A stretch of 64,000 bases of DNA from Parasphingorhabdus flavimaris (GTDB lineage: Bacteria; Pseudomonadota; Alphaproteobacteria; Sphingomonadales; Sphingomonadaceae). The stretch is from NCBI RefSeq assembly GCF_013371215.1, contig NZ_JABWMH010000003.1, positions 652,501-716,500 on the forward strand, read 5' to 3'. The translations under genes and the position numbers were made by a program. Every line of letters begins with the position of its first letter. The first letter of the stretch is position 1. The notes under the pieces are model-generated. The model did not search any database, was not told the origin of the DNA, and saw nothing but the letters and a program-made list of their open reading frames with translations. Of the stretch, positions 1-64,000 are shown one piece after another.

Positions 1-32
1 TTTGGTTTTTAAGAGCATCCGGTTTCAGAGAT

Positions 33-109
<77 letters not shown>

Positions 110-129
110 TTTCTAACTAGACAAGTTTA

Positions 130-205
130 GGGGCCTTAGCTCAGCTGGGAGAGCACCTGCTTTGCAAGCAGGGGGTCATCGGTTCGATCCCGATAGGCTC
201 CACCA
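130..205 (+). tRNA. tRNA-Ala (anticodon TGC)
   Basis: This is a 76-nt cloverleaf with an encoded CCA and anticodon TGC in the loop TTTGCAA. The acceptor stem has one G-U pair. It follows tRNA-Ile by 20 nt, the usual Ile-Ala order in bacterial rRNA spacers. Confidence 0.97.
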
Positions 206-578
206 GTTTTTCGGTTCAAGAGAACATGCGGGGCATGTTCTCCCGGAAAACTCCCGAGCGACAGCGAAGGGTTGTCGCTAGAACGCATTTCTCCAGAGAT
301 GAAGACAAAAGTTTCCTGCAGGTTACGATCTGCAGGCAAGCGAGGCTTCGGCCTCTATTTGACATTGTGAATGGGTTTTTTTAATCGATGCCGTGGCAAT
401 TTTGCGGTTTCGGTTCGGCGGTTTTCCGTCGGGTTGAAACACATAATTGGCACAAGTATTCAAATTATTTGAATTACTAAAAGGCTGAGTAATTAATTGT
501 CCGCACTATACAGGCAAGGCCGAATTGGTCATCTGAAGCGCTTTTTTATGCAAGGAGCGTGGGAGGATTGGTCCAATC

Positions 579-598
<20 letters not shown>
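206..598 (+). other. 16S-23S internal transcribed spacer, 3' part
   Basis: This is non-coding spacer between tRNA-Ala and 23S rRNA. Its right end (579-607) is the 5' arm of the pre-23S processing helix. No gene is seen; short open frames here are fortuitous. Confidence 0.8.
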
Positions 599-3425
<2,827 letters not shown>

Positions 3426-3576
3426 TGTTGGAAACAGCATGTTGTCTGATTGAACGGACAATTAAGCTCGGCCCATGGTCAACATGCACGGATATTACCC
3501 CTCGGGATATATCCGGGCGTGATCTTGCCAACATCGATTAAAAGACCCGTGATTACAGCTTATGCGCCTGCTTCAT

Positions 3577-3694
3577 TGCTTGGTGGCCATAGCGCCTGTG
3601 CCCCACCCGATCCCATCTCGAACTCGGCCGTGAAACCAGGTTGCGCCGATGGTACTTTGTCTCAAGGCATGGAAGAGTAGGACGTCGCCAGGCA
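3577..3694 (+). rRNA. 5S ribosomal RNA
   Basis: This is about 118 nt. It has the terminal helix TGCTTGGTGGC paired with GTCGCCAGGCA and the conserved CCCGATCCCATCTCGAACTC block of loop B/C. It lies 173 nt downstream of 23S in the same operon. Confidence 0.94.
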
Positions 3695-3748
3695 TTGCAG
3701 CAGGCGCATGGAGATGTAGTCACGAGGAAATAACCCATTCACCTTTTC

Positions 3749-3790
3749 AAAAGCGGCCTGTCCCCAAAAGGGCCGGCCGCTTTTTTATTT
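3749..3790 (+). terminator. Rho-independent terminator after 5S
   Basis: The 10-bp arms AAAAGCGGCC and GGCCGCTTTT are followed by a run of T. It sits between 5S and tRNA-fMet, so tRNA-fMet is reached either by read-through or from its own promoter. Confidence 0.8.
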
Positions 3791-3826
3791 TCTGGATCTG
3801 CCAATATGGCCGTCCAGATATGTTGG

Positions 3827-3904
<78 letters not shown>

Positions 3905-3930
3905 CATTCCCAATACATTCAAAACATTAC

Positions 3931-3960
3931 AAGCCTCGCTGCTACCAGCGAGGCTTTTTT
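3931..3960 (+). terminator. Rho-independent terminator after tRNA-fMet
   Basis: The arms AGCCTCGCT and AGCGAGGCT surround the loop GCTACC, followed by six T. It differs in sequence from the terminator at 43275-43306, which lies after the other tRNA copy and is probably the original one. This left-hand terminator would then have come with the island. Confidence 0.85.
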
Positions 3961-3968
3961 GCGTTCGG

Positions 3969-3991
3969 ACTGTAAGCATATAGTAAGCAAG
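3969..3991 (+). repeat. Left 23-bp arm-type repeat
   Basis: It is identical to 43069-43091 and in the same orientation. It contains two copies of GTAAGCA (3972-3978 and 3983-3989) spaced 11 bp apart, one helical turn. It lies 65 bp inside attL. Role as an integrase or excisionase binding site is inferred from placement and geometry. Confidence 0.6.
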
Positions 3992-4420
3992 CTGGATGGG
4001 AAATACGGGTATTACAGAGTAATGCGAGGGGATTGTTGCTCTTCGGCTGCGAGGACCGAGATGCCCGCCGACCGTCGGTTCATTCTTGGAAGGCTGCAGT
4101 CATGTCAATTCTGCACTGAGAAGCCCATGCGCGGAAAATGAACGACGACGTGGCCAATGATCGCTACAGCAACCGCAAAACAGCGCGGTCCGGGCGCGAA
4201 GCCGACATTATGTTCGTCCTGTGCAAAAAACAGCTACTGTGCCGATTGCTGACTGACTGCTTCCGGGAAGGTTGTTGGCGTGAGCGGGCAATCGACTAGC
4301 AACGCAAGCTTGCGAATGACGACCCGGCAGGGTTGCGGAGGCTGCGTGTTCCGTGCAGATAAGTTCAGCCTGTTCAAATATGGACATGTGCGATTCAGCT
4401 CTGACTAAAGGGATGAGGCG
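3992..4420. other. Intergenic stretch without a recognisable gene
   Basis: These 429 bases between the left island end and the first gene have only short frames without ribosome-binding sites or family resemblance. I see no repeat or RNA structure in it. Confidence 0.5.
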
Positions 4421-4933
4421 ATGAAATGCCGTTGGGGAATAGTGCTTCTTGCGTCTTTTGCGCTCGTGGCATGCGCAGCGCCGGCAACACTCGACCGTGA
4501 AGGGACCGGCTCTACCTCTCTGCATGAGAAGACGATCTTCGTCATAAGGCATTTGCAGAAAGAGCGAGGCGACGATCCTTCACTCACTAGCGAGGGTGCA
4601 GCAGCATCAGAGCGCCTTGCGAATATGCTGGCGGACAAAGGCATTTCTGCGATCTATGCTACTCCAACTCGCCGGGCGATGGAAACTGCCGCTCCGCTTA
4701 GCAAGAAGACCGGTGTCGCGATCTCAGAATATGACGCCAAAAACCCCGAAACTTTGGTCGCCTCCGTCGCAGAAAACGACGGAGCGGTGCTGGTTGTTGG
4801 CCACAGCAATACTGTTCCTGACCTGGTGGTCCGTTTCGGCGGGCGTTCGCAACCTCAAATGACCGATCAAGATTACGGGACGGTATTCCTCATCGATGCG
4901 GCGGGAGATGTCCACGAGTTCATACTCGATTGA
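4421..4933 (+). CDS. Histidine phosphatase family lipoprotein
   Basis: A 170-aa protein of the histidine phosphatase (phosphoglycerate-mutase-like) superfamily. Residues 1-18 form a lipoprotein signal ending in the lipobox LVAC (Cys18), so it should be anchored in the envelope. The core begins with VIRH (catalytic His44). The usual RHG or RHAEK is here RHLQK. Further family marks are the LTSEG segment, the YATPTRRAMETA segment and GHSN with the second His at about 128. The substrate cannot be predicted; similar short envelope members are annotated only by fold. It is the first gene inside the left end of the island, on the plus strand, 195 bp before the beta-propeller gene. Confidence 0.85.
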   Translation: MKCRWGIVLLASFALVACAAPATLDREGTGSTSLHEKTIFVIRHLQKERGDDPSLTSEGAAASERLANMLADKGISAIYATPTRRAMETAAPLSKKTGVAISEYDAKNPETLVASVAENDGAVLVVGHSNTVPDLVVRFGGRSQPQMTDQDYGTVFLIDAAGDVHEFILD

Positions 4934-5127
4934 ACAACAACGCGGGTCACAAAACCCAACTGTAAGTTCGCTTATAGCCGGGTGCGCGATCTGACCCATG
5001 ATCGTGGTGTGCAATGTCGGCGCTGGACAGATCGCTTGCCAATGTCCGGCACGCCTTGGCATCCCTGCTTCGACAATGTATGATATGGCTTTAGCCTGCC
5101 GCCACCGCACCGACCGAAAGCTTCGCC

Positions 5128-6369
5128 ATGCCAAGCAAGACACTTCGCTCCGCTACTTTTCTCACCGCGCTATTGGTTCCTGCTTCCGCACTCGCCTTGC
5201 CGGAAGGCGAAGGGAGAGAGTTGGTGCAGGGTGTCTGCGGCTCCTGCCACGGCACAAGTGTTATCGAGAGGAGTTCTGGTTATTCACGCGAAGATTGGCG
5301 TTATCTGACGTCGACCATGCTTGATCTGTCTAACAATGAGGAAGGTCAGGACAAGATTCTTGATTACCTCGCCTCGACATTCCCGCCGAGCACGAACCGC
5401 GCTTCGACACAAGTCCGCGGACCACTGACCCTCCGGTTCGAAGAGTGGCAGGTTCCGACATTGGGCCAGCGTTCACGCGATCCGGTCGAGGCGCCCGACG
5501 GCAGCATCTGGTGGGTTGGTCAATGGCGCGATATCCTTGGCCGACTGAATCCCCAAACGGGCGAAATGGAAGAGTTTCGATTGCCCGCAGGTGCGAAACC
5601 TCATTCGGTGAGCATTGGCCCGAACGGAATGGCGTGGTACACCGGCAATCGCAACGCGACCATCGGTCGGTTTGACCCTGCGACCAAAACGATCACCGAA
5701 TTTCCAATGCCGGACAAAACTGCGCGCGATCCGCACACGGCGGAGTTCGACGCAAACGGAACTCTCTGGTTCAGTCTTCAGGGCAGCAACATGATTGGCC
5801 GACTTGATCCGGAAACGGGAGAAGTTCGACTCGTCCGCAGCCCACGCCCAAATTCGCGTCCTTACGGCGTGAAAATCGCTGCGGATGGAATTATCTGGGT
5901 CGCCTGCAACGGCGCAAATTGCCTGTTGCGCATCGATCCGGATACGATGGAAGTCACCGAAATTACTCTGCCGGAAAAAGGCACCACGGTACGGCGACTC
6001 GATATCGATGCCGACGGAGATATCTGGTGGGTCAATTCAGGATTGGGGCGCCTGGGACGCTATCGCCCAGCAAAAGGCGAAATCACCGAATGGGCATCCC
6101 CAAGCGGACCTCGCTCGCATCCCTACGCAATAGCGATTTTTGATGGCGCAGTCTGGTACAACGAAAGTGGCGTGCGTCCGGACATGCTTGTTCGGTTCGA
6201 CCCGGAAACCGAGACTTTTCAGAGCTGGCCCATCCCCTCGGGGCCGATCCACGCAGGTATTTTGCGCCACATGCGAACGACTCTGGACCGGCAAGCGTTG
6301 TTGATTCATCAAAGTGGAACAAACAATATCGCCCGGGTGACTGTCGTGCGTGATCAGGCCATCCCCTGA
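5128..6369 (+). CDS. Secreted c-type cytochrome/Vgb-like beta-propeller protein
   Basis: A 413-aa exported protein. A signal peptide of about 23 residues is followed by a haem-c motif CGSCH (Cys37, Cys40, His41) in a short cytochrome-like segment. From about residue 100 onward there are repeated blades with NPxTGEMEEF, DPATKTITEF and DPETGEVRLV patterns, typical of the virginiamycin B lyase (Vgb)/SMP-30-like propeller family. Many such periplasmic Vgb-like proteins are not antibiotic lyases, and the N-terminal haem site suggests redox or electron-transfer use. I therefore do not call it a resistance gene. A TonB-dependent receptor remnant follows directly, hinting at a former uptake locus. 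Confidence 0.8.
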   Translation: MPSKTLRSATFLTALLVPASALALPEGEGRELVQGVCGSCHGTSVIERSSGYSREDWRYLTSTMLDLSNNEEGQDKILDYLASTFPPSTNRASTQVRGPLTLRFEEWQVPTLGQRSRDPVEAPDGSIWWVGQWRDILGRLNPQTGEMEEFRLPAGAKPHSVSIGPNGMAWYTGNRNATIGRFDPATKTITEFPMPDKTARDPHTAEFDANGTLWFSLQGSNMIGRLDPETGEVRLVRSPRPNSRPYGVKIAADGIIWVACNGANCLLRIDPDTMEVTEITLPEKGTTVRRLDIDADGDIWWVNSGLGRLGRYRPAKGEITEWASPSGPRSHPYAIAIFDGAVWYNESGVRPDMLVRFDPETETFQSWPIPSGPIHAGILRHMRTTLDRQALLIHQSGTNNIARVTVVRDQAIP

Positions 6370-6380
6370 CGTCGCGCTAA

Positions 6381-6551
6381 TGGTACCTTTTCGCGAATGC
6401 CGAGAATCTGCTCAATGTCCGCCAGACCCGCTACGACCCGCTATTATTGCCGCGGCTTGACTCAAACGGGCAATGGACGGTTGATGCCTGGGCACCGCTC
6501 GACGGATTTACTTTGAAGGGGGACAATAGGCTTTGGTTTGGTGGAAAATGA
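6381..6551 (+). pseudogene. C-terminal remnant of a TonB-dependent receptor
   Basis: Reading from 6381, this frame gives ENLLNVRQTRYDPLLLP, then WTVDAWAPLDGF and a terminal NRLWFGGK before the stop at 6549-6551. That is the recognisable last-strand region of TonB-dependent receptors. The upstream frame closes with a stop at 6378-6380 and no start codon is present, so about 90% of the gene is missing. It begins 11 bp after the Vgb-like gene. The deletion probably removed the rest of the receptor. Confidence 0.7.
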
Positions 6552-6680
6552 CGAATGCTATTGCGGTAGGAAGGGACAATCGCAGACTGATCGGCTCTGG
6601 CCTGATTGTTAACAGCTCGACGTTTTTCACCGAATGTCTGATTGTAAGATAGTCTGGATTATTTTAGTATAACTGAGATC

Positions 6681-6720
6681 GGGCGCATTTCGGACCGACC
6701 GCTTGTGGGCCGTTAGCGGA
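6681..6720 (+). repeat. 40-bp intergenic repeat, left of the nas cluster
   Basis: About 90% identical to 20906-20945 and in the same orientation; both begin GGGCGCATTTCGGA. The two copies flank the whole nitrate assimilation cluster (cobA to nasT). The interval 6552-6838 holds no gene otherwise. Confidence 0.65.
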
Positions 6721-6838
6721 ATGTCCGCATTTAATCTGCAATACCCATAAAGCGGGCGCTGTGGTTCGCGTTTCAGGAACTTCCGATTCCGCCGCAATTC
6801 CGGTCGTTTCAGGACCAAATTTGATCGCCGCGGAGCAG

Positions 6839-7642
6839 TCAATGACAGAACGGCGCTCGTTTCGGTGTTGGCCGTGTATATGAGAAACTCAAATCGCTTG
6901 CTGTTCGCCGCTGCCTTACCGCTTCGCCGATCAGCATCAGGGTGGGACCTGCTCCCAGGGCAGATTTCGCCGAAAGTGCCAACAGATCGAGGCGCGTACT
7001 GAATTGGTGTTCTTCGGGCAGGCTGGCATTTTCCATCAAAAGCACGGGGGTGTCTGCGGGCAATCCGGCGTCGATAAGCTGGCGTGAAATGGTGGCCGCT
7101 GCCGCTTTGCCCATATAAATTGCGAGCGTTGCCTTTGGATCTGCGAGCGCCTGCCAATCAAGATCGAGCTCTTCATCCGCTTTCGCGTGGGCAGTCACGA
7201 ATATTAGTTTGCGGGCGAGCCCACGCAAGGTGAGCGATATGCCGGCGCTTGCAGCGGCAGCTGATGCCGCGGTTATGCCGGGGCAGATGTGGCAGGCAAT
7301 GCCATGATTGGCCAGCGCATCCATCTCCTCTGCTGCACGGCCAAAAATTCCCACATCGCCGCCTTTGAGCCGTACCACTCGCTCCCCGGCCAAAGAGGCA
7401 TCAACCAGCAAGTCATTGATGCTGCATTGGTCCTTGGAATGGCGGCCAGATCGCTTGCCGACGGGGACAAGCCTTGCAGAGCGCGGCGCAAGTTCGAGCA
7501 CGCCCTTGCCAACAAGCGCATCGTAGAAAATGACGCTGGCAGCGCGGATCAGTTTCTCGGCCTTGCGGGTCAACAGGTCTGGATCTCCCGGACCTGCGCC
7601 GACTAACCAGATCGTTCCGGGCGGGATGACAGTATCGCTCAT
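6839..7642 (-). CDS. cobA: Uroporphyrinogen-III C-methyltransferase (SUMT)
   Basis: A 267-aa SAM-dependent enzyme that methylates uroporphyrinogen III at C2 and C7 to precorrin-2, the first step to sirohaem. The sequence shows the family opening VGAGPGDPDLLTRKA, the VPVGKRSG segment, VRLKGGDVGIFGR and the ICPGITAASAAAASAGISL loop. The reading frame is open further upstream, but the ATG at 7642 is chosen: it overlaps the nasA stop by 4 bp (ATGA) and starts the domain correctly. As last gene of the nas operon it supplies sirohaem for NirB, which explains its place here. Confidence 0.93.
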   Translation of the reverse strand: MSDTVIPPGTIWLVGAGPGDPDLLTRKAEKLIRAASVIFYDALVGKGVLELAPRSARLVPVGKRSGRHSKDQCSINDLLVDASLAGERVVRLKGGDVGIFGRAAEEMDALANHGIACHICPGITAASAAAASAGISLTLRGLARKLIFVTAHAKADEELDLDWQALADPKATLAIYMGKAAAATISRQLIDAGLPADTPVLLMENASLPEEHQFSTRLDLLALSAKSALGAGPTLMLIGEAVRQRRTASDLSFSYTRPTPKRAPFCH

Positions 7643-10233
7643 TCGGCGGCCTCCAATTTCGGTTCCAGTGTTTCCGCCAGCAATTTGGCAAGCGCGGGTC
7701 GGCAACTGCCGCAATTTGTTCCGGCGTTCAGGGCGGTTCCGACGTCTTCCAGACTGGTGAGCGATTGCTCGGCAATCGCGCCGACGATCTGCTTCACGCC
7801 AACGTTGAAACAGACACAGAGGATCGCGCCTTTGTCCGGCCCGGCAACTTTCGGGCGCGCTGCGAGCAGGGATGGAGCATCCGCCTGTTCGTCGCTGACC
7901 AATTGTGCCGCAATCCATTCGCGCGACGGAAGTTGACCGTTGCGCGTCACGAAAAGTGCTGCCGCCAGCCTGCCCCCGCTATCGCGCACGGCAATCCGCC
8001 GCATCCCGCGCTTCAGGTCTACTGCTTCCAGACGGTCGCCATCTGGCAACAGTCCGTCAACGTCAATATTGCCCTCGCTCGCCATTTCGGTGAGCCATCC
8101 ACCCGCTATTCTTGCACTCGTCCAATATAGCAGGGCTGGCAAAGCCGGCCGGTTGCTGCTGACCAGGAAGGCCCGCCATTCCAATTCGACCGCTGCGATA
8201 TTGCACGAACTGTTTTTATACGCAGGTTGTCCCGATACCGGGTCGACCGTTTGGTCGGGCAACCGGTTGGCACGGCCACCGCCGCTCATCTGATCGGTCC
8301 AGTGCATCGGGACGAACATCTCGCCTTTGCGTTGTGCGTCGGTGAGCTGCACCCGAAAAATGCTATTGCCCTGCGGCGTCATGATCCGCGCCAGAGTGCC
8401 ATCTTCTATAGACCGGTCCTCGGCATCATCCGGGTGAATTTCAACCAGCGCTTCGCGGCGATGTTGTGACAGTCTTGGACTGAGACCGGTTCGGGTCATC
8501 GTGTGCCACTGATCGCGATAGCGGCCTGTGTTGAGACGCAGCGGTAATGCGCGATCAACCAGCTCTGAAGCAGGAGGAACAACGGCAACCAGCCTTGCCT
8601 TGCCGTCAGAAGAGGTGAATTTCCCCTCGGCAAAAGGAGATACGCCACCCCAGGCTTTCGGCACCCAATCGTCATATTCGCGATCGCTGGTGTCGGCCCA
8701 CTCCGATATATCCAGTTTGCGCTGGCCATCATTGCGAAATCCGGTTTGCGCTGCATATTCACGGAAGACAGCAGCCGGCCCATCGAAGGAAAATGCGTCG
8801 TCAAATCCCATGCGACGAGCGACCTCCTGCACGATCCACCAATCGGCTTTCGCCTCTCCGGGCGGCGCAAATAGAGGGCGCTGACGACTGATGAGCCGTT
8901 CGCTGTTGGTGACGGTGCCGTCTTTTTCGCCCCAGGCAAGCGCTGGCAGTTTCACATCGGCATAAGCGGTCGTGTCGGTTTCGGTGATGACATCAGACAC
9001 CACCACGAAATCGCAGCGGTTCAATGCCTCGCGGACATAATCAGCATCCGGCATCGAGACAGCTGGGTTGGTTGCCATCACCCAGATCGCCTTGATTTTT
9101 CCATCATGCACATCGCGAAACATGTCGACAGCCTTGCGGCCGGGTTGTCGTGCAATGGTCGGGCTGTTCCAATATAATTGTACGGCTTCGCATTCGGCGT
9201 CGGAAAAGCCCATATGCGCCGCCAGCATCGAAGAAAGCCCGCCAACCTCGCGCCCGCCCATGGCGTTGGGCTGGCCGGTGATCGAAAATGGCCCCATGCC
9301 GGGCTTGCCAATCCTGCCAGTAGCAAGGTGCAGATTAATAATGGCATTGCCCTTGTCGGTGCCACCGACGGATTGATTTGCGCCCTGGCTGAACAGAGTG
9401 ACCATTTTGGGATGGGCGGCGACCAGATCGGCAAGCTTATCGAACAATCCCCGATCAATACCCGCCGCAGCCGGATCGTCCGTCAGCCTGTTCCAGAATC
9501 CGGCGGGCGTGTCGACATGATCGCGCAGATAGTCTTCGTCCAGCAATCCCCTTGTCATCATCTCGGCGAGCAAGGCGTTGAACAAGACCACGTCCCCGTC
9601 GAGCGCGATGGGTAAATGGAGATCGGCACATTCGGCTGTTTCGGTGCGGCGCGGATCAATAACCACCAGTTTCGTTCCGCGTTCGCTGCGGGCCTTTTCG
9701 ATGCGCTGCCAGATCACCGGATGACACCAGGCGGTGTTCGACCCGACCAGCAGGATGAGATCGGCTGCTTCCAGATCATCATAGCTGCAGGGCACCACAT
9801 CTTCGCCAAAGGCCCGCACATGGGCGGCAACCGCGCTGGCCATGCACAGGCGGCTGTTGGTGTCGATATTGGCGCTGCCGATAAAGCCTTTCATCAGCTT
9901 GTTGGCGACATAATAATCCTCGGTCAGCAATTGGCCGGAGACATAGAATGCAACGCTGTCCGGGCCATGTTCGCGCACCGTATCGGCAAGGCGCTTTGCC
10001 ACCAGATCGAGCGCATTGGCCCATTCTACTCGCTCGCCGCCAATTTCCGGATAAAGCAGGCGCCCTTCCAGGCTCACTGTTTCCGCCAAGTGCGTGCCCT
10101 TGGAACATAGCCGTCCGAAATTTGCCGGATGCTCCTCGTCACCCTTGATAATGACCTCACGGTCTCCGGTGATTTCGGCTTTTATACCGCAACCGACGCC
10201 ACAATAGGGGCAAGTGGTGCAAATTTTTGTCAC
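7639..10233 (-). CDS. nasA: Assimilatory nitrate reductase, catalytic subunit
   Basis: An 864-aa cytoplasmic molybdopterin oxidoreductase that reduces nitrate to nitrite. The N-terminus carries the [4Fe-4S] motif with Cys8, Cys11, Cys15 and Cys43. The central region is the Mo-bis-MGD domain, with motifs such as CMASAVAAHV and SQGANQSVGGTDKGNAI. A molydopterin dinucleotide-binding domain lies near residues 590-690. The C-terminal 60 residues form a BFD-like [2Fe-2S] domain (CVCFNVG, then NCGSCRPAL), as in NasA proteins that take electrons from a flavoprotein or ferredoxin. No signal peptide is present, which separates it from periplasmic Nap. It overlaps nirD upstream and cobA downstream by 4 bp each. 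Confidence 0.96.
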   Translation of the reverse strand: MTKICTTCPYCGVGCGIKAEITGDREVIIKGDEEHPANFGRLCSKGTHLAETVSLEGRLLYPEIGGERVEWANALDLVAKRLADTVREHGPDSVAFYVSGQLLTEDYYVANKLMKGFIGSANIDTNSRLCMASAVAAHVRAFGEDVVPCSYDDLEAADLILLVGSNTAWCHPVIWQRIEKARSERGTKLVVIDPRRTETAECADLHLPIALDGDVVLFNALLAEMMTRGLLDEDYLRDHVDTPAGFWNRLTDDPAAAGIDRGLFDKLADLVAAHPKMVTLFSQGANQSVGGTDKGNAIINLHLATGRIGKPGMGPFSITGQPNAMGGREVGGLSSMLAAHMGFSDAECEAVQLYWNSPTIARQPGRKAVDMFRDVHDGKIKAIWVMATNPAVSMPDADYVREALNRCDFVVVSDVITETDTTAYADVKLPALAWGEKDGTVTNSERLISRQRPLFAPPGEAKADWWIVQEVARRMGFDDAFSFDGPAAVFREYAAQTGFRNDGQRKLDISEWADTSDREYDDWVPKAWGGVSPFAEGKFTSSDGKARLVAVVPPASELVDRALPLRLNTGRYRDQWHTMTRTGLSPRLSQHRREALVEIHPDDAEDRSIEDGTLARIMTPQGNSIFRVQLTDAQRKGEMFVPMHWTDQMSGGGRANRLPDQTVDPVSGQPAYKNSSCNIAAVELEWRAFLVSSNRPALPALLYWTSARIAGGWLTEMASEGNIDVDGLLPDGDRLEAVDLKRGMRRIAVRDSGGRLAAALFVTRNGQLPSREWIAAQLVSDEQADAPSLLAARPKVAGPDKGAILCVCFNVGVKQIVGAIAEQSLTSLEDVGTALNAGTNCGSCRPALAKLLAETLEPKLEAAE

Positions 10234-10574
10234 GCTACCCCGGCCAAAGCGGCAACGCGTTCGATATAGATCCGGCCTGCATCAACCTTTACCGGAATGA
10301 CGGGGACGCAGCCTTTATCTTCGCCCAATGCTTCGCCTGTCAGCAAGGAAATGCGCCAGTTATGTAGCGGACATGTAACGCTGGTGTCGTGCACCATGCC
10401 CTGGCTCAGCGGTCCGTCTTTGTGCGGACATTTGTTTGCCAAAGCATGTATGCTGCCGGTGGCGGTGCGGAATATCGCTATTTCCTGGCCACCTTGCACC
10501 GGCAGGGTCCGTGCTCCCAGGGCAGGCAGCTGCTCTACGGGTCCGATATCAATCCATTTTGCTTCAACCATCAT
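10230..10574 (-). CDS. nirD: Nitrite reductase (NADH) small subunit, Rieske-type
   Basis: A 114-aa Rieske-fold subunit partnering NirB in cytoplasmic ammonium-forming nitrite reduction. The [2Fe-2S] ligands are visible as CPH (Cys49, His51) and CPLH (Cys68, His71). It has no extension, so it is the stand-alone NirD form. It overlaps nirB by 4 bp on one side and nasA by 4 bp on the other, implying tight co-translation. Confidence 0.95.
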   Translation of the reverse strand: MMVEAKWIDIGPVEQLPALGARTLPVQGGQEIAIFRTATGSIHALANKCPHKDGPLSQGMVHDTSVTCPLHNWRISLLTGEALGEDKGCVPVIPVKVDAGRIYIERVAALAGVA

Positions 10575-13078
10575 GCAGGCTCCAGAATTGCAAAGGGCCG
10601 GATCTCGGCGATATGCTTGTGCAAGTGGCTTTCCGCACCGGCGACGCGCTCGGCCCAGGGATCTTTCTGATGCACCGACTGGGCAAACAGAAAACGTTCC
10701 TGCAGCGCCTTGCGTCCAGGCTCATCTTCAACAATACGGCCCTTGATATAGTCCATACCGACCCGTTCGACCCATGGCGCCGTACGATCCAGATAGCGGG
10801 CTTCCTCGCGATACAGCTGGACGAAAGCAGCAATATATTCGAGCGCAGCCTCTTCGGTTTCGGCCTTGCACAGGAAGTCGGTCCCGCGCAGATGGATGCC
10901 GCCATTGCCGCCAACGCTCAGCTCATAACCGCTGTCGACACAGATGATCCCGAGATCTTTGATCGATGCCTCTGCACAATTGCGCGGACAGCCCGACACG
11001 GCGATCTTGAATTTATGGGGCATCCAGCTGCCCCAGGTCATCTGTTCGGCCTTGATCCCCAGACCGGTCGAGTCCTGCGTACCAAAGCGGCACCATTCGC
11101 TACCGACGCAGGTTTTTACGGTGCGCAGCGCCTTGCCATAAGCATGGCCGGAAACCATGCCGGCGGCGTTCAGGTCGGCCCAGATCGAGGGCAGATCCTC
11201 TTTCTTGATACCGAATATATCAAGCCGCTGCCCGCCGGTGACCTTGACCAGCCGCGCTTCATATTTGTCAGCAGCATCGGCAATTGCCCGAAGTTCGTTG
11301 GGCGTGGTAATCCCGCCCCACATTCTGGGAACCACCGAGTAGGTGCCGTCTTTCTGGATATTGGCATGCATCCGCTCGTTGACGAACCGGCTTTGCGGGT
11401 CTTCCTCATGTTCGGTGGGCCAGGCACATAGAAGATAATAATTGAGCGCCGGACGACAGGAAGCGCAACCATCGGGCGTGGTCCAGTGCAGTTCCTGCAT
11501 TACCTGCGGAATGGATTTCAGCTCTTTTTCAAGGATATTGCGCCGTACATCCTCGTGGGTGAAACTGGTGCACTGGCACATTGGTGTGACCGTCCGTGCG
11601 CCGCCATAATCTTCGCCGAGCGAGATGCTCAGCAAGCTTTCCACAAGGCCGGTACAGGAACCGCAACTGGCGGAGGCCTTGCAACCGGCCCGAACGCTAT
11701 CGAGGTCATTGGCTCCACCATCGATGCACGCGACCACCTGTCCCTTGGTTACGCCGTTGCAGCCGCAGATTTCTGCGTCAAGGGACAATGCTGCAACGGC
11801 GCTATCAGGGTCCAGCGTGGCCCCTCCCGAAGCAAAAGCCTGGCCGAAAATAAGCGCTTCGCGGATATCGGATATGTCTTCCTGGCGTTTCAGAAGATCA
11901 AAATACCAGCTGCCGTCTGCCGTGTCTCCGTACAGCACGGCTCCGATCAAGCGGTCTCCCTTCACCACAACCCGCTTGTAAACCCCGCGGGACGCGTCGC
12001 GCATGACGATGTCTTCGGTGTCGTCGCCACCAGAGAAATCGCCAGCGGAGAACAGATTGATCCCGGACACTTTCAGCTTGGTCGCGGTGACCGAACCGAC
12101 ATATCCGGATGGATCGCTGGTCATGAAATCCGCAAGAGCCCGGCACATTTCCCACAGAGGTGCGACCAGCCCGTAACAGGCGCCACGATGCTGCACGCAT
12201 TCTCCGACCGCCAATATCGCCGGATCGCTGGTGACCATATCGTCGTCCACGACGATGCCGCGCTCGACTTCCAGTTCAGCCGTTTTTGCAAGATTGACAG
12301 ACGGCTTGATCCCGACGGCCATGACGACAAGGTCAGCGTCGATTTCGGTCCCGTCCTTCAGCTTTACGCCGGTGACATGGCTATCACCCATTATTTCGGC
12401 GGTATCGGCCTGGGTAATGATGGTTTGCCCGCGCCGTTCGAGTTCGCTTCTCAACAGGAAACCTGCCGCTTCATCCAGCTGCCGCTCCATCAGGGTCGGC
12501 ATCAAATGCAAGACGGTGACCTTCATCCCGCGCAGGGAGAGACCGTGCGCCGCTTCCAATCCCAGCAGACCGCCGCCGATCACGACGGCATGACCGCCGG
12601 TCTCTGCTGCTGTCAGCATCTTGTCGACATCGTCGAGATCGCGAAATGTGATAACACCCGACAGCTTGTGTCCCGGTACCGGAATGATGAACGGATCGGA
12701 CCCTGTGGCAATCAGCAGCCGATCATAAGGCGTCACCCGGCCCGAAGCACTGACCACCTCTCTGGCTTCGCGTTTGATCGCGATGACAGCATCGCCGCTA
12801 ACCAATTCTATGCCGTTATCATCATACCAGCTTTGATCATTGATGATGATTTCTTCAAAGCTCTTGTCGCCGGCCAGCACCGGTGACAGCATGATCCGGT
12901 CGTAATTGACACGGGGCTCAGCTCCGAAAATGGTGATGGCGTAGCGGTCCGCATCGCGGGAAAGGATTTCTTCCACCGCGCGACAACCCGCCATGCCATT
13001 GCCTATAACAACGAGACGTTCGCGCTCATGAGGGGAAGCATGTTCCTGCTTATCATCTATTGTAACCGGTGCGTTCAT
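10571..13078 (-). CDS. nirB: Nitrite reductase (NADH) large subunit
   Basis: An 835-aa enzyme reducing nitrite to ammonium with NADH. In order: FAD/NAD(P)-binding domains (VVIGNGMAGCRAVEE at about 24-38, second Rossmann GGGLLGLEAAHGL), a BFD-like [2Fe-2S] domain near 430-490 (CGCNGVTKG, SCGSCTGL), a second CxC region near 515, and a sirohaem/[4Fe-4S] sulfite/nitrite reductase half domain (CRFGTQDS, then GCPRNCAEA). Length is normal for the family. Sirohaem comes from the cobA product downstream. Confidence 0.96.
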   Translation of the reverse strand: MNAPVTIDDKQEHASPHERERLVVIGNGMAGCRAVEEILSRDADRYAITIFGAEPRVNYDRIMLSPVLAGDKSFEEIIINDQSWYDDNGIELVSGDAVIAIKREAREVVSASGRVTPYDRLLIATGSDPFIIPVPGHKLSGVITFRDLDDVDKMLTAAETGGHAVVIGGGLLGLEAAHGLSLRGMKVTVLHLMPTLMERQLDEAAGFLLRSELERRGQTIITQADTAEIMGDSHVTGVKLKDGTEIDADLVVMAVGIKPSVNLAKTAELEVERGIVVDDDMVTSDPAILAVGECVQHRGACYGLVAPLWEMCRALADFMTSDPSGYVGSVTATKLKVSGINLFSAGDFSGGDDTEDIVMRDASRGVYKRVVVKGDRLIGAVLYGDTADGSWYFDLLKRQEDISDIREALIFGQAFASGGATLDPDSAVAALSLDAEICGCNGVTKGQVVACIDGGANDLDSVRAGCKASASCGSCTGLVESLLSISLGEDYGGARTVTPMCQCTSFTHEDVRRNILEKELKSIPQVMQELHWTTPDGCASCRPALNYYLLCAWPTEHEEDPQSRFVNERMHANIQKDGTYSVVPRMWGGITTPNELRAIADAADKYEARLVKVTGGQRLDIFGIKKEDLPSIWADLNAAGMVSGHAYGKALRTVKTCVGSEWCRFGTQDSTGLGIKAEQMTWGSWMPHKFKIAVSGCPRNCAEASIKDLGIICVDSGYELSVGGNGGIHLRGTDFLCKAETEEAALEYIAAFVQLYREEARYLDRTAPWVERVGMDYIKGRIVEDEPGRKALQERFLFAQSVHQKDPWAERVAGAESHLHKHIAEIRPFAILEPA

Positions 13079-13094
13079 TTACAAATTCCAGTTG

Positions 13095-14327
13095 TTAGAA
13101 ACTATATCCCAGCCGCAGCCAGAATTTCTCGGTATCGACGGCATAACTGTCGGCGTTGTAGTTGGCGTATTTGAGACCGACGCTGATGACATTAATTTTG
13201 AAGTTGAGAGCCGCGTCAAATTCGGTGCCATAATCGATGCTGCCGATGTCGCTGCTGAAGTCGTGATAGGCCGCACTCGCTGTGATGCCGCCAAGCAGAT
13301 CGAATTTCTTGGCTATGCTGACATATTTGTCTTCCAGACCCGCTGGCGGCGTGCTGAGAAAAACATCGGCCCAACCGTTGAACTTGTGCAGCGTGGCGAG
13401 GGGGGTCTGAAATCGATTTCCCAAACCATCGCTGCCCAGGCTCTCGTATCCCAGCGTCAAACCAAAGCCGGCAACGGCGGTGCCGATGGAACCGGCAACA
13501 TAATCGACGGAATAATTGTTTGGGTTGGCTTTATAATCCTCTTGCACGGCATAGCTGCCTGCGAGATCCAGTGTGAAATCCTCGACTATCGGAAGCTTTG
13601 CGGTAGCCCGCAAACCGTATGTCGCGCTGGAACTGAGCGAAACCGGCTGGCCTGCGTCAAAATCGAGCAAATAGGCAAAGCCCTTCAAATTAAGCGGGCC
13701 AAGATTTGCGCCAGCGCCCAAAAATATAAAATTTCCGTCAAAGGCCTCCCGCGTTCCGGCATCCGCGCCAAATATGGTGCGCTGGGAAATCGCGTACGTG
13801 GCTTCTAATGTCAGTGGTTTCAGCGCTGTTACAGATCCGCTGACGGCGTCAAAAGTTTGTTCATTCTGCCGCCAGCCAACACTACCGACAAAACGCTGGT
13901 CATCAATGTTGAGCCGTTGACGCCCGACAGTGAGACTGCCCATATCTTTTTTGGAGAACTTCAGCTGGATGCGGTTCAGTTCGATATTTTCCGGGTCGGC
14001 AACGACCGAAAAAGCTTCGACGCCATTGCCTATATTGGTGTCGTTATAATCATTAATGATGCCCAGCGTCGCTTCAGTCTCGACCAGAAAGGAAAGCCCG
14101 AAATCGCTGGCCAATTCTATTCCGGCCCGTGTCCGCAATGTCAGGGAGTCCGCGTCGGTTGCCGGTTGGTCAACATGCTCATAAGCGAGACGCGCGTCGA
14201 AAATCGGGTCCAGTGTCAACCCTTCCGCTACGACCACCGGATCACCCGGTGCCGCAAAGGCAAAGGATGGTGTTGCTGCGATTGCAGCGGATAATGATAG
14301 ATAGGCAACCAGTTTTATCTTTTTCAT
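13095..14327 (-). CDS. Outer-membrane porin, probably for nitrate uptake
   Basis: A 410-aa beta-barrel protein with a clear signal peptide (MKKIKLVAYLSL to SFAFAA). It has alternating amphipathic strands, for example LTLRTRAGIELASDFG and GSLTVGRQRLNIDDQ, and ends in the barrel-type FWLRLGYSF with terminal Phe. It resembles alginate-export/OprD-type porins found inside sphingomonad nitrate operons. The ATG at 14327 is chosen over an upstream start at 14375 because it begins the signal peptide and is preceded by AGAGGGTAAA. Position between the ABC transporter and nirB suggests it passes nitrate or nitrite through the outer membrane. Confidence 0.85.
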   Translation of the reverse strand: MKKIKLVAYLSLSAAIAATPSFAFAAPGDPVVVAEGLTLDPIFDARLAYEHVDQPATDADSLTLRTRAGIELASDFGLSFLVETEATLGIINDYNDTNIGNGVEAFSVVADPENIELNRIQLKFSKKDMGSLTVGRQRLNIDDQRFVGSVGWRQNEQTFDAVSGSVTALKPLTLEATYAISQRTIFGADAGTREAFDGNFIFLGAGANLGPLNLKGFAYLLDFDAGQPVSLSSSATYGLRATAKLPIVEDFTLDLAGSYAVQEDYKANPNNYSVDYVAGSIGTAVAGFGLTLGYESLGSDGLGNRFQTPLATLHKFNGWADVFLSTPPAGLEDKYVSIAKKFDLLGGITASAAYHDFSSDIGSIDYGTEFDAALNFKINVISVGLKYANYNADSYAVDTEKFWLRLGYSF

Positions 14328-14371
14328 TTTACCCTCTGAAATTGTCATATTTTTGACCAACACCTTTTCGC

Positions 14372-16099
14372 TCAAGCTGCTTCTTGCTGCGTGCTTTTGT
14401 TCGGATTTCCATGTTCATATTCGGCGAGGAACTGCAGAACCTCCTGCCGGTAGGCATAGAATTTCGGATGTTCGAGCAGCGCCTTGCGGTCGCGCGGCCG
14501 TGGCAGATCGACATCAAGTATCTTGCCGATGGTGGCCTGCGGGCCATTGGTCATCATCACGACCCGGTCGGCAAGCAATATGGCCTCGTCCACGTCATGG
14601 GTGACCATGATGGCAGTGACTTTCGTGCGGTTCCAAACCTCGATCAAGACATCCTGGAGATCCCAGCGGGTGAGGCTGTCGAGCATGCCAAACGGCTCAT
14701 CGAGCAGCAGCAATTTGGGTGACAAGGCGAAAGCGCGCGCAATGCCAACTCTCTGGCGCATGCCGTTCGACATGTCGGCGGCCATTTTGTCCATCGCATC
14801 GCCAAGGCCCACGCGGTCCAGATAATATTCGATAATGTCCTTGCGTTCCGATCGCGACGTATGCGGATAAACCCGTTCCACGCCAAGAGCGACATTCTGC
14901 CGGGCGGTCAGCCACGGCATCAATGAGGGGGCCTGGAAAACGACCGCCTTGTCGGGACCGGCGACGTCAATTTCGCGTCCGTCCAGAACAATCCCGCCAT
15001 CGCTGATCTCGTTCAATCCGGCAGCCATTGTGAGCACGGTGGATTTGCCGCAACCAGAATGGCCGATCAGCGAAATAAATTCGCCCTTGTCCATCAGGAT
15101 ATTCACGTCCTCGACAACCGTCAGCGGGCCTTTGGGCGTTGGGTAGATTTTCTTGAGCTTGAAAAATTCGAGATAGCGCGTCGTGATCGGACTTTGGGCT
15201 GCATCGAGATAGGCCTGCGGCAAGGTTGTCTTTTTGCCTTCTTGCGCGCCTGAAAGGTCCAGGGGCGTGATATCCGGCAGATCCGCGGACTCTGAGGCAA
15301 CCGCTTTTTGATCGCTGCTCAATATATCAAGGTAGCCAACGATCGTATTGCGCAGGGTTTTATAGGCCGCATCTTCATTCATCGCTTCGCGCTGCCGGGG
15401 GCGCTCGATATTGACATCGAATATCTTGCCGATGGTTGCCGAAGGGGCCGGAGTCAGGATGGCGACGCGGTCGGCGAGTAGCAGCGCTTCATCGACATCA
15501 TTGGTGACCAGAACAATCGTGCGCTTTTCGTGCTTACGGATGCGCTCGATCTCGTCCTGCAATTTTGCCCGGGTCAAGGCATCGAGCGCTGACAAAGGCT
15601 CGTCCATCAGCAGGATTTCAGGCTCCATCGCAAGGGCACGCGCAACCGCGACGCGCTGCCGCATGCCTCCCGACAGCTGAGCTGGCTTGCGGTCCATTGC
15701 GTGATCCAAGCCAACCAGTTCGATCTTCTGCTTTACCAGTGCCGCGCGCTCTTCTTTCGATTTGTCCTGATGCACCGCATCGACCGCCAGAGCGACATTG
15801 GCTTCAACGCTCAGCCAAGGGAACAGCGAATAGCTCTGGAAGACCAGGCCGCGATCCTTTCCAGGCCCCTTGCACGGCTCGCCCTTGACCAGCACTTTGC
15901 CGCTATCGGCTTCGGCCAGTCCGGCAATGCAATTTATCAAGGTGGTTTTGCCAGCACCGGAAAAACCCAGAATGGCGATAAACTCTCCCTCGGCTACATC
16001 GAGGCTGATATTGTCGAGTACGTCTGTCCGGGTTCCCGATCCGTCAACAAAGGATTTGCTGACGTTTTTCAGGGATAATATGGGCGGGGCATTGGTCAT
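14372..16099 (-). CDS. Nitrate ABC transporter ATPase, two fused nucleotide-binding domains
   Basis: A 575-aa protein with two complete ABC ATPase domains in one chain. Domain 1 has Walker A GFSGAGKTT near residue 44, signature LSGGMRQR and Walker B ILLMDEP. Domain 2 has Walker A GHSGCGKST near 347, signature MSNGMRQR and LLLLDEP. Cyanobacteria have NrtC and NrtD as separate ATPases; here both are fused. NBD1 has VTNDVDEA where NBD2 has VTHDVDEA: the switch His is Asn in NBD1. Together with the altered second signature this suggests unequal ATP sites. No solute-binding C-terminal domain of NrtC type is present. Confidence 0.92.
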   Translation of the reverse strand: MTNAPPILSLKNVSKSFVDGSGTRTDVLDNISLDVAEGEFIAILGFSGAGKTTLINCIAGLAEADSGKVLVKGEPCKGPGKDRGLVFQSYSLFPWLSVEANVALAVDAVHQDKSKEERAALVKQKIELVGLDHAMDRKPAQLSGGMRQRVAVARALAMEPEILLMDEPLSALDALTRAKLQDEIERIRKHEKRTIVLVTNDVDEALLLADRVAILTPAPSATIGKIFDVNIERPRQREAMNEDAAYKTLRNTIVGYLDILSSDQKAVASESADLPDITPLDLSGAQEGKKTTLPQAYLDAAQSPITTRYLEFFKLKKIYPTPKGPLTVVEDVNILMDKGEFISLIGHSGCGKSTVLTMAAGLNEISDGGIVLDGREIDVAGPDKAVVFQAPSLMPWLTARQNVALGVERVYPHTSRSERKDIIEYYLDRVGLGDAMDKMAADMSNGMRQRVGIARAFALSPKLLLLDEPFGMLDSLTRWDLQDVLIEVWNRTKVTAIMVTHDVDEAILLADRVVMMTNGPQATIGKILDVDLPRPRDRKALLEHPKFYAYRQEVLQFLAEYEHGNPNKSTQQEAA

Positions 16100-16109
16100 A
16101 TCTTTTCCC

Positions 16110-17177
16110 TCAAACCGTACGATTGCGACTGGCGAAATTTTGCAGAAGCATCATGATCCGGTCGAGCAAGAAGCCGATCAGGCCGATCACGATGACCGCG
16201 AACATTATCCGGGCGAGCGACTGGCTGGATCCATTCTGAAACTCGTCCCAGACGAACTTGCCGAGACCCGGATTTTGCGCGAGCATTTCGGCGGCGATCA
16301 GAACCATCCAGCCCACGCCAAGCGACAGGCGCATGCCGGTAAAAATATACGGGAGCGCCGAGGGCAGGACCAGACGAGTGAGTTTGGCAAACCAGCCAAG
16401 CCGAAGCACTTTGCCGACGTTCATCAAATCCTTGTCGATGGATGCCGCGCCGATGGCGGTATTGATCAGCGTCGACCAGAGCGAACAAAGCATCACGACG
16501 ATCGCGGAAATTACAAAGCTTTTTGGTAAGGTCGGATCCGGATCGGTCATCGTCGCCGAAATCACCATGGTGACAATCGGAAGCCATGCCAGCGGACTGA
16601 CCGGCTTCATGATCTGTACGATCGGGTTGATCGCGGCATTGAATGTTTTCGAAAGACCGCAGATCAGGCCGAGCGGGACGGCAATGATTGTCGCCAGAAA
16701 AAAGCCCAGAGCAACCGTCGCCAAAGATGTCCAGATCTGATCCAGAAAAGTTGGGGAACCGCTATATTCAAAATTCCGCGTTTCGCCACCACTGGCAATT
16801 GCCGCTTCATTGCGGGCATCCTGCGCCGCATAAAATTCTGCTTTCTGGTCTTGTGCGGCGGACCATTCGTCAAAAAGAGCAACCCCTTGGGCGGAGACTT
16901 CGACCGGCCCCGGAAGGCTGCCGAGCGACGTGTCCACCTGCGGTGCCAGCGCGGCCCATAAGGCGAGAAAAGCCAATATCCCTATAGTCGGAGCCGCAAG
17001 ACCTTTCAGCCATCCGACAATTTTCTTTGAGTCGATCGGCGAGCTTTTTCCAGCCTTGGGGCTCGGTTTTGTGGATGTTACCGGATCGACCGAAACATCT
17101 GCAACGCCAGCCTTCCCTTTTGCCGGAGAAACCCCGCCATTATCGCTGTGAACCTTATCTACAATGACGGTCGCCAT
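16110..17177 (-). CDS. nrtB: Nitrate ABC transporter permease
   Basis: A 355-aa inner-membrane permease of the NrtB/SsuC family. It has an N-terminal Pro/Lys-rich cytoplasmic stretch and a first membrane helix near LAAPTIGILAFLALWAAL. The binding-protein-dependent transport domain follows, with the EAA-like loop ASIDKDLMNVGKVLRLGWF. The ATG at 17177 is preferred over 17198: AAAGGA lies 9 nt before it. It is 10 bp from the ATPase gene and about 28 bp from nrtA. Confidence 0.93.
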   Translation of the reverse strand: MATVIVDKVHSDNGGVSPAKGKAGVADVSVDPVTSTKPSPKAGKSSPIDSKKIVGWLKGLAAPTIGILAFLALWAALAPQVDTSLGSLPGPVEVSAQGVALFDEWSAAQDQKAEFYAAQDARNEAAIASGGETRNFEYSGSPTFLDQIWTSLATVALGFFLATIIAVPLGLICGLSKTFNAAINPIVQIMKPVSPLAWLPIVTMVISATMTDPDPTLPKSFVISAIVVMLCSLWSTLINTAIGAASIDKDLMNVGKVLRLGWFAKLTRLVLPSALPYIFTGMRLSLGVGWMVLIAAEMLAQNPGLGKFVWDEFQNGSSQSLARIMFAVIVIGLIGFLLDRIMMLLQNFASRNRTV

Positions 17178-17205
17178 GTCTTTGTTTCCTTTATTCATCA
17201 GAAGC

Positions 17206-18618
17206 TTAATTGACGCCGGAAGCGGTCACTTTTTGACCTTTTTTCAATCCGATAGGGAATTTCGCCAGATAGGCATTGGGCGCTTTGCCGTCATAGACGA
17301 TGCCGTCGATAAAGCCCGATTGCTGGTCCTTGAAACCGTCGGTTTCCGGGATACTATCTGCAGGGATCGCGCCTTCGTCTGCCAGTTTCCTTGCTGCCGC
17401 GAGATATAGGTCCGGCCGATAGACAGCCTTCGCTGTCTCGAAATACCATTGATCACTCTGGTCATCGGCAATCTGGCCCCAGCGCCGCATCTGCGTGAGA
17501 TACCAGATCGCGTCGGAGTAGAAGGGATAGCCCGCATAGTCGTTGAAGAAGATGTTAAAGTCGGGCGCGGGCCGCGTGTCACCAGCCTGGAAGGTAAACT
17601 GACCGGTCATCGACGCGCCGATTACGGCTTCGTCCGCGCCCACATAATTGGATCGCGCCAGGATTTTCACCGCCTCTGCACGGTTCTTGCCACCATCAAC
17701 ATCCAGCCATTGCTGGGCCTTGATAATAGCGCGCAGCATGGCGGCTGTAGTGGCAGGATATTTCTCGGCGAAATCTTCACGCAGGCCGAGGACTTTTTCC
17801 GGGTTCTTTTTCCAGATCTCATCGTCGGTAATCACCGGAACACCGATTTTCTTTTGTACGGCGGCCTGGTTCCAGGGCTCGCCGACGCAATAGCCGTCAA
17901 TCGTACCGGCTTCCATCGTGGCGGGCATCTGCGGCGGGGGCGTTACAGACAAAGCCGCCTGCGCACCAACCGTACCACCGACGTCGCCGGGCGTGTAATA
18001 GCCCGGTTCGATACCGCCAGCCGCCAGCCAGTAACGCAATTCATAATTATGCGTGGAAACCGGGAAAACCATTCCCATTTTAAACTGCTTACCCTGCTCC
18101 TTGTAGCTAGCGATAACCGGCTTCAGGACGGAAGCGCTGATCGGATGCACGGGTTTCCCGTCGGCATTTTTCTTCAAGTCCGGCTCAATCTGGTCCCAGA
18201 CCCTGTTGGAAAGGGTGATCGCATTGCCATTGAGATCAAGCGAGAGCGGAGCGATGAGATCAGCCTTCGTGCCATAGCCAATCGTTGCCGCGAGTGGCTG
18301 GCCAGCCAGCATATGCGCGCCGTCAAGCTGTCCGCCAATCACGCCGTCCAGCAGCACTTTCCAGTTGGCCTGCGGTTCAAGAGTGACGTTCAATCCTTCT
18401 TCCGCGAAAAACCCCTTTTCCTTAGCTATAGCCAGCGGCGCCATATCGGTGAGCTTGATGAAACCCAGCTTCAGGGACGGCTTTTCAATCGCCCCGTCGA
18501 CGGTTGAAGGCTTGACTGATTCGCCGCTGTTTGACGAGCTGTCGCCGCCGCTTCCGCAGGCCGACAAAGACACTGCACAGACAGCCATGAGAAGAAAATT
18601 GCGGCGGTTCGATTTCAT
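17206..18618 (-). CDS. nrtA: Nitrate-binding lipoprotein of the ABC transporter
   Basis: A 470-aa solute-binding protein of the NrtA/CmpA family. It begins with a signal containing NRRNFLLMA and ends in the lipobox LSAC, so it is probably membrane-anchored. The domain starts at [23 protein letters not shown] and has the family's [13 protein letters not shown] and [13 protein letters not shown] blocks, which line the nitrate site. It is the first structural gene after the regulated leader RNA. The same family gives NasS just upstream, probably by duplication. Confidence 0.94.
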
Positions 18619-18671
18619 TGCTCAATCCCTTTTTTATTGCCGGACAACGCAAGGGTGGAACGAAAAAAACA

Positions 18672-18720
18672 CACAAAAAAACCGCCTCAAGCGACAGTCC
18701 TTCAGACTGGCTTGGGCGGC
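18672..18720 (-). terminator. Leader terminator upstream of nrtA
   Basis: On the minus strand a long hairpin forms from three stem blocks: CCGCC with GGCGG, CAAGC with GCTTG, and CAGTC with GACTG. It is followed by seven T. It ends about 54 nt before the nrtA start and directly after the two hexaloop hairpins. This makes it the attenuator that an ANTAR protein would relieve. Confidence 0.85.
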
Positions 18721-18738
18721 GACATTGCCTATTCGATT

Positions 18739-18779
18739 GTAGATCGTTCTACCATGCGTTTGCCCGTCATTGGACAAAC
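18739..18779 (-). promoter_or_regulatory. Two-hexaloop ANTAR (NasT) target in the nitrate leader RNA
   Basis: Transcribed on the minus strand, hairpin P1 (18758-18779) has an 8-bp stem GTTTGTCC/GGGCAAAC and the hexaloop AATGAC. Hairpin P2 (18739-18752) has stem GTAG/CTAC and the hexaloop AACGAT. They are separated by 5 nt. Both loops carry A at position 1 and G at position 4, the rule described for ANTAR-binding two-hairpin motifs. The terminator at 18672-18720 follows. NasT encoded upstream should bind here and allow read-through into nrtA when nitrate releases it from NasS. A possible -35 TTGACT lies at about 18846-18851. Confidence 0.82.
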
Positions 18780-18872
18780 CGGTAAATATACTGCCGAGGA
18801 TTTTCCCGACCCGAATCAAATACCATCAGCAGATCTAAAAAGGCAAGTCAAAATATTGCGTTGCAGCAAAAT

Positions 18873-20090
18873 CTAGAGTTTTGGCAATGAATCCAGGTAG
18901 TTTCCGACTTCCATCGGATCAAAAACACGACCGTCAAAAAACGGATTGGCCCCCAATGTCAACCGCCCCTGAGTCGAACCGACCGGCAAGCTACCGGTTA
19001 CGCTGCCTTCCAGTTTGGCATTGGCACCAGGTATCGGGGTATCCAGTCCCTTTAACGCCGTACGATAGACATTGGGCCGGAAAACCTCCTCGGCGCGCAA
19101 CTGATCCTCCGCATTATAGGTTAGATGATCCCAGCGCAGCATTTGCGAATAGAGCCATGCCGCCTGACTTTTCCACGGGAAATTCGCAGCCTCCCGATAC
19201 TGGAACATGAAATCGGGTACATCAAGTGGCCGCGCACCCGCGGTCAGCATGATCCGGTCCGATATCGCCCGGTTTATCAGCTTCGCCGAGCCATCGAGAT
19301 AATCCTTGCGGGCAAGTATCTCGGCATTGGTATCCCAATTTGCCGGATCAACAAAATGTCTGGCGGCAAAATGCAGCGCTCGAACCAGACGTTCAATCTT
19401 GTCCCGATCATCATCAAGCTTTTCGGCCGGCATGGCCAGCACCTTTTCAACGCCGCGCCGCCAGATTTGCGCCGTGACCAGAACGATACGACCTACGCCG
19501 CGCTCGACGGCGACACTGTTCCACGGCTCGCCGACACATATTCCGTCAACCTCGGCATTGGCCAGCGCATCGGCAGCGAACGGCGGCGCAATAGTCACAA
19601 TATCAACGTCGGTATCAGGGGCGATCCCGCATTGGGCAAGCCAGTAACGCAGCTTGTAATTGTGACCGGAATAACGGTGCACGACACCAAATCGTATGCG
19701 ATTTCCTGCCGCCGCACGTTTCGCAACTTCGCTCTTCAGCCTTTCGCCGACGGAGACCGGATCACCGAGCATACCGGCTGGCGCTACCTTGTCGGCCAGC
19801 GCGTGGGACATTGTAATTGCGTTACCGTTGAGGCTCAGGACGAACGGAACGGCCAGTGCCTTGGCCGGTCGGCCCCGTCCCAGCGTGGTAGCAATCGCAA
19901 GCGGCGCGAGCAAATGGGCGGCGTCGGTGTGGCCGTAGAGCAGCCGGTCCAGTACCGATGCCCAGCTGACGTCCCGAATGAAGTTTAAATGAAGCCCCTG
20001 TTCTTCGGCAAAGCCATGCTCCTGGGCCAGAATCGGTAAAGCCGCGTCCACCAGTGGCAGGAACCCGATATTCATTTGATCAATGCTCAC
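18873..20090 (-). CDS. nasS: Nitrate sensor of the NasS family
   Basis: A 405-aa cytoplasmic relative of NrtA. It lacks a signal peptide and starts directly with the domain (MNIGFLPLVDAALPILAQEHGF). It shares with NrtA the VLSLNGNAITMS and GICVGEPWNSVAVE ligand blocks. In known NasS-NasT systems NasS sequesters NasT until nitrate or nitrite binds. It overlaps nasT by 4 bp (ATGA), fitting a two-protein complex made in step. Confidence 0.92.
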   Translation of the reverse strand: MSIDQMNIGFLPLVDAALPILAQEHGFAEEQGLHLNFIRDVSWASVLDRLLYGHTDAAHLLAPLAIATTLGRGRPAKALAVPFVLSLNGNAITMSHALADKVAPAGMLGDPVSVGERLKSEVAKRAAAGNRIRFGVVHRYSGHNYKLRYWLAQCGIAPDTDVDIVTIAPPFAADALANAEVDGICVGEPWNSVAVERGVGRIVLVTAQIWRRGVEKVLAMPAEKLDDDRDKIERLVRALHFAARHFVDPANWDTNAEILARKDYLDGSAKLINRAISDRIMLTAGARPLDVPDFMFQYREAANFPWKSQAAWLYSQMLRWDHLTYNAEDQLRAEEVFRPNVYRTALKGLDTPIPGANAKLEGSVTGSLPVGSTQGRLTLGANPFFDGRVFDPMEVGNYLDSLPKL

Positions 20091-20668
20091 AGGCCGCCCC
20101 CTAATAATTGTTCGGCCATGACGATTGCTTCGGCCACCTCAGCCATTCGTTTGTTGCTGTTCATGGCATGATCGCGCAGCAGTTTGTGGGCTTCCGGCTC
20201 GCTGATCTTCCGCTTCTGGATCAGTATTTTTTTGGCTTTATCGACAATCGTTCGGTCGGACAGCGCATCGCGTGCCTCCTTCAGTTCGGCTTGCAACCGC
20301 GAAAATGCCTGAAATCGCCTTACCGCCAAATCAAGGATCGGCTTCATGCGGCGTTGTGACAGGCCATCAACAATATAGGCCGAAACCCCGGCATCAATGG
20401 CCGCGGCAATCGTGTCGTCATCGGATTGCTCCACAAACATGGCGATTGGTCGCGAAACCGCACGGCTGACGGCAAAATACTCCTCAAGCATGTCGCGGGA
20501 CGGATTGCCCAGGTCGATCAGGATAACATCGGGGTCTATCGTTTCAATCGCGCGCGCCATCCCCGAACGCTCCGAAATCACAAAAACATCGCGCTCACCC
20601 ACTTCGGCAAGCCCGTCTTCAATTATGGCCGCGCGAACGGGGTTTTCATCGATTACAGCGATACGCAA
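20087..20668 (-). CDS. nasT: ANTAR-domain antiterminator of nitrate genes
   Basis: A 193-aa RNA-binding regulator. Residues 2-120 form a receiver-like domain (RIAVIDENPVRAAIIEDGL). The C-terminal 60 residues are the ANTAR domain (IVDKAKKILIQKRKISEPEA). The frame stays open to 21019, but the start is placed at a TTG at 20668. There the typical NasT beginning appears and GGAG lies 6 nt upstream; the residues before it have no family resemblance. Its target is the two-hexaloop RNA upstream of nrtA. Confidence 0.88.
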   Translation of the reverse strand: MRIAVIDENPVRAAIIEDGLAEVGERDVFVISERSGMARAIETIDPDVILIDLGNPSRDMLEEYFAVSRAVSRPIAMFVEQSDDDTIAAAIDAGVSAYIVDGLSQRRMKPILDLAVRRFQAFSRLQAELKEARDALSDRTIVDKAKKILIQKRKISEPEAHKLLRDHAMNSNKRMAEVAEAIVMAEQLLGGGL

Positions 20669-20835
20669 TTGCGACTCCGATTGCGGAAGTGACTTTAGCC
20701 AGTCTAACGCCTTTATGTTCGCAGGTGCAACATGAACGATCAAACTATCGTTAAGATACCAATCGAAGCGGCTCCTTTCCTCGTTGGTGCTAAAAACCGG
20801 ACAGACCGATTCCGACTCATTTGTTGCCGTCTGAA

Positions 20836-20945
20836 CTCGAGTAAATAGTGAGCTTGGAATGGCTGCTATCATGCACAATCTTCTACCGCGGTCATGACCG
20901 CAATTGGGCGCATTTCGGATCGACCGCAATTGGGCCGTTTGCGGA
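20836..20945 (+). repeat. Degenerate dispersed intergenic repeats upstream of nasT
   Basis: Bases 20836-20911 resemble 29234-29308 (about three quarters identical; both start CTCGAGTAA and end CAATTGGGCGC). Bases 20906-20945 resemble 6681-6720 at about 90%. The interval 20669-21269 holds no convincing gene. The sequences contain TGTCCGC and CCGCAATTGGGC words that recur between genes of this genome. Confidence 0.6.
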
Positions 20946-21269
20946 CGGTCCGCTATTGGATGCTGGGCGGTGGAAAGCGGACCTTCGGCTAACGCCCCAG
21001 GAGCGGTCCTTCGCAGCAATCCAATCCTATGTCCGCTTCGCGCCGAAGTGTTGTCATTCCGAGGGCAGACGGTTGTTCATGTGAGCGGCCATTGCCTGAA
21101 CTCGATCGGCGCGTTTCATCATCACAAAATTGGTTGGGAAGCAGCAAATCATGCGATCCAAGGTCGGTTTCAGCGCTTAGCTGTTAGCAGGCCTTCTGTT
21201 CATGGAAATCTTCAATAAGGCGGATATTGGTGAGCCATGATAGCCACCGATGTCGGCGAACCCATGTAT

Positions 21270-22391
21270 CTATCGGCTACCGGCATCGTTCACATCTTCG
21301 CTTGCTAGCTTCCGAGCGAGCCGGTCCGCGCGTCGGCGTTGCTTCTTTTCAAGAATTTTGCGGCTGGCTTCGCCGAGAAGGATGGTATCTGCCATGACCG
21401 CGCCGCGCTCGCCGATCGGCCTGTCTTTTCCGGTCGTCGAATCCTCGAACGTCTGCCGTTCGATTTCCGCATTTATTTCGGCACCGATCAATACGGAATA
21501 TGCCGAGAGGAACAGCCACATAAGAAAAATAACCACCGCAGCGAGCGATCCGTAAGTCGCGTTATAATCGCTGACATTGGCGGCATAATAGCCGAAGCCT
21601 ACGGTGATCAATAACCAGAGCAGAGTTGCCACTACCGACCCCAGCGAGAGCCAGCGCCATTTTGCGGGGCGGCGGTCGGGTGCATAGCGAAAGAACAAGC
21701 CAAAGGTCAGGCTGACCAGAAATCCCGCCGTCAGCCAGATCGCCAGCTTCAGAAAGACCAGCACACTATCGCCAAGATAGCCCTGCAGGAAATTGCTGAT
21801 ATAGGTGAATAGCGAGATTGCGGTCAGGCCGACAATCGCGACCCCCGCCATGCCGATGGTAATCTGCGCGCCAACCAGTGTCGTCATGAAAATATTACGC
21901 GATTCATGTTCTTCGTAGATGATATTGAGCGCTTTCATCATCGCATTTGCCGCTCGCGTCGCGCCATAGGTCGAGACAAACAAGGCAAGCGCCAGGCCGA
22001 GGCCCTGCGCGGCCTTGTTCGTGTTGACGACCGACAGCATCTGCTCGCGCAGGATGGTAAGCACGGCAGTGGGTAGGATGGCAGACAATTGTTCGATGCT
22101 GTTGGTGACCGTATCGGGGTCACCGACGAGGCCGTAGAGCAGTACGATGACGGCGATCAGTGGCACGAAGGCGAGAAAAGCAAAAAACGCAACGCCGGCC
22201 GACAGCAAGGGCAGATTGTGAAAGTCGTTCATCACATATAGGCGCTTCAGTATCGCCCACCATGCTTTTGGCGGGAAATGGAGCGGTGTTCGGGCCGTCG
22301 CGCCCGGAGTCCGCGCCTCGATATCGTGCGGACTGGAATCTTGATGAACCTCGCCGGATTGCACTTTGTCATCGCCATGCTCAGCGCTCAT
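21270..22391 (-). CDS. YihY/BrkB family inner-membrane protein
   Basis: A 373-aa polytopic membrane protein of the YihY/virulence factor BrkB family (not a true RNase BN). About six membrane helices are visible, starting with LPLLSAGVAFFAFLAFVPL. Then come TYGATRAANAMMKALNIIYEE and the last helix VVIFLMWLFLSAYSVLIGAEINAE, the family hallmark. The C-terminal tail is charged and cytoplasmic. The start overlaps the preceding small lipoprotein gene by 4 bp, and it is the last gene of the tamA-tamB-lipoprotein-yihY run. Substrate is unknown. Confidence 0.9.
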   Translation of the reverse strand: MSAEHGDDKVQSGEVHQDSSPHDIEARTPGATARTPLHFPPKAWWAILKRLYVMNDFHNLPLLSAGVAFFAFLAFVPLIAVIVLLYGLVGDPDTVTNSIEQLSAILPTAVLTILREQMLSVVNTNKAAQGLGLALALFVSTYGATRAANAMMKALNIIYEEHESRNIFMTTLVGAQITIGMAGVAIVGLTAISLFTYISNFLQGYLGDSVLVFLKLAIWLTAGFLVSLTFGLFFRYAPDRRPAKWRWLSLGSVVATLLWLLITVGFGYYAANVSDYNATYGSLAAVVIFLMWLFLSAYSVLIGAEINAEIERQTFEDSTTGKDRPIGERGAVMADTILLGEASRKILEKKQRRRADRLARKLASEDVNDAGSR

Positions 22392-22621
22392 TGGGTCGCC
22401 CCGTTTTCCTCTTGGATTGCTTCGACCGGTTGTCCTGCAGACTCGATCGCCTTATCCGCCTTGCGTCCCTCGGCCAGATGTTCGTTGACGCCGGCCTCGA
22501 TTCTCTGGGCTTCTTCATTCAGCTGATCGAGATTGTCCTGATATTTTTCGTCAAAATCTTTCTCGCAAGCGCTCAACGATAATATCGAGATTGCCAGCAA
22601 TATTATCTGTCGCCCCATCAA
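22388..22621 (-). CDS. Small lipoprotein between tamB and yihY
   Basis: A 77-aa lipoprotein. The signal MGRQIILLAISILSLSAC ends in a lipobox with Cys at about 19. The mature part is acidic and helical (DEKYQDNLDQLNEEAQRIEAGV) with no known domain. It overlaps the tamB stop by 4 bp and the yihY start by 4 bp, so it is translated in step with both. A role in envelope assembly is inferred only from this context. Confidence 0.8.
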   Translation of the reverse strand: MMGRQIILLAISILSLSACEKDFDEKYQDNLDQLNEEAQRIEAGVNEHLAEGRKADKAIESAGQPVEAIQEENGATQ

Positions 22622-25600
22622 TAGTCCTTCCGGTATCGCAGGTTGACGTTCGAACCGCCAAAGCTGCCGACCGAACTCAGCACCGACAGCGCAGGCGTCA
22701 GGCTGATTTCCAGCTGTGTCGCCGTATAGCCGCGCGCATCGGTCACGATCTCGACATAGACGTCATTGGTTATATATTGCCCGGCGGCAATTGATGTGCT
22801 GCGGCCCGTGTCCTTGTCTGCACCCAATATGCGCAGGCGATCGATGCCCACCGACGACTGCAGCACACCAAGCGGATTGAGGCCGCCACCACCGCCACGC
22901 AATCCGTTGAGGGACGATGCCAGTTGCACGGCCTGGATAGGTGTCAGTTCGCCGATCGAATTACCAAATAATATGCGCGCCATAATCTCGTCCTGCGGCA
23001 AGCCGGGTGTCGAACTGAACGCGATTTCCGGGTTCTCGGCGCTGCCCGTGATGTTGACGTTGATGTTCACGTCATCCACTTCACCACTGGCTGTCAGCAG
23101 TAACGTCGGGTTGGTCATCGAACCGCCATTGAAGCGCAGGCGCCCTGATTCCAGATCGAAAGACCGACCGGCAAAGCCCAGCGTTCCGCGGATCAGGTCA
23201 ATACCACCGGTCAGCACAGGCTTGCCGGTGGTGCCGCGCACCTTGATATCGGCGGACCATTCGGAATCGAGCCCCATCCCGCTGACATAAATCTGGTTGT
23301 CGGCGATCAGATCGATGTCCAGCTTCCAGTTGCCGGGCACCCCGCTGATCGGTTCCGCATCGCCGGTGATTTTCTTGCGACCCAGAGCAGGCTTGCGCCG
23401 CACTCCGGTCAGGGTCGCGACTTTCGTCGATCCTTCATACACGATCTTGTAGCGCGTTTCGGGCAGGCGAATACGGCCACGGATCGTCGCAGGGGTGGTC
23501 GAATTGTTGACCAGCTGGATTTCGCCGGTGGCCGATGCGGCAAGATCGCTGCCTTTTGCAAGCGTTGCATTGTCCAGATCGAGTGCCAATTGCAGCGGAT
23601 AGCCCTTGGCGGAACTCAACGACACAAAACCCTTGCCGCTGATTGTTCCGTCTCCGGCATTGGCGGTCAACTCGGTCACCTCCAAACGGTCGTTGGTGAA
23701 GTTGCCATTTATCTTCATATTGGTCAGGCGGGTGCCGTAGGCGTTGTTTTCGTAAACCAGCTTGTTCGCCCGAACCACACCGGTCAGTACCGGTGACTGC
23801 ACTCGACCGGAGAAGTCTGCCGCCACGCCGATAGGGCCCCGCAGATCCTGATCGGGAAGCGCCGCGAGAGAGAATAAGGTACTCGCCGGTCCATTATAGC
23901 GCAGGCCGCCGGATAGCGGCGCGGCAAGCAACCGCGTCGTCCATGATCCGGCAGCAGGTGGAAGCGGCGTCAGGTTTACATGCATCCGGCCAATAGCAGC
24001 ACCCCTGCGCCGGAATATCGCACGAGCATTGCCGCCATCAGCGAGCAGCCGTCCGACAAAGTGCAGATCCACCGGCTGCGATACCGACGCCAGGCTGGTG
24101 CGGGTAAAATTGTCGATCCGCAGGCGCGCGTCCGCTTCCGGAAAGGCGCTGGGCGAGCTTTGGGAAAAATCGAGGCTACCCGTCGCTATTCCCCCGAGAC
24201 CAAGACCGGGCATCATCGGATTGATCAGCGCCAGGTTGACGTTGTTCAACCGGCTTTGAATATTGAGGCCGCGCCCGTAATCGCCCGCCAACTGAATGCT
24301 GCCTTTCGACAAGTCGATGGTCGTGGGGAGCAGGCTATATTTGTCGCGCCCGGGGATGATTCGCGCGGCTTTGCGGGTTTTAAATTCAACGCCGTTGGCC
24401 CGGCCGTCAAGCGCCACTCGCCAAAGCTCGGGATCGAGGACGGCGTTGGCCGCAAAACGGAATGGAACCTGATTTCGGCCCTCCGCCATGATTTTCGCTG
24501 TGCCTTGTCCGCCAAGATAATCGATTTTTGCCCGCGCGGCAGCAATTTGCAGATCTTGCATTTGCAGGCCCTGGATCTGGACATCGGCAACAACCTGCGG
24601 CTGGTCGTAAACAATGATATCGGCATCGATGATGGCCCGCTCGATCGCCAGATTGGCAGGGCCTGGCAATAGGGTTTGGACGGCGGTTGCGGCGATGATT
24701 GCCCGCTGCTTCCCGCTGAAGGCGCTCAGGATCACGTCCCCCTCTATCCCGGAACCACTGGCGGCCAGTTGCCCGGAAAATGGACCGGCTCCGGTCTGAC
24801 GGATGCGGCCTGTCAAACCGACTCCGGCAAACTGGGTTCCGCTGTTCACGTCGACCGTCAGCGGCCCGCTACCCGCGAGAATATCGACATTGGCGTCAAA
24901 CTCTCCGTAATCGCTATTGCCATCGGCGACGATGGCATAACCCTTGGCATTGCCCCTGATAGTGGCAACCACATTATTCATGCCCACTCCGAAACCAGGG
25001 CGCGCAGCGGCTATTACGGCAACCGGGCGGGCCACGCTGCCGCTGACTTTTACGCCGATCGGCCCATATTGGTCAGACATACCCTTGGCTGCAAAATTGA
25101 TTCCGCCAGACGGCGTATAGCTGCCACTGCCTTGGGTCAGCCGGAAAGATGGAGCTGCAACATTCAGACTGCGGACCCGCGCGATGCCGTCCGTGTCATA
25201 GGATAGTTTGGCGACGATCAGGCTGTTGCCGCCGAGAAATTCGCGAGCACCTTCGTTGAATATCTGGCTCGACCGCGCGCGGACTGTGCCGGTCAGTACA
25301 AAGGCACCGTTTTTCCCGGACTTCAGATCGATATCGCTATCGATATTGAAGACCCCCACGCTTTCGACCCGGTAGCCGTTGATGCGCCCCTTGAGGCCTC
25401 CGGTATAAAGTCCCTGGTTGAGATCGGCAACGATCACTGCGGTTGCGTTAATCCGGTCTGAAACAATCTTGAGATTTTCGGAAAGCAGTCTGCCTTTGGC
25501 ATATCCGAAGTCGCCGTCCAGCCGCACATTCGTGAGCAACGCGCCGACGCCTTCGTCTAATCCGGCGATCCGTTGTGCTCGCGCCCGCAAGGGAATGCGC

Positions 25601-26832
25601 CACTGCTCCTCTTTCAACGCTACATTGCCGCTAGCGCGTAAGCCGATCACCGTAGTGTCATCAAAGCCGATGCGCGCTGCATTGATTGTATATGCGATAG
25701 CGGGGGCAGCGAAATCACCGTTCAATATCATATTGGCGGTGACGCCGGCGCCATTTACATTGGCTGCAATTACCGATGGCTGAAGCAATCGGAAATCGAC
25801 GTTGAGATCCTGCATCCGGTTGTTGCCGAGATCAACCACACCGTTGGTCGCCAAAACGAAATTGTCGCTATCAATCCGTCCGTTGATGTCGAACTTCCGG
25901 TCCTCACCGGCGGCGGTAAAGTCGATGCGGGTGACTGGCTCGAGCATGTTCTGGCCGGGGCCGGAAACAAATAATCCGGGACGTGCATCGCCGCGCACTG
26001 TGAATGTACCGTTCCGTGCCGATATGGCTACGTCTGCGAGCATGTCCTCGCCGCTTTTGCCTTCCAGTGTACCGTTCCATTTGGCCCAGTCTCCCTTGCC
26101 GTTCAGTGCGAGGCTCATCGGCTGACCAGTTCCGGAGAAACCGGCTACAAGTCCATTTTCCGGAGCATCCAGATTGAGCGCGAGGTCGAGCTTATTCTGT
26201 TCCGGCATGGCGTCGAGTCTGAATTTCAAACTGTCGCCGCCTGCAACGCCCGGCCTTGCAAGCGCCCGGGCTCGTCCGTTTAGAAGCGCGCGGGCATCAG
26301 CAATTTTCACCTCCGCCGACAGGCTGAGCATGTGACGTTCGCCAGTTATCACCTTGGCAATATCCAGCTCTCCGACTTCCAGTCTATCAACATCTATATC
26401 GAGGTCGGGCAACAGGGGCCCCTCGGACTCTGTTGGTAAAAATTCAGGCATGCGGAGCAGACTAGCTTTCGGAATGATTAGCGAGCGAATATCAACATGA
26501 CTGCCAATGAAAGCGAAGGGCCGCCAGTCCATTCTGACGGTGTCGGCGGTGGCGAAAACACCTTGCGGATCTCGGATTTTCAGACCGGCAATTTCCATCT
26601 CGCCGTAGATGGAACCGCTGATCTCGTCGATCTCCAGTTCCATACCGTTTTCGAACTCGAAGCCCTCAATCTGGTTTGCGACAAAGCGATGTCCGCTGTT
26701 GCTGTCCAGCCAGAGATAGCCGGCAATCAGGATCACCAGAACCAGCGCGATCAATGCTCCCGACCAGATCGCAACTTTATGAGTCAAGGGCCCGTAAGCC
26801 TCTGTCTCGCTCATGGTTTCGTTATCCGCCAT
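22618..26832 (-). CDS. tamB: Translocation and assembly module protein TamB
   Basis: A 1404-aa protein. An N-terminal membrane anchor (IWSGALIALVLVILIAGYLW, residues about 18-37) is followed by a very long periplasmic region of repeated beta-strands (AsmA/TamB-like hydrophobic groove). The conserved DUF490 C-terminus holds the segment GRSFDLESGRLRFNGG and the family end region LPQDEIMARILFGNS. TamB bridges inner and outer membranes and is implicated in phospholipid transport and assembly of outer-membrane proteins with TamA. Length is within the family range. It overlaps tamA by 1 bp (TGATG). Confidence 0.95.
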   Translation of the reverse strand: MADNETMSETEAYGPLTHKVAIWSGALIALVLVILIAGYLWLDSNSGHRFVANQIEGFEFENGMELEIDEISGSIYGEMEIAGLKIRDPQGVFATADTVRMDWRPFAFIGSHVDIRSLIIPKASLLRMPEFLPTESEGPLLPDLDIDVDRLEVGELDIAKVITGERHMLSLSAEVKIADARALLNGRARALARPGVAGGDSLKFRLDAMPEQNKLDLALNLDAPENGLVAGFSGTGQPMSLALNGKGDWAKWNGTLEGKSGEDMLADVAISARNGTFTVRGDARPGLFVSGPGQNMLEPVTRIDFTAAGEDRKFDINGRIDSDNFVLATNGVVDLGNNRMQDLNVDFRLLQPSVIAANVNGAGVTANMILNGDFAAPAIAYTINAARIGFDDTTVIGLRASGNVALKEEQWRIPLRARAQRIAGLDEGVGALLTNVRLDGDFGYAKGRLLSENLKIVSDRINATAVIVADLNQGLYTGGLKGRINGYRVESVGVFNIDSDIDLKSGKNGAFVLTGTVRARSSQIFNEGAREFLGGNSLIVAKLSYDTDGIARVRSLNVAAPSFRLTQGSGSYTPSGGINFAAKGMSDQYGPIGVKVSGSVARPVAVIAAARPGFGVGMNNVVATIRGNAKGYAIVADGNSDYGEFDANVDILAGSGPLTVDVNSGTQFAGVGLTGRIRQTGAGPFSGQLAASGSGIEGDVILSAFSGKQRAIIAATAVQTLLPGPANLAIERAIIDADIIVYDQPQVVADVQIQGLQMQDLQIAAARAKIDYLGGQGTAKIMAEGRNQVPFRFAANAVLDPELWRVALDGRANGVEFKTRKAARIIPGRDKYSLLPTTIDLSKGSIQLAGDYGRGLNIQSRLNNVNLALINPMMPGLGLGGIATGSLDFSQSSPSAFPEADARLRIDNFTRTSLASVSQPVDLHFVGRLLADGGNARAIFRRRGAAIGRMHVNLTPLPPAAGSWTTRLLAAPLSGGLRYNGPASTLFSLAALPDQDLRGPIGVAADFSGRVQSPVLTGVVRANKLVYENNAYGTRLTNMKINGNFTNDRLEVTELTANAGDGTISGKGFVSLSSAKGYPLQLALDLDNATLAKGSDLAASATGEIQLVNNSTTPATIRGRIRLPETRYKIVYEGSTKVATLTGVRRKPALGRKKITGDAEPISGVPGNWKLDIDLIADNQIYVSGMGLDSEWSADIKVRGTTGKPVLTGGIDLIRGTLGFAGRSFDLESGRLRFNGGSMTNPTLLLTASGEVDDVNINVNITGSAENPEIAFSSTPGLPQDEIMARILFGNSIGELTPIQAVQLASSLNGLRGGGGGLNPLGVLQSSVGIDRLRILGADKDTGRSTSIAAGQYITNDVYVEIVTDARGYTATQLEISLTPALSVLSSVGSFGGSNVNLRYRKDY

Positions 26833-29033
26833 CAGAATGCCTGTCCGATCGAGATATATACCGAAACTCGCGATTCACCCGGTTGCCGGTTTATCGGGGT
26901 GGCAACATCGACCCTGAGTGGTCCGAAATTGGTGTAAAAGCGCCCGCCTATGCCGACGCCGTAGCGCAAATTGTCAAAGCCCGGAGTGGAGCTCGTGTAG
27001 ACTTGCCCGGCATCTACAAAACCGACGATTCCGTAGTCGCCAAAGCGGTAACGGACTTCCGCCGCCGCTTCGACCAGGCTGCGCCCGCCAATCGGACGGT
27101 CTTCAGTGTCTTTGGGACCAAGTTCCTGATATCCGAAGCCGCGTACGGATCCGCCACCGCCGGCATAATAGCGCCTGGAGGGTGCGATCAGTTCGCGGTC
27201 CGCGCCAGCGATAGACCCGACGCGCGTACGGCCCGCAATGATGATACCGTCATCGACCTGGAAATATGCGGTTCCTTCGAGAAGGCCGCGGCCATAGATT
27301 TGCGTGCCGCTGCCGAGCGATGCTTCGGGCGATAGTTTCGCCGACAGACGGAAGCCTTGCGTCGGATCAAGCAAACTGTCGGTCGTATCAAACGTGACCT
27401 GCCCCGGCAGCGCGGCGACGTAAAAAGTACGCCGATCCCTTTCGCCGGTAGTAAAATTGAAATCTTGTTCATTGGTGCCGAGAATCTCGAAACCATAGCT
27501 ATAGGTTAAACGCTTTTGCCAGATTGGGGTGCTGTCGTAGGAGATGCGCCCGGCCAGCTTTCCGGTGAAAGCCTCATAGGCCTCAAAATCACTGTGCAAC
27601 GCGGAGATTCCCAGTTCGACCGTTCTGTCGCGGCGACCGGCATTGCTGCGCCTGAAAGTCAGCGATGCCCCCTGCTCCTGGGTTCCTGCCACTCCGCTCG
27701 CGATCAGCGCGCCTTCTGGCGGGAATAGATTGCGATGGGTCCAGCTGCCTTCCACACGAAAGCCCTGCCCGGTACTATAGCCAGCGCTGCCCGCCAGAGT
27801 GCGCGGTGGCCCTGCTACCTGCTCGACATTGATAGTCGCATATTCGGTCCCGTCCGGCGCGGCTTCTCCACTCGCGGTTGGCTTGACCGATACAATTGAA
27901 AACAGACCCGTGGCGACCAAGGCCTTGCGGAGGTCGTCGACCATGCGGCTGTCGTAAAGCGCACCTTTTTCGAACCGGCTCAGCACCGCGATATGGTCAG
28001 CATCGAAAGCGGTTGTGCCGTTCGTGACTATCTCACCATAGCTGCTACGTGGGCCAATATTGACAGGCAGCATATAATCGCCCGTGCCAGTGTCGGGGTC
28101 GAGTAGAATATCTCGCTGGCCGGTTTCAGCAAAAGGATAGCCTTCCTGTGGCAGAACCACTGCAATATTGGCTTCGGCGGCCAAGACCCGCTCGGCGACA
28201 ATTGGTTCACCCGTTTTCGGTACGAAATTCTTGGTGATCAGGTCTTCGGGGACGACTCTGTCAGCATCGAATATTATCGCGCCGAGATTATAGCGCCTGC
28301 CGGGCTCAACCTGGAGTACAACGGTCAGTTTCTCGCCTTCGGTCTCGGGAAGCTCGACCATACCGTTTACCGACGCGTCAAAAAATCCCTGACCGGTCAT
28401 GATATCGACCAGCAATTGCTGGTCCTCTTGCATCCGGGCCGAAACCATTGCGCCGTTCGCGGCCTTGCCGTCAGCCTCTTCGAGCGCAGAGAGCTCCTCA
28501 AACAGGCTGCGAATATCATCCGCACTGACAGGACGCACTTGAGTCTTCCCGCTTTCGTCGAGGCTTTCGAGACCATCTATCCTATAATCATATCGCAATG
28601 ACGCCGTTTGCTCGCCGTCGTCTGCTTCCGTATACTGGCGCTCATCAAATGGCTCGACATCAAAACCCTCAATCGGTGTCAGCGGATCGTCGATTTCAGG
28701 ATCATTGACCGGCGCATCGGCAATCAACTCGTCCGGATCTGCATCTTGCAGTGCAGGCAGAGCCGACAGACCATCCTCCGAATCTTCTTGCTGTGTCTCG
28801 CGTTCCAGCCTCTGCTGTTCGGCATCCCATTCTTCCACGCTGCCCATCGTAGCATCTGGATTTTCGTCGATTGCCGGGATCGTCCGATCAAATTCGGAAT
28901 CGTCGATGATCGGCGCACGCGGTTCTGTTGGAGATTGTGGGCTATCCAACGCTTGAGCACGAGAGGGTGTCGCGTTCAAACTGGCCAGTGATAAAATTGC
29001 GGTGAAGGCCGGGATCATATTCTTATGACGCAT
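26832..29033 (-). CDS. tamA: TamA/BamA-family outer-membrane protein
   Basis: A 733-aa Omp85 protein. A signal peptide (MIPAFTAILSLASL to SRAQA) is followed by an unusually long acidic linker of about 130 residues rich in Asp and Glu. POTRA domains follow (one visible at LGAIIFDADRVVPEDLITKNF). The 16-stranded barrel contains YAGGGGSVRGFGYQELGP, matching the lid-loop VRGF motif, and ends in the barrel-type SVYISIGQAF. The start at 29033 fits the signal peptide; an alternative ATG lies at 29060. It forms a coupled cluster with tamB. Confidence 0.93.
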   Translation of the reverse strand: MRHKNMIPAFTAILSLASLNATPSRAQALDSPQSPTEPRAPIIDDSEFDRTIPAIDENPDATMGSVEEWDAEQQRLERETQQEDSEDGLSALPALQDADPDELIADAPVNDPEIDDPLTPIEGFDVEPFDERQYTEADDGEQTASLRYDYRIDGLESLDESGKTQVRPVSADDIRSLFEELSALEEADGKAANGAMVSARMQEDQQLLVDIMTGQGFFDASVNGMVELPETEGEKLTVVLQVEPGRRYNLGAIIFDADRVVPEDLITKNFVPKTGEPIVAERVLAAEANIAVVLPQEGYPFAETGQRDILLDPDTGTGDYMLPVNIGPRSSYGEIVTNGTTAFDADHIAVLSRFEKGALYDSRMVDDLRKALVATGLFSIVSVKPTASGEAAPDGTEYATINVEQVAGPPRTLAGSAGYSTGQGFRVEGSWTHRNLFPPEGALIASGVAGTQEQGASLTFRRSNAGRRDRTVELGISALHSDFEAYEAFTGKLAGRISYDSTPIWQKRLTYSYGFEILGTNEQDFNFTTGERDRRTFYVAALPGQVTFDTTDSLLDPTQGFRLSAKLSPEASLGSGTQIYGRGLLEGTAYFQVDDGIIIAGRTRVGSIAGADRELIAPSRRYYAGGGGSVRGFGYQELGPKDTEDRPIGGRSLVEAAAEVRYRFGDYGIVGFVDAGQVYTSSTPGFDNLRYGVGIGGRFYTNFGPLRVDVATPINRQPGESRVSVYISIGQAF

Positions 29034-29433
29034 TGTGGTGCCGCACCTACTTGAACGCATATCAGTACCGAGATGCTGTGAAATTGTTTGTCAAACCGAG
29101 ATGGCCGCAGATCCTCACAAATATCGGCCTCAGCGACAATACGTTCAATTCATCAATTGGTTCCCTGTTGATAACATATTTCCGCTCATCACCCATTAAA
29201 CGACAGCTTCTCACGCAGTTGTTGCCATTCGAGCTCGAGTAAGCAGCGCGAGTGGAATGGCCGCAATTAGGCACAATTTTCGACTATGATATGGCGGCAA
29301 TTGGGCGCGAAGCTGACAGGCGGACAATATGGAATACTGACGAAGTGATAGAACGTTTGAAATTTGAGTCTTCGGCTGCTGGTCATTTTGATCGCCGTGC
29401 CGGCCGGCGATCCAGATTCTGCTGTCCTACGTA
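29034..29433. other. Intergenic stretch with a dispersed repeat at 29234-29308
   Basis: These 400 bases upstream of tamA hold no convincing gene. Bases 29234-29308 are related to the repeat upstream of nasT (20836-20911). Composition becomes more AT-rich from here to the right, so this may be the junction between chromosome-like DNA and recently acquired DNA. Confidence 0.5.
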
Positions 29434-29448
29434 GAACAAATATAGAAC
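29434..29448 (+). promoter_or_regulatory. LexA (SOS) box, alphaproteobacterial type
   Basis: The sequence reads GAAC-N7-GAAC, a direct repeat with exactly 7 bp spacing, which is the LexA operator form of alphaproteobacteria. It lies 33 bp before the first small gene of a plus-strand run that ends with an SRAP gene. Damage-inducible control of 29482-30789 is the inference. Confidence 0.72.
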
Positions 29449-29481
29449 ATAGGATTTTCCGAATCATGGAAGACGTGTCTT

Positions 29482-29574
29482 ATGCTTATCATCGACAGTG
29501 CAATCGTGGCAGCTTTTGCCGCAGTTATCGCAAGCATATCCTCGCTCATCTGGGCATTGCGCCGTAAACCATGA
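29482..29574 (+). CDS. Small membrane protein, 30 aa
   Basis: The frame encodes a 30-residue protein with a single hydrophobic helix (SAIVAAFAAVIASISSLIWA) and a basic end (LRRKP). GGAAG lies 9 nt before the ATG. It is the first open frame after the LexA box and overlaps the next gene by 4 bp (ATGA). Function unknown; small damage-induced membrane proteins often act on division or the membrane, but nothing here proves that. Confidence 0.55.
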   Translation: MLIIDSAIVAAFAAVIASISSLIWALRRKP

Positions 29575-29874
29575 GTTATGTGTCCGAAGACAGGCTCATC
29601 TGGATGGCGCTAGTTGCGCTCGAAGGTGTGTTGGAGCAATGCGGAGGCCGTAAAGATAATCTGCAATCGCGTAGCATTGCTGTTTTCCTTGCATATCTTG
29701 CGACACGGCGGCCGGTCGCCGTTCGATGATTTCTGGACCTATCTGGCGGATCTTGACCCAATTAGGCGTTCGGCCAATCTCAACCGGTGCATTAATGCCA
29801 TCTGTCTTCAATTGAAGACCAGGCGGCCGGAGCGAAGTGCATGCCAAAAAAATGTGGAAAGGAAAAACCGATAG
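29571..29874 (+). pseudogene. Frameshifted small gene in the SOS cluster
   Basis: Frame 1 from the ATG at 29571 encodes MSYVSEDRLIWMALVALEGV and continues to AYLATRRPVAVR, stopping at 29729. In the +1 frame the text continues without a break as FDDFWTYLADLDPIRRSAN and INAICLQLKTRRP to 29874. The two halves read as one protein of about 100 aa, so a single-base insertion near 29718-29723 is likely. It could be a real mutation, a sequencing error or, less likely, programmed. Function unknown. Confidence 0.6.
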
Positions 29875-29889
29875 GCATATCGTCCCATT

Positions 29890-29976
29890 ATGCTCAGTTA
29901 CGAAATCAGACAGCGACTTCAATCAATGCTCATCTATGTCGGGGCAGCCTTGATTATTGCAGTGCTGATCGGCTAG
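29890..29976 (+). CDS. Small membrane peptide, 28 aa
   Basis: The open frame encodes a short basic/polar start (MLSYEIRQRLQ) followed by a hydrophobic helix (LIYVGAALIIAVLIG). It is in line with the SOS run and 19 bp before the next gene. No strong ribosome-binding site is seen, so confidence is limited. Confidence 0.4.
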   Translation: MLSYEIRQRLQSMLIYVGAALIIAVLIG

Positions 29977-29995
29977 CCAATCTAGGGAGTTTTCT

Positions 29996-30196
29996 ATGGC
30001 TAAGCTTTCGGAATGGGAACTCTGGGCAATCGCCTCCAAATTTGACGCTGATTTCGGAGACGAAGCAGCTATCCATGCCGCATTCAAAGCTGATGCGATG
30101 TTAGAGAGGAACGACCGGGAAGGCTATCAGGCCTGGCTTGCAATTATCGACCTAATCCAACGGCTGGACCGCGATACTCCTGCCGCCGTGCATTAG
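29996..30196 (+). CDS. Conserved small protein of sphingomonad accessory regions
   Basis: A 66-aa soluble protein with an excellent ribosome-binding site (AGGGAG, 6 nt before ATG). The text has the pattern SEWELWAIASKFDADFGDEA, then HAAFKADAMLERND and AWLAIIDLIQRLD. I recall similar short proteins near SRAP genes in sphingomonads, but I cannot give it a function. It precedes the SRAP gene by 17 bp and is probably co-transcribed from the LexA-box promoter. Confidence 0.7.
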   Translation: MAKLSEWELWAIASKFDADFGDEAAIHAAFKADAMLERNDREGYQAWLAIIDLIQRLDRDTPAAVH

Positions 30197-30213
30197 CCTG
30201 GCCCGCCCCGCCC

Positions 30214-30789
30214 ATGTGTAACCTCTACCGAATGACCTCAACTGCGGCCGAGATGAAGAAGCTCTTCGGCGAGTTTGAAGGCAGCCGGTCGAATATTCCA
30301 TCCTACGACGCGATTTATCCGGATCAAGAAGCTCCGGTATTGACGGCAACCGGCGGCCGGCACTCTCTGGTAAACATGACATGGGGCGTGCCCGGCTGGA
30401 AAGAAGGAATGCGCCCGATCACCAATGTTCGCAATCTCACCAGTAATTTCTGGAAGAACATGCTGGTCGATCCACAGCAACGTTGCCTCGGTCCTGTCAC
30501 AGCGTTTTGCGAGTGGACAGGTAAGAAGGGCAGTAAGAAGAAGGTCTGGTTTGGGTTGAAAGATGAGCCGCTGTTTTCGTTCGCTGGAATATGGCGGGAA
30601 ACTCATACCGGTCCGCGCATGGCGTTCTTGACCTGCGAACCGAATAGCTTGGTGGAACTTGTTCATCCCAAAGCCATGCCCGTAATCCTTAAACCTGACG
30701 ATTATGGCGGCTGGTTATCGGGAGGCTACGACGACGCGGTGAGTCTCGCAAAGCCCTTTGATGCAGACGCTATGGAAATCCTCGAGTGA
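30214..30789 (+). CDS. SOS response-associated peptidase (SRAP/YedK/HMCES family)
   Basis: A 191-aa protein. SRAP proteins crosslink to abasic sites in single-stranded DNA through Cys2 and protect them. The sequence shows Cys2 (MCNLYRMT), the TNVRNLTSNFW block with the active-site Asn region, FCEWTGKKGSKK (active-site Glu region) and HPKAMPVIL, the family's HxxxMPxIL element. Length is slightly below the family norm (about 210-230). The upstream LexA box fits SOS control. No start other than ATG 30214 gives Cys2, so the start is certain. Confidence 0.92.
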   Translation: MCNLYRMTSTAAEMKKLFGEFEGSRSNIPSYDAIYPDQEAPVLTATGGRHSLVNMTWGVPGWKEGMRPITNVRNLTSNFWKNMLVDPQQRCLGPVTAFCEWTGKKGSKKKVWFGLKDEPLFSFAGIWRETHTGPRMAFLTCEPNSLVELVHPKAMPVILKPDDYGGWLSGGYDDAVSLAKPFDADAMEILE

Positions 30790-30880
30790 GGTGTCTGCAT
30801 AAACTCATGCGTATTTGGCAATGTATGGAGTTCCTCCGCAACGTTTTGACCAGCCGCCGGCTACAAGGTAGGGCCAGATA

Positions 30881-31333
30881 ATGATGATAAGCGTGTACCT
30901 CGCTTTAGCGAATTCTGTAGTCCCGGCCGGTCAGGCCTTCACATGCACGCCGGTCGCTGTGTGGGACGGAGACGGTCCGATATGGTGCGCAGAAGGACCG
31001 AGAATTAGATTGTCTGGTATCGCAGCACGCGAAATTGACAATAGCTGTAGGACTGGACACCCTTGTCCCACCGCAACCGGCGTTGAAGCAAGAGATGGCC
31101 TGGTTAAATTGCTTGGCCGGCCGACCGGAATTGGGCCCCACGGTCACATTCAAATAAAGGGACCGGTACTGTCTTGCCAATCATTAGGCGGGGCAGGGGG
31201 TAGACGAACAGCTGCTTGGTGCAGTTCAGCCAAGGTTGGCGACATTTCATGTGCGATGGTCAAGGGCGGTTTGGCTCTTAAATGGCACAAATATTGGAAG
31301 GGGCATTCATGTTTGTCAGAAGCGAAGAACTAG
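30881..31333 (+). CDS. Thermonuclease-like (SNase-fold) secreted protein
   Basis: A 150-aa protein with a hydrophobic N-terminus and the start of a staphylococcal-nuclease-like domain (CTPVAVWDGDGPIWC, then PRIRLSGIAAREID). The second half is shorter than in active SNases, and the usual catalytic Arg-rich segments are hard to align. It may be degenerate or a divergent family common in sphingomonad mobile DNA. Seven or more Cys suggest disulfides. It abuts the next gene directly (stop at 31333, ATG at 31334). Confidence 0.6.
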   Translation: MMISVYLALANSVVPAGQAFTCTPVAVWDGDGPIWCAEGPRIRLSGIAAREIDNSCRTGHPCPTATGVEARDGLVKLLGRPTGIGPHGHIQIKGPVLSCQSLGGAGGRRTAAWCSSAKVGDISCAMVKGGLALKWHKYWKGHSCLSEAKN

Positions 31334-31930
31334 ATGAGAAAATTTAAGAATACGCCGCTTCCTGAGGCTTTTCAGGAAATTACATCAGATAACGAATGGG
31401 ACGCGTTCAGGAGTTGGTATTTCGATGGTCCTAAAGGGAAGACACTTGTCGATAATTGGACCGGTTCTTATTATTTATCGCCATTAGTCGACATTATTTT
31501 CGAGCGCGTTAAGGAGAAAGTCAGAGACGAAATCTGGCAACTGGAAGGCGTCTTTAATGACACGAGCGAATTTAAAATCCTCGATAGCCGCTTAGCCAGT
31601 GCAGCAAGATATTACGCCCCCACAAATCAAGTATTCGTAGACGGACCGAATCCTCTGCAGTTTTCCAATGTTGTCATTTCAACCCTTCAAAGCGATCATG
31701 TTTTGGTAGCATCTACTAAACCCAAAATCCGCAGTATGGTTGATAAATGGATCGCAGAGTTCGCACTAAGGAAACCGGGCAGAGTGAAGCAATCTGAGGC
31801 TTTTGATCTGTGCCGCAATGAGCTTTCCAATGAAGTAAATCCAGACGAGGTCACCACCAATTTGTTCGCTGTCCAATGGCGAGAAAAGGCACCAGCATCT
31901 ATTAAATTGAGGGGAGCTCCTCGAAAATAA
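31334..31930 (+). CDS. Hypothetical protein
   Basis: A 198-aa protein that I do not recognise. It is soluble and of mixed charge, with no signal peptide or membrane helix; the C-terminal third is basic (KIRSMVDKWIAEFALRK). It starts immediately after the SNase-like gene and uses more AT-rich codons than the genes left of 29 kb. A 108-bp intergenic region with promoter-like AT-rich DNA follows before the AlpA-like gene. Confidence 0.55.
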   Translation: MRKFKNTPLPEAFQEITSDNEWDAFRSWYFDGPKGKTLVDNWTGSYYLSPLVDIIFERVKEKVRDEIWQLEGVFNDTSEFKILDSRLASAARYYAPTNQVFVDGPNPLQFSNVVISTLQSDHVLVASTKPKIRSMVDKWIAEFALRKPGRVKQSEAFDLCRNELSNEVNPDEVTTNLFAVQWREKAPASIKLRGAPRK

Positions 31931-32038
31931 GCCTTAGAGTAAGCCACAAACCTATATTAATCCTCACCCTTTTGTTGTCTCTTATTAACGCGCAATCACA
32001 CTTAGTAATTCTCTCCACCTTTCCTGGAGAATTCACTA

Positions 32039-32236
32039 ATGTCTGGAATCAAAAATCCGCCCGTCTTTTTTAATCAGCATGAACTAAGTCTTCGCTGGTC
32101 CATCAGTGGGCGAACCCTAGAGCGTTGGCGCTACGAGCGCAGTGGACCAAATTACGTGCGCATTGGCGGACGCGTCCTGTACCGGATTTCAGAGATTGAA
32201 GAATATGAGCGACAAGGTGATGAGTTCCTGTCTTAG
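32039..32236 (+). CDS. AlpA/excisionase-like helix-turn-helix protein
   Basis: A 65-aa MerR-like winged helix DNA-binding protein. It has the pattern FFNQHELSLRWSISGRTLER, then GPNYVRIGGRVLYRISEIEEYE, as in AlpA and Xis-type regulators of integrated elements. GGAG lies 11 nt before the ATG. It lies just ahead of a replication initiator gene, a frequent arrangement in integrative elements; a role in excision or in controlling the initiator is inferred. Confidence 0.82.
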   Translation: MSGIKNPPVFFNQHELSLRWSISGRTLERWRYERSGPNYVRIGGRVLYRISEIEEYERQGDEFLS

Positions 32237-32245
32237 AGCTTCTCG

Positions 32246-33421
32246 GTGGCGTCAACGTTTCCTAAAGTCGGCCATAAGCCATTCCCTGTTTCTGACTACG
32301 AAACTGCCCTGTTGCAGGGCAGGGTAGTTGACAACCTTGCGTCGAACAAATTGCGTATTCCACGCGACATTGCAGAGCTCCCATTCTTTGTGCCATCCAA
32401 GCGACGCCTTCGAGACGTATCATATTGTCGGTCTAGAAACGATCTAGAGTTCAGAGCGGCTAGCGGTGAGGGAATGTATATCCCGCATGTGTGGGATATG
32501 GATATATTCCTTGTGATAGTGTCGGAAGCATTTCGACAAATTATGGCTGCCGATGCCAACAGCAAGATGTTTGACTGCGACAAAACTGTTTACGTTGTTC
32601 CGCGGAATTTGCTCGAAGCAGCAAACAGAAATTCCGGAGGCAGTGACTATCAGGATCTATTCAACTGTATGTCTCGCCTCTCATCAGCGAGGTATACCTT
32701 GAAAGGTCCGATAGGTCATTGCCCCAAGGGTGTTCAGCAAGAGATCCGACTTATTAACGGATGGAAGAAAATCTACTCTGACAATAATCGGTTCCCGCGC
32801 GGCATGGCAATTCGACTCTCACCGTGGCTCTACAGGCAGTTACTCAGCACTCAAAACCTGTTGGCCGTCGACCCCGCATACATGAAAATACGGTCTGGAA
32901 TAGGCCGGCGATTATATTCTCTTTGCCGCAAACATGCGCATGGGCAGCCGAACGGAATAAACTTCAAAATTTCGACGTTGCATCAGAAATTTGGCGCTGA
33001 ACAGAGGCTGCCGCAGTTCACGAAATCGCTCAAAGATTTGGCAATTTCAGCAGTTCCAGGTTATATCCTTGATTGGTTGCCACTGTCGAAAGCTGGTGAA
33101 GCTATGCTTAATATACGCCCGGATCCGCATCACGAATTTGTCGGCGCGCTTGTTCGGACTCACCGAGACAACAGACTGATAGAGAAGTGTGAATTTTTAA
33201 ATGAAGTGACTTTGCAGAAATATGCCCCACTCGATGATACTGATTTTCTGAAAAAGTGCAGTGAGCGTTATCCCGGGGCCAACCTTCTGGACTTGAAAAA
33301 GAAATTTATTGCATGGAACGAGGAGAAGGGAACTGAACTTCGTTCTGTAAGTCAAGCATTTGAGAGCTTTGTCCGCTCCGATCTACAGCGCAATGTTAGA
33401 GAGGCTGGCTCAGCCTACTAA
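32246..33421 (+). CDS. RepA-like replication initiator protein
   Basis: A 391-aa protein resembling plasmid replication initiators of the RPA/RepA type. N-terminal part: FVPSKRRLRDVSYCRSRND, then GEGMYIPHVWDMDIFLVI. Winged-helix region: LFNCMSRLSSARYTLKG, then FPRGMAIRLSPWLYRQLLST. It starts with GTG at 32246, 9 bp after the AlpA-like stop. Four iterons follow 120-200 bp downstream. The pair implies that the element can or could replicate after excision, or that it derives from a plasmid. Confidence 0.82.
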   Translation: MASTFPKVGHKPFPVSDYETALLQGRVVDNLASNKLRIPRDIAELPFFVPSKRRLRDVSYCRSRNDLEFRAASGEGMYIPHVWDMDIFLVIVSEAFRQIMAADANSKMFDCDKTVYVVPRNLLEAANRNSGGSDYQDLFNCMSRLSSARYTLKGPIGHCPKGVQQEIRLINGWKKIYSDNNRFPRGMAIRLSPWLYRQLLSTQNLLAVDPAYMKIRSGIGRRLYSLCRKHAHGQPNGINFKISTLHQKFGAEQRLPQFTKSLKDLAISAVPGYILDWLPLSKAGEAMLNIRPDPHHEFVGALVRTHRDNRLIEKCEFLNEVTLQKYAPLDDTDFLKKCSERYPGANLLDLKKKFIAWNEEKGTELRSVSQAFESFVRSDLQRNVREAGSAY

Positions 33422-33544
33422 CCTAATCCTTGAATGCCCGCTTCGTTTAAAGTTCTGTTAAATATGTTAAGAATAAGAAGTTACACATCGAAAATGAGCT
33501 AAATTAGACCAGTAAATCAACGTATAAGCGAACGTTCTAATTTC

Positions 33545-33620
33545 TCAAACCCCGCGTTGAGTGTATTTCAAACCCCGTACATCAATACCTCAAACCCCGT
33601 CTGTGATTTCTCAAACCCCG
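33545..33620 (+). repeat. Four iterons (TCAAACCCCG), candidate oriV
   Basis: Exact copies of TCAAACCCCG lie at 33545, 33568, 33590 and 33611, spaced 23, 22 and 21 bp, about two helical turns. AT-rich DNA lies just left (33440-33540) and a partial copy with a GC-rich tail lies near 33630. They sit 124 bp behind the RepA-like gene, the classic place for initiator-binding iterons. The rest of 33422-33863 holds no gene I can support. Confidence 0.78.
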
Positions 33621-33863
33621 TATCGCGTGATCAAAGCGGGGAGGGGGGGCTTTCAAACCTTGGGCTCGTTCAGGAAAAGACCGGCGAGGGACTAAAAAAA
33701 GCAAATCAGCGAAATCTCACTAGGGGGGTGAGTCGAGAGTTACGCAGAGCCAATCAGAGGCTGGTCGCGTAGTTATGGCGACCAGAATTGCAAATTATTG
33801 GCGTTCAAAACATGGCAAAACAGCTAACATCTCTTGCTGTTTCGCTCTATTTAAGGTCGCGAA

Positions 33864-35651
33864 CTACTTTGTGGCCGTCGGCCACATTCCCCGTCCAAAG
33901 AGCTGTTGAGGGGCGATCCGTCTTTCCGGTGCCGAGAACCCGAATAGTTGGCGCTGTATAGCCCAGTCAGTAGGAATATTCGACTCGAGTACGATTTTGC
34001 GCGTTAAGGTTGTAGGCTGAGTACCGTCGAGGATGGCCGTCACGATGTCCGGTGCAAGATAGTTCAATCGGATCAGGCGAGCAAAAAACGTGGGTCGGCA
34101 ATTTTGTTTGTGGGCGAGTTCTTCAATCGACCACTCTCGATGCTCTTCCACCAGTCGCTGCGCTTTCCTTGCGCGCTGCACCAAATTCACGAGTTTCTTG
34201 TCGGGATTGGCTACCTGCGAGTTACTTTGTGGTTTGATATGCAGCGAAGGCCAACGTTCTGCCGTCACAGTACGGGCAGCAACTTCAAACTCATAACGGG
34301 TGTCGCTGCATGGCCAATCAGCTGGTCGCCCTCGAAAGATAGAGTTGTTATCCCAAAGCAGGAATCGCCGCAATTCCAGCGATCGGACGTAGATTGCTAG
34401 TCTCTCCTCACCTACTTCAATCTTATAAATTAGTGCCGCAAACAGCTCTTCCAACTTTTCCGATGGTGTATTGTTAAGACGTATGGCGGCTGCTTTGCCT
34501 CGCGTAGACAATTCATGCAGTTCGTCATCATAAACCCCGAGGCCTTTGAGTGCGCTTCGGAGCCTGCCCCGATCGCTAAAAAAATCACAGACCGACGCAA
34601 AAATGAGCGTGTCCAGATTGTCTGCGTTACAGCGATAAGCACGGCGATATTCTCGTTGGGACCAATATGCATTGCTTGACACATATGCGCAGTAGGTCTT
34701 GCCTCGATGCCAGTTAAGATCCAACCGCATCTTGCGTCCGAGATCATCCCACAATAATCCGGCCAAGAAATGTTTTGTGTCCCTAGCATCAGCAGGACGT
34801 TTTTTTCTCTTGGCGCTCAGTGCCTGAGCCGCCTCCCAATCCTCTTGTGAGATGATAGGTTCATGAATTCCCTTATATGTGGTGCCTATTCCTCGAATTT
34901 CTCCGACATAAATAGGATTGCGAATTATACCGTATACCGTGCCGGCACTCATAAGAGTTCCACCACGAGCATTGCCTTGTTTTGTCAATTTGACTGAGCT
35001 GCAGTATCCAGCTTCTCGCACAGCCGTCATTACAGCTGTGTAGCGCCTAGTTTGCAGAAACTTTTTGAATATAAAACGAACGATCGCTGCTTCGGCCTTG
35101 TCGATGCTCAGTCCATCTTTAGTGGAAATGTAGCCAAATGGCGGCAAACCTCCATGGACCAATCCGTGTTTTTTGCGAGTGCGGAGACTATCGCGCGTCC
35201 GTTCGGAAATCAGTTCACGCTCAAACTGTGAGAATGTGAGCAGGATGTTCAGGATCATACGCCCCATACTATCGGAGGTATCAAATGCTTGGGAGATCGA
35301 GGTCAATGTTATGTTTTGGCGATCAAAAATCTCAATCAAGCGGACGAAATCAAACAGACTCCTCGTCAACCTATCGATTTTGTAGACTACTACCGCATCC
35401 ACTTTGCCCGCTTCTATGTCATGCATCAGTTGCGCCAGCGCCGGCCGTTCCAATCCGCTGCCTGAATGACCTCCATCATCATAGCGATCAGTCAACTCTA
35501 CCCAACCTTTATACTGCTGGCTTTTAATGTACGCGCTGCAGATTTCACGCTGTGTCACTAGAGAGTTCACATCATGATCGAGACGTTGGTTCGAGCTTTT
35601 TCTTGTGTAGATTGCGCACCGTTTGATCGGACTGGTTTGGTCCACCGACAT
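33864..35651 (-). CDS. Large serine recombinase
   Basis: A 595-aa site-specific recombinase. The N-terminal resolvase domain shows YTRKSS with catalytic Ser19, the VVYKIDRLTRSLFDFVRL helix and FSQFERELISERT. The recombinase domain (GLPPFGYIS, NPIYVGEIRG) and a zinc-ribbon-like middle (AGLLWDDLGRKM) follow. The C-terminal 120 residues are basic, with a helix-turn-helix-like end (WSIEELAHKQNCRPTFFARL). GGAG lies 7 nt before the ATG. It is a second, unrelated recombinase in the same island, which suggests a nested insertion or an alternative excision route. Confidence 0.93.
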   Translation of the reverse strand: MSVDQTSPIKRCAIYTRKSSNQRLDHDVNSLVTQREICSAYIKSQQYKGWVELTDRYDDGGHSGSGLERPALAQLMHDIEAGKVDAVVVYKIDRLTRSLFDFVRLIEIFDRQNITLTSISQAFDTSDSMGRMILNILLTFSQFERELISERTRDSLRTRKKHGLVHGGLPPFGYISTKDGLSIDKAEAAIVRFIFKKFLQTRRYTAVMTAVREAGYCSSVKLTKQGNARGGTLMSAGTVYGIIRNPIYVGEIRGIGTTYKGIHEPIISQEDWEAAQALSAKRKKRPADARDTKHFLAGLLWDDLGRKMRLDLNWHRGKTYCAYVSSNAYWSQREYRRAYRCNADNLDTLIFASVCDFFSDRGRLRSALKGLGVYDDELHELSTRGKAAAIRLNNTPSEKLEELFAALIYKIEVGEERLAIYVRSLELRRFLLWDNNSIFRGRPADWPCSDTRYEFEVAARTVTAERWPSLHIKPQSNSQVANPDKKLVNLVQRARKAQRLVEEHREWSIEELAHKQNCRPTFFARLIRLNYLAPDIVTAILDGTQPTTLTRKIVLESNIPTDWAIQRQLFGFSAPERRIAPQQLFGRGMWPTATK

Positions 35652-35756
35652 ACGACATCTCCAAAAAAAGATGATGTTCTTCTAAATATTGGGGCAGGGC
35701 AATGTCGCCTGCTGTATCTCATCGGTCGACTCCAATTCGCCGGTACTTATACCTTT

Positions 35757-35870
35757 TTACAAACCCAGTATCAAAGCAAACAACGCCCGCATCAACCAAT
35801 ATGCCATTGGCAAAACCAGCAGGAAAACGAAAAGTCCGAGGGCCCACTCTTCAAGATCGGGAGGGCGCAT
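35757..35870 (-). CDS. Small membrane protein, 37 aa
   Basis: A short open frame encodes an acidic start (MRPPDLEEWA) and one long hydrophobic segment (LGLFVFLLVLPMAYWLMRAL). It lies alone between the DUF2235 gene and the serine recombinase on the same strand. The ribosome-binding site is weak. It is reported because the composition is clearly that of a membrane peptide. Confidence 0.4.
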   Translation of the reverse strand: MRPPDLEEWALGLFVFLLVLPMAYWLMRALFALILGL

Positions 35871-35923
35871 ATAGTCTGGTTACCGCGTAGGGTTTGTGTA
35901 GGAAAACGCCAGCATGCTTATCG

Positions 35924-37129
35924 TTACGGTGCGTTTACGGGGCGGTAAACAGGTAATGCGTTCTTCCGCTCATCAACTGAGGGATGGATTTCTGCTTCTC
36001 CGATGAGGCGAGGTTCCGCCCAAGGGACATAGTGCCAAAGTAGCGACCAGCGCTTCCACTCCCGGTGTCTAATATTTTTGGGGATGATCTCCAGCACCCA
36101 CCAGCCGGCCGTAAGCGATCTGTGAAGCATCCCGGTCGGTGAGGGCGGTTCATATTGATGCTTGCTGCCTTTGCGCGGTTTTCCGTAAGCTAGATGATTG
36201 AGCATCTGGGTGCTAATCTTGAGTCCTGCTTTCTTGGCCTCTTCGGCCATCCAGACAAGCGGATATTTGGACAGGGCGCTTTCTTTCTCCGGATAACCGC
36301 CGCCGACATCGGAATGGACGCCTGCAAACCAGACCTGCTTGATATCCTGATTCTTAGTCATGCTCTTGTTGAATGGATTTGGTTCGAATTTTTGCGGATC
36401 ATTCCACTTTGCGACGCGGAACATTCGGCGACGTTCATCAATCGCCAGTGCATGCCGGAACCGTGCCACCGAGGGGTTCTGAAGCGTATATGGCAATGTC
36501 TCGAGGCTTGGTATCCAGAACCGGTCAGGGCGAGGCACGAGAACCGAGGCAACAGTCTCCCAGAGACCGATAAGCTCGATCGGAACCCGGCGTGCTCCAA
36601 TCACGCGGGCAAAGTGCCATGCCAGATCAAGCTGATTGTCTTTCGCCGCTTTCTTGTAAGTTCCAAGCGCGCTGTCACTCATATTGATTTGCTCAGGCTC
36701 CAGTAGCCCGATCAAATGAATGAACCCGGCGAGAACTCTTGCCGTCCAGGCGCCCCGGCTGAACCCGAACAAATAGATGCGGTCGCCATTTTGATAGTTT
36801 TCAACGAGGAAGCGGTAAGCGCCGAGTACATTTTCATCGAGCCCAAAGCCAAAGGCGAGACCCAATACACCGACCAGTTTCTGGCGGAAGCGCTGCCACG
36901 GACTGATCCGGCTGATTGTACCAACACCCGGGCTGTAATAGACCAGCTGCTGTTGGCTTTTTTGCGCGATGCGGTAGAGCTTCAAGACATTGGAAAGATT
37001 GCGCCCCAGTTCATTGCCTGTTCCGTCCAGCATGATCACAAGATTACGCGGCGCGAACGACTTACGGGCAGGCTTAGATTTTGTGGACTTCGTTTCCGGT
37101 TTTGCTCCTACTCTAGGGCGTGAGGGCAT
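35924..37129 (-). CDS. DUF2235 alpha/beta-hydrolase
   Basis: A 401-aa protein of the DUF2235 family, which includes the T6SS phospholipase effectors Tle1. The nucleophile elbow is GFSRGA (Ser124). An early LDGTGNE block and HSDVGGGY (His272-Asp274) mark the family's active-site region. It has no signal peptide and a basic N-terminal tail. No T6SS genes are near. In this island it may be an accessory toxin or defence hydrolase, or simply a passenger. It is separated from the four-gene system by 297 bp, so it probably has its own promoter. Confidence 0.88.
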   Translation of the reverse strand: MPSRPRVGAKPETKSTKSKPARKSFAPRNLVIMLDGTGNELGRNLSNVLKLYRIAQKSQQQLVYYSPGVGTISRISPWQRFRQKLVGVLGLAFGFGLDENVLGAYRFLVENYQNGDRIYLFGFSRGAWTARVLAGFIHLIGLLEPEQINMSDSALGTYKKAAKDNQLDLAWHFARVIGARRVPIELIGLWETVASVLVPRPDRFWIPSLETLPYTLQNPSVARFRHALAIDERRRMFRVAKWNDPQKFEPNPFNKSMTKNQDIKQVWFAGVHSDVGGGYPEKESALSKYPLVWMAEEAKKAGLKISTQMLNHLAYGKPRKGSKHQYEPPSPTGMLHRSLTAGWWVLEIIPKNIRHREWKRWSLLWHYVPWAEPRLIGEAEIHPSVDERKNALPVYRPVNAP

Positions 37130-37426
37130 TTTTAGTTACCACTTCATCTGGATAAATCTTGTTGTAGGTAACGTTGATATCGTAATTGTATGTTTAGGTC
37201 ACTGGTGAGCGCAAACATTTTTAATGGTCGAGGTAAATTTTGAAAAAAAGCACTGGAGGAAATGTCCCACATTCGGATAATCGCAGGCACTAGATATTAT
37301 GTCCGCTTTGCGCCCCAATTTCGGTCATTGCAGACCATTCTTCGACCGCTCAAAAGCGGACCTCAGGCCGCTCAAGTTGGTTTGGCTTCACCAAGTGTAG
37401 GACCCCGTGCCTGAACGGTATGCATC
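37130..37426. other. Intergenic region with sphingomonad-type repeat words
   Basis: No gene is seen. Around 37297-37380 there are TGTCCGCTTTGCGCC and AAAAGCGGACCT words, related to those at 21028-21050. This stretch separates the four-gene operon from DUF2235. Confidence 0.5.
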
Positions 37427-38080
37427 TCAAGGTATATTAGCAAAAAGATTGCCAGGGCCATGATCCTTCAGATGTTGGACGAATTGTCGCACAGCCTTCG
37501 CTGATTGAGAGACAGTCAGTTTGCGAGCCAATCCATCCGGCTGTTCGCACACTTCAGCGTAAGTCTTCCCGCCGAATTCGTCGGGACAAAAAATCGTATC
37601 CCAATAGAATTCCCTTTGCCCCTTCGGTTCGGTCGCGAGCGTTCCTCTTGTTTCGCCAACAAAGGTCCAGACGTTAACGCCATCGCAGTAGCCGACAACA
37701 GCTTGCGCAATGGCGACCTCCCCCGGGCGGCCAACTCTTTCGAGAAATCCCTCAGCCTGCAGAGAATCCCACATCGGTTGCGTTAGGCCACCTGGGAATC
37801 CTGTCGAATCTTGCCCCTCAAAAATGAGGCCAGCATGTTCGACGATGCAAGGCGTAAGCAGCTGCCGGTAGGCTGACCGAACCTTGTGGTCGACCATCTT
37901 GCTCAACGATATTTCAAGCGGTTCGTTGGTAGCTACGTTGGTGAATTGTAAATCACAGTAATCGCCAATTGGCGTCGGGTCTGCTCTCTGTCCTACGCTC
38001 AACGGCTCTTTCCGAAGGATCGCGATCTCATCGCGTTTGAACGAGCTTGAAGTTGCGTAAAAGACCGTTGGTGGTTTCAT
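37427..38080 (-). CDS. HAM1/ITPase-fold protein with altered active site (KomB-like)
   Basis: A 217-aa protein of the HAM1 (non-canonical purine NTP pyrophosphatase) fold. Family marks: FYATSSSFKRDEIAIL (nucleotide P-loop-like start), ISLSKMVDHKV (helix), VEHAGLIFEG and WDTIFCPDEFGGKTYAEV. In active enzymes the third block begins with DDSGL or EDTGL, whose second acidic residue is the catalytic Asp; here it is His82. The C-terminal SHR motif, which contacts nucleotide, is SQS (191-193). I infer a binding rather than hydrolysing role. It is the last gene of the operon, overlapping the SIR2 gene by 4 bp; HAM1 plus SIR2 is the sensor-effector pair of Kongming systems. Confidence 0.85.
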   Translation of the reverse strand: MKPPTVFYATSSSFKRDEIAILRKEPLSVGQRADPTPIGDYCDLQFTNVATNEPLEISLSKMVDHKVRSAYRQLLTPCIVEHAGLIFEGQDSTGFPGGLTQPMWDSLQAEGFLERVGRPGEVAIAQAVVGYCDGVNVWTFVGETRGTLATEPKGQREFYWDTIFCPDEFGGKTYAEVCEQPDGLARKLTVSQSAKAVRQFVQHLKDHGPGNLFANIP

Positions 38081-38910
38081 GCGGACATTTCCTGAAGAAC
38101 CTTGGCCGTCGCGGCCGTGCGATCATCGCCGTAGGTCGGGATTACGGTGACATTCCGCCGCTCGAACAGCTTAAACTCGAAATCTGAAGGGTTGTGGGAA
38201 ATAATGTAGGCGCGCTTACCGGAGACACTGTCGGGCAAGGTATCAAGAGCCGCATTAATTAGCTCGAAAAGTAGCGCTACGTTCATATCATTGAAGCTAT
38301 AGCCGATGAACAGTAACACCCGGTTAAGCAAATCTGAGCGCAGCTTCCAGTCCAAGGGGCCGTCGAATTGCATCCGCCGATAGTAGTGGCGTTCTGATAA
38401 AACCATATCTTCTGGACGATTAAAGTCGCCGTGGTATTTCACCACCTGCGAAATGTTCCCATTGCTGATCATTTCTCGCTCGGAGGTTATGGCAACGGCC
38501 TCTCGCCCGCAGAGACGCAGCGACCGTTCTATAAAATCATCGTAGTTAGTGGTGTAAAAAAGATTGCATTGATCCAGCGACGCCATAGTCTGATGCAGTG
38601 TTGAATCTGCAAGCTCACCATCAGACGGATCCATTCGTCGAACAAGCCAGTTTGTAAGTGGTGAAAAGCTGCCTTTTGTAAGCCTAAAATACTCCAGAAT
38701 TTGAAGATCGCTTCCTCGCATCCTGAGGAGGTCAGGTTCGGGATATTTCATGATTTTGCAGGCCACATCGACCAGTTCGCGCCAAGATGGTCCCGTCACC
38801 TCTTCGCCGCGAAAATCCCATTTGAACGACATCGAAGCACCAGCTCCAATGAAAGGAATGACTCTACCGGCTCGATAAAGGGACCTCAGCTCTTGCGGGC
38901 AGGACTCCAT
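38077..38910 (-). CDS. SIR2-family NADase-like effector (KomC-like)
   Basis: A 277-aa single-domain SIR2 protein of the defence-associated type. The NAD-binding motif is VIPFIGAGAS (residues 17-26). Catalytic motifs are TTNYDDFIE (Asn122, Asp124) and KYHGDF (His160), with IGYSFNDMN at 202-210. All catalytic residues are present. It lacks the zinc module of protein deacetylases. Such SIR2 proteins in ThsA, DSR and Kongming systems destroy NAD+ once triggered and stop phage growth. It overlaps the methyltransferase stop by 1 bp and the HAM1 start by 4 bp. Confidence 0.92.
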   Translation of the reverse strand: MESCPQELRSLYRAGRVIPFIGAGASMSFKWDFRGEEVTGPSWRELVDVACKIMKYPEPDLLRMRGSDLQILEYFRLTKGSFSPLTNWLVRRMDPSDGELADSTLHQTMASLDQCNLFYTTNYDDFIERSLRLCGREAVAITSEREMISNGNISQVVKYHGDFNRPEDMVLSERHYYRRMQFDGPLDWKLRSDLLNRVLLFIGYSFNDMNVALLFELINAALDTLPDSVSGKRAYIISHNPSDFEFKLFERRNVTVIPTYGDDRTAATAKVLQEMSA

Positions 38911-39527
38911 TACGCAGGCTTCTTCGCAATAAGGCGCGTCAGTGAGTGATGATGCGGAATACCATTGTGTGGATGTGTCTCATGCAAATCAGTATCTGTA
39001 AGTACCTGGGTGTGCCAACCGCCGAACTTCCCCGCATACCAATCATGTGGCATTAGCAGTGGTTCAAAGCCGGGGTGAGCTGAGAGGTCCTGTGAGCGAT
39101 CGTTAAACGCTACGAGTATCACCGTCCCTTCAGGCTTAGTGAGGCGCTGCACATCATTTATCAAAGCGACAGCTTCTGCTTCAGAATTCATGCAATGTAG
39201 CAATCCGTAGGCGACGACCACATCATACGTCCCGTCAGATTGCGAGGCAGCAAAACTCGTAGCGTCTGCGATGTGCCAGTCAATAGGACTATTTCTAAAT
39301 ATGGATTTGCCATTCGTTATCGCATCCTGCGAACAGTCAACTGCAATCGCGGCCGCCCCGGCTGCTGTGAACGCACTCGCGTTCTTGCCTTCACCACACC
39401 CTAGGTCGAGAATGACATTTCCTCTTACAGAATGTTCGTCGAGAAACAGCTTAACAAGGCTGCCTGGGCTTTCGCCCCAAAAACACGGGACAGCGGAATA
39501 CCCGTCATCGTAACCACCGTTTTTCAT
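38910..39527 (-). CDS. Class I SAM-dependent methyltransferase of the SIR2/HAM1 operon
   Basis: A 205-aa methyltransferase. Motif I is VILDLGCGEGKNASAFTAAG (38-57), the acidic end of strand 2 is AVDCS (62-66) and motif IV is YDVVVAYGLLHCM. It resembles small-molecule methyltransferases (TehB/Methyltransf_31-like) more than DNA or RNA enzymes: there is no target-recognition domain and no NPPY motif. With a nucleotide-kinase fusion upstream and a HAM1 sensor downstream, a nucleotide or nucleoside is the inferred substrate. The start overlaps the upstream stop by 4 bp (ATGA). Confidence 0.88.
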   Translation of the reverse strand: MKNGGYDDGYSAVPCFWGESPGSLVKLFLDEHSVRGNVILDLGCGEGKNASAFTAAGAAAIAVDCSQDAITNGKSIFRNSPIDWHIADATSFAASQSDGTYDVVVAYGLLHCMNSEAEAVALINDVQRLTKPEGTVILVAFNDRSQDLSAHPGFEPLLMPHDWYAGKFGGWHTQVLTDTDLHETHPHNGIPHHHSLTRLIAKKPA

Positions 39528-41086
39528 TGTCTCAATCCTAATTTGGCCAGCATCTCATTGATTGCCTTCTCATATTCAACCAACCCAATCCAGTTATAAA
39601 GAATGACGTCGGCGTCTTGAATAATGTATCTCACTTGGCCTTCGACAGGCGCGTTATAGAGATCAACGAAAGAGTCAAAATCAATGTCCCTCAAACCATA
39701 GTCTTCACGCATCCGATACATTTCAAATGCGACATCAGGCGGGGTGTAGACGTACATGAGAGCCAACGGGACGTCCGACATCTCTTTAAGCTCTGCCAGC
39801 GTCTCTGGATGACGAATTCCATCGATGACGATCCGTTCGCCCGCTATTTGCCTCGCGGCGCTATCAAGAGCAGCTGCTAATTTCCTTGGCCCATCTGGTT
39901 TCGAAATGAATTCGAACGCCGCCTTTTGAAAGACAGCTCGATCAGACGCGGGCACTGGAGGAATACCAATTAGCTTAGCCAGCACCTCACCGCTGTTGAT
40001 CTGTTCGTAGCCAGCTCGATCGATTAACGCATTTGTAGTTGCGGACTTGCCCGAGCCAATCGCGCCAACGACACAGGCGATATGACGGCCTCGAAACACG
40101 TTTTGACGCTGTATTCTGTAACTAGGAGTGGTGCGAAGAGCTTGGGGATAGAACTCCCGAATACAAAGCTGCGACCAATACTCAAAGTCTGAAAGATTGA
40201 GTGGCTCATGCCTGGTATCAATCCAGCGAAGACGGTTGATGGACGCCTCTCCTCGTTGTGGCCTCTCCCATTTAGAAAAATCCTCAACCCAATATCGCAT
40301 GACAATGGCTAAATGACGGACACCAACCGCTGAGGAATTGTCATTTAAGACGCCCAAAATTTCTAACTTCTCTGGGTCAATCTGCGGGCGCCCAGAGGGC
40401 AGATTAATCTCCTCGCCAATCTCACGAACTGCGTTTGCTCGAATTCCCAAATCGGTCTGCGTGAAAAGGGAAAGATCGGCGTCAGTAACGTGACCACCAA
40501 AGCCAACGCACCTCGCGCCTCGCAGAAATGAGGCTGCACGGTTGTATTGCCCACGGACGAACGAGAGGATTTTCGTCTCGTGTTGAACGATCGTGTATGT
40601 AACGAACTGCTTGAGATCATCACGGGTTTCAGCCTCAGTTCGCGGAAGGTACGTCACCAACCGTCGGTCGAGAAGCTTCTCTGGCGACTCAAACGGGCCC
40701 AAGCCGATGCCCTGGAAATCCAAAATCGAGCGATATTTGTCTCGGTGAATCGCCAACACCTTTTCCGAACTTGGTGGTGCTTCACGTCGTGGGGCGGTAT
40801 AGACTTCGAGCCCTTTATCGGCGGCGCCCTCCTTGCCGAGAAGGTCGCGCAAGAAAAATTGACCTTTTGCAATTCGGACAAATTTAGATTCCGTACCGTT
40901 GCGGAGAATTTCCATGCTCAGCCGCGACTGCATGGATTTCTGAGGCGTCTTACTAATGTCCTGATCATCAAACAGTTGATCATCCAGGCCACGATCTACT
41001 AGCTCGGCTGCGCGTAGTGGCCGACCTACTTTACGCAGGACTGTCTCAGCAACCCAAAGGTATGTAGCTTCCCCTATGTTGGCCAA
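39524..41086 (-). CDS. HARE-HTH / Nudix / P-loop nucleotide-kinase fusion protein
   Basis: A 520-aa three-domain protein. Residues 6-82 form a HARE-HTH winged helix (YLWVAETVLRKVGRPLRAAE, ending FVRIAKGQFFL), a domain linked to modified DNA or RNA. Residues about 110-320 form a Nudix-like domain with GFGGHVTDAD (195-204) and REIGEEINL (221-229), an atypical Nudix box with a long insert. Residues 334-520 form a P-loop kinase: Walker A GAIGSGKS (341-348), IDGIRHPET (421-429) and a substrate-binding lid region, like deoxynucleoside-monophosphate kinases. Start is TTG at 41086; it is kept because the HARE domain begins at once. First gene of the operon. Confidence 0.85.
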   Translation of the reverse strand: MANIGEATYLWVAETVLRKVGRPLRAAELVDRGLDDQLFDDQDISKTPQKSMQSRLSMEILRNGTESKFVRIAKGQFFLRDLLGKEGAADKGLEVYTAPRREAPPSSEKVLAIHRDKYRSILDFQGIGLGPFESPEKLLDRRLVTYLPRTEAETRDDLKQFVTYTIVQHETKILSFVRGQYNRAASFLRGARCVGFGGHVTDADLSLFTQTDLGIRANAVREIGEEINLPSGRPQIDPEKLEILGVLNDNSSAVGVRHLAIVMRYWVEDFSKWERPQRGEASINRLRWIDTRHEPLNLSDFEYWSQLCIREFYPQALRTTPSYRIQRQNVFRGRHIACVVGAIGSGKSATTNALIDRAGYEQINSGEVLAKLIGIPPVPASDRAVFQKAAFEFISKPDGPRKLAAALDSAARQIAGERIVIDGIRHPETLAELKEMSDVPLALMYVYTPPDVAFEMYRMREDYGLRDIDFDSFVDLYNAPVEGQVRYIIQDADVILYNWIGLVEYEKAINEMLAKLGLRQ

Positions 41087-41320
41087 TGTTTCGCTCTTTT
41101 TCCCTCTCGAAGATGCACTTCGTTATGAAACTTGGCTCAAGCCATTGAGAAATGCCAGCCTACTCAGAGGTACTTATAGACTGATAGGACGTGGGTACGA
41201 AAGAAAATTGATTGGGAGGAAAGTCGGGCGTCTAATATCCGATCATTTCACCTAAAAGCGGCCTGTTCGCAATCGGCCTAAAAGTGGCCGTCTTTGTCAG
41301 GTCAGCGGTATGATCGCTCC

Positions 41321-41806
41321 CTACCCAATTGCTGCCATTCCAGTATTTATCAGAATTGAGGCCTTGCTACCGGATTGCTTTTGAACTTTGTTTGCGACCT
41401 CTTCCATCGTAGCTAGCAGCCGGTTAATTTCAGAAACGGAATTCACCATAGCTGGTTCGTATCGAGAGATCAGGTATTCACGATTGTTAGCTAACGTTTT
41501 TAGATGGTCGGCAGTTTTCTTGCGTAGCACCAAGCCGTTGTTCGTAGATAATTCAGCGCGTCTTTGCATGTCGTGCTGTAGCGCGCGAATTTCACTCGGC
41601 TTCATTCCGTTTTGGAGCAAGAAACTGTTGAGAAACAGCTCGATCGCTTGAATAGCGCAAAGTCGAAAGGGAGCAGTTGAAAGAGGCTGTTTGGTCTTGA
41701 GTAGTCCACGCAGCGCAGTGGCGGCTTGCCGATATTCTTCAGCCAACGCTAAAATTTCTTGCGGCTGAGATACCTCGCCGGGATAGGGTTGTGCTGGACT
41801 GGACAT
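41321..41806 (-). CDS. HEPN-like helical protein
   Basis: A 161-aa all-helical protein. The stretch CAIQAIELFLNSFLLQNGM, then SEIRALQHDMQRR resembles HEPN domains (helix with AxELxLK, then HDL). The RNase motif Rx4-6H is not exact (RALQH), so activity is doubtful. It lies between the integrase and the four-gene operon on the same strand, with 234 bp to the operon start. It could be an ancillary defence protein or unrelated. Confidence 0.5.
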   Translation of the reverse strand: MSSPAQPYPGEVSQPQEILALAEEYRQAATALRGLLKTKQPLSTAPFRLCAIQAIELFLNSFLLQNGMKPSEIRALQHDMQRRAELSTNNGLVLRKKTADHLKTLANNREYLISRYEPAMVNSVSEINRLLATMEEVANKVQKQSGSKASILINTGMAAIG

Positions 41807-41862
41807 ATCTCAACACTTAATATCGAAGCGCTCAATATTGAGTTAAGACATGAATTGGATGC

Positions 41863-43029
41863 CTATCGTTCAGCAGCTTTCAGGCTTTCATCTATGAGAG
41901 TTGTGATGTCGTTCGCCGCAGCGATAATAGGTTCTGTCGCCAAATGAGCATAGCGGGCCGTCGTCTGAACCTGCGTGTGCCCAAGTAGCTTGCCGATCAT
42001 TGGGAGGCTCATGCCGTTGCTAACCGCAATCGAGGCAAAAGTATGCCGCAAGTCATGAATGCGTGCATCTTTAAGCCCAGCCCGTCCGCGCACACGTTGC
42101 CAGAACGGCTGGAGGTCGGTGAGATGGGCACCGGGATTGCGACCTACAATGACATATGGGTTGTCAGCGTACCGTTCAATTTGCTCAATCACATCAACCG
42201 CCGCCTGCCCAAGATGTACTGTTTTTGCACCGGTTTTGGAGTCAGGAAGATTCAACACATTATTGTCGAGGTCGACCCACTGCCATTCGAGTTTCATAAT
42301 TTCGTTGAGCCTGCAGCCGGTAAATAGCAGCAGTCGAACAGCTGCGATGGCGGATGGTAACTCGATATGTTCATTTTCCATTTCGGCCAGCACCCGCCCG
42401 ATGGATTGCAGCTCGCCTGCCGAGTAGTAGCGCTCACGCTTTTTTTCGGGATATTTTTTGATGTGGCGACGCGGGTTTGTTCCGTCAGGTCTCAATCCCC
42501 AGAGCTCAGCAAGGTTGAACATTTTCGATATAATCTCGAGATTGCGGTTTGCCTGATACGGCCGGTGCCGCCAATCATGATGAAATTTGGAGATGTCGGC
42601 TCGGGTGACATCAGTGATCCGCAATGACCCAATGGCAGGGAGTATAAACAGCTTCAGGTTACGCCGATATTCCTTAGCCGTGCTCGCTTTGAGATGGACG
42701 GCACAGTGTTCATCGTCAAATCTCGAGGCGAGTTCGCTAACGGTGAGGGCAGTGCGGCGCTCGCGCTTTTCTTGCAGTGGGTCGATGTCGTTGCGTATCT
42801 TCGCGAGGTTGTTCATCGCTAAACCTCGAGCCTGGTCGACCGTCATTGCTCCATATTGCCCGAGCGACATGCGGCGTGATGTCCGGCCATGCCGATATTG
42901 TAATACGAACTTGATCCGGCCGGTTGGAAACACGCGAACGCCAAAACCAGAGAGCTCGCTTTCCCAAATGAAATAGTCCTTGTCCTTTATCTTTAATCCT
43001 TCAATCATCCGCTTCGTCAGTTTCGTCAT
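41863..43029 (-). CDS. int: Tyrosine recombinase (integrase) of the tRNA-fMet island
   Basis: A 388-aa integrase. An N-terminal arm-binding domain (DUF4102-like, SGFGVRVFPTGRIKFVLQYR) is followed by a core-binding domain (about 95-190). The catalytic domain carries Arg240 (FTGCRLNEI), Lys265 (DSKTG), HDLRHTF (His325, Arg328), LLGHTQ (His351) and Tyr360. All catalytic residues are present. The gene starts 193 bp inside the right 46-bp repeat, reading into the island. It should recombine attL and attR to free the 39.4-kb circle. Confidence 0.95.
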   Translation of the reverse strand: MTKLTKRMIEGLKIKDKDYFIWESELSGFGVRVFPTGRIKFVLQYRHGRTSRRMSLGQYGAMTVDQARGLAMNNLAKIRNDIDPLQEKRERRTALTVSELASRFDDEHCAVHLKASTAKEYRRNLKLFILPAIGSLRITDVTRADISKFHHDWRHRPYQANRNLEIISKMFNLAELWGLRPDGTNPRRHIKKYPEKKRERYYSAGELQSIGRVLAEMENEHIELPSAIAAVRLLLFTGCRLNEIMKLEWQWVDLDNNVLNLPDSKTGAKTVHLGQAAVDVIEQIERYADNPYVIVGRNPGAHLTDLQPFWQRVRGRAGLKDARIHDLRHTFASIAVSNGMSLPMIGKLLGHTQVQTTARYAHLATEPIIAAANDITTLIDESLKAAER

Positions 43030-43068
43030 TTTTAGCCTCCTGTTACCAGCCGGCTTTCGAGGGTCTCA

Positions 43069-43091
43069 ACTGTAAGCATATAGTAAGCAAG
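43069..43091 (+). repeat. Right 23-bp arm-type repeat
   Basis: Identical to 3969-3991 and in the same orientation, with the two GTAAGCA boxes at 43072 and 43083. It lies 40 bp ahead of the integrase start and 131 bp inside attR. It may also allow the integrase to repress its own gene. Confidence 0.6.
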
Positions 43092-43221
43092 AGGATGAGA
43101 ACCGGTGCGAAAGTCTGCGTAGCCACACAGCCAAAACAGCGGCAAACAGTCAAGCTAAGCTATTGAAAATAAGGATTATTGCGTAGTATTGCGCAAAAGA
43201 AGGTAGGGATGAAGCTGAGCC

Positions 43222-43267
43222 CTCATAACCTGAAGGTCGTAGGTTCAAATCCTACTCCCGCAACCAA
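43222..43267 (+). repeat. attR: 46-bp tRNA-fMet 3' fragment
   Basis: A perfect copy of 3859-3904 without the 5' half of the tRNA. It is not a functional tRNA. The terminator just right of it probably belonged to the original tRNA gene before integration. Confidence 0.85.
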
Positions 43268-43274
43268 ATAAAAT

Positions 43275-43306
43275 AGGCCCCGCTACATACAGCGGGGCCT
43301 TTTTTG
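43275..43306 (+). terminator. Rho-independent terminator (ancestral tRNA-fMet terminator)
   Basis: The arms AGGCCCCGCT and AGCGGGGCCT surround the loop ACATAC, followed by six T. Its place 8 bp after the tRNA 3' fragment indicates that it ended the rrn operon before the island inserted. Confidence 0.85.
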
Positions 43307-43422
43307 TGGCCGGGATATACGAACGGAACGCTTGTAAAATGTCCGCTTTCTGGCAGCTGAAGGGAACCAGTTGGCCAGTGGCTGCGTTATCGGAGCAGTT
43401 GTAGCAAAATCGGAAGTTCCCA

Positions 43423-43827
43423 ATGACCCCGCAGATCATGATTGTCGAAGACGAGTTTCTCATAGCCATGGAGATGGAGCAGATCGTCGGCAATCTGGGT
43501 TACAACTGTATCGGCGTTGCCGATGACACCGAATCGGCGATCGAACTGGTTTTGAAAAAGCCCGATATTGCGATGGTCGATGTCAATCTGAGCGACGGGC
43601 CGACCGGTCCGGAAATCGGGGCACGCCTTGCCAATGAATATGATGTCAAGGTCGTGTTTGTTACCGCCAATCCCAAGCAGCTGGGGAACGGCGTCAAGGG
43701 CACGCTTGGCGCGTTGACCAAGCCTCTGGAGATCGAGGTGTTGAAAGACATGCTGGATTATCTGGTGAAAGTGGCAAACGACAGGGATGACGCTGAACCG
43801 CCGCGGAGAATGCAACTGTTCAACTGA
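43423..43827 (+). CDS. Single-domain response regulator
   Basis: A 134-aa CheY-like receiver only. The acidic pocket is E9-D10, the phospho-acceptor Asp53 lies in AMVDVNL, Thr81 in FVTAN and Lys100 in LTKP. It has no output domain. The adjacent HWE kinase gene points towards it (convergent, 6 bp apart), so the two are probable partners in a sphingomonad signalling branch. Confidence 0.9.
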   Translation: MTPQIMIVEDEFLIAMEMEQIVGNLGYNCIGVADDTESAIELVLKKPDIAMVDVNLSDGPTGPEIGARLANEYDVKVVFVTANPKQLGNGVKGTLGALTKPLEIEVLKDMLDYLVKVANDRDDAEPPRRMQLFN

Positions 43828-43833
43828 CAGACG

Positions 43834-44907
43834 TCAGCGCGCCAGGCGCGAAGCCTGTACTTCCATCATGATCTGCAGTCCGGTTGGCAGCCATGATCTT
43901 TCGAGCGATCCCCCAAGCTGCTGGGTGACCGACATATCGACAAGCTTTGATCCAAATCCCGAACGGGCCGGCGCGCCGGAAATGGCAGCCCCTCCGCTTT
44001 CGGTCCAATTGAACCGCAACATGCCCCCATCGGGTGAAATCACCACATCGACGCGCCCGTGCTCGGCGGCAAGTGCGCCATATTTCATCGAGTTGGTTGC
44101 CAGTTCATGGAAAACCAGAGCAACCGGTGTTGCTGCGCGATCGCTGACCACTATATCACCTCCCGAAATCGTGAGCCGCTGGTCTGTAAAGGCCGGGTAG
44201 GACGCAAATATCTCCGACAGGAGATGCCGGATCGTGACTTCCTTGCTATCCCCCTCAGGCTTGTCATTATGCGGACGGACATATTCGTGGGCGCGCCCCA
44301 ATGCGGCGATCCGGCCTTTCAACGTGTCAGCCATCGCGGCCAATTTTTCGTCCCCGCGAAGGGTCATGCTGACCAGACCGGATATTATCGCAAATATATT
44401 CTTGATCCGATGGCTGAGTTCCTGGCTGAGTATCTCGTTGTGGCTGGCAATCTGCTTTGCGTCTTCGATATCGGTGCATGTGCCGATCCAGCGCTGTATC
44501 TTTTGATCCGGCCCGATAATCGGTAGCGCACGCCCGAGAACCCAGCGATATTGGCCCGAGCGGTGACGCAGCCGATATTCGACTTCATAAGGTTCGCCGG
44601 TGGCAAGGCTGAGCTTCCATCGTCTCCAGGCCTCCGGTTGGTCATCGGGATGGAACATGTCAGCCCAGGCTTCGCCGTCGGTCGATCCGGCGGGGGCTCC
44701 GGTAAATTCATACCAGCGCGCATTATAATAGTCATGGTCACCGTCGGGCAGGGTCGACCAGACCATTTGGGGCATCGTGTCGGCAAGAGCGTGAAAGGCA
44801 TCGCCGCTCAGCTGCAACGCCCCCCGCTCCTGAAGTTGGGAGTCGCTATGCCGCCGGTCTCGATATTCGTCGAGCCGGAAATTCTTGATTTCGCTTCGGG
44901 TGGGCAT
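43834..44907 (-). CDS. PAS-containing HWE-family sensor histidine kinase
   Basis: A 357-aa soluble kinase. A PAS domain occupies about 36-155 (TMPQMVWSTLPDG, then DMFHPDDQPEAW). The phospho-acceptor helix is LSQELSHRIKNIFAIISGL with His166, and the HWE-type ATPase follows (HELATNSMKYGAL, RFNWTESGG, GFGSKLVDMSVTQQLGG). No membrane segment is present. The PAS type resembles light or redox sensing LOV-like PAS, but the LOV cysteine motif is absent. Partner is probably the neighbouring receiver protein. Confidence 0.92.
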   Translation of the reverse strand: MPTRSEIKNFRLDEYRDRRHSDSQLQERGALQLSGDAFHALADTMPQMVWSTLPDGDHDYYNARWYEFTGAPAGSTDGEAWADMFHPDDQPEAWRRWKLSLATGEPYEVEYRLRHRSGQYRWVLGRALPIIGPDQKIQRWIGTCTDIEDAKQIASHNEILSQELSHRIKNIFAIISGLVSMTLRGDEKLAAMADTLKGRIAALGRAHEYVRPHNDKPEGDSKEVTIRHLLSEIFASYPAFTDQRLTISGGDIVVSDRAATPVALVFHELATNSMKYGALAAEHGRVDVVISPDGGMLRFNWTESGGAAISGAPARSGFGSKLVDMSVTQQLGGSLERSWLPTGLQIMMEVQASRLAR

Positions 44908-45175
44908 GATCAGCTTTCACTGTATATTGGGAGGAAATCGGGCGGTGCGTTACATTTGTTATCGTCGCCCCCGAACTGATCGATTTAGTATATTCTCGTC
45001 AAAAGTAACCAAATATTTTGCTCGGAAGGACGCTTTTTTGGAGCGGCTATCTGGTCGCGGAGGTTTGACGCTGGCTTTGCGGTCTGCGGCGACTGATGAC
45101 GATTGCCCCGCTAGCTGGTTTGCGGCATGGATATTTCGGGGTTTCGAACCGGGGCAAATAGCGGGAAAGACAGGC

Positions 45176-46126
45176 TTGAACAATATTCTACCGATTTTCA
45201 GCTTTTTGAAATCGAAATCCGAGGCCGGACAGAAGACCGTTCTTGTGACCCTGGTCGCTGTCACCGGCGCATCAACGCGCAATCCCGGTGCGCATATGGC
45301 GGTCGCCGAAGACGGGAGTTTCGCCGGCTCATTTTCCGGCGGCTGCGTCGAAGCGGCGGTGGTGGCCGAGGCTCTTGAAGTTGCGACAAGCGGCCAGCCG
45401 CGCGAAGTCCGCTTTGGTGCAGGTTCCCCCTATCTGGATATACGCCTGCCATGCGGTGGCAATATTGACTTGCTGTTTACGCCGGTCGTCAGTGGCACGA
45501 TCATCTGCGATATATATGACCGGATCAGGAAGCGGCAGCCGCTGACCATCATCCTCGACAGCGAGAACCCTGAGATCTGTTGCGTCGCGCAGACATCGAA
45601 CAAGGTCTCGGTAGAGCGCAAAGCTTCACAACATTTCGTCCACCATATCCCGGCAGCGAGAATCATCATCCTGGGGCAGGGGCCCTCTGTGGCAAGTCTG
45701 GCGGGATTATGCGCCAGCTATGGCATCGACTGCGACATATTGTCGCCGGATCCGGTGGTTATCGATCAGGTTGAAGGCCTGGCCAACTCTGTCAATCTGC
45801 TGAAGACACCGGATGCGACCCCATTGCTCGACCCCGACCCGTGGACCGCCTGCATATTCTATTTCCACGATCATGACTGGGAAGCGCGATTGATGAAACA
45901 GGCCCTGTTTTCTCCCGCCTTTTATGTCGGCGCGATGGGCAGCCTTAAAACGCATGGCATTCGCCAGCAATATCTCGCCCAAATCGGAGTTTCGGAAGCA
46001 GAGCAGAAGCGCATGTCGGCGCCGATCGGCTTGATCCCGTCGACCCGCGACCCGGCGACTCTGGCATTGTCGACCCTGGCAGAGGTTGTCGAAAGCTATC
46101 ATCGACATTTTGGTTGCAACGCTTGA
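45176..46126 (+). CDS. XdhC/CoxI family protein
   Basis: A 316-aa protein of the XdhC family, which handles or protects the molybdenum cofactor for xanthine dehydrogenase-like enzymes. Marks are VTLVAVTGASTRNPGAHMAV, SFSGGCVEAAVVAEAL, DIRLPCGG and a C-terminal Rossmann part (FYVGAMGSLKTHGIR). The frame is open back to 44885, but the family start matches a TTG at 45176; this start is an inference. No xanthine dehydrogenase genes are adjacent in the window. The 268 bp before it hold no gene. Confidence 0.85.
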   Translation: MNNILPIFSFLKSKSEAGQKTVLVTLVAVTGASTRNPGAHMAVAEDGSFAGSFSGGCVEAAVVAEALEVATSGQPREVRFGAGSPYLDIRLPCGGNIDLLFTPVVSGTIICDIYDRIRKRQPLTIILDSENPEICCVAQTSNKVSVERKASQHFVHHIPAARIIILGQGPSVASLAGLCASYGIDCDILSPDPVVIDQVEGLANSVNLLKTPDATPLLDPDPWTACIFYFHDHDWEARLMKQALFSPAFYVGAMGSLKTHGIRQQYLAQIGVSEAEQKRMSAPIGLIPSTRDPATLALSTLAEVVESYHRHFGCNA

Positions 46127-46206
46127 GTAGAAGTTGTTGTTCGCTGTTCCTTCCGGCCAGAAACTGGAATAGGGTTGGGCATTGGTGAATTCAGGGTTGG
46201 GGAAAT

Positions 46207-49200
46207 ATGATGAGATATAGTCTGGTTTCGGTTATCGCTGCGTTGCTTTTTTCAGGCGCGGCTCATGCGCAGGCAGGCACGGGAGAGTCCGCCGATGACA
46301 AATGGGACGTCAACGCACCCAAGGGAGCGATGATCAAGCAGGTCTCGATCAACGTGGACGAAGGCAGCTGGATCGACGTTGATGTCAGCCCTGATGGCCA
46401 GAGCATGGCATTTGCTCTGCTCGGCGACATATATACGATGCCGATCGTCGGTGGCCGGCCGGTGCGGGTCGCCGAGGGCCTAGCCTGGGAAGTGCAGCCC
46501 CGTTTTTCTCCCGACGGCAAGAGAATAGCCTTCACCTCCGATCGCGGCGGCGGCGACAATATCTGGATCATGAACCGCGATGGCAGCGACAAGAAGCAGG
46601 TTACCAAGGAAGAATTCCGTCTCCTTAACCAGCCGAGCTGGAGCCCCGACGGCCGCTATATTGTTGCGAAAAAACATTTTACCACGTCGCGCTCGCTCGG
46701 TACCGGAGAAATATGGGTCTATCATGTTTCGGGCGGCGGCGGCGTGCAGCTGGTCAAGAAGCCTGGCGACAAGCACCAGAAGGAACTGGGAGAACCGATC
46801 TACGCGCCGGATGGCCAATCGGTCTATTATACCAAGAATATCACGCCGGGCGGCACGTTCATCTATGCTCAGGACAGTAATAGAGACCTGTTCAACATCG
46901 AAAAATATGATCTCGAATCCGGTGAAATAACCACGGCGGTCTCCGGCCTCGGCGGGTCGGTGCGTCCGAACCCGTCACCCGACGGCAAGAAGATTGCCTT
47001 CGTCCGCCGCGAGATGACCCGGTCCAAACTCTATGTGAAAGATCTTGAATCCGGAATTGAGCGCAAGATCTATGATGATCTTGATCAGGACGTTCAGGAA
47101 ACCTGGGCCGTCACCGGAGTATATCCGAATATGGACTGGACGCCCGACAGCAGCGAGATCGTTTTCTGGGCCGGCGGCAAGCTCCGCCGGGTTTCCGCAA
47201 GCAACGGCGCATCGTCGATCATCCCGTTTCAGGTCAGCGACACCCGCGGCGTGGCCAACGCGCCCCATCCCGAAATTGCGGTCGCGCCGGACAGCTTTGT
47301 AGCCAGGATGCCGCGCTTTGCTGCTGTATCGCCCGATGGCCGTCAGGTGGTGTTTGAAAGTCTCGGCAAGCTATATCTTAAACCGATGGCGGGTGGTTCT
47401 GCCAAACGGTTGACCAATTCCGGTGCGGAGCTGGAGTTGTTTCCGTCATGGTCGCGCGATGGTCGTTCGATCGTGTTCGTTGGCTGGACCGACGCGAAGC
47501 TGGGGCAGGTCAAGACCGTTGCGGCAGGCGGCGGTTCTGCACGAACAATTACCAGCCGTCCGGGCCATTATGCCCGTCCGCAATTTTCTCCGGATGGCAA
47601 GACGATCGTTTTTGAAATGCAGGGTGGCGGTTATCTGACCTCTCCGGAATGGTCAGTTGATGACGGTGTTTACCGGGTCTCAACGTCAGGCGGTGCACCG
47701 GTGCGGGTATCAAGGGGCGCTGCCAGTCCGCAATTTGGCGCGACCAGCGACCGCCTTTTCATGGTTGACAGCGAAGAGGACAAGCGCGTGCTGATAAGCA
47801 CCGATCTCAACGGTGAAGCGAAGCGCACTCATGCCAAAGGCGAGATGACCAACGACTATATCATTTCGCCAGACGGGCAGAATGTCGCTTTCCGTCAGAG
47901 CTATGAAGCCTATGTCATGCCGTTGATGCCGGGCGCCCAGGCGGTTGAGGTCAGCCCGACCAGCAAGTCACTCCCGGTAATCAGAGTCAGTGCCAGCGGC
48001 GCGGACTATATCCACTGGTCGCAGGACGGCAAGCAGTTGCACTGGAGCCTCGGTTCCACGCTTTATTCCGAGGCAACCAGCCGTCTGTTCGTCGACGGAC
48101 CGGCGAACAATGATGCAGCAAAATATCAGCCGCAGACCAGCGGCCTGTTGCTCGAGCGGCAAATCGCGGCAGAAAAACCGTCGCAGACGGTGGCTCTTTC
48201 CGGCGCTCGTCTGGTGACGATGGCAAAAAGCGACGGCGGGATCATCGATGATGGTGTGATAGTCATACGCGACAACCGGATCGTTGCCGTCGGATCGCGC
48301 GCAGATGTCAGCATTCCCGCTGGTTCCCTGCAGGTTGACGTCACCGGCAAAACGATCATTCCCGGTCTGATTGACGCCCATGCGCACGGGGCCCAAGGCA
48401 GCGACGAAATCGTTCCGCAGCAGAACTGGTCTCTGTTACAGAATCTCGCGCTCGGCACGACGACCATTCATGATCCGTCGAGCCGCGCCAGCGAAATATT
48501 CGTCGCCAGCGAAATGCAGCGGGCCGGGATAATCCTCGGCCCCCGGATATTCTCGACCGGCGAGATTGTCTATGGCGCGAAAGCGGCTGACGTTTATGCC
48601 GAGATCAACAATCTCGACGACGCGCTCGCCCATGTCCGCAGACTCAAGGCGCAGGGTGGCAGCAGCGTCAAGAACTACAACCAGCCCCGCCGCGAACAAC
48701 GCCAGCAGGTGGTAGAGGCCGCGCGCCAGGAGAACATGCTTGTGGTAGCCGAGGGCGGTTCGCTGTTCGGCATGGACATGGCGCTGGTCGCCGACGGCAA
48801 TTCGACGCTGGAGCATAATATCCCGCTAGACATCTTTTACGACGATGTCGTGCAGATGTTTTCCCAGTCCGACACCAATTACACGCCGACGCTGGTTGTC
48901 AGCTATGGCGGGCTGGCCGGCGACCCCTATTGGCGGCAGGCCACCAATGTCTGGGAGAACCCGCTGCTGGTCCACACGCCGCCCAAGATTCTGGCAGCGG
49001 CCACGGCCCGCCGCACCACGGCGCCCGAGAGCAATTTTGTCGATGATGACAATGCCCGCGAAGCCAAAAAACTGGCGGACGCAGGCGTGAAAGTCGCTAT
49101 CGGCGCGCATGGTCAACAGGCGGGGATTGGCAGTCACTGGGAGCTGTGGTCCTTTGTCCGCGGCGGGATGCAGCCGGTCGAGGCGCTTGCCGCAGGAACT

Positions 49201-49419
49201 ATTGAATCTGCCAGATCCCTTGGCATGGATGCCGATATAGGTTCGCTAGAGCCGGGCAAGCTCGCCGATTTGCTGGTGCTCGATGCCGATCCTACCGCCG
49301 ATATCCGGAACAGCGACAAGATCGATCGAGTGATGCTCAACGGGCGTATGTACGATCCGCTGACGATGAATGAGGTCGAGACCGGCTCACGCAAACGCGT
49401 TCCGCATTGGTGGGAGTGA
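46207..49419 (+). CDS. Secreted PD40 beta-propeller/amidohydrolase fusion
   Basis: A 1070-aa exported protein. A signal peptide ending AHAQA is followed by TolB-like PD40 blades (repeated FSPDGKRIAF, WSPDGRYIV, VSPDGRQVVF) over about 40-650. An amidohydrolase domain follows from about 670, with metal-binding IPGLIDAHAHGAQ, a second metal region TLEHNIPLD and the C-terminal LEPGKLADLLVLDADP. Such fusions are common in sphingomonads, xanthomonads and Bacteroidetes, and are thought to act as periplasmic peptidases or hydrolases; the substrate is not predictable. A terminator-like hairpin follows. Confidence 0.92.
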   Translation: MMRYSLVSVIAALLFSGAAHAQAGTGESADDKWDVNAPKGAMIKQVSINVDEGSWIDVDVSPDGQSMAFALLGDIYTMPIVGGRPVRVAEGLAWEVQPRFSPDGKRIAFTSDRGGGDNIWIMNRDGSDKKQVTKEEFRLLNQPSWSPDGRYIVAKKHFTTSRSLGTGEIWVYHVSGGGGVQLVKKPGDKHQKELGEPIYAPDGQSVYYTKNITPGGTFIYAQDSNRDLFNIEKYDLESGEITTAVSGLGGSVRPNPSPDGKKIAFVRREMTRSKLYVKDLESGIERKIYDDLDQDVQETWAVTGVYPNMDWTPDSSEIVFWAGGKLRRVSASNGASSIIPFQVSDTRGVANAPHPEIAVAPDSFVARMPRFAAVSPDGRQVVFESLGKLYLKPMAGGSAKRLTNSGAELELFPSWSRDGRSIVFVGWTDAKLGQVKTVAAGGGSARTITSRPGHYARPQFSPDGKTIVFEMQGGGYLTSPEWSVDDGVYRVSTSGGAPVRVSRGAASPQFGATSDRLFMVDSEEDKRVLISTDLNGEAKRTHAKGEMTNDYIISPDGQNVAFRQSYEAYVMPLMPGAQAVEVSPTSKSLPVIRVSASGADYIHWSQDGKQLHWSLGSTLYSEATSRLFVDGPANNDAAKYQPQTSGLLLERQIAAEKPSQTVALSGARLVTMAKSDGGIIDDGVIVIRDNRIVAVGSRADVSIPAGSLQVDVTGKTIIPGLIDAHAHGAQGSDEIVPQQNWSLLQNLALGTTTIHDPSSRASEIFVASEMQRAGIILGPRIFSTGEIVYGAKAADVYAEINNLDDALAHVRRLKAQGGSSVKNYNQPRREQRQQVVEAARQENMLVVAEGGSLFGMDMALVADGNSTLEHNIPLDIFYDDVVQMFSQSDTNYTPTLVVSYGGLAGDPYWRQATNVWENPLLVHTPPKILAAATARRTTAPESNFVDDDNAREAKKLADAGVKVAIGAHGQQAGIGSHWELWSFVRGGMQPVEALAAGTIESARSLGMDADIGSLEPGKLADLLVLDADPTADIRNSDKIDRVMLNGRMYDPLTMNEVETGSRKRVPHWWE

Positions 49420-49424
49420 ATTTA

Positions 49425-49454
49425 TCAGGGGTGCGGCGATTACCGCACCCCTGA
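49425..49454 (+). terminator. Hairpin after the PD40-amidohydrolase gene
   Basis: A perfect 12-bp stem TCAGGGGTGCGG/CCGCACCCCTGA with a short loop lies 6 bp after the stop. The T-run is weak (CTTTGATTT), so it may act as a terminator or as an mRNA 3' end protector. Confidence 0.6.
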
Positions 49455-49671
49455 CTTTGATTTCGCAGCTTAAAGTATAATTATCTCTATTCAAATAAAA
49501 CGACCAAGATTGCATGAACACCAGTTTAACAGGCAGGGTATTTCGCTGAATGCCAGGTGAACAGTGCGTTCAGGAACTCGATTCATCTCCATTTACACTC
49601 ATATTGCCTCTGACGAGGGACCCTAATCTCGCGCGCATTCGTTTGTTGTTCGAAACATTAGGAGAAATGAG

Positions 49672-50895
49672 ATGACCAATAACCTCAATGCCCCCGTTGA
49701 TAGCGCCTTTCCGGTTAAACCCGCCAGCCGCTTATCCATGATAAGCATGTTGGCGATTTCGGTCGGCCTCGCCGCCGCACCTGTCCATGCTCAAGATATG
49801 GCAGAGCCTCTTGGGGCCACGCCCGCACCGATGCCCGCACCAGATCTTGTCGCCCCACAGTCTGCACCGGCATCGGCACCGACGACTGGCTCACCTCCGG
49901 TGACCAGCCCTTCGATGACGAAGGCCAACACAACACCACAGATCGCCCCTGACCGGGCCGATGATTTGGCGGAAAAAGGTGGTTTCGATGCAAAAACGGT
50001 AGCGCCCGAAGCGCTTGCCCAGATCGAAAGCCAGCAACAGGCGCGCAAGGCTGCTGCCGCAAAGGCAACAGCAGCGCAGGCTGCAACGACCGCCATGGCC
50101 ACAGCCAGGCCGGCTCCCGCTCGCGCAACCAGTGCACCTGAGGCCGGGAGCGCGTCACAGGGCGGGCCCGCTTTGGATGGTGATGAATCAGCGGCCGTCG
50201 CGGAGGTCACGGCTGACGCAGCAGCAGCCACCCCAATGATCGCACCGGTTTCGCAACCGGCGGTATCGCAAGAAGCCATCCCGGTTGACGATGCTACCGA
50301 CTGGGGCTTGCTCGCTGCTTTGGCAGCCCTGCTTGGTATTGGCGGAGCCGGTGCCTATGCCGTCGGCCGCCGCCGCAAAAGCAACGACCGGTCTGCTGCT
50401 GAAATCCCCGAAGCAGACGTGCATGGCAGAGATACCTTTCCTGCCGCGATAAATGAGGCGATCATGCCCGAATTGCGCGACGACACGGCTGAGCCAAAGG
50501 TACATTCACCGGCTACTGCAGGGCGACCTGTCGCCAGCAATGCGGGTATCAAGACCAAGGTTGCGTTCGCTAACTTTGTTGCGGACCTCCCGGAATTTGA
50601 GAGTCCGGCTGGCGAGGCCAGCCGCGGTACGACCATTGGACAGCGACGCGTCACTGCTGCTCCGCGCCCCTATCTTGGTGAGGCAGACCTGTCTCGTCCT
50701 GAAGGATATTTCATGGCCCACGTCGACGCCATGCCGACGCCGCAGAACCCCTTTCTGACTCGGCAAAATCGCCTGAAGCGCGCACGCGCGCTGGACGCCA
50801 GCCTGGCAGAGATGAAGGTGTCGGTTGGCAATGCCCGCAGGAAAATGTACCAAGCGATGGTAAGTCCGCGGGCCTTGGAACCGGCCTTTAGCTGA
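49672..50895 (+). CDS. Ala/Pro-rich membrane protein, unknown function
   Basis: A 407-aa protein. An N-terminal signal (ISMLAISVGLAAAPVHAQ) is followed by a low-complexity Ala/Pro/Thr-rich region of about 190 residues. One membrane helix (WGLLAALAALLGIGGAGAYA) follows, then a basic stop and a cytoplasmic tail of about 170 residues with a conserved-looking end (NPFLTRQNRLKRARALD). I recognise no domain. A strong site AGGAGAAATGAG precedes the ATG. Confidence 0.8.
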   Translation: MTNNLNAPVDSAFPVKPASRLSMISMLAISVGLAAAPVHAQDMAEPLGATPAPMPAPDLVAPQSAPASAPTTGSPPVTSPSMTKANTTPQIAPDRADDLAEKGGFDAKTVAPEALAQIESQQQARKAAAAKATAAQAATTAMATARPAPARATSAPEAGSASQGGPALDGDESAAVAEVTADAAAATPMIAPVSQPAVSQEAIPVDDATDWGLLAALAALLGIGGAGAYAVGRRRKSNDRSAAEIPEADVHGRDTFPAAINEAIMPELRDDTAEPKVHSPATAGRPVASNAGIKTKVAFANFVADLPEFESPAGEASRGTTIGQRRVTAAPRPYLGEADLSRPEGYFMAHVDAMPTPQNPFLTRQNRLKRARALDASLAEMKVSVGNARRKMYQAMVSPRALEPAFS

Positions 50896-51007
50896 GCCCG
50901 CTGGTCACAGCCTGGAGGAAAGGGTGGTCCGATGATTCGGGTCACCCTTTCCTGCACCCGATCCTGTTATCCAGGCTTTCATCATGACGACGAATCTGGC
51001 GGTGCTA

Positions 51008-52438
51008 TTATTTCCGGTAATCGAGCGGTGGATCGCGGTCACCGAGTAACGATTTATACTTGTAATCGGGTCCCCTCGCGTCGTCGAACTCGGCCTTGGC
51101 CTTGGCGCGCAGTTCGGGGTTCGTGTAAAGCTCAATTGCTGCGAGAGCGAGCGTCTTGGCCGCAACCTGTGTACCCTTGAACCCAATCGACATGCCGCTG
51201 GCCGCCGAACTTTGCCAGCTGTGAGCCGAAGTGCCCGGCACCCATGTTGCGGTCCTTAGGCCAACCGTCGGGGTGGCATAAGATACATCGCCGACATCGG
51301 TCGAGCCATAGCCGAGAGATTTTTCGTAGGGCTGGATTTCCTTTTCGCTGCCCAGCTTGTTGTTCGGCTTGTCAAAGCTGGCGTAGATGTTCTCGGCAAA
51401 TTCCTGTTCTGCCGGCGTATACTGGATACCGCCGACTTTGCGCAATTTCGCGTCCATCATTTTCGCCAGCGATTCATTGACCAGCAGCGGATTGTTGCCG
51501 TGAATGACCTCCCAGTCGACCTTGGTTCCCGTCCCCAGCGCCGCCCCACGTGCGGCTTCTTCGAGACGGGTCCAGATCGCGTCGACACCTGTCGGATCGG
51601 GATGACGGACATAATAGAAGACTTCCGCAAAATCGGGCACAACATTGGGTGCGGTGCCGCCTTCGGTGATCACGTAGTGAATCCGGCTTTCCTGAGGGAC
51701 ATGTTCGCGCATCATGTTGATCATCATGTTGAAGGCTTCAACCCCGTCGAGAGCAGAGCGGGCCTTGTCTGGCGCGCCCGCTGCATGGGCAGAAGTACCA
51801 CGGAATCGGAATTTGGCCGAGCGATTGGCCAGCGTCGTCCGCGCGGCGGCCGAATTCTCATCACCGGCATGCCAGTGCAGGGCGAAATCGACATCGTCAA
51901 ACAATCCGGCGCGGACCATATAGACTTTGCCGCTGCCGCCTTCTTCGGCCGGGGTGCCATAGAGGCGAACGCGACCCGGAGTACCTGTCTGTTTCAGCCA
52001 TTTGCTCACTGCGATTGCGGCTTCGACCGATCCGGCCCCAAACAGATTGTGGCCGCAGGCATGGGCAGCGCCCTTGCCCTCGATCGGGGTGCGGGTGGCG
52101 ACTGCATCCTGATTGATCCCGGGCAAGGCATCAAATTCTGCAAGGATCGCGATGATCGGTCCGCCGCTGCCAAATTCTGCAGTAAAGGCGGTGGGGATAT
52201 CTGCAACACCGTCAGTGATCTTGAAGCCGTTGGCCTTGAGTGATTGCTGGAGAAGACCGCTGGATTTTTGTTCCTGATAACCAACTTCCGCCCATTCCCA
52301 AAGCTTGCGGGCGGTTTTGGCCGACTCCGCTGACCGGGCGTCAACCAGGGCGGATATGTCGGACATGACATCTGTCTGTTGGGCTTGAGCCATGGCGGGA
52401 AGCGCCGCAAGGGCGAAAATCAGGGAATAACGGATCAT
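51008..52438 (-). CDS. M20-family amidohydrolase/peptidase (AbgB-like)
   Basis: A 476-aa exported protein with a signal peptide ending AQAQ. The M20 metallopeptidase fold is shown by AILAEFDALPGINQ, HACGHNLFGAG (metal His), GTPAEEGGSGKVYMV (catalytic Glu-Glu) and DFALHWHAGDE. The dimerisation domain lies at about 220-330. It resembles p-aminobenzoyl-glutamate hydrolase B and related aminoacylases. The periplasmic location suggests scavenging of acylated amino acids. Confidence 0.92.
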   Translation of the reverse strand: MIRYSLIFALAALPAMAQAQQTDVMSDISALVDARSAESAKTARKLWEWAEVGYQEQKSSGLLQQSLKANGFKITDGVADIPTAFTAEFGSGGPIIAILAEFDALPGINQDAVATRTPIEGKGAAHACGHNLFGAGSVEAAIAVSKWLKQTGTPGRVRLYGTPAEEGGSGKVYMVRAGLFDDVDFALHWHAGDENSAAARTTLANRSAKFRFRGTSAHAAGAPDKARSALDGVEAFNMMINMMREHVPQESRIHYVITEGGTAPNVVPDFAEVFYYVRHPDPTGVDAIWTRLEEAARGAALGTGTKVDWEVIHGNNPLLVNESLAKMMDAKLRKVGGIQYTPAEQEFAENIYASFDKPNNKLGSEKEIQPYEKSLGYGSTDVGDVSYATPTVGLRTATWVPGTSAHSWQSSAASGMSIGFKGTQVAAKTLALAAIELYTNPELRAKAKAEFDDARGPDYKYKSLLGDRDPPLDYRK

Positions 52439-52641
52439 GGGAACCTCATATTGGAACTATATCCCGCGAATGATGGCATAAACAGGAACCGGTAGGCAAT
52501 CTTTCTTCTAACCGTCGCTGTTCCGGGGAATTTCCGGTCAGTTGCAAAAACTACACTCGCAGGTGCAGCATTTCATATTGCAACTTAATTTAATCGGAGG
52601 CTTAACTAGGCAATAAAATCAAACCTGAATGGAGTAACTTC

Positions 52642-52908
52642 ATGCGTAAACTATCCTCCCTGATCCTTGCGGCAACCGCATTGACCCTCACCGCTCCAGC
52701 GGCATTCGCTGCCGATGCCGAGCGTAACGATCGCCTTTATGATGCCAGTGGCGCCAGTGTTGCCAAAGTGAACCGGGTAAACGATAACGGTGATATCCTG
52801 ATCATCTACAAAGGCAAAGTGCGCATGATAGCGGCTTCCACGCTTTCGAACACTGACGGCAAGCTGACGACCAGCATGACCAAAACGGAAATCCGTCGTC
52901 AGGACTAA
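52642..52908 (+). CDS. Small secreted protein, unknown function
   Basis: An 88-aa protein with a clean signal peptide (LILAATALTLTAPAAFA) and a 65-residue mature part (VAKVNRVNDNGDILIIYKGK). The mature part may be a small beta-barrel fold similar to secreted sphingomonad proteins of unknown role. GGAGTAACTTC precedes the ATG. Confidence 0.8.
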   Translation: MRKLSSLILAATALTLTAPAAFAADAERNDRLYDASGASVAKVNRVNDNGDILIIYKGKVRMIAASTLSNTDGKLTTSMTKTEIRRQD

Positions 52909-52956
52909 TCGTCAAACGCTATTGATCGCGACGATTAATTTTGATTGTTGAGACAG

Positions 52957-52989
52957 AACGGCCGGGGCTTGATCAAGCACCGGCCGTTT
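52957..52989 (+). terminator. Hairpin between the small secreted gene and mobA
   Basis: The arms AACGGCCGG and CCGGCCGTT are followed by TTTT. It overlaps the last codons of the convergent mobA gene and could end transcription of the plus-strand gene. Confidence 0.5.
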
Positions 52990-53563
52990 TGCCATGTTCC
53001 GCATGGATCAGGTCTTGCGGCCGGTTAATGTTCAAAAACAGGCGATCGTCGGGCCACGTCACCGCAACTGCGTCTGCCTTCGCGGCCAGCCAGCGAAGGG
53101 ACGGGGCTTTGTCAGCCTGACCGTAGTCGGCGCGAATGCTGTCGACAACGTCGCATTGCCAATAGGCAAAGGCCGGCTGGGTCCGCAAATGATCCCGTGC
53201 CACCGCGCAGGAGCCGCTCGCCATGAGCCGTCCGACCAGGTCGGCTGGTGCATGGGGCGCGTCTACCGGAATTGTGACAAAGCCGGATATGGCGGGCTGG
53301 AGCTTCTGCAACGCCGCCGCCGCCGAGAAAATCCCGCCGACCGGTCCATCGGGGAAAGCCGGGTCGTCGCTGATGATATCGAGGCCGGTACCGTAGCTCT
53401 TTGAAGCGGACAGGAACAGGCGATCGACCTTGTTGGCAAACCGGTTGATCAGAATATCGATCAATCGTTCCCCGCCCAGCTTGATGACCGCCTTGTCTGT
53501 GCCCATCCGGCTTGATTGCCCGCCGGCAAGAATCACGAGGCAGACAAGCGGATTGGTGATCAT
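52973..53563 (-). CDS. mobA: Molybdenum cofactor guanylyltransferase
   Basis: A 196-aa nucleotidyltransferase that adds GMP to molybdopterin to make the MGD cofactor required by NasA-type nitrate reductase. Marks are VILAGGQSSRMGTDK (GTP-binding loop), SKSYGTGLDIISDD and IPVDAPHAPADLV. The ATG at 53563 with GGGAA upstream is preferred over a TTG 33 bp earlier. It stands outside the nitrate island, so the island relies on this host function. Confidence 0.9.
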   Translation of the reverse strand: MITNPLVCLVILAGGQSSRMGTDKAVIKLGGERLIDILINRFANKVDRLFLSASKSYGTGLDIISDDPAFPDGPVGGIFSAAAALQKLQPAISGFVTIPVDAPHAPADLVGRLMASGSCAVARDHLRTQPAFAYWQCDVVDSIRADYGQADKAPSLRWLAAKADAVAVTWPDDRLFLNINRPQDLIHAEHGKTAGA

Positions 53564-53603
53564 GAGAGAGGTTCCCGTTGAAGCATGATGCTCCAATCTG
53601 GCC

Positions 53604-54275
53604 TTAGCTTCCCACTCTGTCCAGCAATTCCCCGATCAGGTCCCTTGGTTCTGCATCGGTCGGCCGTTCTTCTGCTGCGGATTGCTCCAAATCGGCGGTG
53701 AGCCTGCGATCAAAAAGCGAGCGATTTGGCATCCGGCTCTGGCGGGCAGGTTTCGCAGATGCCCACTGTCGGCCATCTGGCGCGGTCTGGCGCGCTGGAT
53801 AGATGAAACCGTTGACGGGAAACGCCGTGGTCCCGAGATTCTCAATCGGCGCATACCAGATGCGGATCAGGCTCCAGTCATTTCGCGCCGATACATCCTG
53901 TGCCGCGACCCGCCGCTCGATCTGGCCCCGCTTGCCGTTGATCGGTGACCAGTTGGCGTGGCTGATCAATATATTGCGATCGTCGACAATGTCGCGAACC
54001 ACCGCGACATGTCCCAATTGCATTGCGCCATGGCTGGGCAGGGACAATACCGCGCCTTCGACCGGCATGGCCCCGCGCTGATATTTGCCGGCGGCTTGAT
54101 CCCACCAGCTATGCGCGTCACCATAGATCTGGATACCGCTTAGCTCTCTAGCGAACGGGACGCATTGCAGATAATCATTGGCCCTGGCCTGTGTCGGCAT
54201 CATCACAGCCTGCACCACCAGCAGAATCGGAACGATCGCGTTCCGGATCAGAATAGCAGAATTTTTGAGAGCCAT
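53604..54275 (-). CDS. CHAP-domain peptidoglycan hydrolase
   Basis: A 223-aa exported protein. Signal segment IVPILLVVQAVMMPTQARA is followed by a CHAP domain: NDYLQCVPFARELSG (catalytic Cys) and LGHVAVVRDIVD (catalytic His), with an Asn in SHANW. It acts as amidase or endopeptidase on peptidoglycan. The C-terminal 70 residues are polar and disordered-looking. The frame is open far upstream, but coding-like sequence starts only at the signal; ATG 54275 (or 54296) is chosen. Confidence 0.87.
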   Translation of the reverse strand: MALKNSAILIRNAIVPILLVVQAVMMPTQARANDYLQCVPFARELSGIQIYGDAHSWWDQAAGKYQRGAMPVEGAVLSLPSHGAMQLGHVAVVRDIVDDRNILISHANWSPINGKRGQIERRVAAQDVSARNDWSLIRIWYAPIENLGTTAFPVNGFIYPARQTAPDGRQWASAKPARQSRMPNRSLFDRRLTADLEQSAAEERPTDAEPRDLIGELLDRVGS

Positions 54276-54370
54276 TGCGTGCATCCGCTGGCACATAAGC
54301 GCCAGACGCCAAATCAACGCTAACGAATAATGTGAATCATCCGTAAACCATGTCGGAGCGAGGGTGCGTT

Positions 54371-55444
54371 CTATCGCAGTTTGACGGTTCCGTCCGATAC
54401 TTCGAAGTGCAACGCGTTGTCCGGAATGTCCCTGAACAAGGCTGGTTCGGTTCCGGTCAGCCAGACCTGGCCTCCCCGTTCCGCAAGCTTGTCGAAAAGC
54501 GCCGCCCGGCGCTGTGGATCGAGGTGGGCAGCAACCTCGTCGAGCAGCAGGACCGGCCGTTGTTCGCGTTGTTCGGCAATCAGGTCGGCATGGGCCAGTA
54601 TGATCGAAAAGAGCAGCGCTTTCTGTTCCCCGGTGGAGCATTTGTCGGCTGGTTGCTGTTTGGCGGAATGAAATACATCCAGGTCGGCGCGATGCGGGCC
54701 GCGCAACGTTCGGCCCGCTGCTCTGTCCGCAGGCCGGTTCCGCCGGAGCATGTCGTGAATAAGATCCTCGCTTCGTAACTGGTCATCGGCCAAGTCCAAT
54801 GTCGGCGTTGCAAAAATACTGCTGTCTGCTTCTTCGAGCAGCAAAGCCAATGCCAGAACCATCCTGTGCCGGGCTTCGGCGACCAGCGAGCCAAATTGCG
54901 CCAATTGCCCGTCCAGTCCATCGAGCCAGCTCATGTCGGCCAGATGGCCATCGGCGAGCAGCCGATTGCGTTCCCGGCGTGCGGCTTCGTAGCGGGCGCA
55001 ATTGCGGGCATGGGCCGGCTCGAGTGCCATGACCAGCCGGTCGAGAAAGTTCCGCCGCCCTGCCGCGCCTTCCATGAACAGGCGATCCATCGCCGGGGTC
55101 AGCCACAATATCGAAAGCCATTCGGCGAGATCATTGGTCGGGGCCGTCGCTTCGTTGATCCTTGTTCTGCGTCGTTCCGGTGTGCTTGCGTCGGTGCCGG
55201 TGCCGATTTGCACATCGCCCAACTGTGCGGCAACGGCGAAATCGCCCGCGCCATTCTGCCGCGCCATGTCGCGCAGGGCCGCCCGCCGCAGTCCGCGCCC
55301 CGGAGCGAGCAGCGACACCGCTTCCAGAATATTGGTTTTGCCGGCGCCATTTTCTCCGCTGAAAACCAGGAACCCTGGCGCTGTTTCGAGACGCAGTTCC
55401 TGATAGTTGCGAAAGTTGTGCAGAGAAAGCTGGGACACGGTCAT
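54371..55444 (-). CDS. recF: DNA replication and repair protein RecF
   Basis: A 357-aa SMC-like ATPase that loads RecA at single-strand gaps. Marks are [10 protein letters not shown], Walker [10 protein letters not shown], the GPHRADL segment, signature STGEQKALL and Walker [14 protein letters not shown]. The ATG at 55444 follows GGAGGG by 7 nt. The usual dnaN or gyrB neighbours are absent, normal for this group. Confidence 0.95.
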
Positions 55445-55631
55445 GGCAGAGCCCTCCACTAGCTTTCGCCGCCCGCAAAGAGAAGCGAATTCGGATCGGG
55501 TCTTGGGCCGGTTCATTCGTCGTTCATCGCACCCCAAAATTTAGGAAAATACGCCAATAGTAAGCTTTTCAATGATCGGCGGTCGGATTCGATAGAGGCT
55601 AAGTGATTGAATATAAGCAGTTTATAATAAC

Positions 55632-55648
55632 TGGCATGGGCTGTGCAA
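55632..55648 (+). promoter_or_regulatory. Candidate sigma-54 promoter of the PspC locus
   Basis: TGGCATGGGCTGTGCA has the GG-N10-GC spacing of -24/-12 promoters, with GG at 55633 and GC at 55645, one mismatch in the TTGC part. It lies about 60 bp before the first small peptide gene. Psp genes in other bacteria use sigma-54 and PspF, so the context fits. Whether this organism has rpoN is not visible here. Confidence 0.4.
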
Positions 55649-55706
55649 TGTGGGAAGCATCTTCGCAACGCAGCGAAACAAAATTTTAAAACGAAGGGAA
55701 ACCGAA

Positions 55707-55826
55707 ATGATCTCCAACATGTCTCACAGCGTGACTGCCGCCGTAGCCGCTTTCTTCTCCGCCTCCTTGCTGATCGCAGCCAGTGTCGGCCCAGCGGTCG
55801 GCAATGCCGCCTCGATCATCGCGTAA
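55707..55826 (+). CDS. Small hydrophobic peptide 1 upstream of pspC (39 aa)
   Basis: A 39-aa peptide with MISNMSHSVTAAVAAFFSAS and a hydrophobic middle (LLIAASVGPAVG). AGGGA lies a few bases before the start. It shares the MSHS start, length and the pattern A-V-A-x-S-A-x-L-x-I-x-A-S with the next gene, so the two are tandem paralogues. Confidence 0.65.
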   Translation: MISNMSHSVTAAVAAFFSASLLIAASVGPAVGNAASIIA

Positions 55827-55854
55827 TTCAAATCCTACAAGGAAAGGACCGATC

Positions 55855-55974
55855 ATGTCTCATAGTCTTCAAAATTCATTTCTCGCCACTTTCGCTGCGG
55901 TTATGTCCGCCGCGTTGTTCATAGGTGCCAGCATCATGCCAGCATTCAACCTCTTAACGTCGGGAGTGATCTGA
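55855..55974 (+). CDS. Small hydrophobic peptide 2 upstream of pspC (39 aa)
   Basis: A 39-aa peptide starting MSHSLQNSFLATFAAVMSAA with LFIGASIMP, a paralogue of the preceding gene 28 bp upstream. AGGAAAGGA precedes the start. Its stop overlaps the pspC start by 1 bp (TGATG). Function unknown; co-expression with PspC suggests a membrane-stress role. Confidence 0.7.
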   Translation: MSHSLQNSFLATFAAVMSAALFIGASIMPAFNLLTSGVI

Positions 55975-56234
55975 TGTCCGGCAAGAAAAGCACCCAATCG
56001 CAACCGAAAAGCTGGCCCGAGCCAATATCTACAAGCACAGAAAGCAACCGTCCGATGAAAACCAAACTCAAACTCGACAAAGCCAATGGCAAGCTGATGG
56101 GCGTATGCTCGGGGCTTGCAAACTGGAGCGGAATGGACGCAAATCTTTTGCGGGTCATCTTCGTGCTCGCCACGATCTTCGGCTTTGGTTCCGCAATTAT
56201 CATCTATCTGGCGATCGGGCTGATTGTCGACTGA
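55974..56234 (+). CDS. pspC: PspC-domain protein
   Basis: An 86-aa inner-membrane protein of the PspC family: LKLDKANGKLMGVCSGLANW, then LLRVIFVLATIFGFGSAIII (membrane helix). PspC senses envelope stress in phage-shock systems. It carries a polar extension of about 30 residues before the domain. No pspA, pspB or pspF lies within the window near it. Confidence 0.9.
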   Translation: MSGKKSTQSQPKSWPEPISTSTESNRPMKTKLKLDKANGKLMGVCSGLANWSGMDANLLRVIFVLATIFGFGSAIIIYLAIGLIVD

Positions 56235-56351
56235 AGGACATATCCGCTCCTCGTTGAATGATATAACATACGGGAAATATTGAACAAATAATGTGGACCC
56301 CTCCGACAAATCCGTGTAATTGACGATCACATTACAGTTGCCGGAGCTTAG

Positions 56352-57311
56352 ATGTCTGCAGGTCATAACCATAGCCATGGGCATATACCCCACAGCCATC
56401 ATGATCGGCATGGTCCGCACGGCCATATGCCCAAAGATTTCAGCCGCGCCTTTGCTTTGGGCATCGCGCTCAATGTAATTTACATCATAGTCGAAGTGAC
56501 ATTCGGCTGGCTGGCCGGCTCGATGGCACTATTGGCGGATGCGGGGCATAATCTATCCGACGTTCTCGGCCTTGCGGTTGCATGGGCAGGCGCAGAGCTC
56601 GCCAAACGACCGCCAAGCAAGCAATTCACCTATGGCCTGGGCGGATCATCAATTCTTGCCGCTCTGCTGAACGGTCTATTCCTGCTGGTGGCCTGCGGAG
56701 CGATAGCCTGGGAAGCAATCGGGCGGTTCAGCGCGCCGAGCGAAGTTGCCTCGACCACCGTAATCATTGTGGCATCACTCGGGATCGTCATCAACTTCGG
56801 AACCGCGATGTTGTTCATCCGGGGACAGAAAGACGATATCAACATCCGCGGTGCCTTTTTGCACATGATGGCTGATGCCGGCGTGTCGGCCGGCGTCGTG
56901 GCTGGCGGAATAGTCATCTATTTTTCCGGGTTGAACTGGATTGATCCGCTGCTCAGCTTGCTTATCGTTGGCCTGATATTCTGGAGCACCTGGGGTTTGC
57001 TATCCGAAGCGGTGCGGATGTCTCTGGCGGGAGTGCCGCGCGACATTGATGTTGAAGACGTGATGAAATATCTTGCGTCACTGCCGGGCGTGGAAGCGGT
57101 TCATGACCTTCACATCTGGCCGATGAGTACGAGCGAGACCGCAATGACCGCCCATCTGGTCATTCCGCGTGGGCATCCGGGCAAAGATTTTCTCTTCGAA
57201 ACGCAAAAACAGCTGAAGGTTCGATTTTCTATCCATCATATCACGATTCAGATCGAACTGGAGGATGAAGAGGCCGAATTGTGCCAGGTGGACTGTGGTC
57301 GGCAAGGCTGA
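56352..57311 (+). CDS. Cation diffusion facilitator (Zn/Cd-type exporter)
   Basis: A 319-aa CDF transporter. The N-terminus is very His-rich (ten or more His in the first 30 residues), suggesting metal binding. Six membrane helices follow; the first site is LLADAGHNLSDVLGLAVAW (HxxxD), repeated in HMMADAGVSAGVVAGG. The cytoplasmic domain contains VHDLHIWPMS. It is a CzcD/ZitB-type metal/proton antiporter, probably for zinc. Confidence 0.92.
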   Translation: MSAGHNHSHGHIPHSHHDRHGPHGHMPKDFSRAFALGIALNVIYIIVEVTFGWLAGSMALLADAGHNLSDVLGLAVAWAGAELAKRPPSKQFTYGLGGSSILAALLNGLFLLVACGAIAWEAIGRFSAPSEVASTTVIIVASLGIVINFGTAMLFIRGQKDDINIRGAFLHMMADAGVSAGVVAGGIVIYFSGLNWIDPLLSLLIVGLIFWSTWGLLSEAVRMSLAGVPRDIDVEDVMKYLASLPGVEAVHDLHIWPMSTSETAMTAHLVIPRGHPGKDFLFETQKQLKVRFSIHHITIQIELEDEEAELCQVDCGRQG

Positions 57312-57495
57312 GCAAATCGCCTACAAGCATCTAAATCGACGATGTTTTTTCAAGAAAATCGGGTTCCGTTAACATTTACACAAGTGTCCCTTGCTAATCA
57401 TCAGTCAGGACCATCCTATTGTTTGTACAATGATACAGGCATTCAGGGCGATCTGTTCGGACCAGACAATGCTAGCGACAGGGATTTCAACCATA

Positions 57496-57846
57496 ATGAA
57501 AAATAGAATGGAAAGTCGCGCAATCAACAAGGCGTTAAAGCGAGACGATCCACGGGCGTCCTTGCGCACCGACGTTGAAATAGGCGCGGTCATCCGTGAA
57601 CCGGGGCTCGGCAGCGTTGATATAACCATTCTGGACCTGTCAATCACCGGTTTCCGGATGCTCTGCCTGACGCGATTGACCGGTGAAAAGCCGGTTTTCC
57701 TTAAACTGCCGTCATTCTCTGCTCTGGAGAGCAAAATCTGTTGGCATGCAGGCGATTGTTTTGGTTGTGAATTCCTGCAATCGCTCCATCCGGCGGTCTA
57801 CAACCATATTATTGCCAAATATCCGTCCTTGGAGATGACCGGCTAG
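57496..57846 (+). CDS. PilZ-domain protein
   Basis: A 116-aa single PilZ domain. The c-di-GMP-binding pattern RASLR (RxxxR) is followed by LDLSITGFRM (D/NxSxxG). The start is uncertain; the frame opens at 57391, and ATG 57496 is chosen as it begins the domain with a basic stretch. PilZ proteins report c-di-GMP levels; the partner is unknown. Confidence 0.75.
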   Translation: MKNRMESRAINKALKRDDPRASLRTDVEIGAVIREPGLGSVDITILDLSITGFRMLCLTRLTGEKPVFLKLPSFSALESKICWHAGDCFGCEFLQSLHPAVYNHIIAKYPSLEMTG

Positions 57847-58015
57847 CAAAGGGCCGACTTTCCATCCGTCAGCTTTCATGGCGGCAATTGCAAATAAAAA
57901 CTCCCGCTCGCCTTTTCGCAGGACTGCACCAATGAACATCTTTCGTTGCGCGGTGCGAAAATAGACTTATGGTCTTCTGCAAATCGCGGCATCCGTTCCC
58001 GCGAGAGGAGGATGC

Positions 58016-58654
58016 GTGCACGACGAGATAAAGCCGAACTGGTTGTCGGAAATTGTCCGCCGGTTTTCCGTATTCATGTTTACGATAAACGGCTGGACCG
58101 CGGTCCAGGAAAACCCGCCTCCGCGAAAAGCGGTTATCATCGCGGCGCCCCACACCAGCAATTGGGATTTCCTTTATTATTTCGGGCTGCTCAACAAGCT
58201 CAAGATTTCCTCCTACTGGATTGGCAAGAACACGCTGTTCAAATGGCCCTGGGGCGACATGATGCGGCGTCTGGGCGGCGTTCCCGTGGACCGGTTCAAA
58301 TCCCACAATATGGTCGATGCGATGGTTCGGGAATTCGAGCGGCGAGATGATTTCCTGTTGACCATTCCGCCCGAAGGCACGCGCGGTGCCGGCAAGCAAT
58401 GGCGGACCGGTTTCTATTATATTGCCCTGCAGGCGAAAGTCCCGCTGATCATTGGTCTGATGGATTATCAGAAAAAGACCGGTGGTCTGGGGCCATCGTT
58501 CATGCCTTCGGGAGATTATAAAGCCGACATGAAGATACTCAGCGATTTCTATCACAGCGTGACCCCGAAATATCCGGAAAAAGCGATGCGGGATATTATC
58601 TCTACAGATCCCGGAAACGCTGGCGGCAAGCCAGATACGGGAGAGCCAAAGTGA
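58016..58654 (+). CDS. Lysophospholipid acyltransferase family protein
   Basis: A 212-aa PlsC-like acyltransferase. The catalytic HX4D is in AAPHTSNWDFLYYFG and the substrate motif in IPPEGTRG. GTG start at 58016 with AGGAGG upstream. It has one hydrophobic segment and belongs to the short family often used for ornithine lipid or unusual lipid acylation. It overlaps the next gene by 4 bp (GTGA). Confidence 0.88.
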   Translation: MHDEIKPNWLSEIVRRFSVFMFTINGWTAVQENPPPRKAVIIAAPHTSNWDFLYYFGLLNKLKISSYWIGKNTLFKWPWGDMMRRLGGVPVDRFKSHNMVDAMVREFERRDDFLLTIPPEGTRGAGKQWRTGFYYIALQAKVPLIIGLMDYQKKTGGLGPSFMPSGDYKADMKILSDFYHSVTPKYPEKAMRDIISTDPGNAGGKPDTGEPK

Positions 58655-59451
58655 ATATATTGACAGCGCTGGGACTGAACTTCGCATTGCTGGTAGGCAT
58701 CATGCTAATCTTGTGGCTGATATCCGTTCGCATCCGCGACGTGTCATTCATTGATGCCTTCTGGGCTTATGGCATGGCGATCATGGCGAGCGCTTCCTTC
58801 ATGCAGTCGGAAAATCCGGGATCTCTGGCCTATATAATCTGGGCGCTCACCGCATTGTGGGGGATCAGGCTTGGAACCCACCTGTTCCTGCGCTGGCGTA
58901 AGGAAGGGGTTGACCCGCGTTATAAAAAGATAATGGGCCGGGCGATGGACAAGCAGGGGATGAGTTTTGCAAAAGCTGCGCTGTTGAAAGCATGGGTAAC
59001 CCAAATACCGCTGCTTTTCATCGTCTGTCTTCCCGCACAGCTCGGTATCTTGCTGGCTGGCGCTGACAGTCCTGGCCCGGTTGCGATCATCGGGACAGTG
59101 ATAGCGGTGGTTGGTATCACCTTTGAAACGATCGGCGATTTGCAACTCAAAGCCTTCCGGTCTAATCCTGGCAGCAAAGGCAAGGTGCTTGATACCGGCT
59201 TGTGGAAATATACCCGGCACCCCAATTATTTCGGCGACTTTTGTGCATGGTGGGGCATTTGGCTGGCGGCTTCGCAAACCGGCTGGCCGGTCTGGATCGC
59301 CATTGTCGGTCCGCTGTTCCTGAGCTTCACCTTGATGAAGTGGAGCGGAGCGCCGTTGCTCGAGAAAAGCCTTAAGAAAAACCGGCCGGACTATGTCGAC
59401 TATATCGAGAGAACGTCCGGTTTTTTCCCGATGCCGCCAAGGAAAAAGTGA
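58651..59451 (+). CDS. DUF1295 membrane protein (steroid 5-alpha-reductase-like)
   Basis: A 266-aa membrane protein with about six helices and the family motif WKYTRHPNYFGDFCAWWG. DUF1295 proteins resemble steroid reductases and ICMT enzymes; their substrate in bacteria is unknown. GTG start at 58651. Coupling to an acyltransferase points to lipid metabolism. Confidence 0.87.
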   Translation: MNILTALGLNFALLVGIMLILWLISVRIRDVSFIDAFWAYGMAIMASASFMQSENPGSLAYIIWALTALWGIRLGTHLFLRWRKEGVDPRYKKIMGRAMDKQGMSFAKAALLKAWVTQIPLLFIVCLPAQLGILLAGADSPGPVAIIGTVIAVVGITFETIGDLQLKAFRSNPGSKGKVLDTGLWKYTRHPNYFGDFCAWWGIWLAASQTGWPVWIAIVGPLFLSFTLMKWSGAPLLEKSLKKNRPDYVDYIERTSGFFPMPPRKK

Positions 59452-59454
59452 GGC

Positions 59455-60114
59455 TCAGGCTGCTTTTTTGAGCAGCTTGTTCTCGATAATATTGGCGAAA
59501 ACATCGGTTTCCTGGGCGCCGGGCACCATGAATTTCTTGTTGAAGATGAATGCGGGCACGCCGGTAATGAACCGTTCCTGCCATTCGGCTTCCGTCGCCC
59601 GGACTTCTTCAGCATATAAATCGGTGCCGAGCAGATCACGGGCACGTTTTTCATCGAGACCAACCGACGAGGCGATCTCCACGAGAACTTCGTGATCGCT
59701 GACATTCCTGCCGTCGCTGAAATGCGCCTTGAACAAAGCCAGTTTCAAAGCGGTCTGCTTGCCGGTCTCTCCGGCCCAGTGAAGCAGGCGATGCGCATCA
59801 AATGTGTTTACCATCCGCATCTGGTCGTGAGAGTTGAATTCAAAGTCGAGATCCTGGCCTGCCTGACGCATGCGTTCGCGATTGGCTTTGCTCTGTTCGG
59901 CTGTGGCACCATATTTCTGTGCCATATGTTCGGTGATATCCTGGCCTTCTGGCGGCATCGAGGGGTTTAGTTCAAAGGCATGCCAGGTCAGTTCAAAAGC
60001 TGCCTTGCCTTCAAACTGCAGCATCGCCTTTTCCAGCTTCTTATATCCGATGATGCACCAGGGACAGACAACGTCGGATACGATATCGACGGTGATAACA
60101 GGCACATCAGACAT
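59455..60114 (-). CDS. DsbA-family oxidoreductase (FrnE-like)
   Basis: A 219-aa thioredoxin-fold protein without signal peptide. The active site is VVCPWCIIGYKKL (CPWC), with the family blocks WHAFELNPSMPPEG, NTFDAHRLLHWA and ITGVPAFIFNKKF (cis-Pro). FrnE proteins act as cytoplasmic disulfide isomerases or in oxidative stress. ATG 60114 follows GAGGAAATTTCC; the open frame further upstream is not coding. Confidence 0.9.
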   Translation of the reverse strand: MSDVPVITVDIVSDVVCPWCIIGYKKLEKAMLQFEGKAAFELTWHAFELNPSMPPEGQDITEHMAQKYGATAEQSKANRERMRQAGQDLDFEFNSHDQMRMVNTFDAHRLLHWAGETGKQTALKLALFKAHFSDGRNVSDHEVLVEIASSVGLDEKRARDLLGTDLYAEEVRATEAEWQERFITGVPAFIFNKKFMVPGAQETDVFANIIENKLLKKAA

Positions 60115-60133
60115 GGAAATTTCCTCGGTTATA

Positions 60134-60472
60134 TCAGGCTTTCTCAAGCGTACACTGCAATGGATGCTCGTTCTTGCGGGCAAAATCCATAACTTGCGTG
60201 ACTTTGGTTTCTGCAACTTCGTAACTGAACGTGCCGCACACACCGACGCCTTTCTGGTGCACGTGCAGCATGACGCGCGTCGCTTCATCTATATCCATGT
60301 TGAAAAAACGCTTCAGTACCAGAACCACAAATTCCATAGGTGTATAATCGTCGTTGAGGATCAGGACCTTATACGGGCTGGGCTTTTTGGTTTTGGCCCG
60401 GGTCTTGGTTGCGATCCCGAGGTTGGTGTCGTCGCCGTCTTCACCCGACCCCTTGTCATCATCATCGCCCAT
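60134..60472 (-). CDS. clpS: ATP-dependent Clp protease adaptor ClpS
   Basis: A 112-aa adaptor that delivers N-degron substrates to ClpAP. After an acidic disordered start ([15 protein letters not shown]), the core shows [18 protein letters not shown] (N-end binding pocket) and [18 protein letters not shown] longer form from the ATG at 60541, with GAGG upstream, is possible. Confidence 0.92.
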
Positions 60473-60640
60473 AGTCGGCCGATCGCTGACGCGACATAAT
60501 CGGTGAGGCGTTTGTATCTCGAAAAGAATCTGCTGGTTCATCATTAGCCTCAGGATATGGTATTTTTGGGCCCGAGGGCAAGTGGCGGATTGATAGTTTC
60601 GACAGCTTTTGCGTTTGTCCGTGTTAATTAAGCGCAAAGA

Positions 60641-60673
60641 AAAAGGACCGCTCCAACGGAACGGTCCTTTTTT
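60641..60673 (-). terminator. Rho-independent terminator of the phasin gene
   Basis: The stem AAAAGGACCG/CGGTCCTTTT lies 19 bp after the phasin stop, with T-runs on both strands. Confidence 0.8.
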
Positions 60674-60691
60674 GGTCTCTCAAAAAGCGGC

Positions 60692-61525
60692 TTAAGCGGC
60701 TTTTTTCATTTCCTTGCGGATTTCGCTGACGCGATCAGCAATCGGCTGATAGGCTTTGCCAGCGAGCTTGACGACGGCGTCGGCATTGTTCGAAGTCTGG
60801 TCCATTACCCGGTCCAGGCCGCTGCGGACATAGTCAGCTTGCTTAGCAAACATGTCCTTGGGCGTCGCTACGCTGAACAGGCCTTGCAGGGCGCGGCTGG
60901 CTTCAACAAAATTCTCGCGGGTATATTTGACGTTGGTCTTGCCGATTTCCTGGGCGCCCTTTGCAGCAATCTTGCCGCTTTCAAGCAGGGTTTCGACGTT
61001 TTCACGGTTGAATTCAACCGCATTTTTCGAAAGTGCAACAGCACGGTCAGCAGCAGCCTTGGCGCGGGTCTGCGCGTCGGCGGTCAGCTGCTCGAAGCGC
61101 GATCCGAGCTTGTCAGCGGTTTTCTTCGCGGTGTTGGCAGCCTTGGTGTTGGCCGCTTTGGTGTTCTTGACAACGCGCTTGGTTGCGGTGGTTTTGGTGG
61201 TAGCCATTTTCTTGGTTCCTTTGGTCGTTTTTGTGGATGTGGTTTTGGCAACTGGCTTCGCAGCGACTTTACGCTTTGCTGCGGGCTTCTTGGCTGCCGG
61301 CTTGGATGCTGCGGTTTTCTTGACAGCAGGCTGTGCCGCTGTTGCCGGTTTAGCAGCAGAAGCCACCGGCTGTGTTTCGGTTTTCGCGACGGCCGGAGCA
61401 TCAGCTGCCGGCTTGTCTGAATTGTTGGACGCAGAAGCTGGTGCAGAGGTAACCGCATCAGCAGGGCGCGGGCTGTTTTCTTTGGCTGCCGGAGCAGTAG
61501 ATGTTTCGTTCTTGATATCGGCCAT
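60692..61525 (-). CDS. Phasin family protein with Lys/Ala-rich N-terminal tail
   Basis: A 277-aa protein. The C-terminal half (about 140-277) is a phasin domain (DAQTRAKAAADRAVALSKNA, then NFVEASRALQGLF) that coats polyhydroxyalkanoate granules. The N-terminal half is a low-complexity Ala/Lys/Pro tail of histone-H1 type (KPAAKKPAAKRKVAAKPV), which could bind DNA as PhaM-like proteins do. ATG 61525 is chosen as the start. Two TGCACTGCA-type motifs upstream may be regulator sites. Confidence 0.88.
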   Translation of the reverse strand: MADIKNETSTAPAAKENSPRPADAVTSAPASASNNSDKPAADAPAVAKTETQPVASAAKPATAAQPAVKKTAASKPAAKKPAAKRKVAAKPVAKTTSTKTTKGTKKMATTKTTATKRVVKNTKAANTKAANTAKKTADKLGSRFEQLTADAQTRAKAAADRAVALSKNAVEFNRENVETLLESGKIAAKGAQEIGKTNVKYTRENFVEASRALQGLFSVATPKDMFAKQADYVRSGLDRVMDQTSNNADAVVKLAGKAYQPIADRVSEIRKEMKKAA

Positions 61526-61867
61526 CTGAAATCTCACTTCTTTGTTGCAGTGCACAAATAGGGCAGCGGCGCGTCGATGTCAAGAAAAATGCTGCACTGC
61601 ACAATAAACCGGATCGCGGGATTTAAAAGGCGCCTTTTCATGGAGATGGTTCTGCCCGTGACGGCTGCAGCGATCGGGCTGGCGAAATCTTTCCAGGAAA
61701 AATGCTGCAACAGACAATGAGCGTAGTGCAACAAATTTGCCATGCGCTATCATCATGGCGGCAGGTTTCGGGGAGGCAGATACGCTATTTGGGGCAATGG
61801 AGCAGATTTCACTGTCTCGCCGCAGCATCTGCTGTAACAAGAGAGGCATGATGATTGAAGATTGCAC
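61526..61867. promoter_or_regulatory. Divergent promoter region with TGCA-type motifs
   Basis: In this 342-bp gap, TTGCAGTGCAC (61545-61555) and CTGCACTGCAC (61592-61602) are near-palindromic relatives in opposite orientation, and a third TGCTGCAA occurs near 61703. PhaR regulators bind TGC/GCA-rich sites ahead of phasin genes, so these are candidate operators. No gene is supported here. Confidence 0.35.
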
Positions 61868-62917
61868 ATGGCACTGTTGAGATCCATCGCCACCGCCGTG
61901 CCCGATCACCGGATCACGCAAGCGGAAGTGCTGGACGTGCTGGCGAAGGCGAGGGGGGCGGCGCTGCCCGCCCGGCTGGCGCAAATTCTCGGCAACAGCG
62001 GGATCGACCAGCGCTATCTTGCCTGCGAGCCGGATTATTATCTCGAACCGCGCAGCTGGACCGGCAGGGCGGAGATATATGACGAAGTCGGAACGCGGCT
62101 TGCGCATCGGGCGGCTGGTGATGCGCTGGACAAGGCAGGGCTTGCTCCGGCTGTGATTGACGCGATCGTGCTGATTTCGACCACCGGCACGATGACCCCT
62201 TCCATCCCCAGCCGGATGATCGAGGCGATGGGCTTTGATCCTTCGACCCAGACCATTCCGGTATTCGGCTATGGTTGCGCCGGCAGCGTGCTGGGCCTCC
62301 GGCTGGCCAACGACCTGGCGGCGGCGAACGGCGGGCAGAATATTCTGCTGGTCTCGCTGGAATTGTGCAGCCTGTCTTATGACTATAGCCAGTTCGACAA
62401 GAAGAACATGATCGCGACCGCGCTGTTTGCAGACGGATGCGCGGCTGCGGTGATCAGCGGCAGGGAGGGACCGGCTGACGCGCCCAGCTTTCGCGCCTTT
62501 GACCAGAAGACCTGGCCCGGCACTTGCGACATGATGGGCTGGGAGATCGGGCACACCGGTTTCGATCTGGTGCTGGCCCGCGACATCCCGAGTTTCGTGA
62601 CCAGGGATTTCGCGCCTTTCTGCGATGCGTTTCTCGCCGCCCAGGGGCTCGCCAAATCGGACCTGTCGGAGCCGGCCTGCCACCCCGGCGGCGGCCGGGT
62701 GGTGGAAGCATTGGAAGCATATTTTGCGCCGGAGCTGCCCGGCATCCCGGCGACCCGCGACGTGCTGCGCGATCATGGCAACATGTCCTCGCCGACGGTG
62801 CTGTTTGTGCTCGACAGGCTGCTGGCGGACGGGCCCGACAAGCCGATCCTGCTCACCGCACTCGGCCCCGGCTTCACCGCAGCGCTCGGGATAGTCGACC
62901 CGCGGGGTGCAGCATGA
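61868..62917 (+). CDS. Type III polyketide synthase (chalcone/stilbene synthase-like)
   Basis: A 349-aa homodimeric-type ketosynthase that condenses malonyl-CoA units on an acyl starter. The catalytic triad is visible: Cys137 in VFGYGCAGSVLGL, His272 in PACHPGGG and Asn305 in DHGNMSSPTVLF. The family GPGF loop is in ALGPGFTAAL. Products of bacterial relatives are alkylresorcinols or alkylpyrones. The next gene overlaps by 4 bp and encodes a methyltransferase, an arrangement like BpsA-BpsB. Confidence 0.93.
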   Translation: MALLRSIATAVPDHRITQAEVLDVLAKARGAALPARLAQILGNSGIDQRYLACEPDYYLEPRSWTGRAEIYDEVGTRLAHRAAGDALDKAGLAPAVIDAIVLISTTGTMTPSIPSRMIEAMGFDPSTQTIPVFGYGCAGSVLGLRLANDLAAANGGQNILLVSLELCSLSYDYSQFDKKNMIATALFADGCAAAVISGREGPADAPSFRAFDQKTWPGTCDMMGWEIGHTGFDLVLARDIPSFVTRDFAPFCDAFLAAQGLAKSDLSEPACHPGGGRVVEALEAYFAPELPGIPATRDVLRDHGNMSSPTVLFVLDRLLADGPDKPILLTALGPGFTAALGIVDPRGAA

Positions 62918-63444
62918 GCGGACAGCTCGGCGCTCTTTTTACCACCAGCCCGACGCTGGTGACCTGGCTACTGGTCTATATCGTGGTCCAGCGGCTGGGC
63001 GAACTGGTCCACGCCAGCCGCAACACTCGACGGCTGCTGAGCGAGGGCGGGGTGGAGCATGGCGCGGACCATTATCATTATTTCATTTTCCTCCACAGCG
63101 CGTGGATCGCCGTCATCGCCCTGCTGGTCGACCCGCAGCATGATATTCATCCGGTGATGCTGACGCTGTTCGCGGGCACGCAGTTGCTGCGGCTATGGAC
63201 GCTGGCCAGCATCGGCCGGTGGTGGACGACAAGGATCATCTCCGCTCCGCATTTCGACCGGATCAGGCGTGGGCCGTATAAATATGTCAACCATCCCAAT
63301 TATCTGGTCGTGGTGCTCGAGATCGCGATTGTACCGCTGATGCTCGGCCTGCCGTGGGTGGCGCTGCTCTTCTCTGTCCTAAACGCGATCCTGCTGCGCC
63401 ACCGGATCGGCGTCGAGAACGCGGTGCTCGGCGAGCGCGGCTGA
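62914..63444 (+). CDS. ICMT-like membrane methyltransferase
   Basis: A 176-aa membrane protein of the isoprenylcysteine carboxyl methyltransferase fold. It has four or five helices and the SAM-binding end RRGPYKYVNHPNYLVVVLEI. In a two-gene operon with a type III polyketide synthase, the probable role is O-methylation of the polyketide, as for BpsB acting on alkylpyrones. The ATG at 62914 overlaps the synthase stop. Confidence 0.9.
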   Translation: MSGQLGALFTTSPTLVTWLLVYIVVQRLGELVHASRNTRRLLSEGGVEHGADHYHYFIFLHSAWIAVIALLVDPQHDIHPVMLTLFAGTQLLRLWTLASIGRWWTTRIISAPHFDRIRRGPYKYVNHPNYLVVVLEIAIVPLMLGLPWVALLFSVLNAILLRHRIGVENAVLGERG

Positions 63445-63681
63445 TCCGAAGTTTGTCAAAGTTCGGGCCAAGGAGGGGTTTTTGCCGCGCCTTCGGGCGA
63501 GACGCGCTCCGGCTGGCAGACGCGCGAATGTTACAACGCCCCGCCCGAAATCTATCAAGATGCAGCCCTGTAGGAAAGGCGTTTTATGCCCGCCCCGAAA
63601 GGCGCCCGCCGGTCAGCGAAATATTGAGCTTGGCGATGGACGGTCTATAATGAGTGGCCAAGTCATCGGGGGAGTCGCATC

Positions 63682-64000
63682 ATGCCGAAACTAGCGAAGA
63701 TCATCGTTGCGATTGTCGCGATCCTGCATCTCTATATCGCCTGGTTCGGGATATTCGCCTGGCAAGGGCAGGGACCGTCCACCTTCCCCGATCTTCCGGC
63801 CAGCCTGTTCGAACCGACCAGCGCGATGGCCGCCAATCAGGGTGTCTACAATCTTTGCCTTGCGGCCGGTCTGATCTGGTCCCTGTTCATCCGCGACAGC
63901 GAATGGCAGCGCAAGGTTGCGACCGGATTCCTATTGTTCGTTGCCACTGCCGGCATTTTTGGTGCCGCGCGGGTGTCGTCCGACATCGCGCTGGTCCAGG
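63682..64000 (+). CDS. DUF1304 membrane protein (cut by window end)
   Basis: A partial frame of 106 codons that remains open at the window edge. It has helices at KIIVAIVAILHLYIAWFGIF and FLLFVATAGIFGAAR, and the DUF1304 signature ANQGVYNLCLAAGLIW. GGGGAG precedes the ATG. Function unknown; the family is a small four-helix membrane protein usually about 120 aa, so only the end is missing. Confidence 0.85.
   Translation, partial: MPKLAKIIVAIVAILHLYIAWFGIFAWQGQGPSTFPDLPASLFEPTSAMAANQGVYNLCLAAGLIWSLFIRDSEWQRKVATGFLLFVATAGIFGAARVSSDIALVQ

Follow-up and report, generated by a model that had tools for sequence, protein, structure and literature searches.

A Kongming-related HAM1-SIR2 operon of Parasphingorhabdus flavimaris with a candidate new alarm nucleotide

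A four-gene operon of Parasphingorhabdus flavimaris, lying in the 64,000-nucleotide stretch of DNA analysed here (the window), joins a HAM1-like gene and a SIR2 gene to a methyltransferase gene and a gene for a HARE-Nudix-kinase protein (HNK). The four genes are a conserved module, beyond what chance would give. By sequence comparison they look like a system related to Kongming yet separate from it, with the signal maker and the reading pocket both replaced, which predicts a new, perhaps methylated, alarm nucleotide. Our preferred reading, to which we assign a probability of about 0.58, is a mobile module for abortive infection: a modified purine nucleotide, not dITP, would be made or controlled by the methyltransferase and the kinase and read by HAM1, and SIR2 would destroy NAD+. 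The first-pass annotation, which named a methylated (deoxy)nucleoside triphosphate as the possible trigger, is partly supported in its interpretation.

The operon spans positions 37427–41086 on the minus strand in the order HNK, methyltransferase, SIR2 and HAM1, when read from its 5′ end (Table 1). The annotation's four overlapping minus-strand genes were described exactly, in gene order and in overlaps (4, 1 and 4 bp); its integrase beside the operon is indeed a tyrosine integrase nearby, although an ORF matching HEPN sits between the two. That ORF was considered as a fifth part and rejected, having no relative at the 84 loci searched, and is probably outside the system. The left edge of the island is set by GC alone, since four genus relatives share the right flank only and a search for direct repeats around the island found none, just two imperfect pairs. 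HNK has no match in the 5 same-genus genomes compared. Promoter scanning gave 8 sites against 5.2 in shuffled sequences, and terminator scanning 5 against 4.9.

Table 1. Features of the operon and its surroundings, in window positions
Feature	Position	Strand	Basis
HNK gene (HARE-Nudix-NMP kinase), 520 aa, TTG start	39524..41086	-	ORF, Pfam, predicted structure
HARE-HTH winged-helix domain, HNK residues 8-82	40841..41065	-	Pfam
Nudix domain, HNK ~residues 109-312 (RExxEE = 221-226)	40151..40762	-	predicted model + alignment
P-loop nucleoside-monophosphate-kinase-like domain, HNK ~residues 335-515 (GxIGSGKS, DGxR)	39542..40084	-	
Class I SAM methyltransferase gene, 205 aa, TehB-like fold, own His-rich C-terminal signature	38910..39527	-	
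SIR2-domain gene, 277 aa, KomC homologue, presumed NADase	38077..38910	-	
HAM1-like gene, 217 aa, KomB homologue, presumed dead receptor	37427..38080	-	
HAM1 codon 82 = His (catalytic Asp there in ITPases)	37835..37837	-	alignment
HAM1 codons 191-193 = SQS (base-reading motif; SHR in ITPase, SMR in KomB)	37502..37510	-	
ORF with marginal HEPN match, upstream of operon	41321..41806	-	Pfam, just above cut-off
Tyrosine integrase, right edge of low-GC stretch (~29-43 kb)	41863..43029	-	

The proposed kinship of HAM1 and SIR2 with KomB and KomC is borne out by profile matches to PDB entries and by phmmer. HAM1 matches Ham1p_like in Pfam (E 1.1e-16) and KomB in the PDB (8zsg; phmmer E 5.5e-28), with no HAM1 match in PADLOC (library from 2023); SIR2 matches SIR2_2 (E 2.7e-24) and KomC (8zsf; phmmer E 4.7e-45). 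SIR2 belongs to a NADase-effector family (PADLOC Thoeris ThsA, E 5e-19), also matches phrog_2695 (E 2e-15) and is presumed to be an NADase; its catalytic Asn and His are kept in 16/16 members. The SIR2 set leaves out L033, L034, L043, L046, L054, L069 and L093.

The HAM1 pocket is altered. Residue 82 is His in 19/19 members of the window clade, and because this replaces the catalytic Asp, which is likewise lost in KomB-like proteins, HAM1 looks like a dead receptor that would bind its ligand without cleaving it. Residue 193 is Ser and residue 192 Gln in 19/19, as against Arg and Met in 63/63 other KomB-like proteins (counts and tree leave out the fragments L033, L046 and L054). In ITPase, Arg178 is given a role in reading the 6-keto group of purines in an excerpt of one study (PMC5075207), and Asp72 and Arg178 are listed as crucial in part of another (PMC9016069). 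Use of the 6-keto-reading Arg as a criterion for Kongming was set here and taken from ITPase. Since that Arg is gone from the window clade and kept in all 63 proteins compared, the ligand is probably not dITP. The 19 HAM1 rows of window type form one clade (support 100/100, five phyla), as do the 17 SIR2 rows (100/100), in trees rooted by midpoint only. Pocket change and gene swap fall on one branch, so they count as one event, not 19.

In Kongming, the adenosine deaminase KomA and a phage deoxynucleotide kinase reportedly make a dITP signal that brings about NAD+ loss, and this system is reported to show that an unusual nucleotide can serve a cell as its alarm for infection. Excerpts of two papers (PMC12948488, PMC12774641) describe KomB, a HAM1-like protein without the catalytic Asp, and the SIR2 protein KomC as encoded side by side in one operon, with NAD+ depletion. 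The window module has the same adjacent HAM1-like and SIR2 genes in one operon, a HAM1 without the catalytic Asp and a presumed depletion of NAD+. It differs from Kongming in having no adenosine deaminase, in the extra methyltransferase and HNK with its own kinase domain, in the lost base-reading Arg, and in forming, in both trees, a clade separate from KomB and KomC of KomABC loci. Since the operon brings its own kinase domain, a need for the phage kinase by which Kongming is armed is no longer evident. The absence of the deaminase, noted at first reading, was confirmed: KomA-like matches are found in the flanks of 0/21 window-type loci (25 of the 80 scan loci have one, all outside the 21), and the PF00962 family is missing from the window genome by a search that was positive in 8/14 controls.

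HNK carries a HARE-HTH domain (Pfam E 1.3e-7; present in 16/16 members). In Pfam, its P-loop kinase part is below threshold (AAA_17 E 5e-4), and NUDIX is recognised in 3/16 relatives and not in the window protein. The predicted model (mean pLDDT 86) matches the Nudix hydrolase Tm1382 (3e57, TM 0.77 by target length) and the adenylate-kinase-related 3lw7 (TM 0.82); the kinase fold is close to that of an adenylate-kinase relative with bound AMP. The catalytic signatures of the Nudix, kinase, methyltransferase and SIR2 parts are intact, with RExxEE and the P-loop SGK, like the SIR2 residues, kept in 16/16. The Nudix part also has a match in phrog_8902 (E 5e-18), and HNK domains are similar to models of viral Nudix and NMP-kinase proteins. 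Viral contigs contain no relative of HNK or HAM1 by the respective profiles, nor do phage records contain one of HAM1; the methyltransferase profile gave a single 30 percent match (L121). Plasmid records hold partial HNK relatives (8 records, 0 reaching 80 percent coverage) and distant methyltransferases (16 records, identity <60 percent).

The methyltransferase (Methyltransf_25, E 9e-15; Methyltransf_11, E 2e-13; Pfam) is nearest to TehB and generic small-molecule enzymes by comparison and fold; that its substrate is a nucleotide is a guess from gene context. DNA methyltransferases of restriction-modification carry a [DNS]PP[YFW] motif, which inspection by eye did not find in this protein. 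Restriction-modification or base hypermodification of DNA was rejected as a role for the operon, given the small-molecule methyltransferase fold, the lack of a nuclease domain in the four genes (Pfam) and the lack of HNK or HAM1 relatives in viral contigs.

Conservation was assessed in a genome scan with the HAM1 profile. Two peptide patterns yielded 156 relatives, of which the best 80 were kept, so that locus counts come from a biased sample. Window-type HAM1 occurs among these 80 at 21 loci in five phyla, and the same four-gene neighbourhood is complete within ~4 kb at 16 of the 21, with one further copy reached from the kinase. Among the remainder, L054 has all four genes, three of them truncated; contig ends interrupt L034 and L043; L046 retains a fragment of HAM1 and an HNK cut at the contig end, with no SIR2 or methyltransferase match in 8 kb on the other side; and L033 has HAM1 alone. 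Wherever neither HAM1 nor SIR2 is cut among the 21, both enzymes are present (16/16 loci). Full-length HNK was found in 1/385, 1/396 and 2/398 genomes in three scans, the window's own genome being counted each time; the additional one, among 398 genomes, came from a profile search begun from the kinase protein and has the other three genes adjoining.

In the proposed mechanism HAM1 and SIR2, as their homology and catalytic residues suggest, would work together as a KomB/KomC-type receptor and NADase, the receptor binding a ligand other than dITP. The methyltransferase and the NMP-kinase-like domain would replace KomA and, with a host NDP kinase, start from a (deoxy)nucleoside monophosphate and arrive at a signal that is a methylated triphosphate, which the Nudix domain would hydrolyse in uninfected cells; the HARE domain would tie HNK to DNA or to its modification state. 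Infection would tip the balance, SIR2 would destroy NAD+ and the phage would be stopped. A built-in kinase poses a problem of self-toxicity, which the model answers by assumption.

A more specific version, tentative and on the unlikely side, takes the alarm to be N6-methyl-dATP or a closely related N6-methylated nucleotide of deoxyadenosine, so that the module would watch the methylated host genome. Phage would digest host DNA containing N6-methyladenine, or the operon methyltransferase would methylate the resulting dAMP; HNK would phosphorylate the product, the SQS pocket of HAM1 would read the 6-alkylamino purine and SIR2 would kill. MTH1 clears N6-methyl-dATP, and the Nudix domain would clear traces in a similar way. 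Several features hint at this: at four non-alphaproteobacterial loci the module is joined by a gene for a D12 DNA adenine methyltransferase, the window genome encodes a DNA methylase fused to RAMA, HNK carries a HARE domain, its kinase has a relative with bound AMP, and the residue that reads 6-keto purines is lost.

The enzymes could also be brakes, removing or masking low basal levels of an alarm nucleotide that is supplied by the phage or released when the phage causes DNA breakdown, and that is sensed by HAM1-SIR2. We consider this rather unlikely. HNK lies on the opposite strand at 6 of the 21 loci (L031, L032, L035, L037, L046 and L054) and at L129, so that HNK is not necessarily expressed together with the receptor and could act as a brake; the Nudix catalytic residues are intact, and 34 of 59 other HAM1-SIR2 loci, some contig-cut, have no deaminase match in their flanks, which suggests that the pair may not depend on a signal maker encoded nearby. 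Against this, both enzymes accompany HAM1 and SIR2 at each of the 16 window-type loci where neither is cut, and the receptor pocket changed on the branch where they appear, as would be expected of a new signal more than of an improved brake. An improbable further alternative is that the module guards DNA methylation, with HARE as the reader of host DNA methylation and the system fired by disappearance of the mark, not by a free nucleotide. HARE-HTH is suggested, in an excerpt of PMC11037411, to read adenine methylation or, more likely, cytosine modification, and D12 joins the module at some loci; but D12 does so on one sub-branch only, and the HAM1 receptor and its pocket change are left unexplained.

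Kongming with an unchanged dITP signal, its deaminase function supplied from elsewhere and the added enzymes tuning it, draws on the same homology to KomB and KomC, yet it is very improbable given the Arg lost in every clade member, the genome without PF00962 and the separate clade in both trees. Least probable is a nucleotide-sanitising or salvage operon with no defence role. Nucleotide housekeeping often employs HAM1, Nudix and NMP kinase folds, and the window genome has a separate housekeeping RdgB, which leaves the operon HAM1 free for another role; but the distribution of HNK is patchy, HAM1 is without the catalytic Asp, SIR2 is of an effector family and defence genes adjoin some loci.

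On the preferred reading of a modified alarm nucleotide, the HAM1-SIR2 receptor-killer pair may be a reusable chassis whose alarm could be changed by swapping the adjoining enzymes, and the module yields a sharp prediction about the receptor pocket. Were the alarm methylated, it would found a class of its own among immune signals, one that could report the integrity of methylated host DNA. Among the matches listed in the open full-text PMC literature, with subscription papers and most preprints outside that scope, no paper deals with the four-gene set.

Two-gene HAM1-SIR2 pairs (Pantoea, Stutzerimonas, Vibrionaceae) also have KomB and KomC homologues side by side but, unlike the window, lack both the methyltransferase and HNK, retain SMR as the base-reading motif and mix with KomABC loci in the trees. 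The PDB 9v0g group is a second HAM1 and SIR2 assembly, with both chains in the same entries, whose scores to the window proteins are below those of KomB and KomC. Thoeris pairs its SIR2 protein, which has an additional domain for ligand binding, with a TIR protein; ThsA shares the SIR2 domain with the window protein, which is without a second domain, and the operon is without a TIR gene (Pfam). Stand-alone HARE-Nudix proteins, on plasmids and in the window genome, have the N-terminal two-domain layout of HNK, without the kinase domain and, at three loci checked, without adjoining HAM1-SIR2. Kinase-only matches led to other systems.

The neighbour scan covered 114 of 156 neighbour ORFs and the first 25 of 125 PADLOC families. 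No defence match was seen at 4 of the 7 loci checked or among the checked neighbours of L036, L037, L039 and L040. Defence genes adjoin the other 3 (type I RM; RT_UG29-like with MzaA; HmaC), and L035 has an AriA/GajA-like ATPase as a neighbour.

The four-gene module is best regarded as a variant resembling Kongming and not as a member of it, because the deaminase KomA, present in that antiphage system, is missing from it and because its HAM1 protein has a reader pocket different from that of KomB. The first-pass annotation had proposed an immune operon working through a modified nucleotide; the core of this idea has gained support from Kongming kinship, gene linkage and a pocket change, while we infer its chemistry, trigger and phage protection.

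The description of the genes as one overlapping minus-strand unit was sound, the successive overlaps being 4, 1 and 4 bp. Pfam assigns HARE-HTH and a sub-threshold P-loop kinase to the first product (HNK, for HARE-Nudix-NMP kinase), and methyltransferase, SIR2_2 and Ham1p_like to the other three. Among 16 aligned HNK proteins Pfam finds HARE-HTH in all and NUDIX in three; the Nudix RExxEE, the kinase P-loop SGK and DGxR are kept in 16/16, and the Gly before SGK in 15/16. An AlphaFold2 model of HNK (mean pLDDT 86) matches the Nudix hydrolase Tm1382 as well as relatives of adenylate kinase, one of them AMP-bound. In SIR2, an Asn and a His are kept in 16/16, the His corresponding to the residue in the PDB entry named KomC(H146N). 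The nearest structures to the methyltransferase model (pLDDT 94.6) are a Methanosarcina methyltransferase and TehB; an invariant His-rich C-terminus is peculiar to the module's family.

Coordinates of the module, its neighbours and related loci (window positions unless a compared locus, L, is named; G, genome)
Feature	Position	Strand	Remark
HNK gene	39524-41086	-	
Methyltransferase gene	38910-39527	-	
SIR2 gene	38077-38910	-	
HAM1 gene	37427-38080	-	
Tyrosine integrase			right edge of low-GC stretch
Resolvase-type recombinase	33864-35651		within low-GC stretch
Tle1-like phospholipase relatives	35924-37129; L031:1668-2909; L032:1919-3163; L129:2704-3645		near four-gene module
Decayed or partial module copies	L054:4699-6308; L033:7983-8534; L046:7965-9124
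RNase_H-like-kinase fusions with following genes	L131:4694-8728 (G499); L135:3602-7639 (G756)
Kinase-adenylosuccinate-synthetase-like fusions	L134:4990-7237 (G1053); L136:4068-5684 (G160)
Stand-alone HARE-Nudix gene with following genes	L130:8980-12226		own genome, C3 ~627 kb
HARE-Nudix-type gene with neighbours	L006:1-12873		Agrobacterium Ti plasmid

HNK protein searches gave any match in 3/385 class genomes and 12/396 order genomes, at full length only in the window's own. A profile search matched 6 of 398 phylum genomes, with full-length copies in two, the window's own and G989, whose locus (L129) has all four genes, with the HAM1 frame interrupted. A KomB-type profile scan (one genome per species, 84,980 species) yielded 156 relatives via two peptide patterns, and the best 80 loci were compared with the four window proteins by tblastn. 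Window-type HAM1 (43-75 percent identity, best segment) occurs at 21 of these 80 (L027-L046, L054). The check proposed earlier, for the same neighbourhood elsewhere, returned the full set at 16 of the 21 and at L129; among the 16, the contig start truncates one gene at L037 and one at L044, and at L041 SIR2 is split in two. L054 retains all four genes, three of them truncated: SIR2 is mostly lost, HAM1 and HNK in part. Contig ends truncate L034 and L043; L033 has HAM1 alone of the four; and at L046 a C-terminal HAM1 piece lies beside an HNK that runs off the contig, and the 8 kb on the other side matched neither SIR2 nor methyltransferase. The remaining 59 loci have HAM1 and SIR2, with no tblastn match to methyltransferase or HNK. 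In 12 of the 16 full loci HNK leads the set on the same strand; at L031, L032, L035 and L037, as at L046, L054 and L129, it has the opposite orientation and faces HAM1 tail to tail. The nearest relative, in Pararhodospirillum oryzae (L027), has identities of 75 (HAM1), 83 (SIR2), 63 (methyltransferase) and 79 percent (HNK), which suggests horizontal transfer.

In Kongming, dITP made jointly by KomA, a phage-encoded kinase and the NDK of the host is read by KomB, and KomC responds by depleting NAD+ (excerpts of PMC12948488, PMC12774641). The likening of HAM1 and SIR2 to KomB and KomC is borne out by the best PDB matches of profiles and window proteins, KomB (8zsg) and KomC (8zsf), followed for the window proteins by a second HAM1 and SIR2 group (9v0g and others). 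The 19 four-gene rows of the HAM1 tree (83 rows) form one clade (support 100/100) spanning Pseudomonadota, Nitrospirota, Nitrospinota, Armatimonadota and Acidobacteriota; outside it, deaminase-linked and two-gene pairs are mixed. The SIR2 tree (82 rows) has the identical split (17 four-gene rows, 100/100), so the two proteins have diverged together; both trees have midpoint rooting only. The 9v0g group, a second solved HAM1 and SIR2 assembly distinct from KomBC, comprises PDB 9v0g, 9v0y, 9v0z, 9v12, 9v2k, 9v2m and 9v57. SIR2 genes on plasmids of rhizobia, Novosphingobium and Chelatococcus (L011-L014), with no annotated HAM1 neighbour, nest within the KomC side of the tree.

The deaminase had been reported missing, and tblastn with KomA, flanks covered, matched none of the 21 window-type loci and 25 of the best 80 of 156 (best segment partial at L066, L068 and L078); the window's genome has no PF00962 member by a search positive in 8/14 control genomes. 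Housekeeping RdgB is encoded elsewhere in this genome. In an alignment of 19 clade HAM1 proteins (window included), 63 others and one housekeeping RdgB, the position of the ITPase catalytic Asp (residue 82) has His in 19/19 clade rows and His or Gln in 63/63 others. Residue 193, where the SHR signature has its Arg, is Ser in 19/19, versus Arg in 63/63 others and RdgB; residue 192 is Gln in 19/19 versus Met in 63/63, and residue 12 Ser in 19/19 versus Asn in 62/63. In human ITPase the SHR Arg is essential and forms hydrogen bonds with N7 and the 6-keto oxygen (PMC5075207, excerpt). Since this 6-keto-reading Arg is Ser throughout the clade, the module's HAM1 ligand is likely not a 6-keto purine, and signal maker and reader appear to have changed together in this lineage. 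The four-gene clade being monophyletic, the pocket change is one evolutionary event, however clean. HAM1-SIR2 pairs lacking a deaminase match in the flanks covered were also met at 34/59 other scan loci (L009, L049, L062, L091 and L102 among those noted); such pairs keep the SMR motif.

The claimed accessory region with an integrase is recognizable as a stretch at ~29 to 43 kb, operon inside, with GC ~0.47-0.52 versus 0.54-0.60 outside. The right flank from base 43423 is common to four genus relatives (~76 percent identity), none of which has island content in the compared 20 kb; no HNK match came from five further genomes of the genus that were examined. The search for Tle1-like relatives, run over 84 loci, matched L031 and L032 only; a second search matched L129.

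Scanned with padloc, 114 neighbour ORFs from 15/21 loci gave matches to 125 families; among those listed (25 of 125) are type I RM, HmaB, HmaC, MzaA and AriA, and the MTase_II matches are the two D12 genes. Large neighbours (10 proteins) checked at seven loci include type I RM subunits beside the module (L030), RT_UG29-like and MzaA-like proteins (L041) and HmaC (L045), with no defence match at L028, L029, L032 and L042. An AriA/GajA-like ATPase occurs at L035; neighbours examined at L036, L037, L039 and L040 gave no defence match. Searches of viral contigs with the HNK and HAM1 profiles gave no relative, and neither did a search of phage records with the HAM1 profile. Single domains of the module are nevertheless not foreign to phages, since in PHROGs the Nudix part matches phrog_8902 and SIR2 phrog_2695, and among the proteins similar to the HNK model are viral Nudix proteins and, at lower rank, viral nucleotide kinases.

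On the Kongming model, in which KomA and kinases lead to dITP, the module's enzymes would methylate and phosphorylate a (deoxy)nucleotide. A D12-class DNA adenine methyltransferase gene (PF02086) overlaps the HNK start by 4 bp at L038 and 1 bp at L042, reaches its start region at L045 and follows HAM1 at L044; tblastn with two D12 proteins matched these loci only among 84. L129 gave no tblastn match, none was seen at L039 within ~4.9 kb upstream and 0.6 kb downstream, and each of L043 and L046 is truncated on one side. As the four D12-bearing loci share one sub-branch, the association may go back to one acquisition event. No D12 protein is encoded in the window's genome, which has one N6_N4_Mtase with a RAMA domain, the layout of CcrM, the usual N6-adenine methylase of Alphaproteobacteria. 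For HARE-HTH a role in reading adenine or, more likely, cytosine modification has been suggested (PMC11037411, excerpt), and MTH1, a Nudix enzyme, hydrolyses N6-methyl-dATP (PMC7152754). Together, the D12 neighbours, the RAMA methylase, the HARE-HTH suggestion and the MTH1 activity make N6-methyl-dATP a bold candidate alarm nucleotide, if an improbable one.

Several other arrangements were met. At L131 a P-loop kinase of similar type is fused to an RNase_H-like protein; the genes after it encode an adenylosuccinate-synthetase-like protein (PF00709) and a protein with weak likeness to dCTP deaminase. By eye L135 has a like layout, and this is possibly another modified-nucleotide system. A kinase domain is fused to an adenylosuccinate-synthetase-like domain at L134 (from Pfam; a second kinase precedes it) and L136 (by eye). 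The stand-alone HARE-Nudix gene of L130 is followed by an unassigned ORF, an AIR-synthase-like protein and a cytidylyltransferase-like protein, and the HARE-Nudix-type gene of L006 lies amid CHAT, caspase-family, TIR-domain and S8 peptidase genes.
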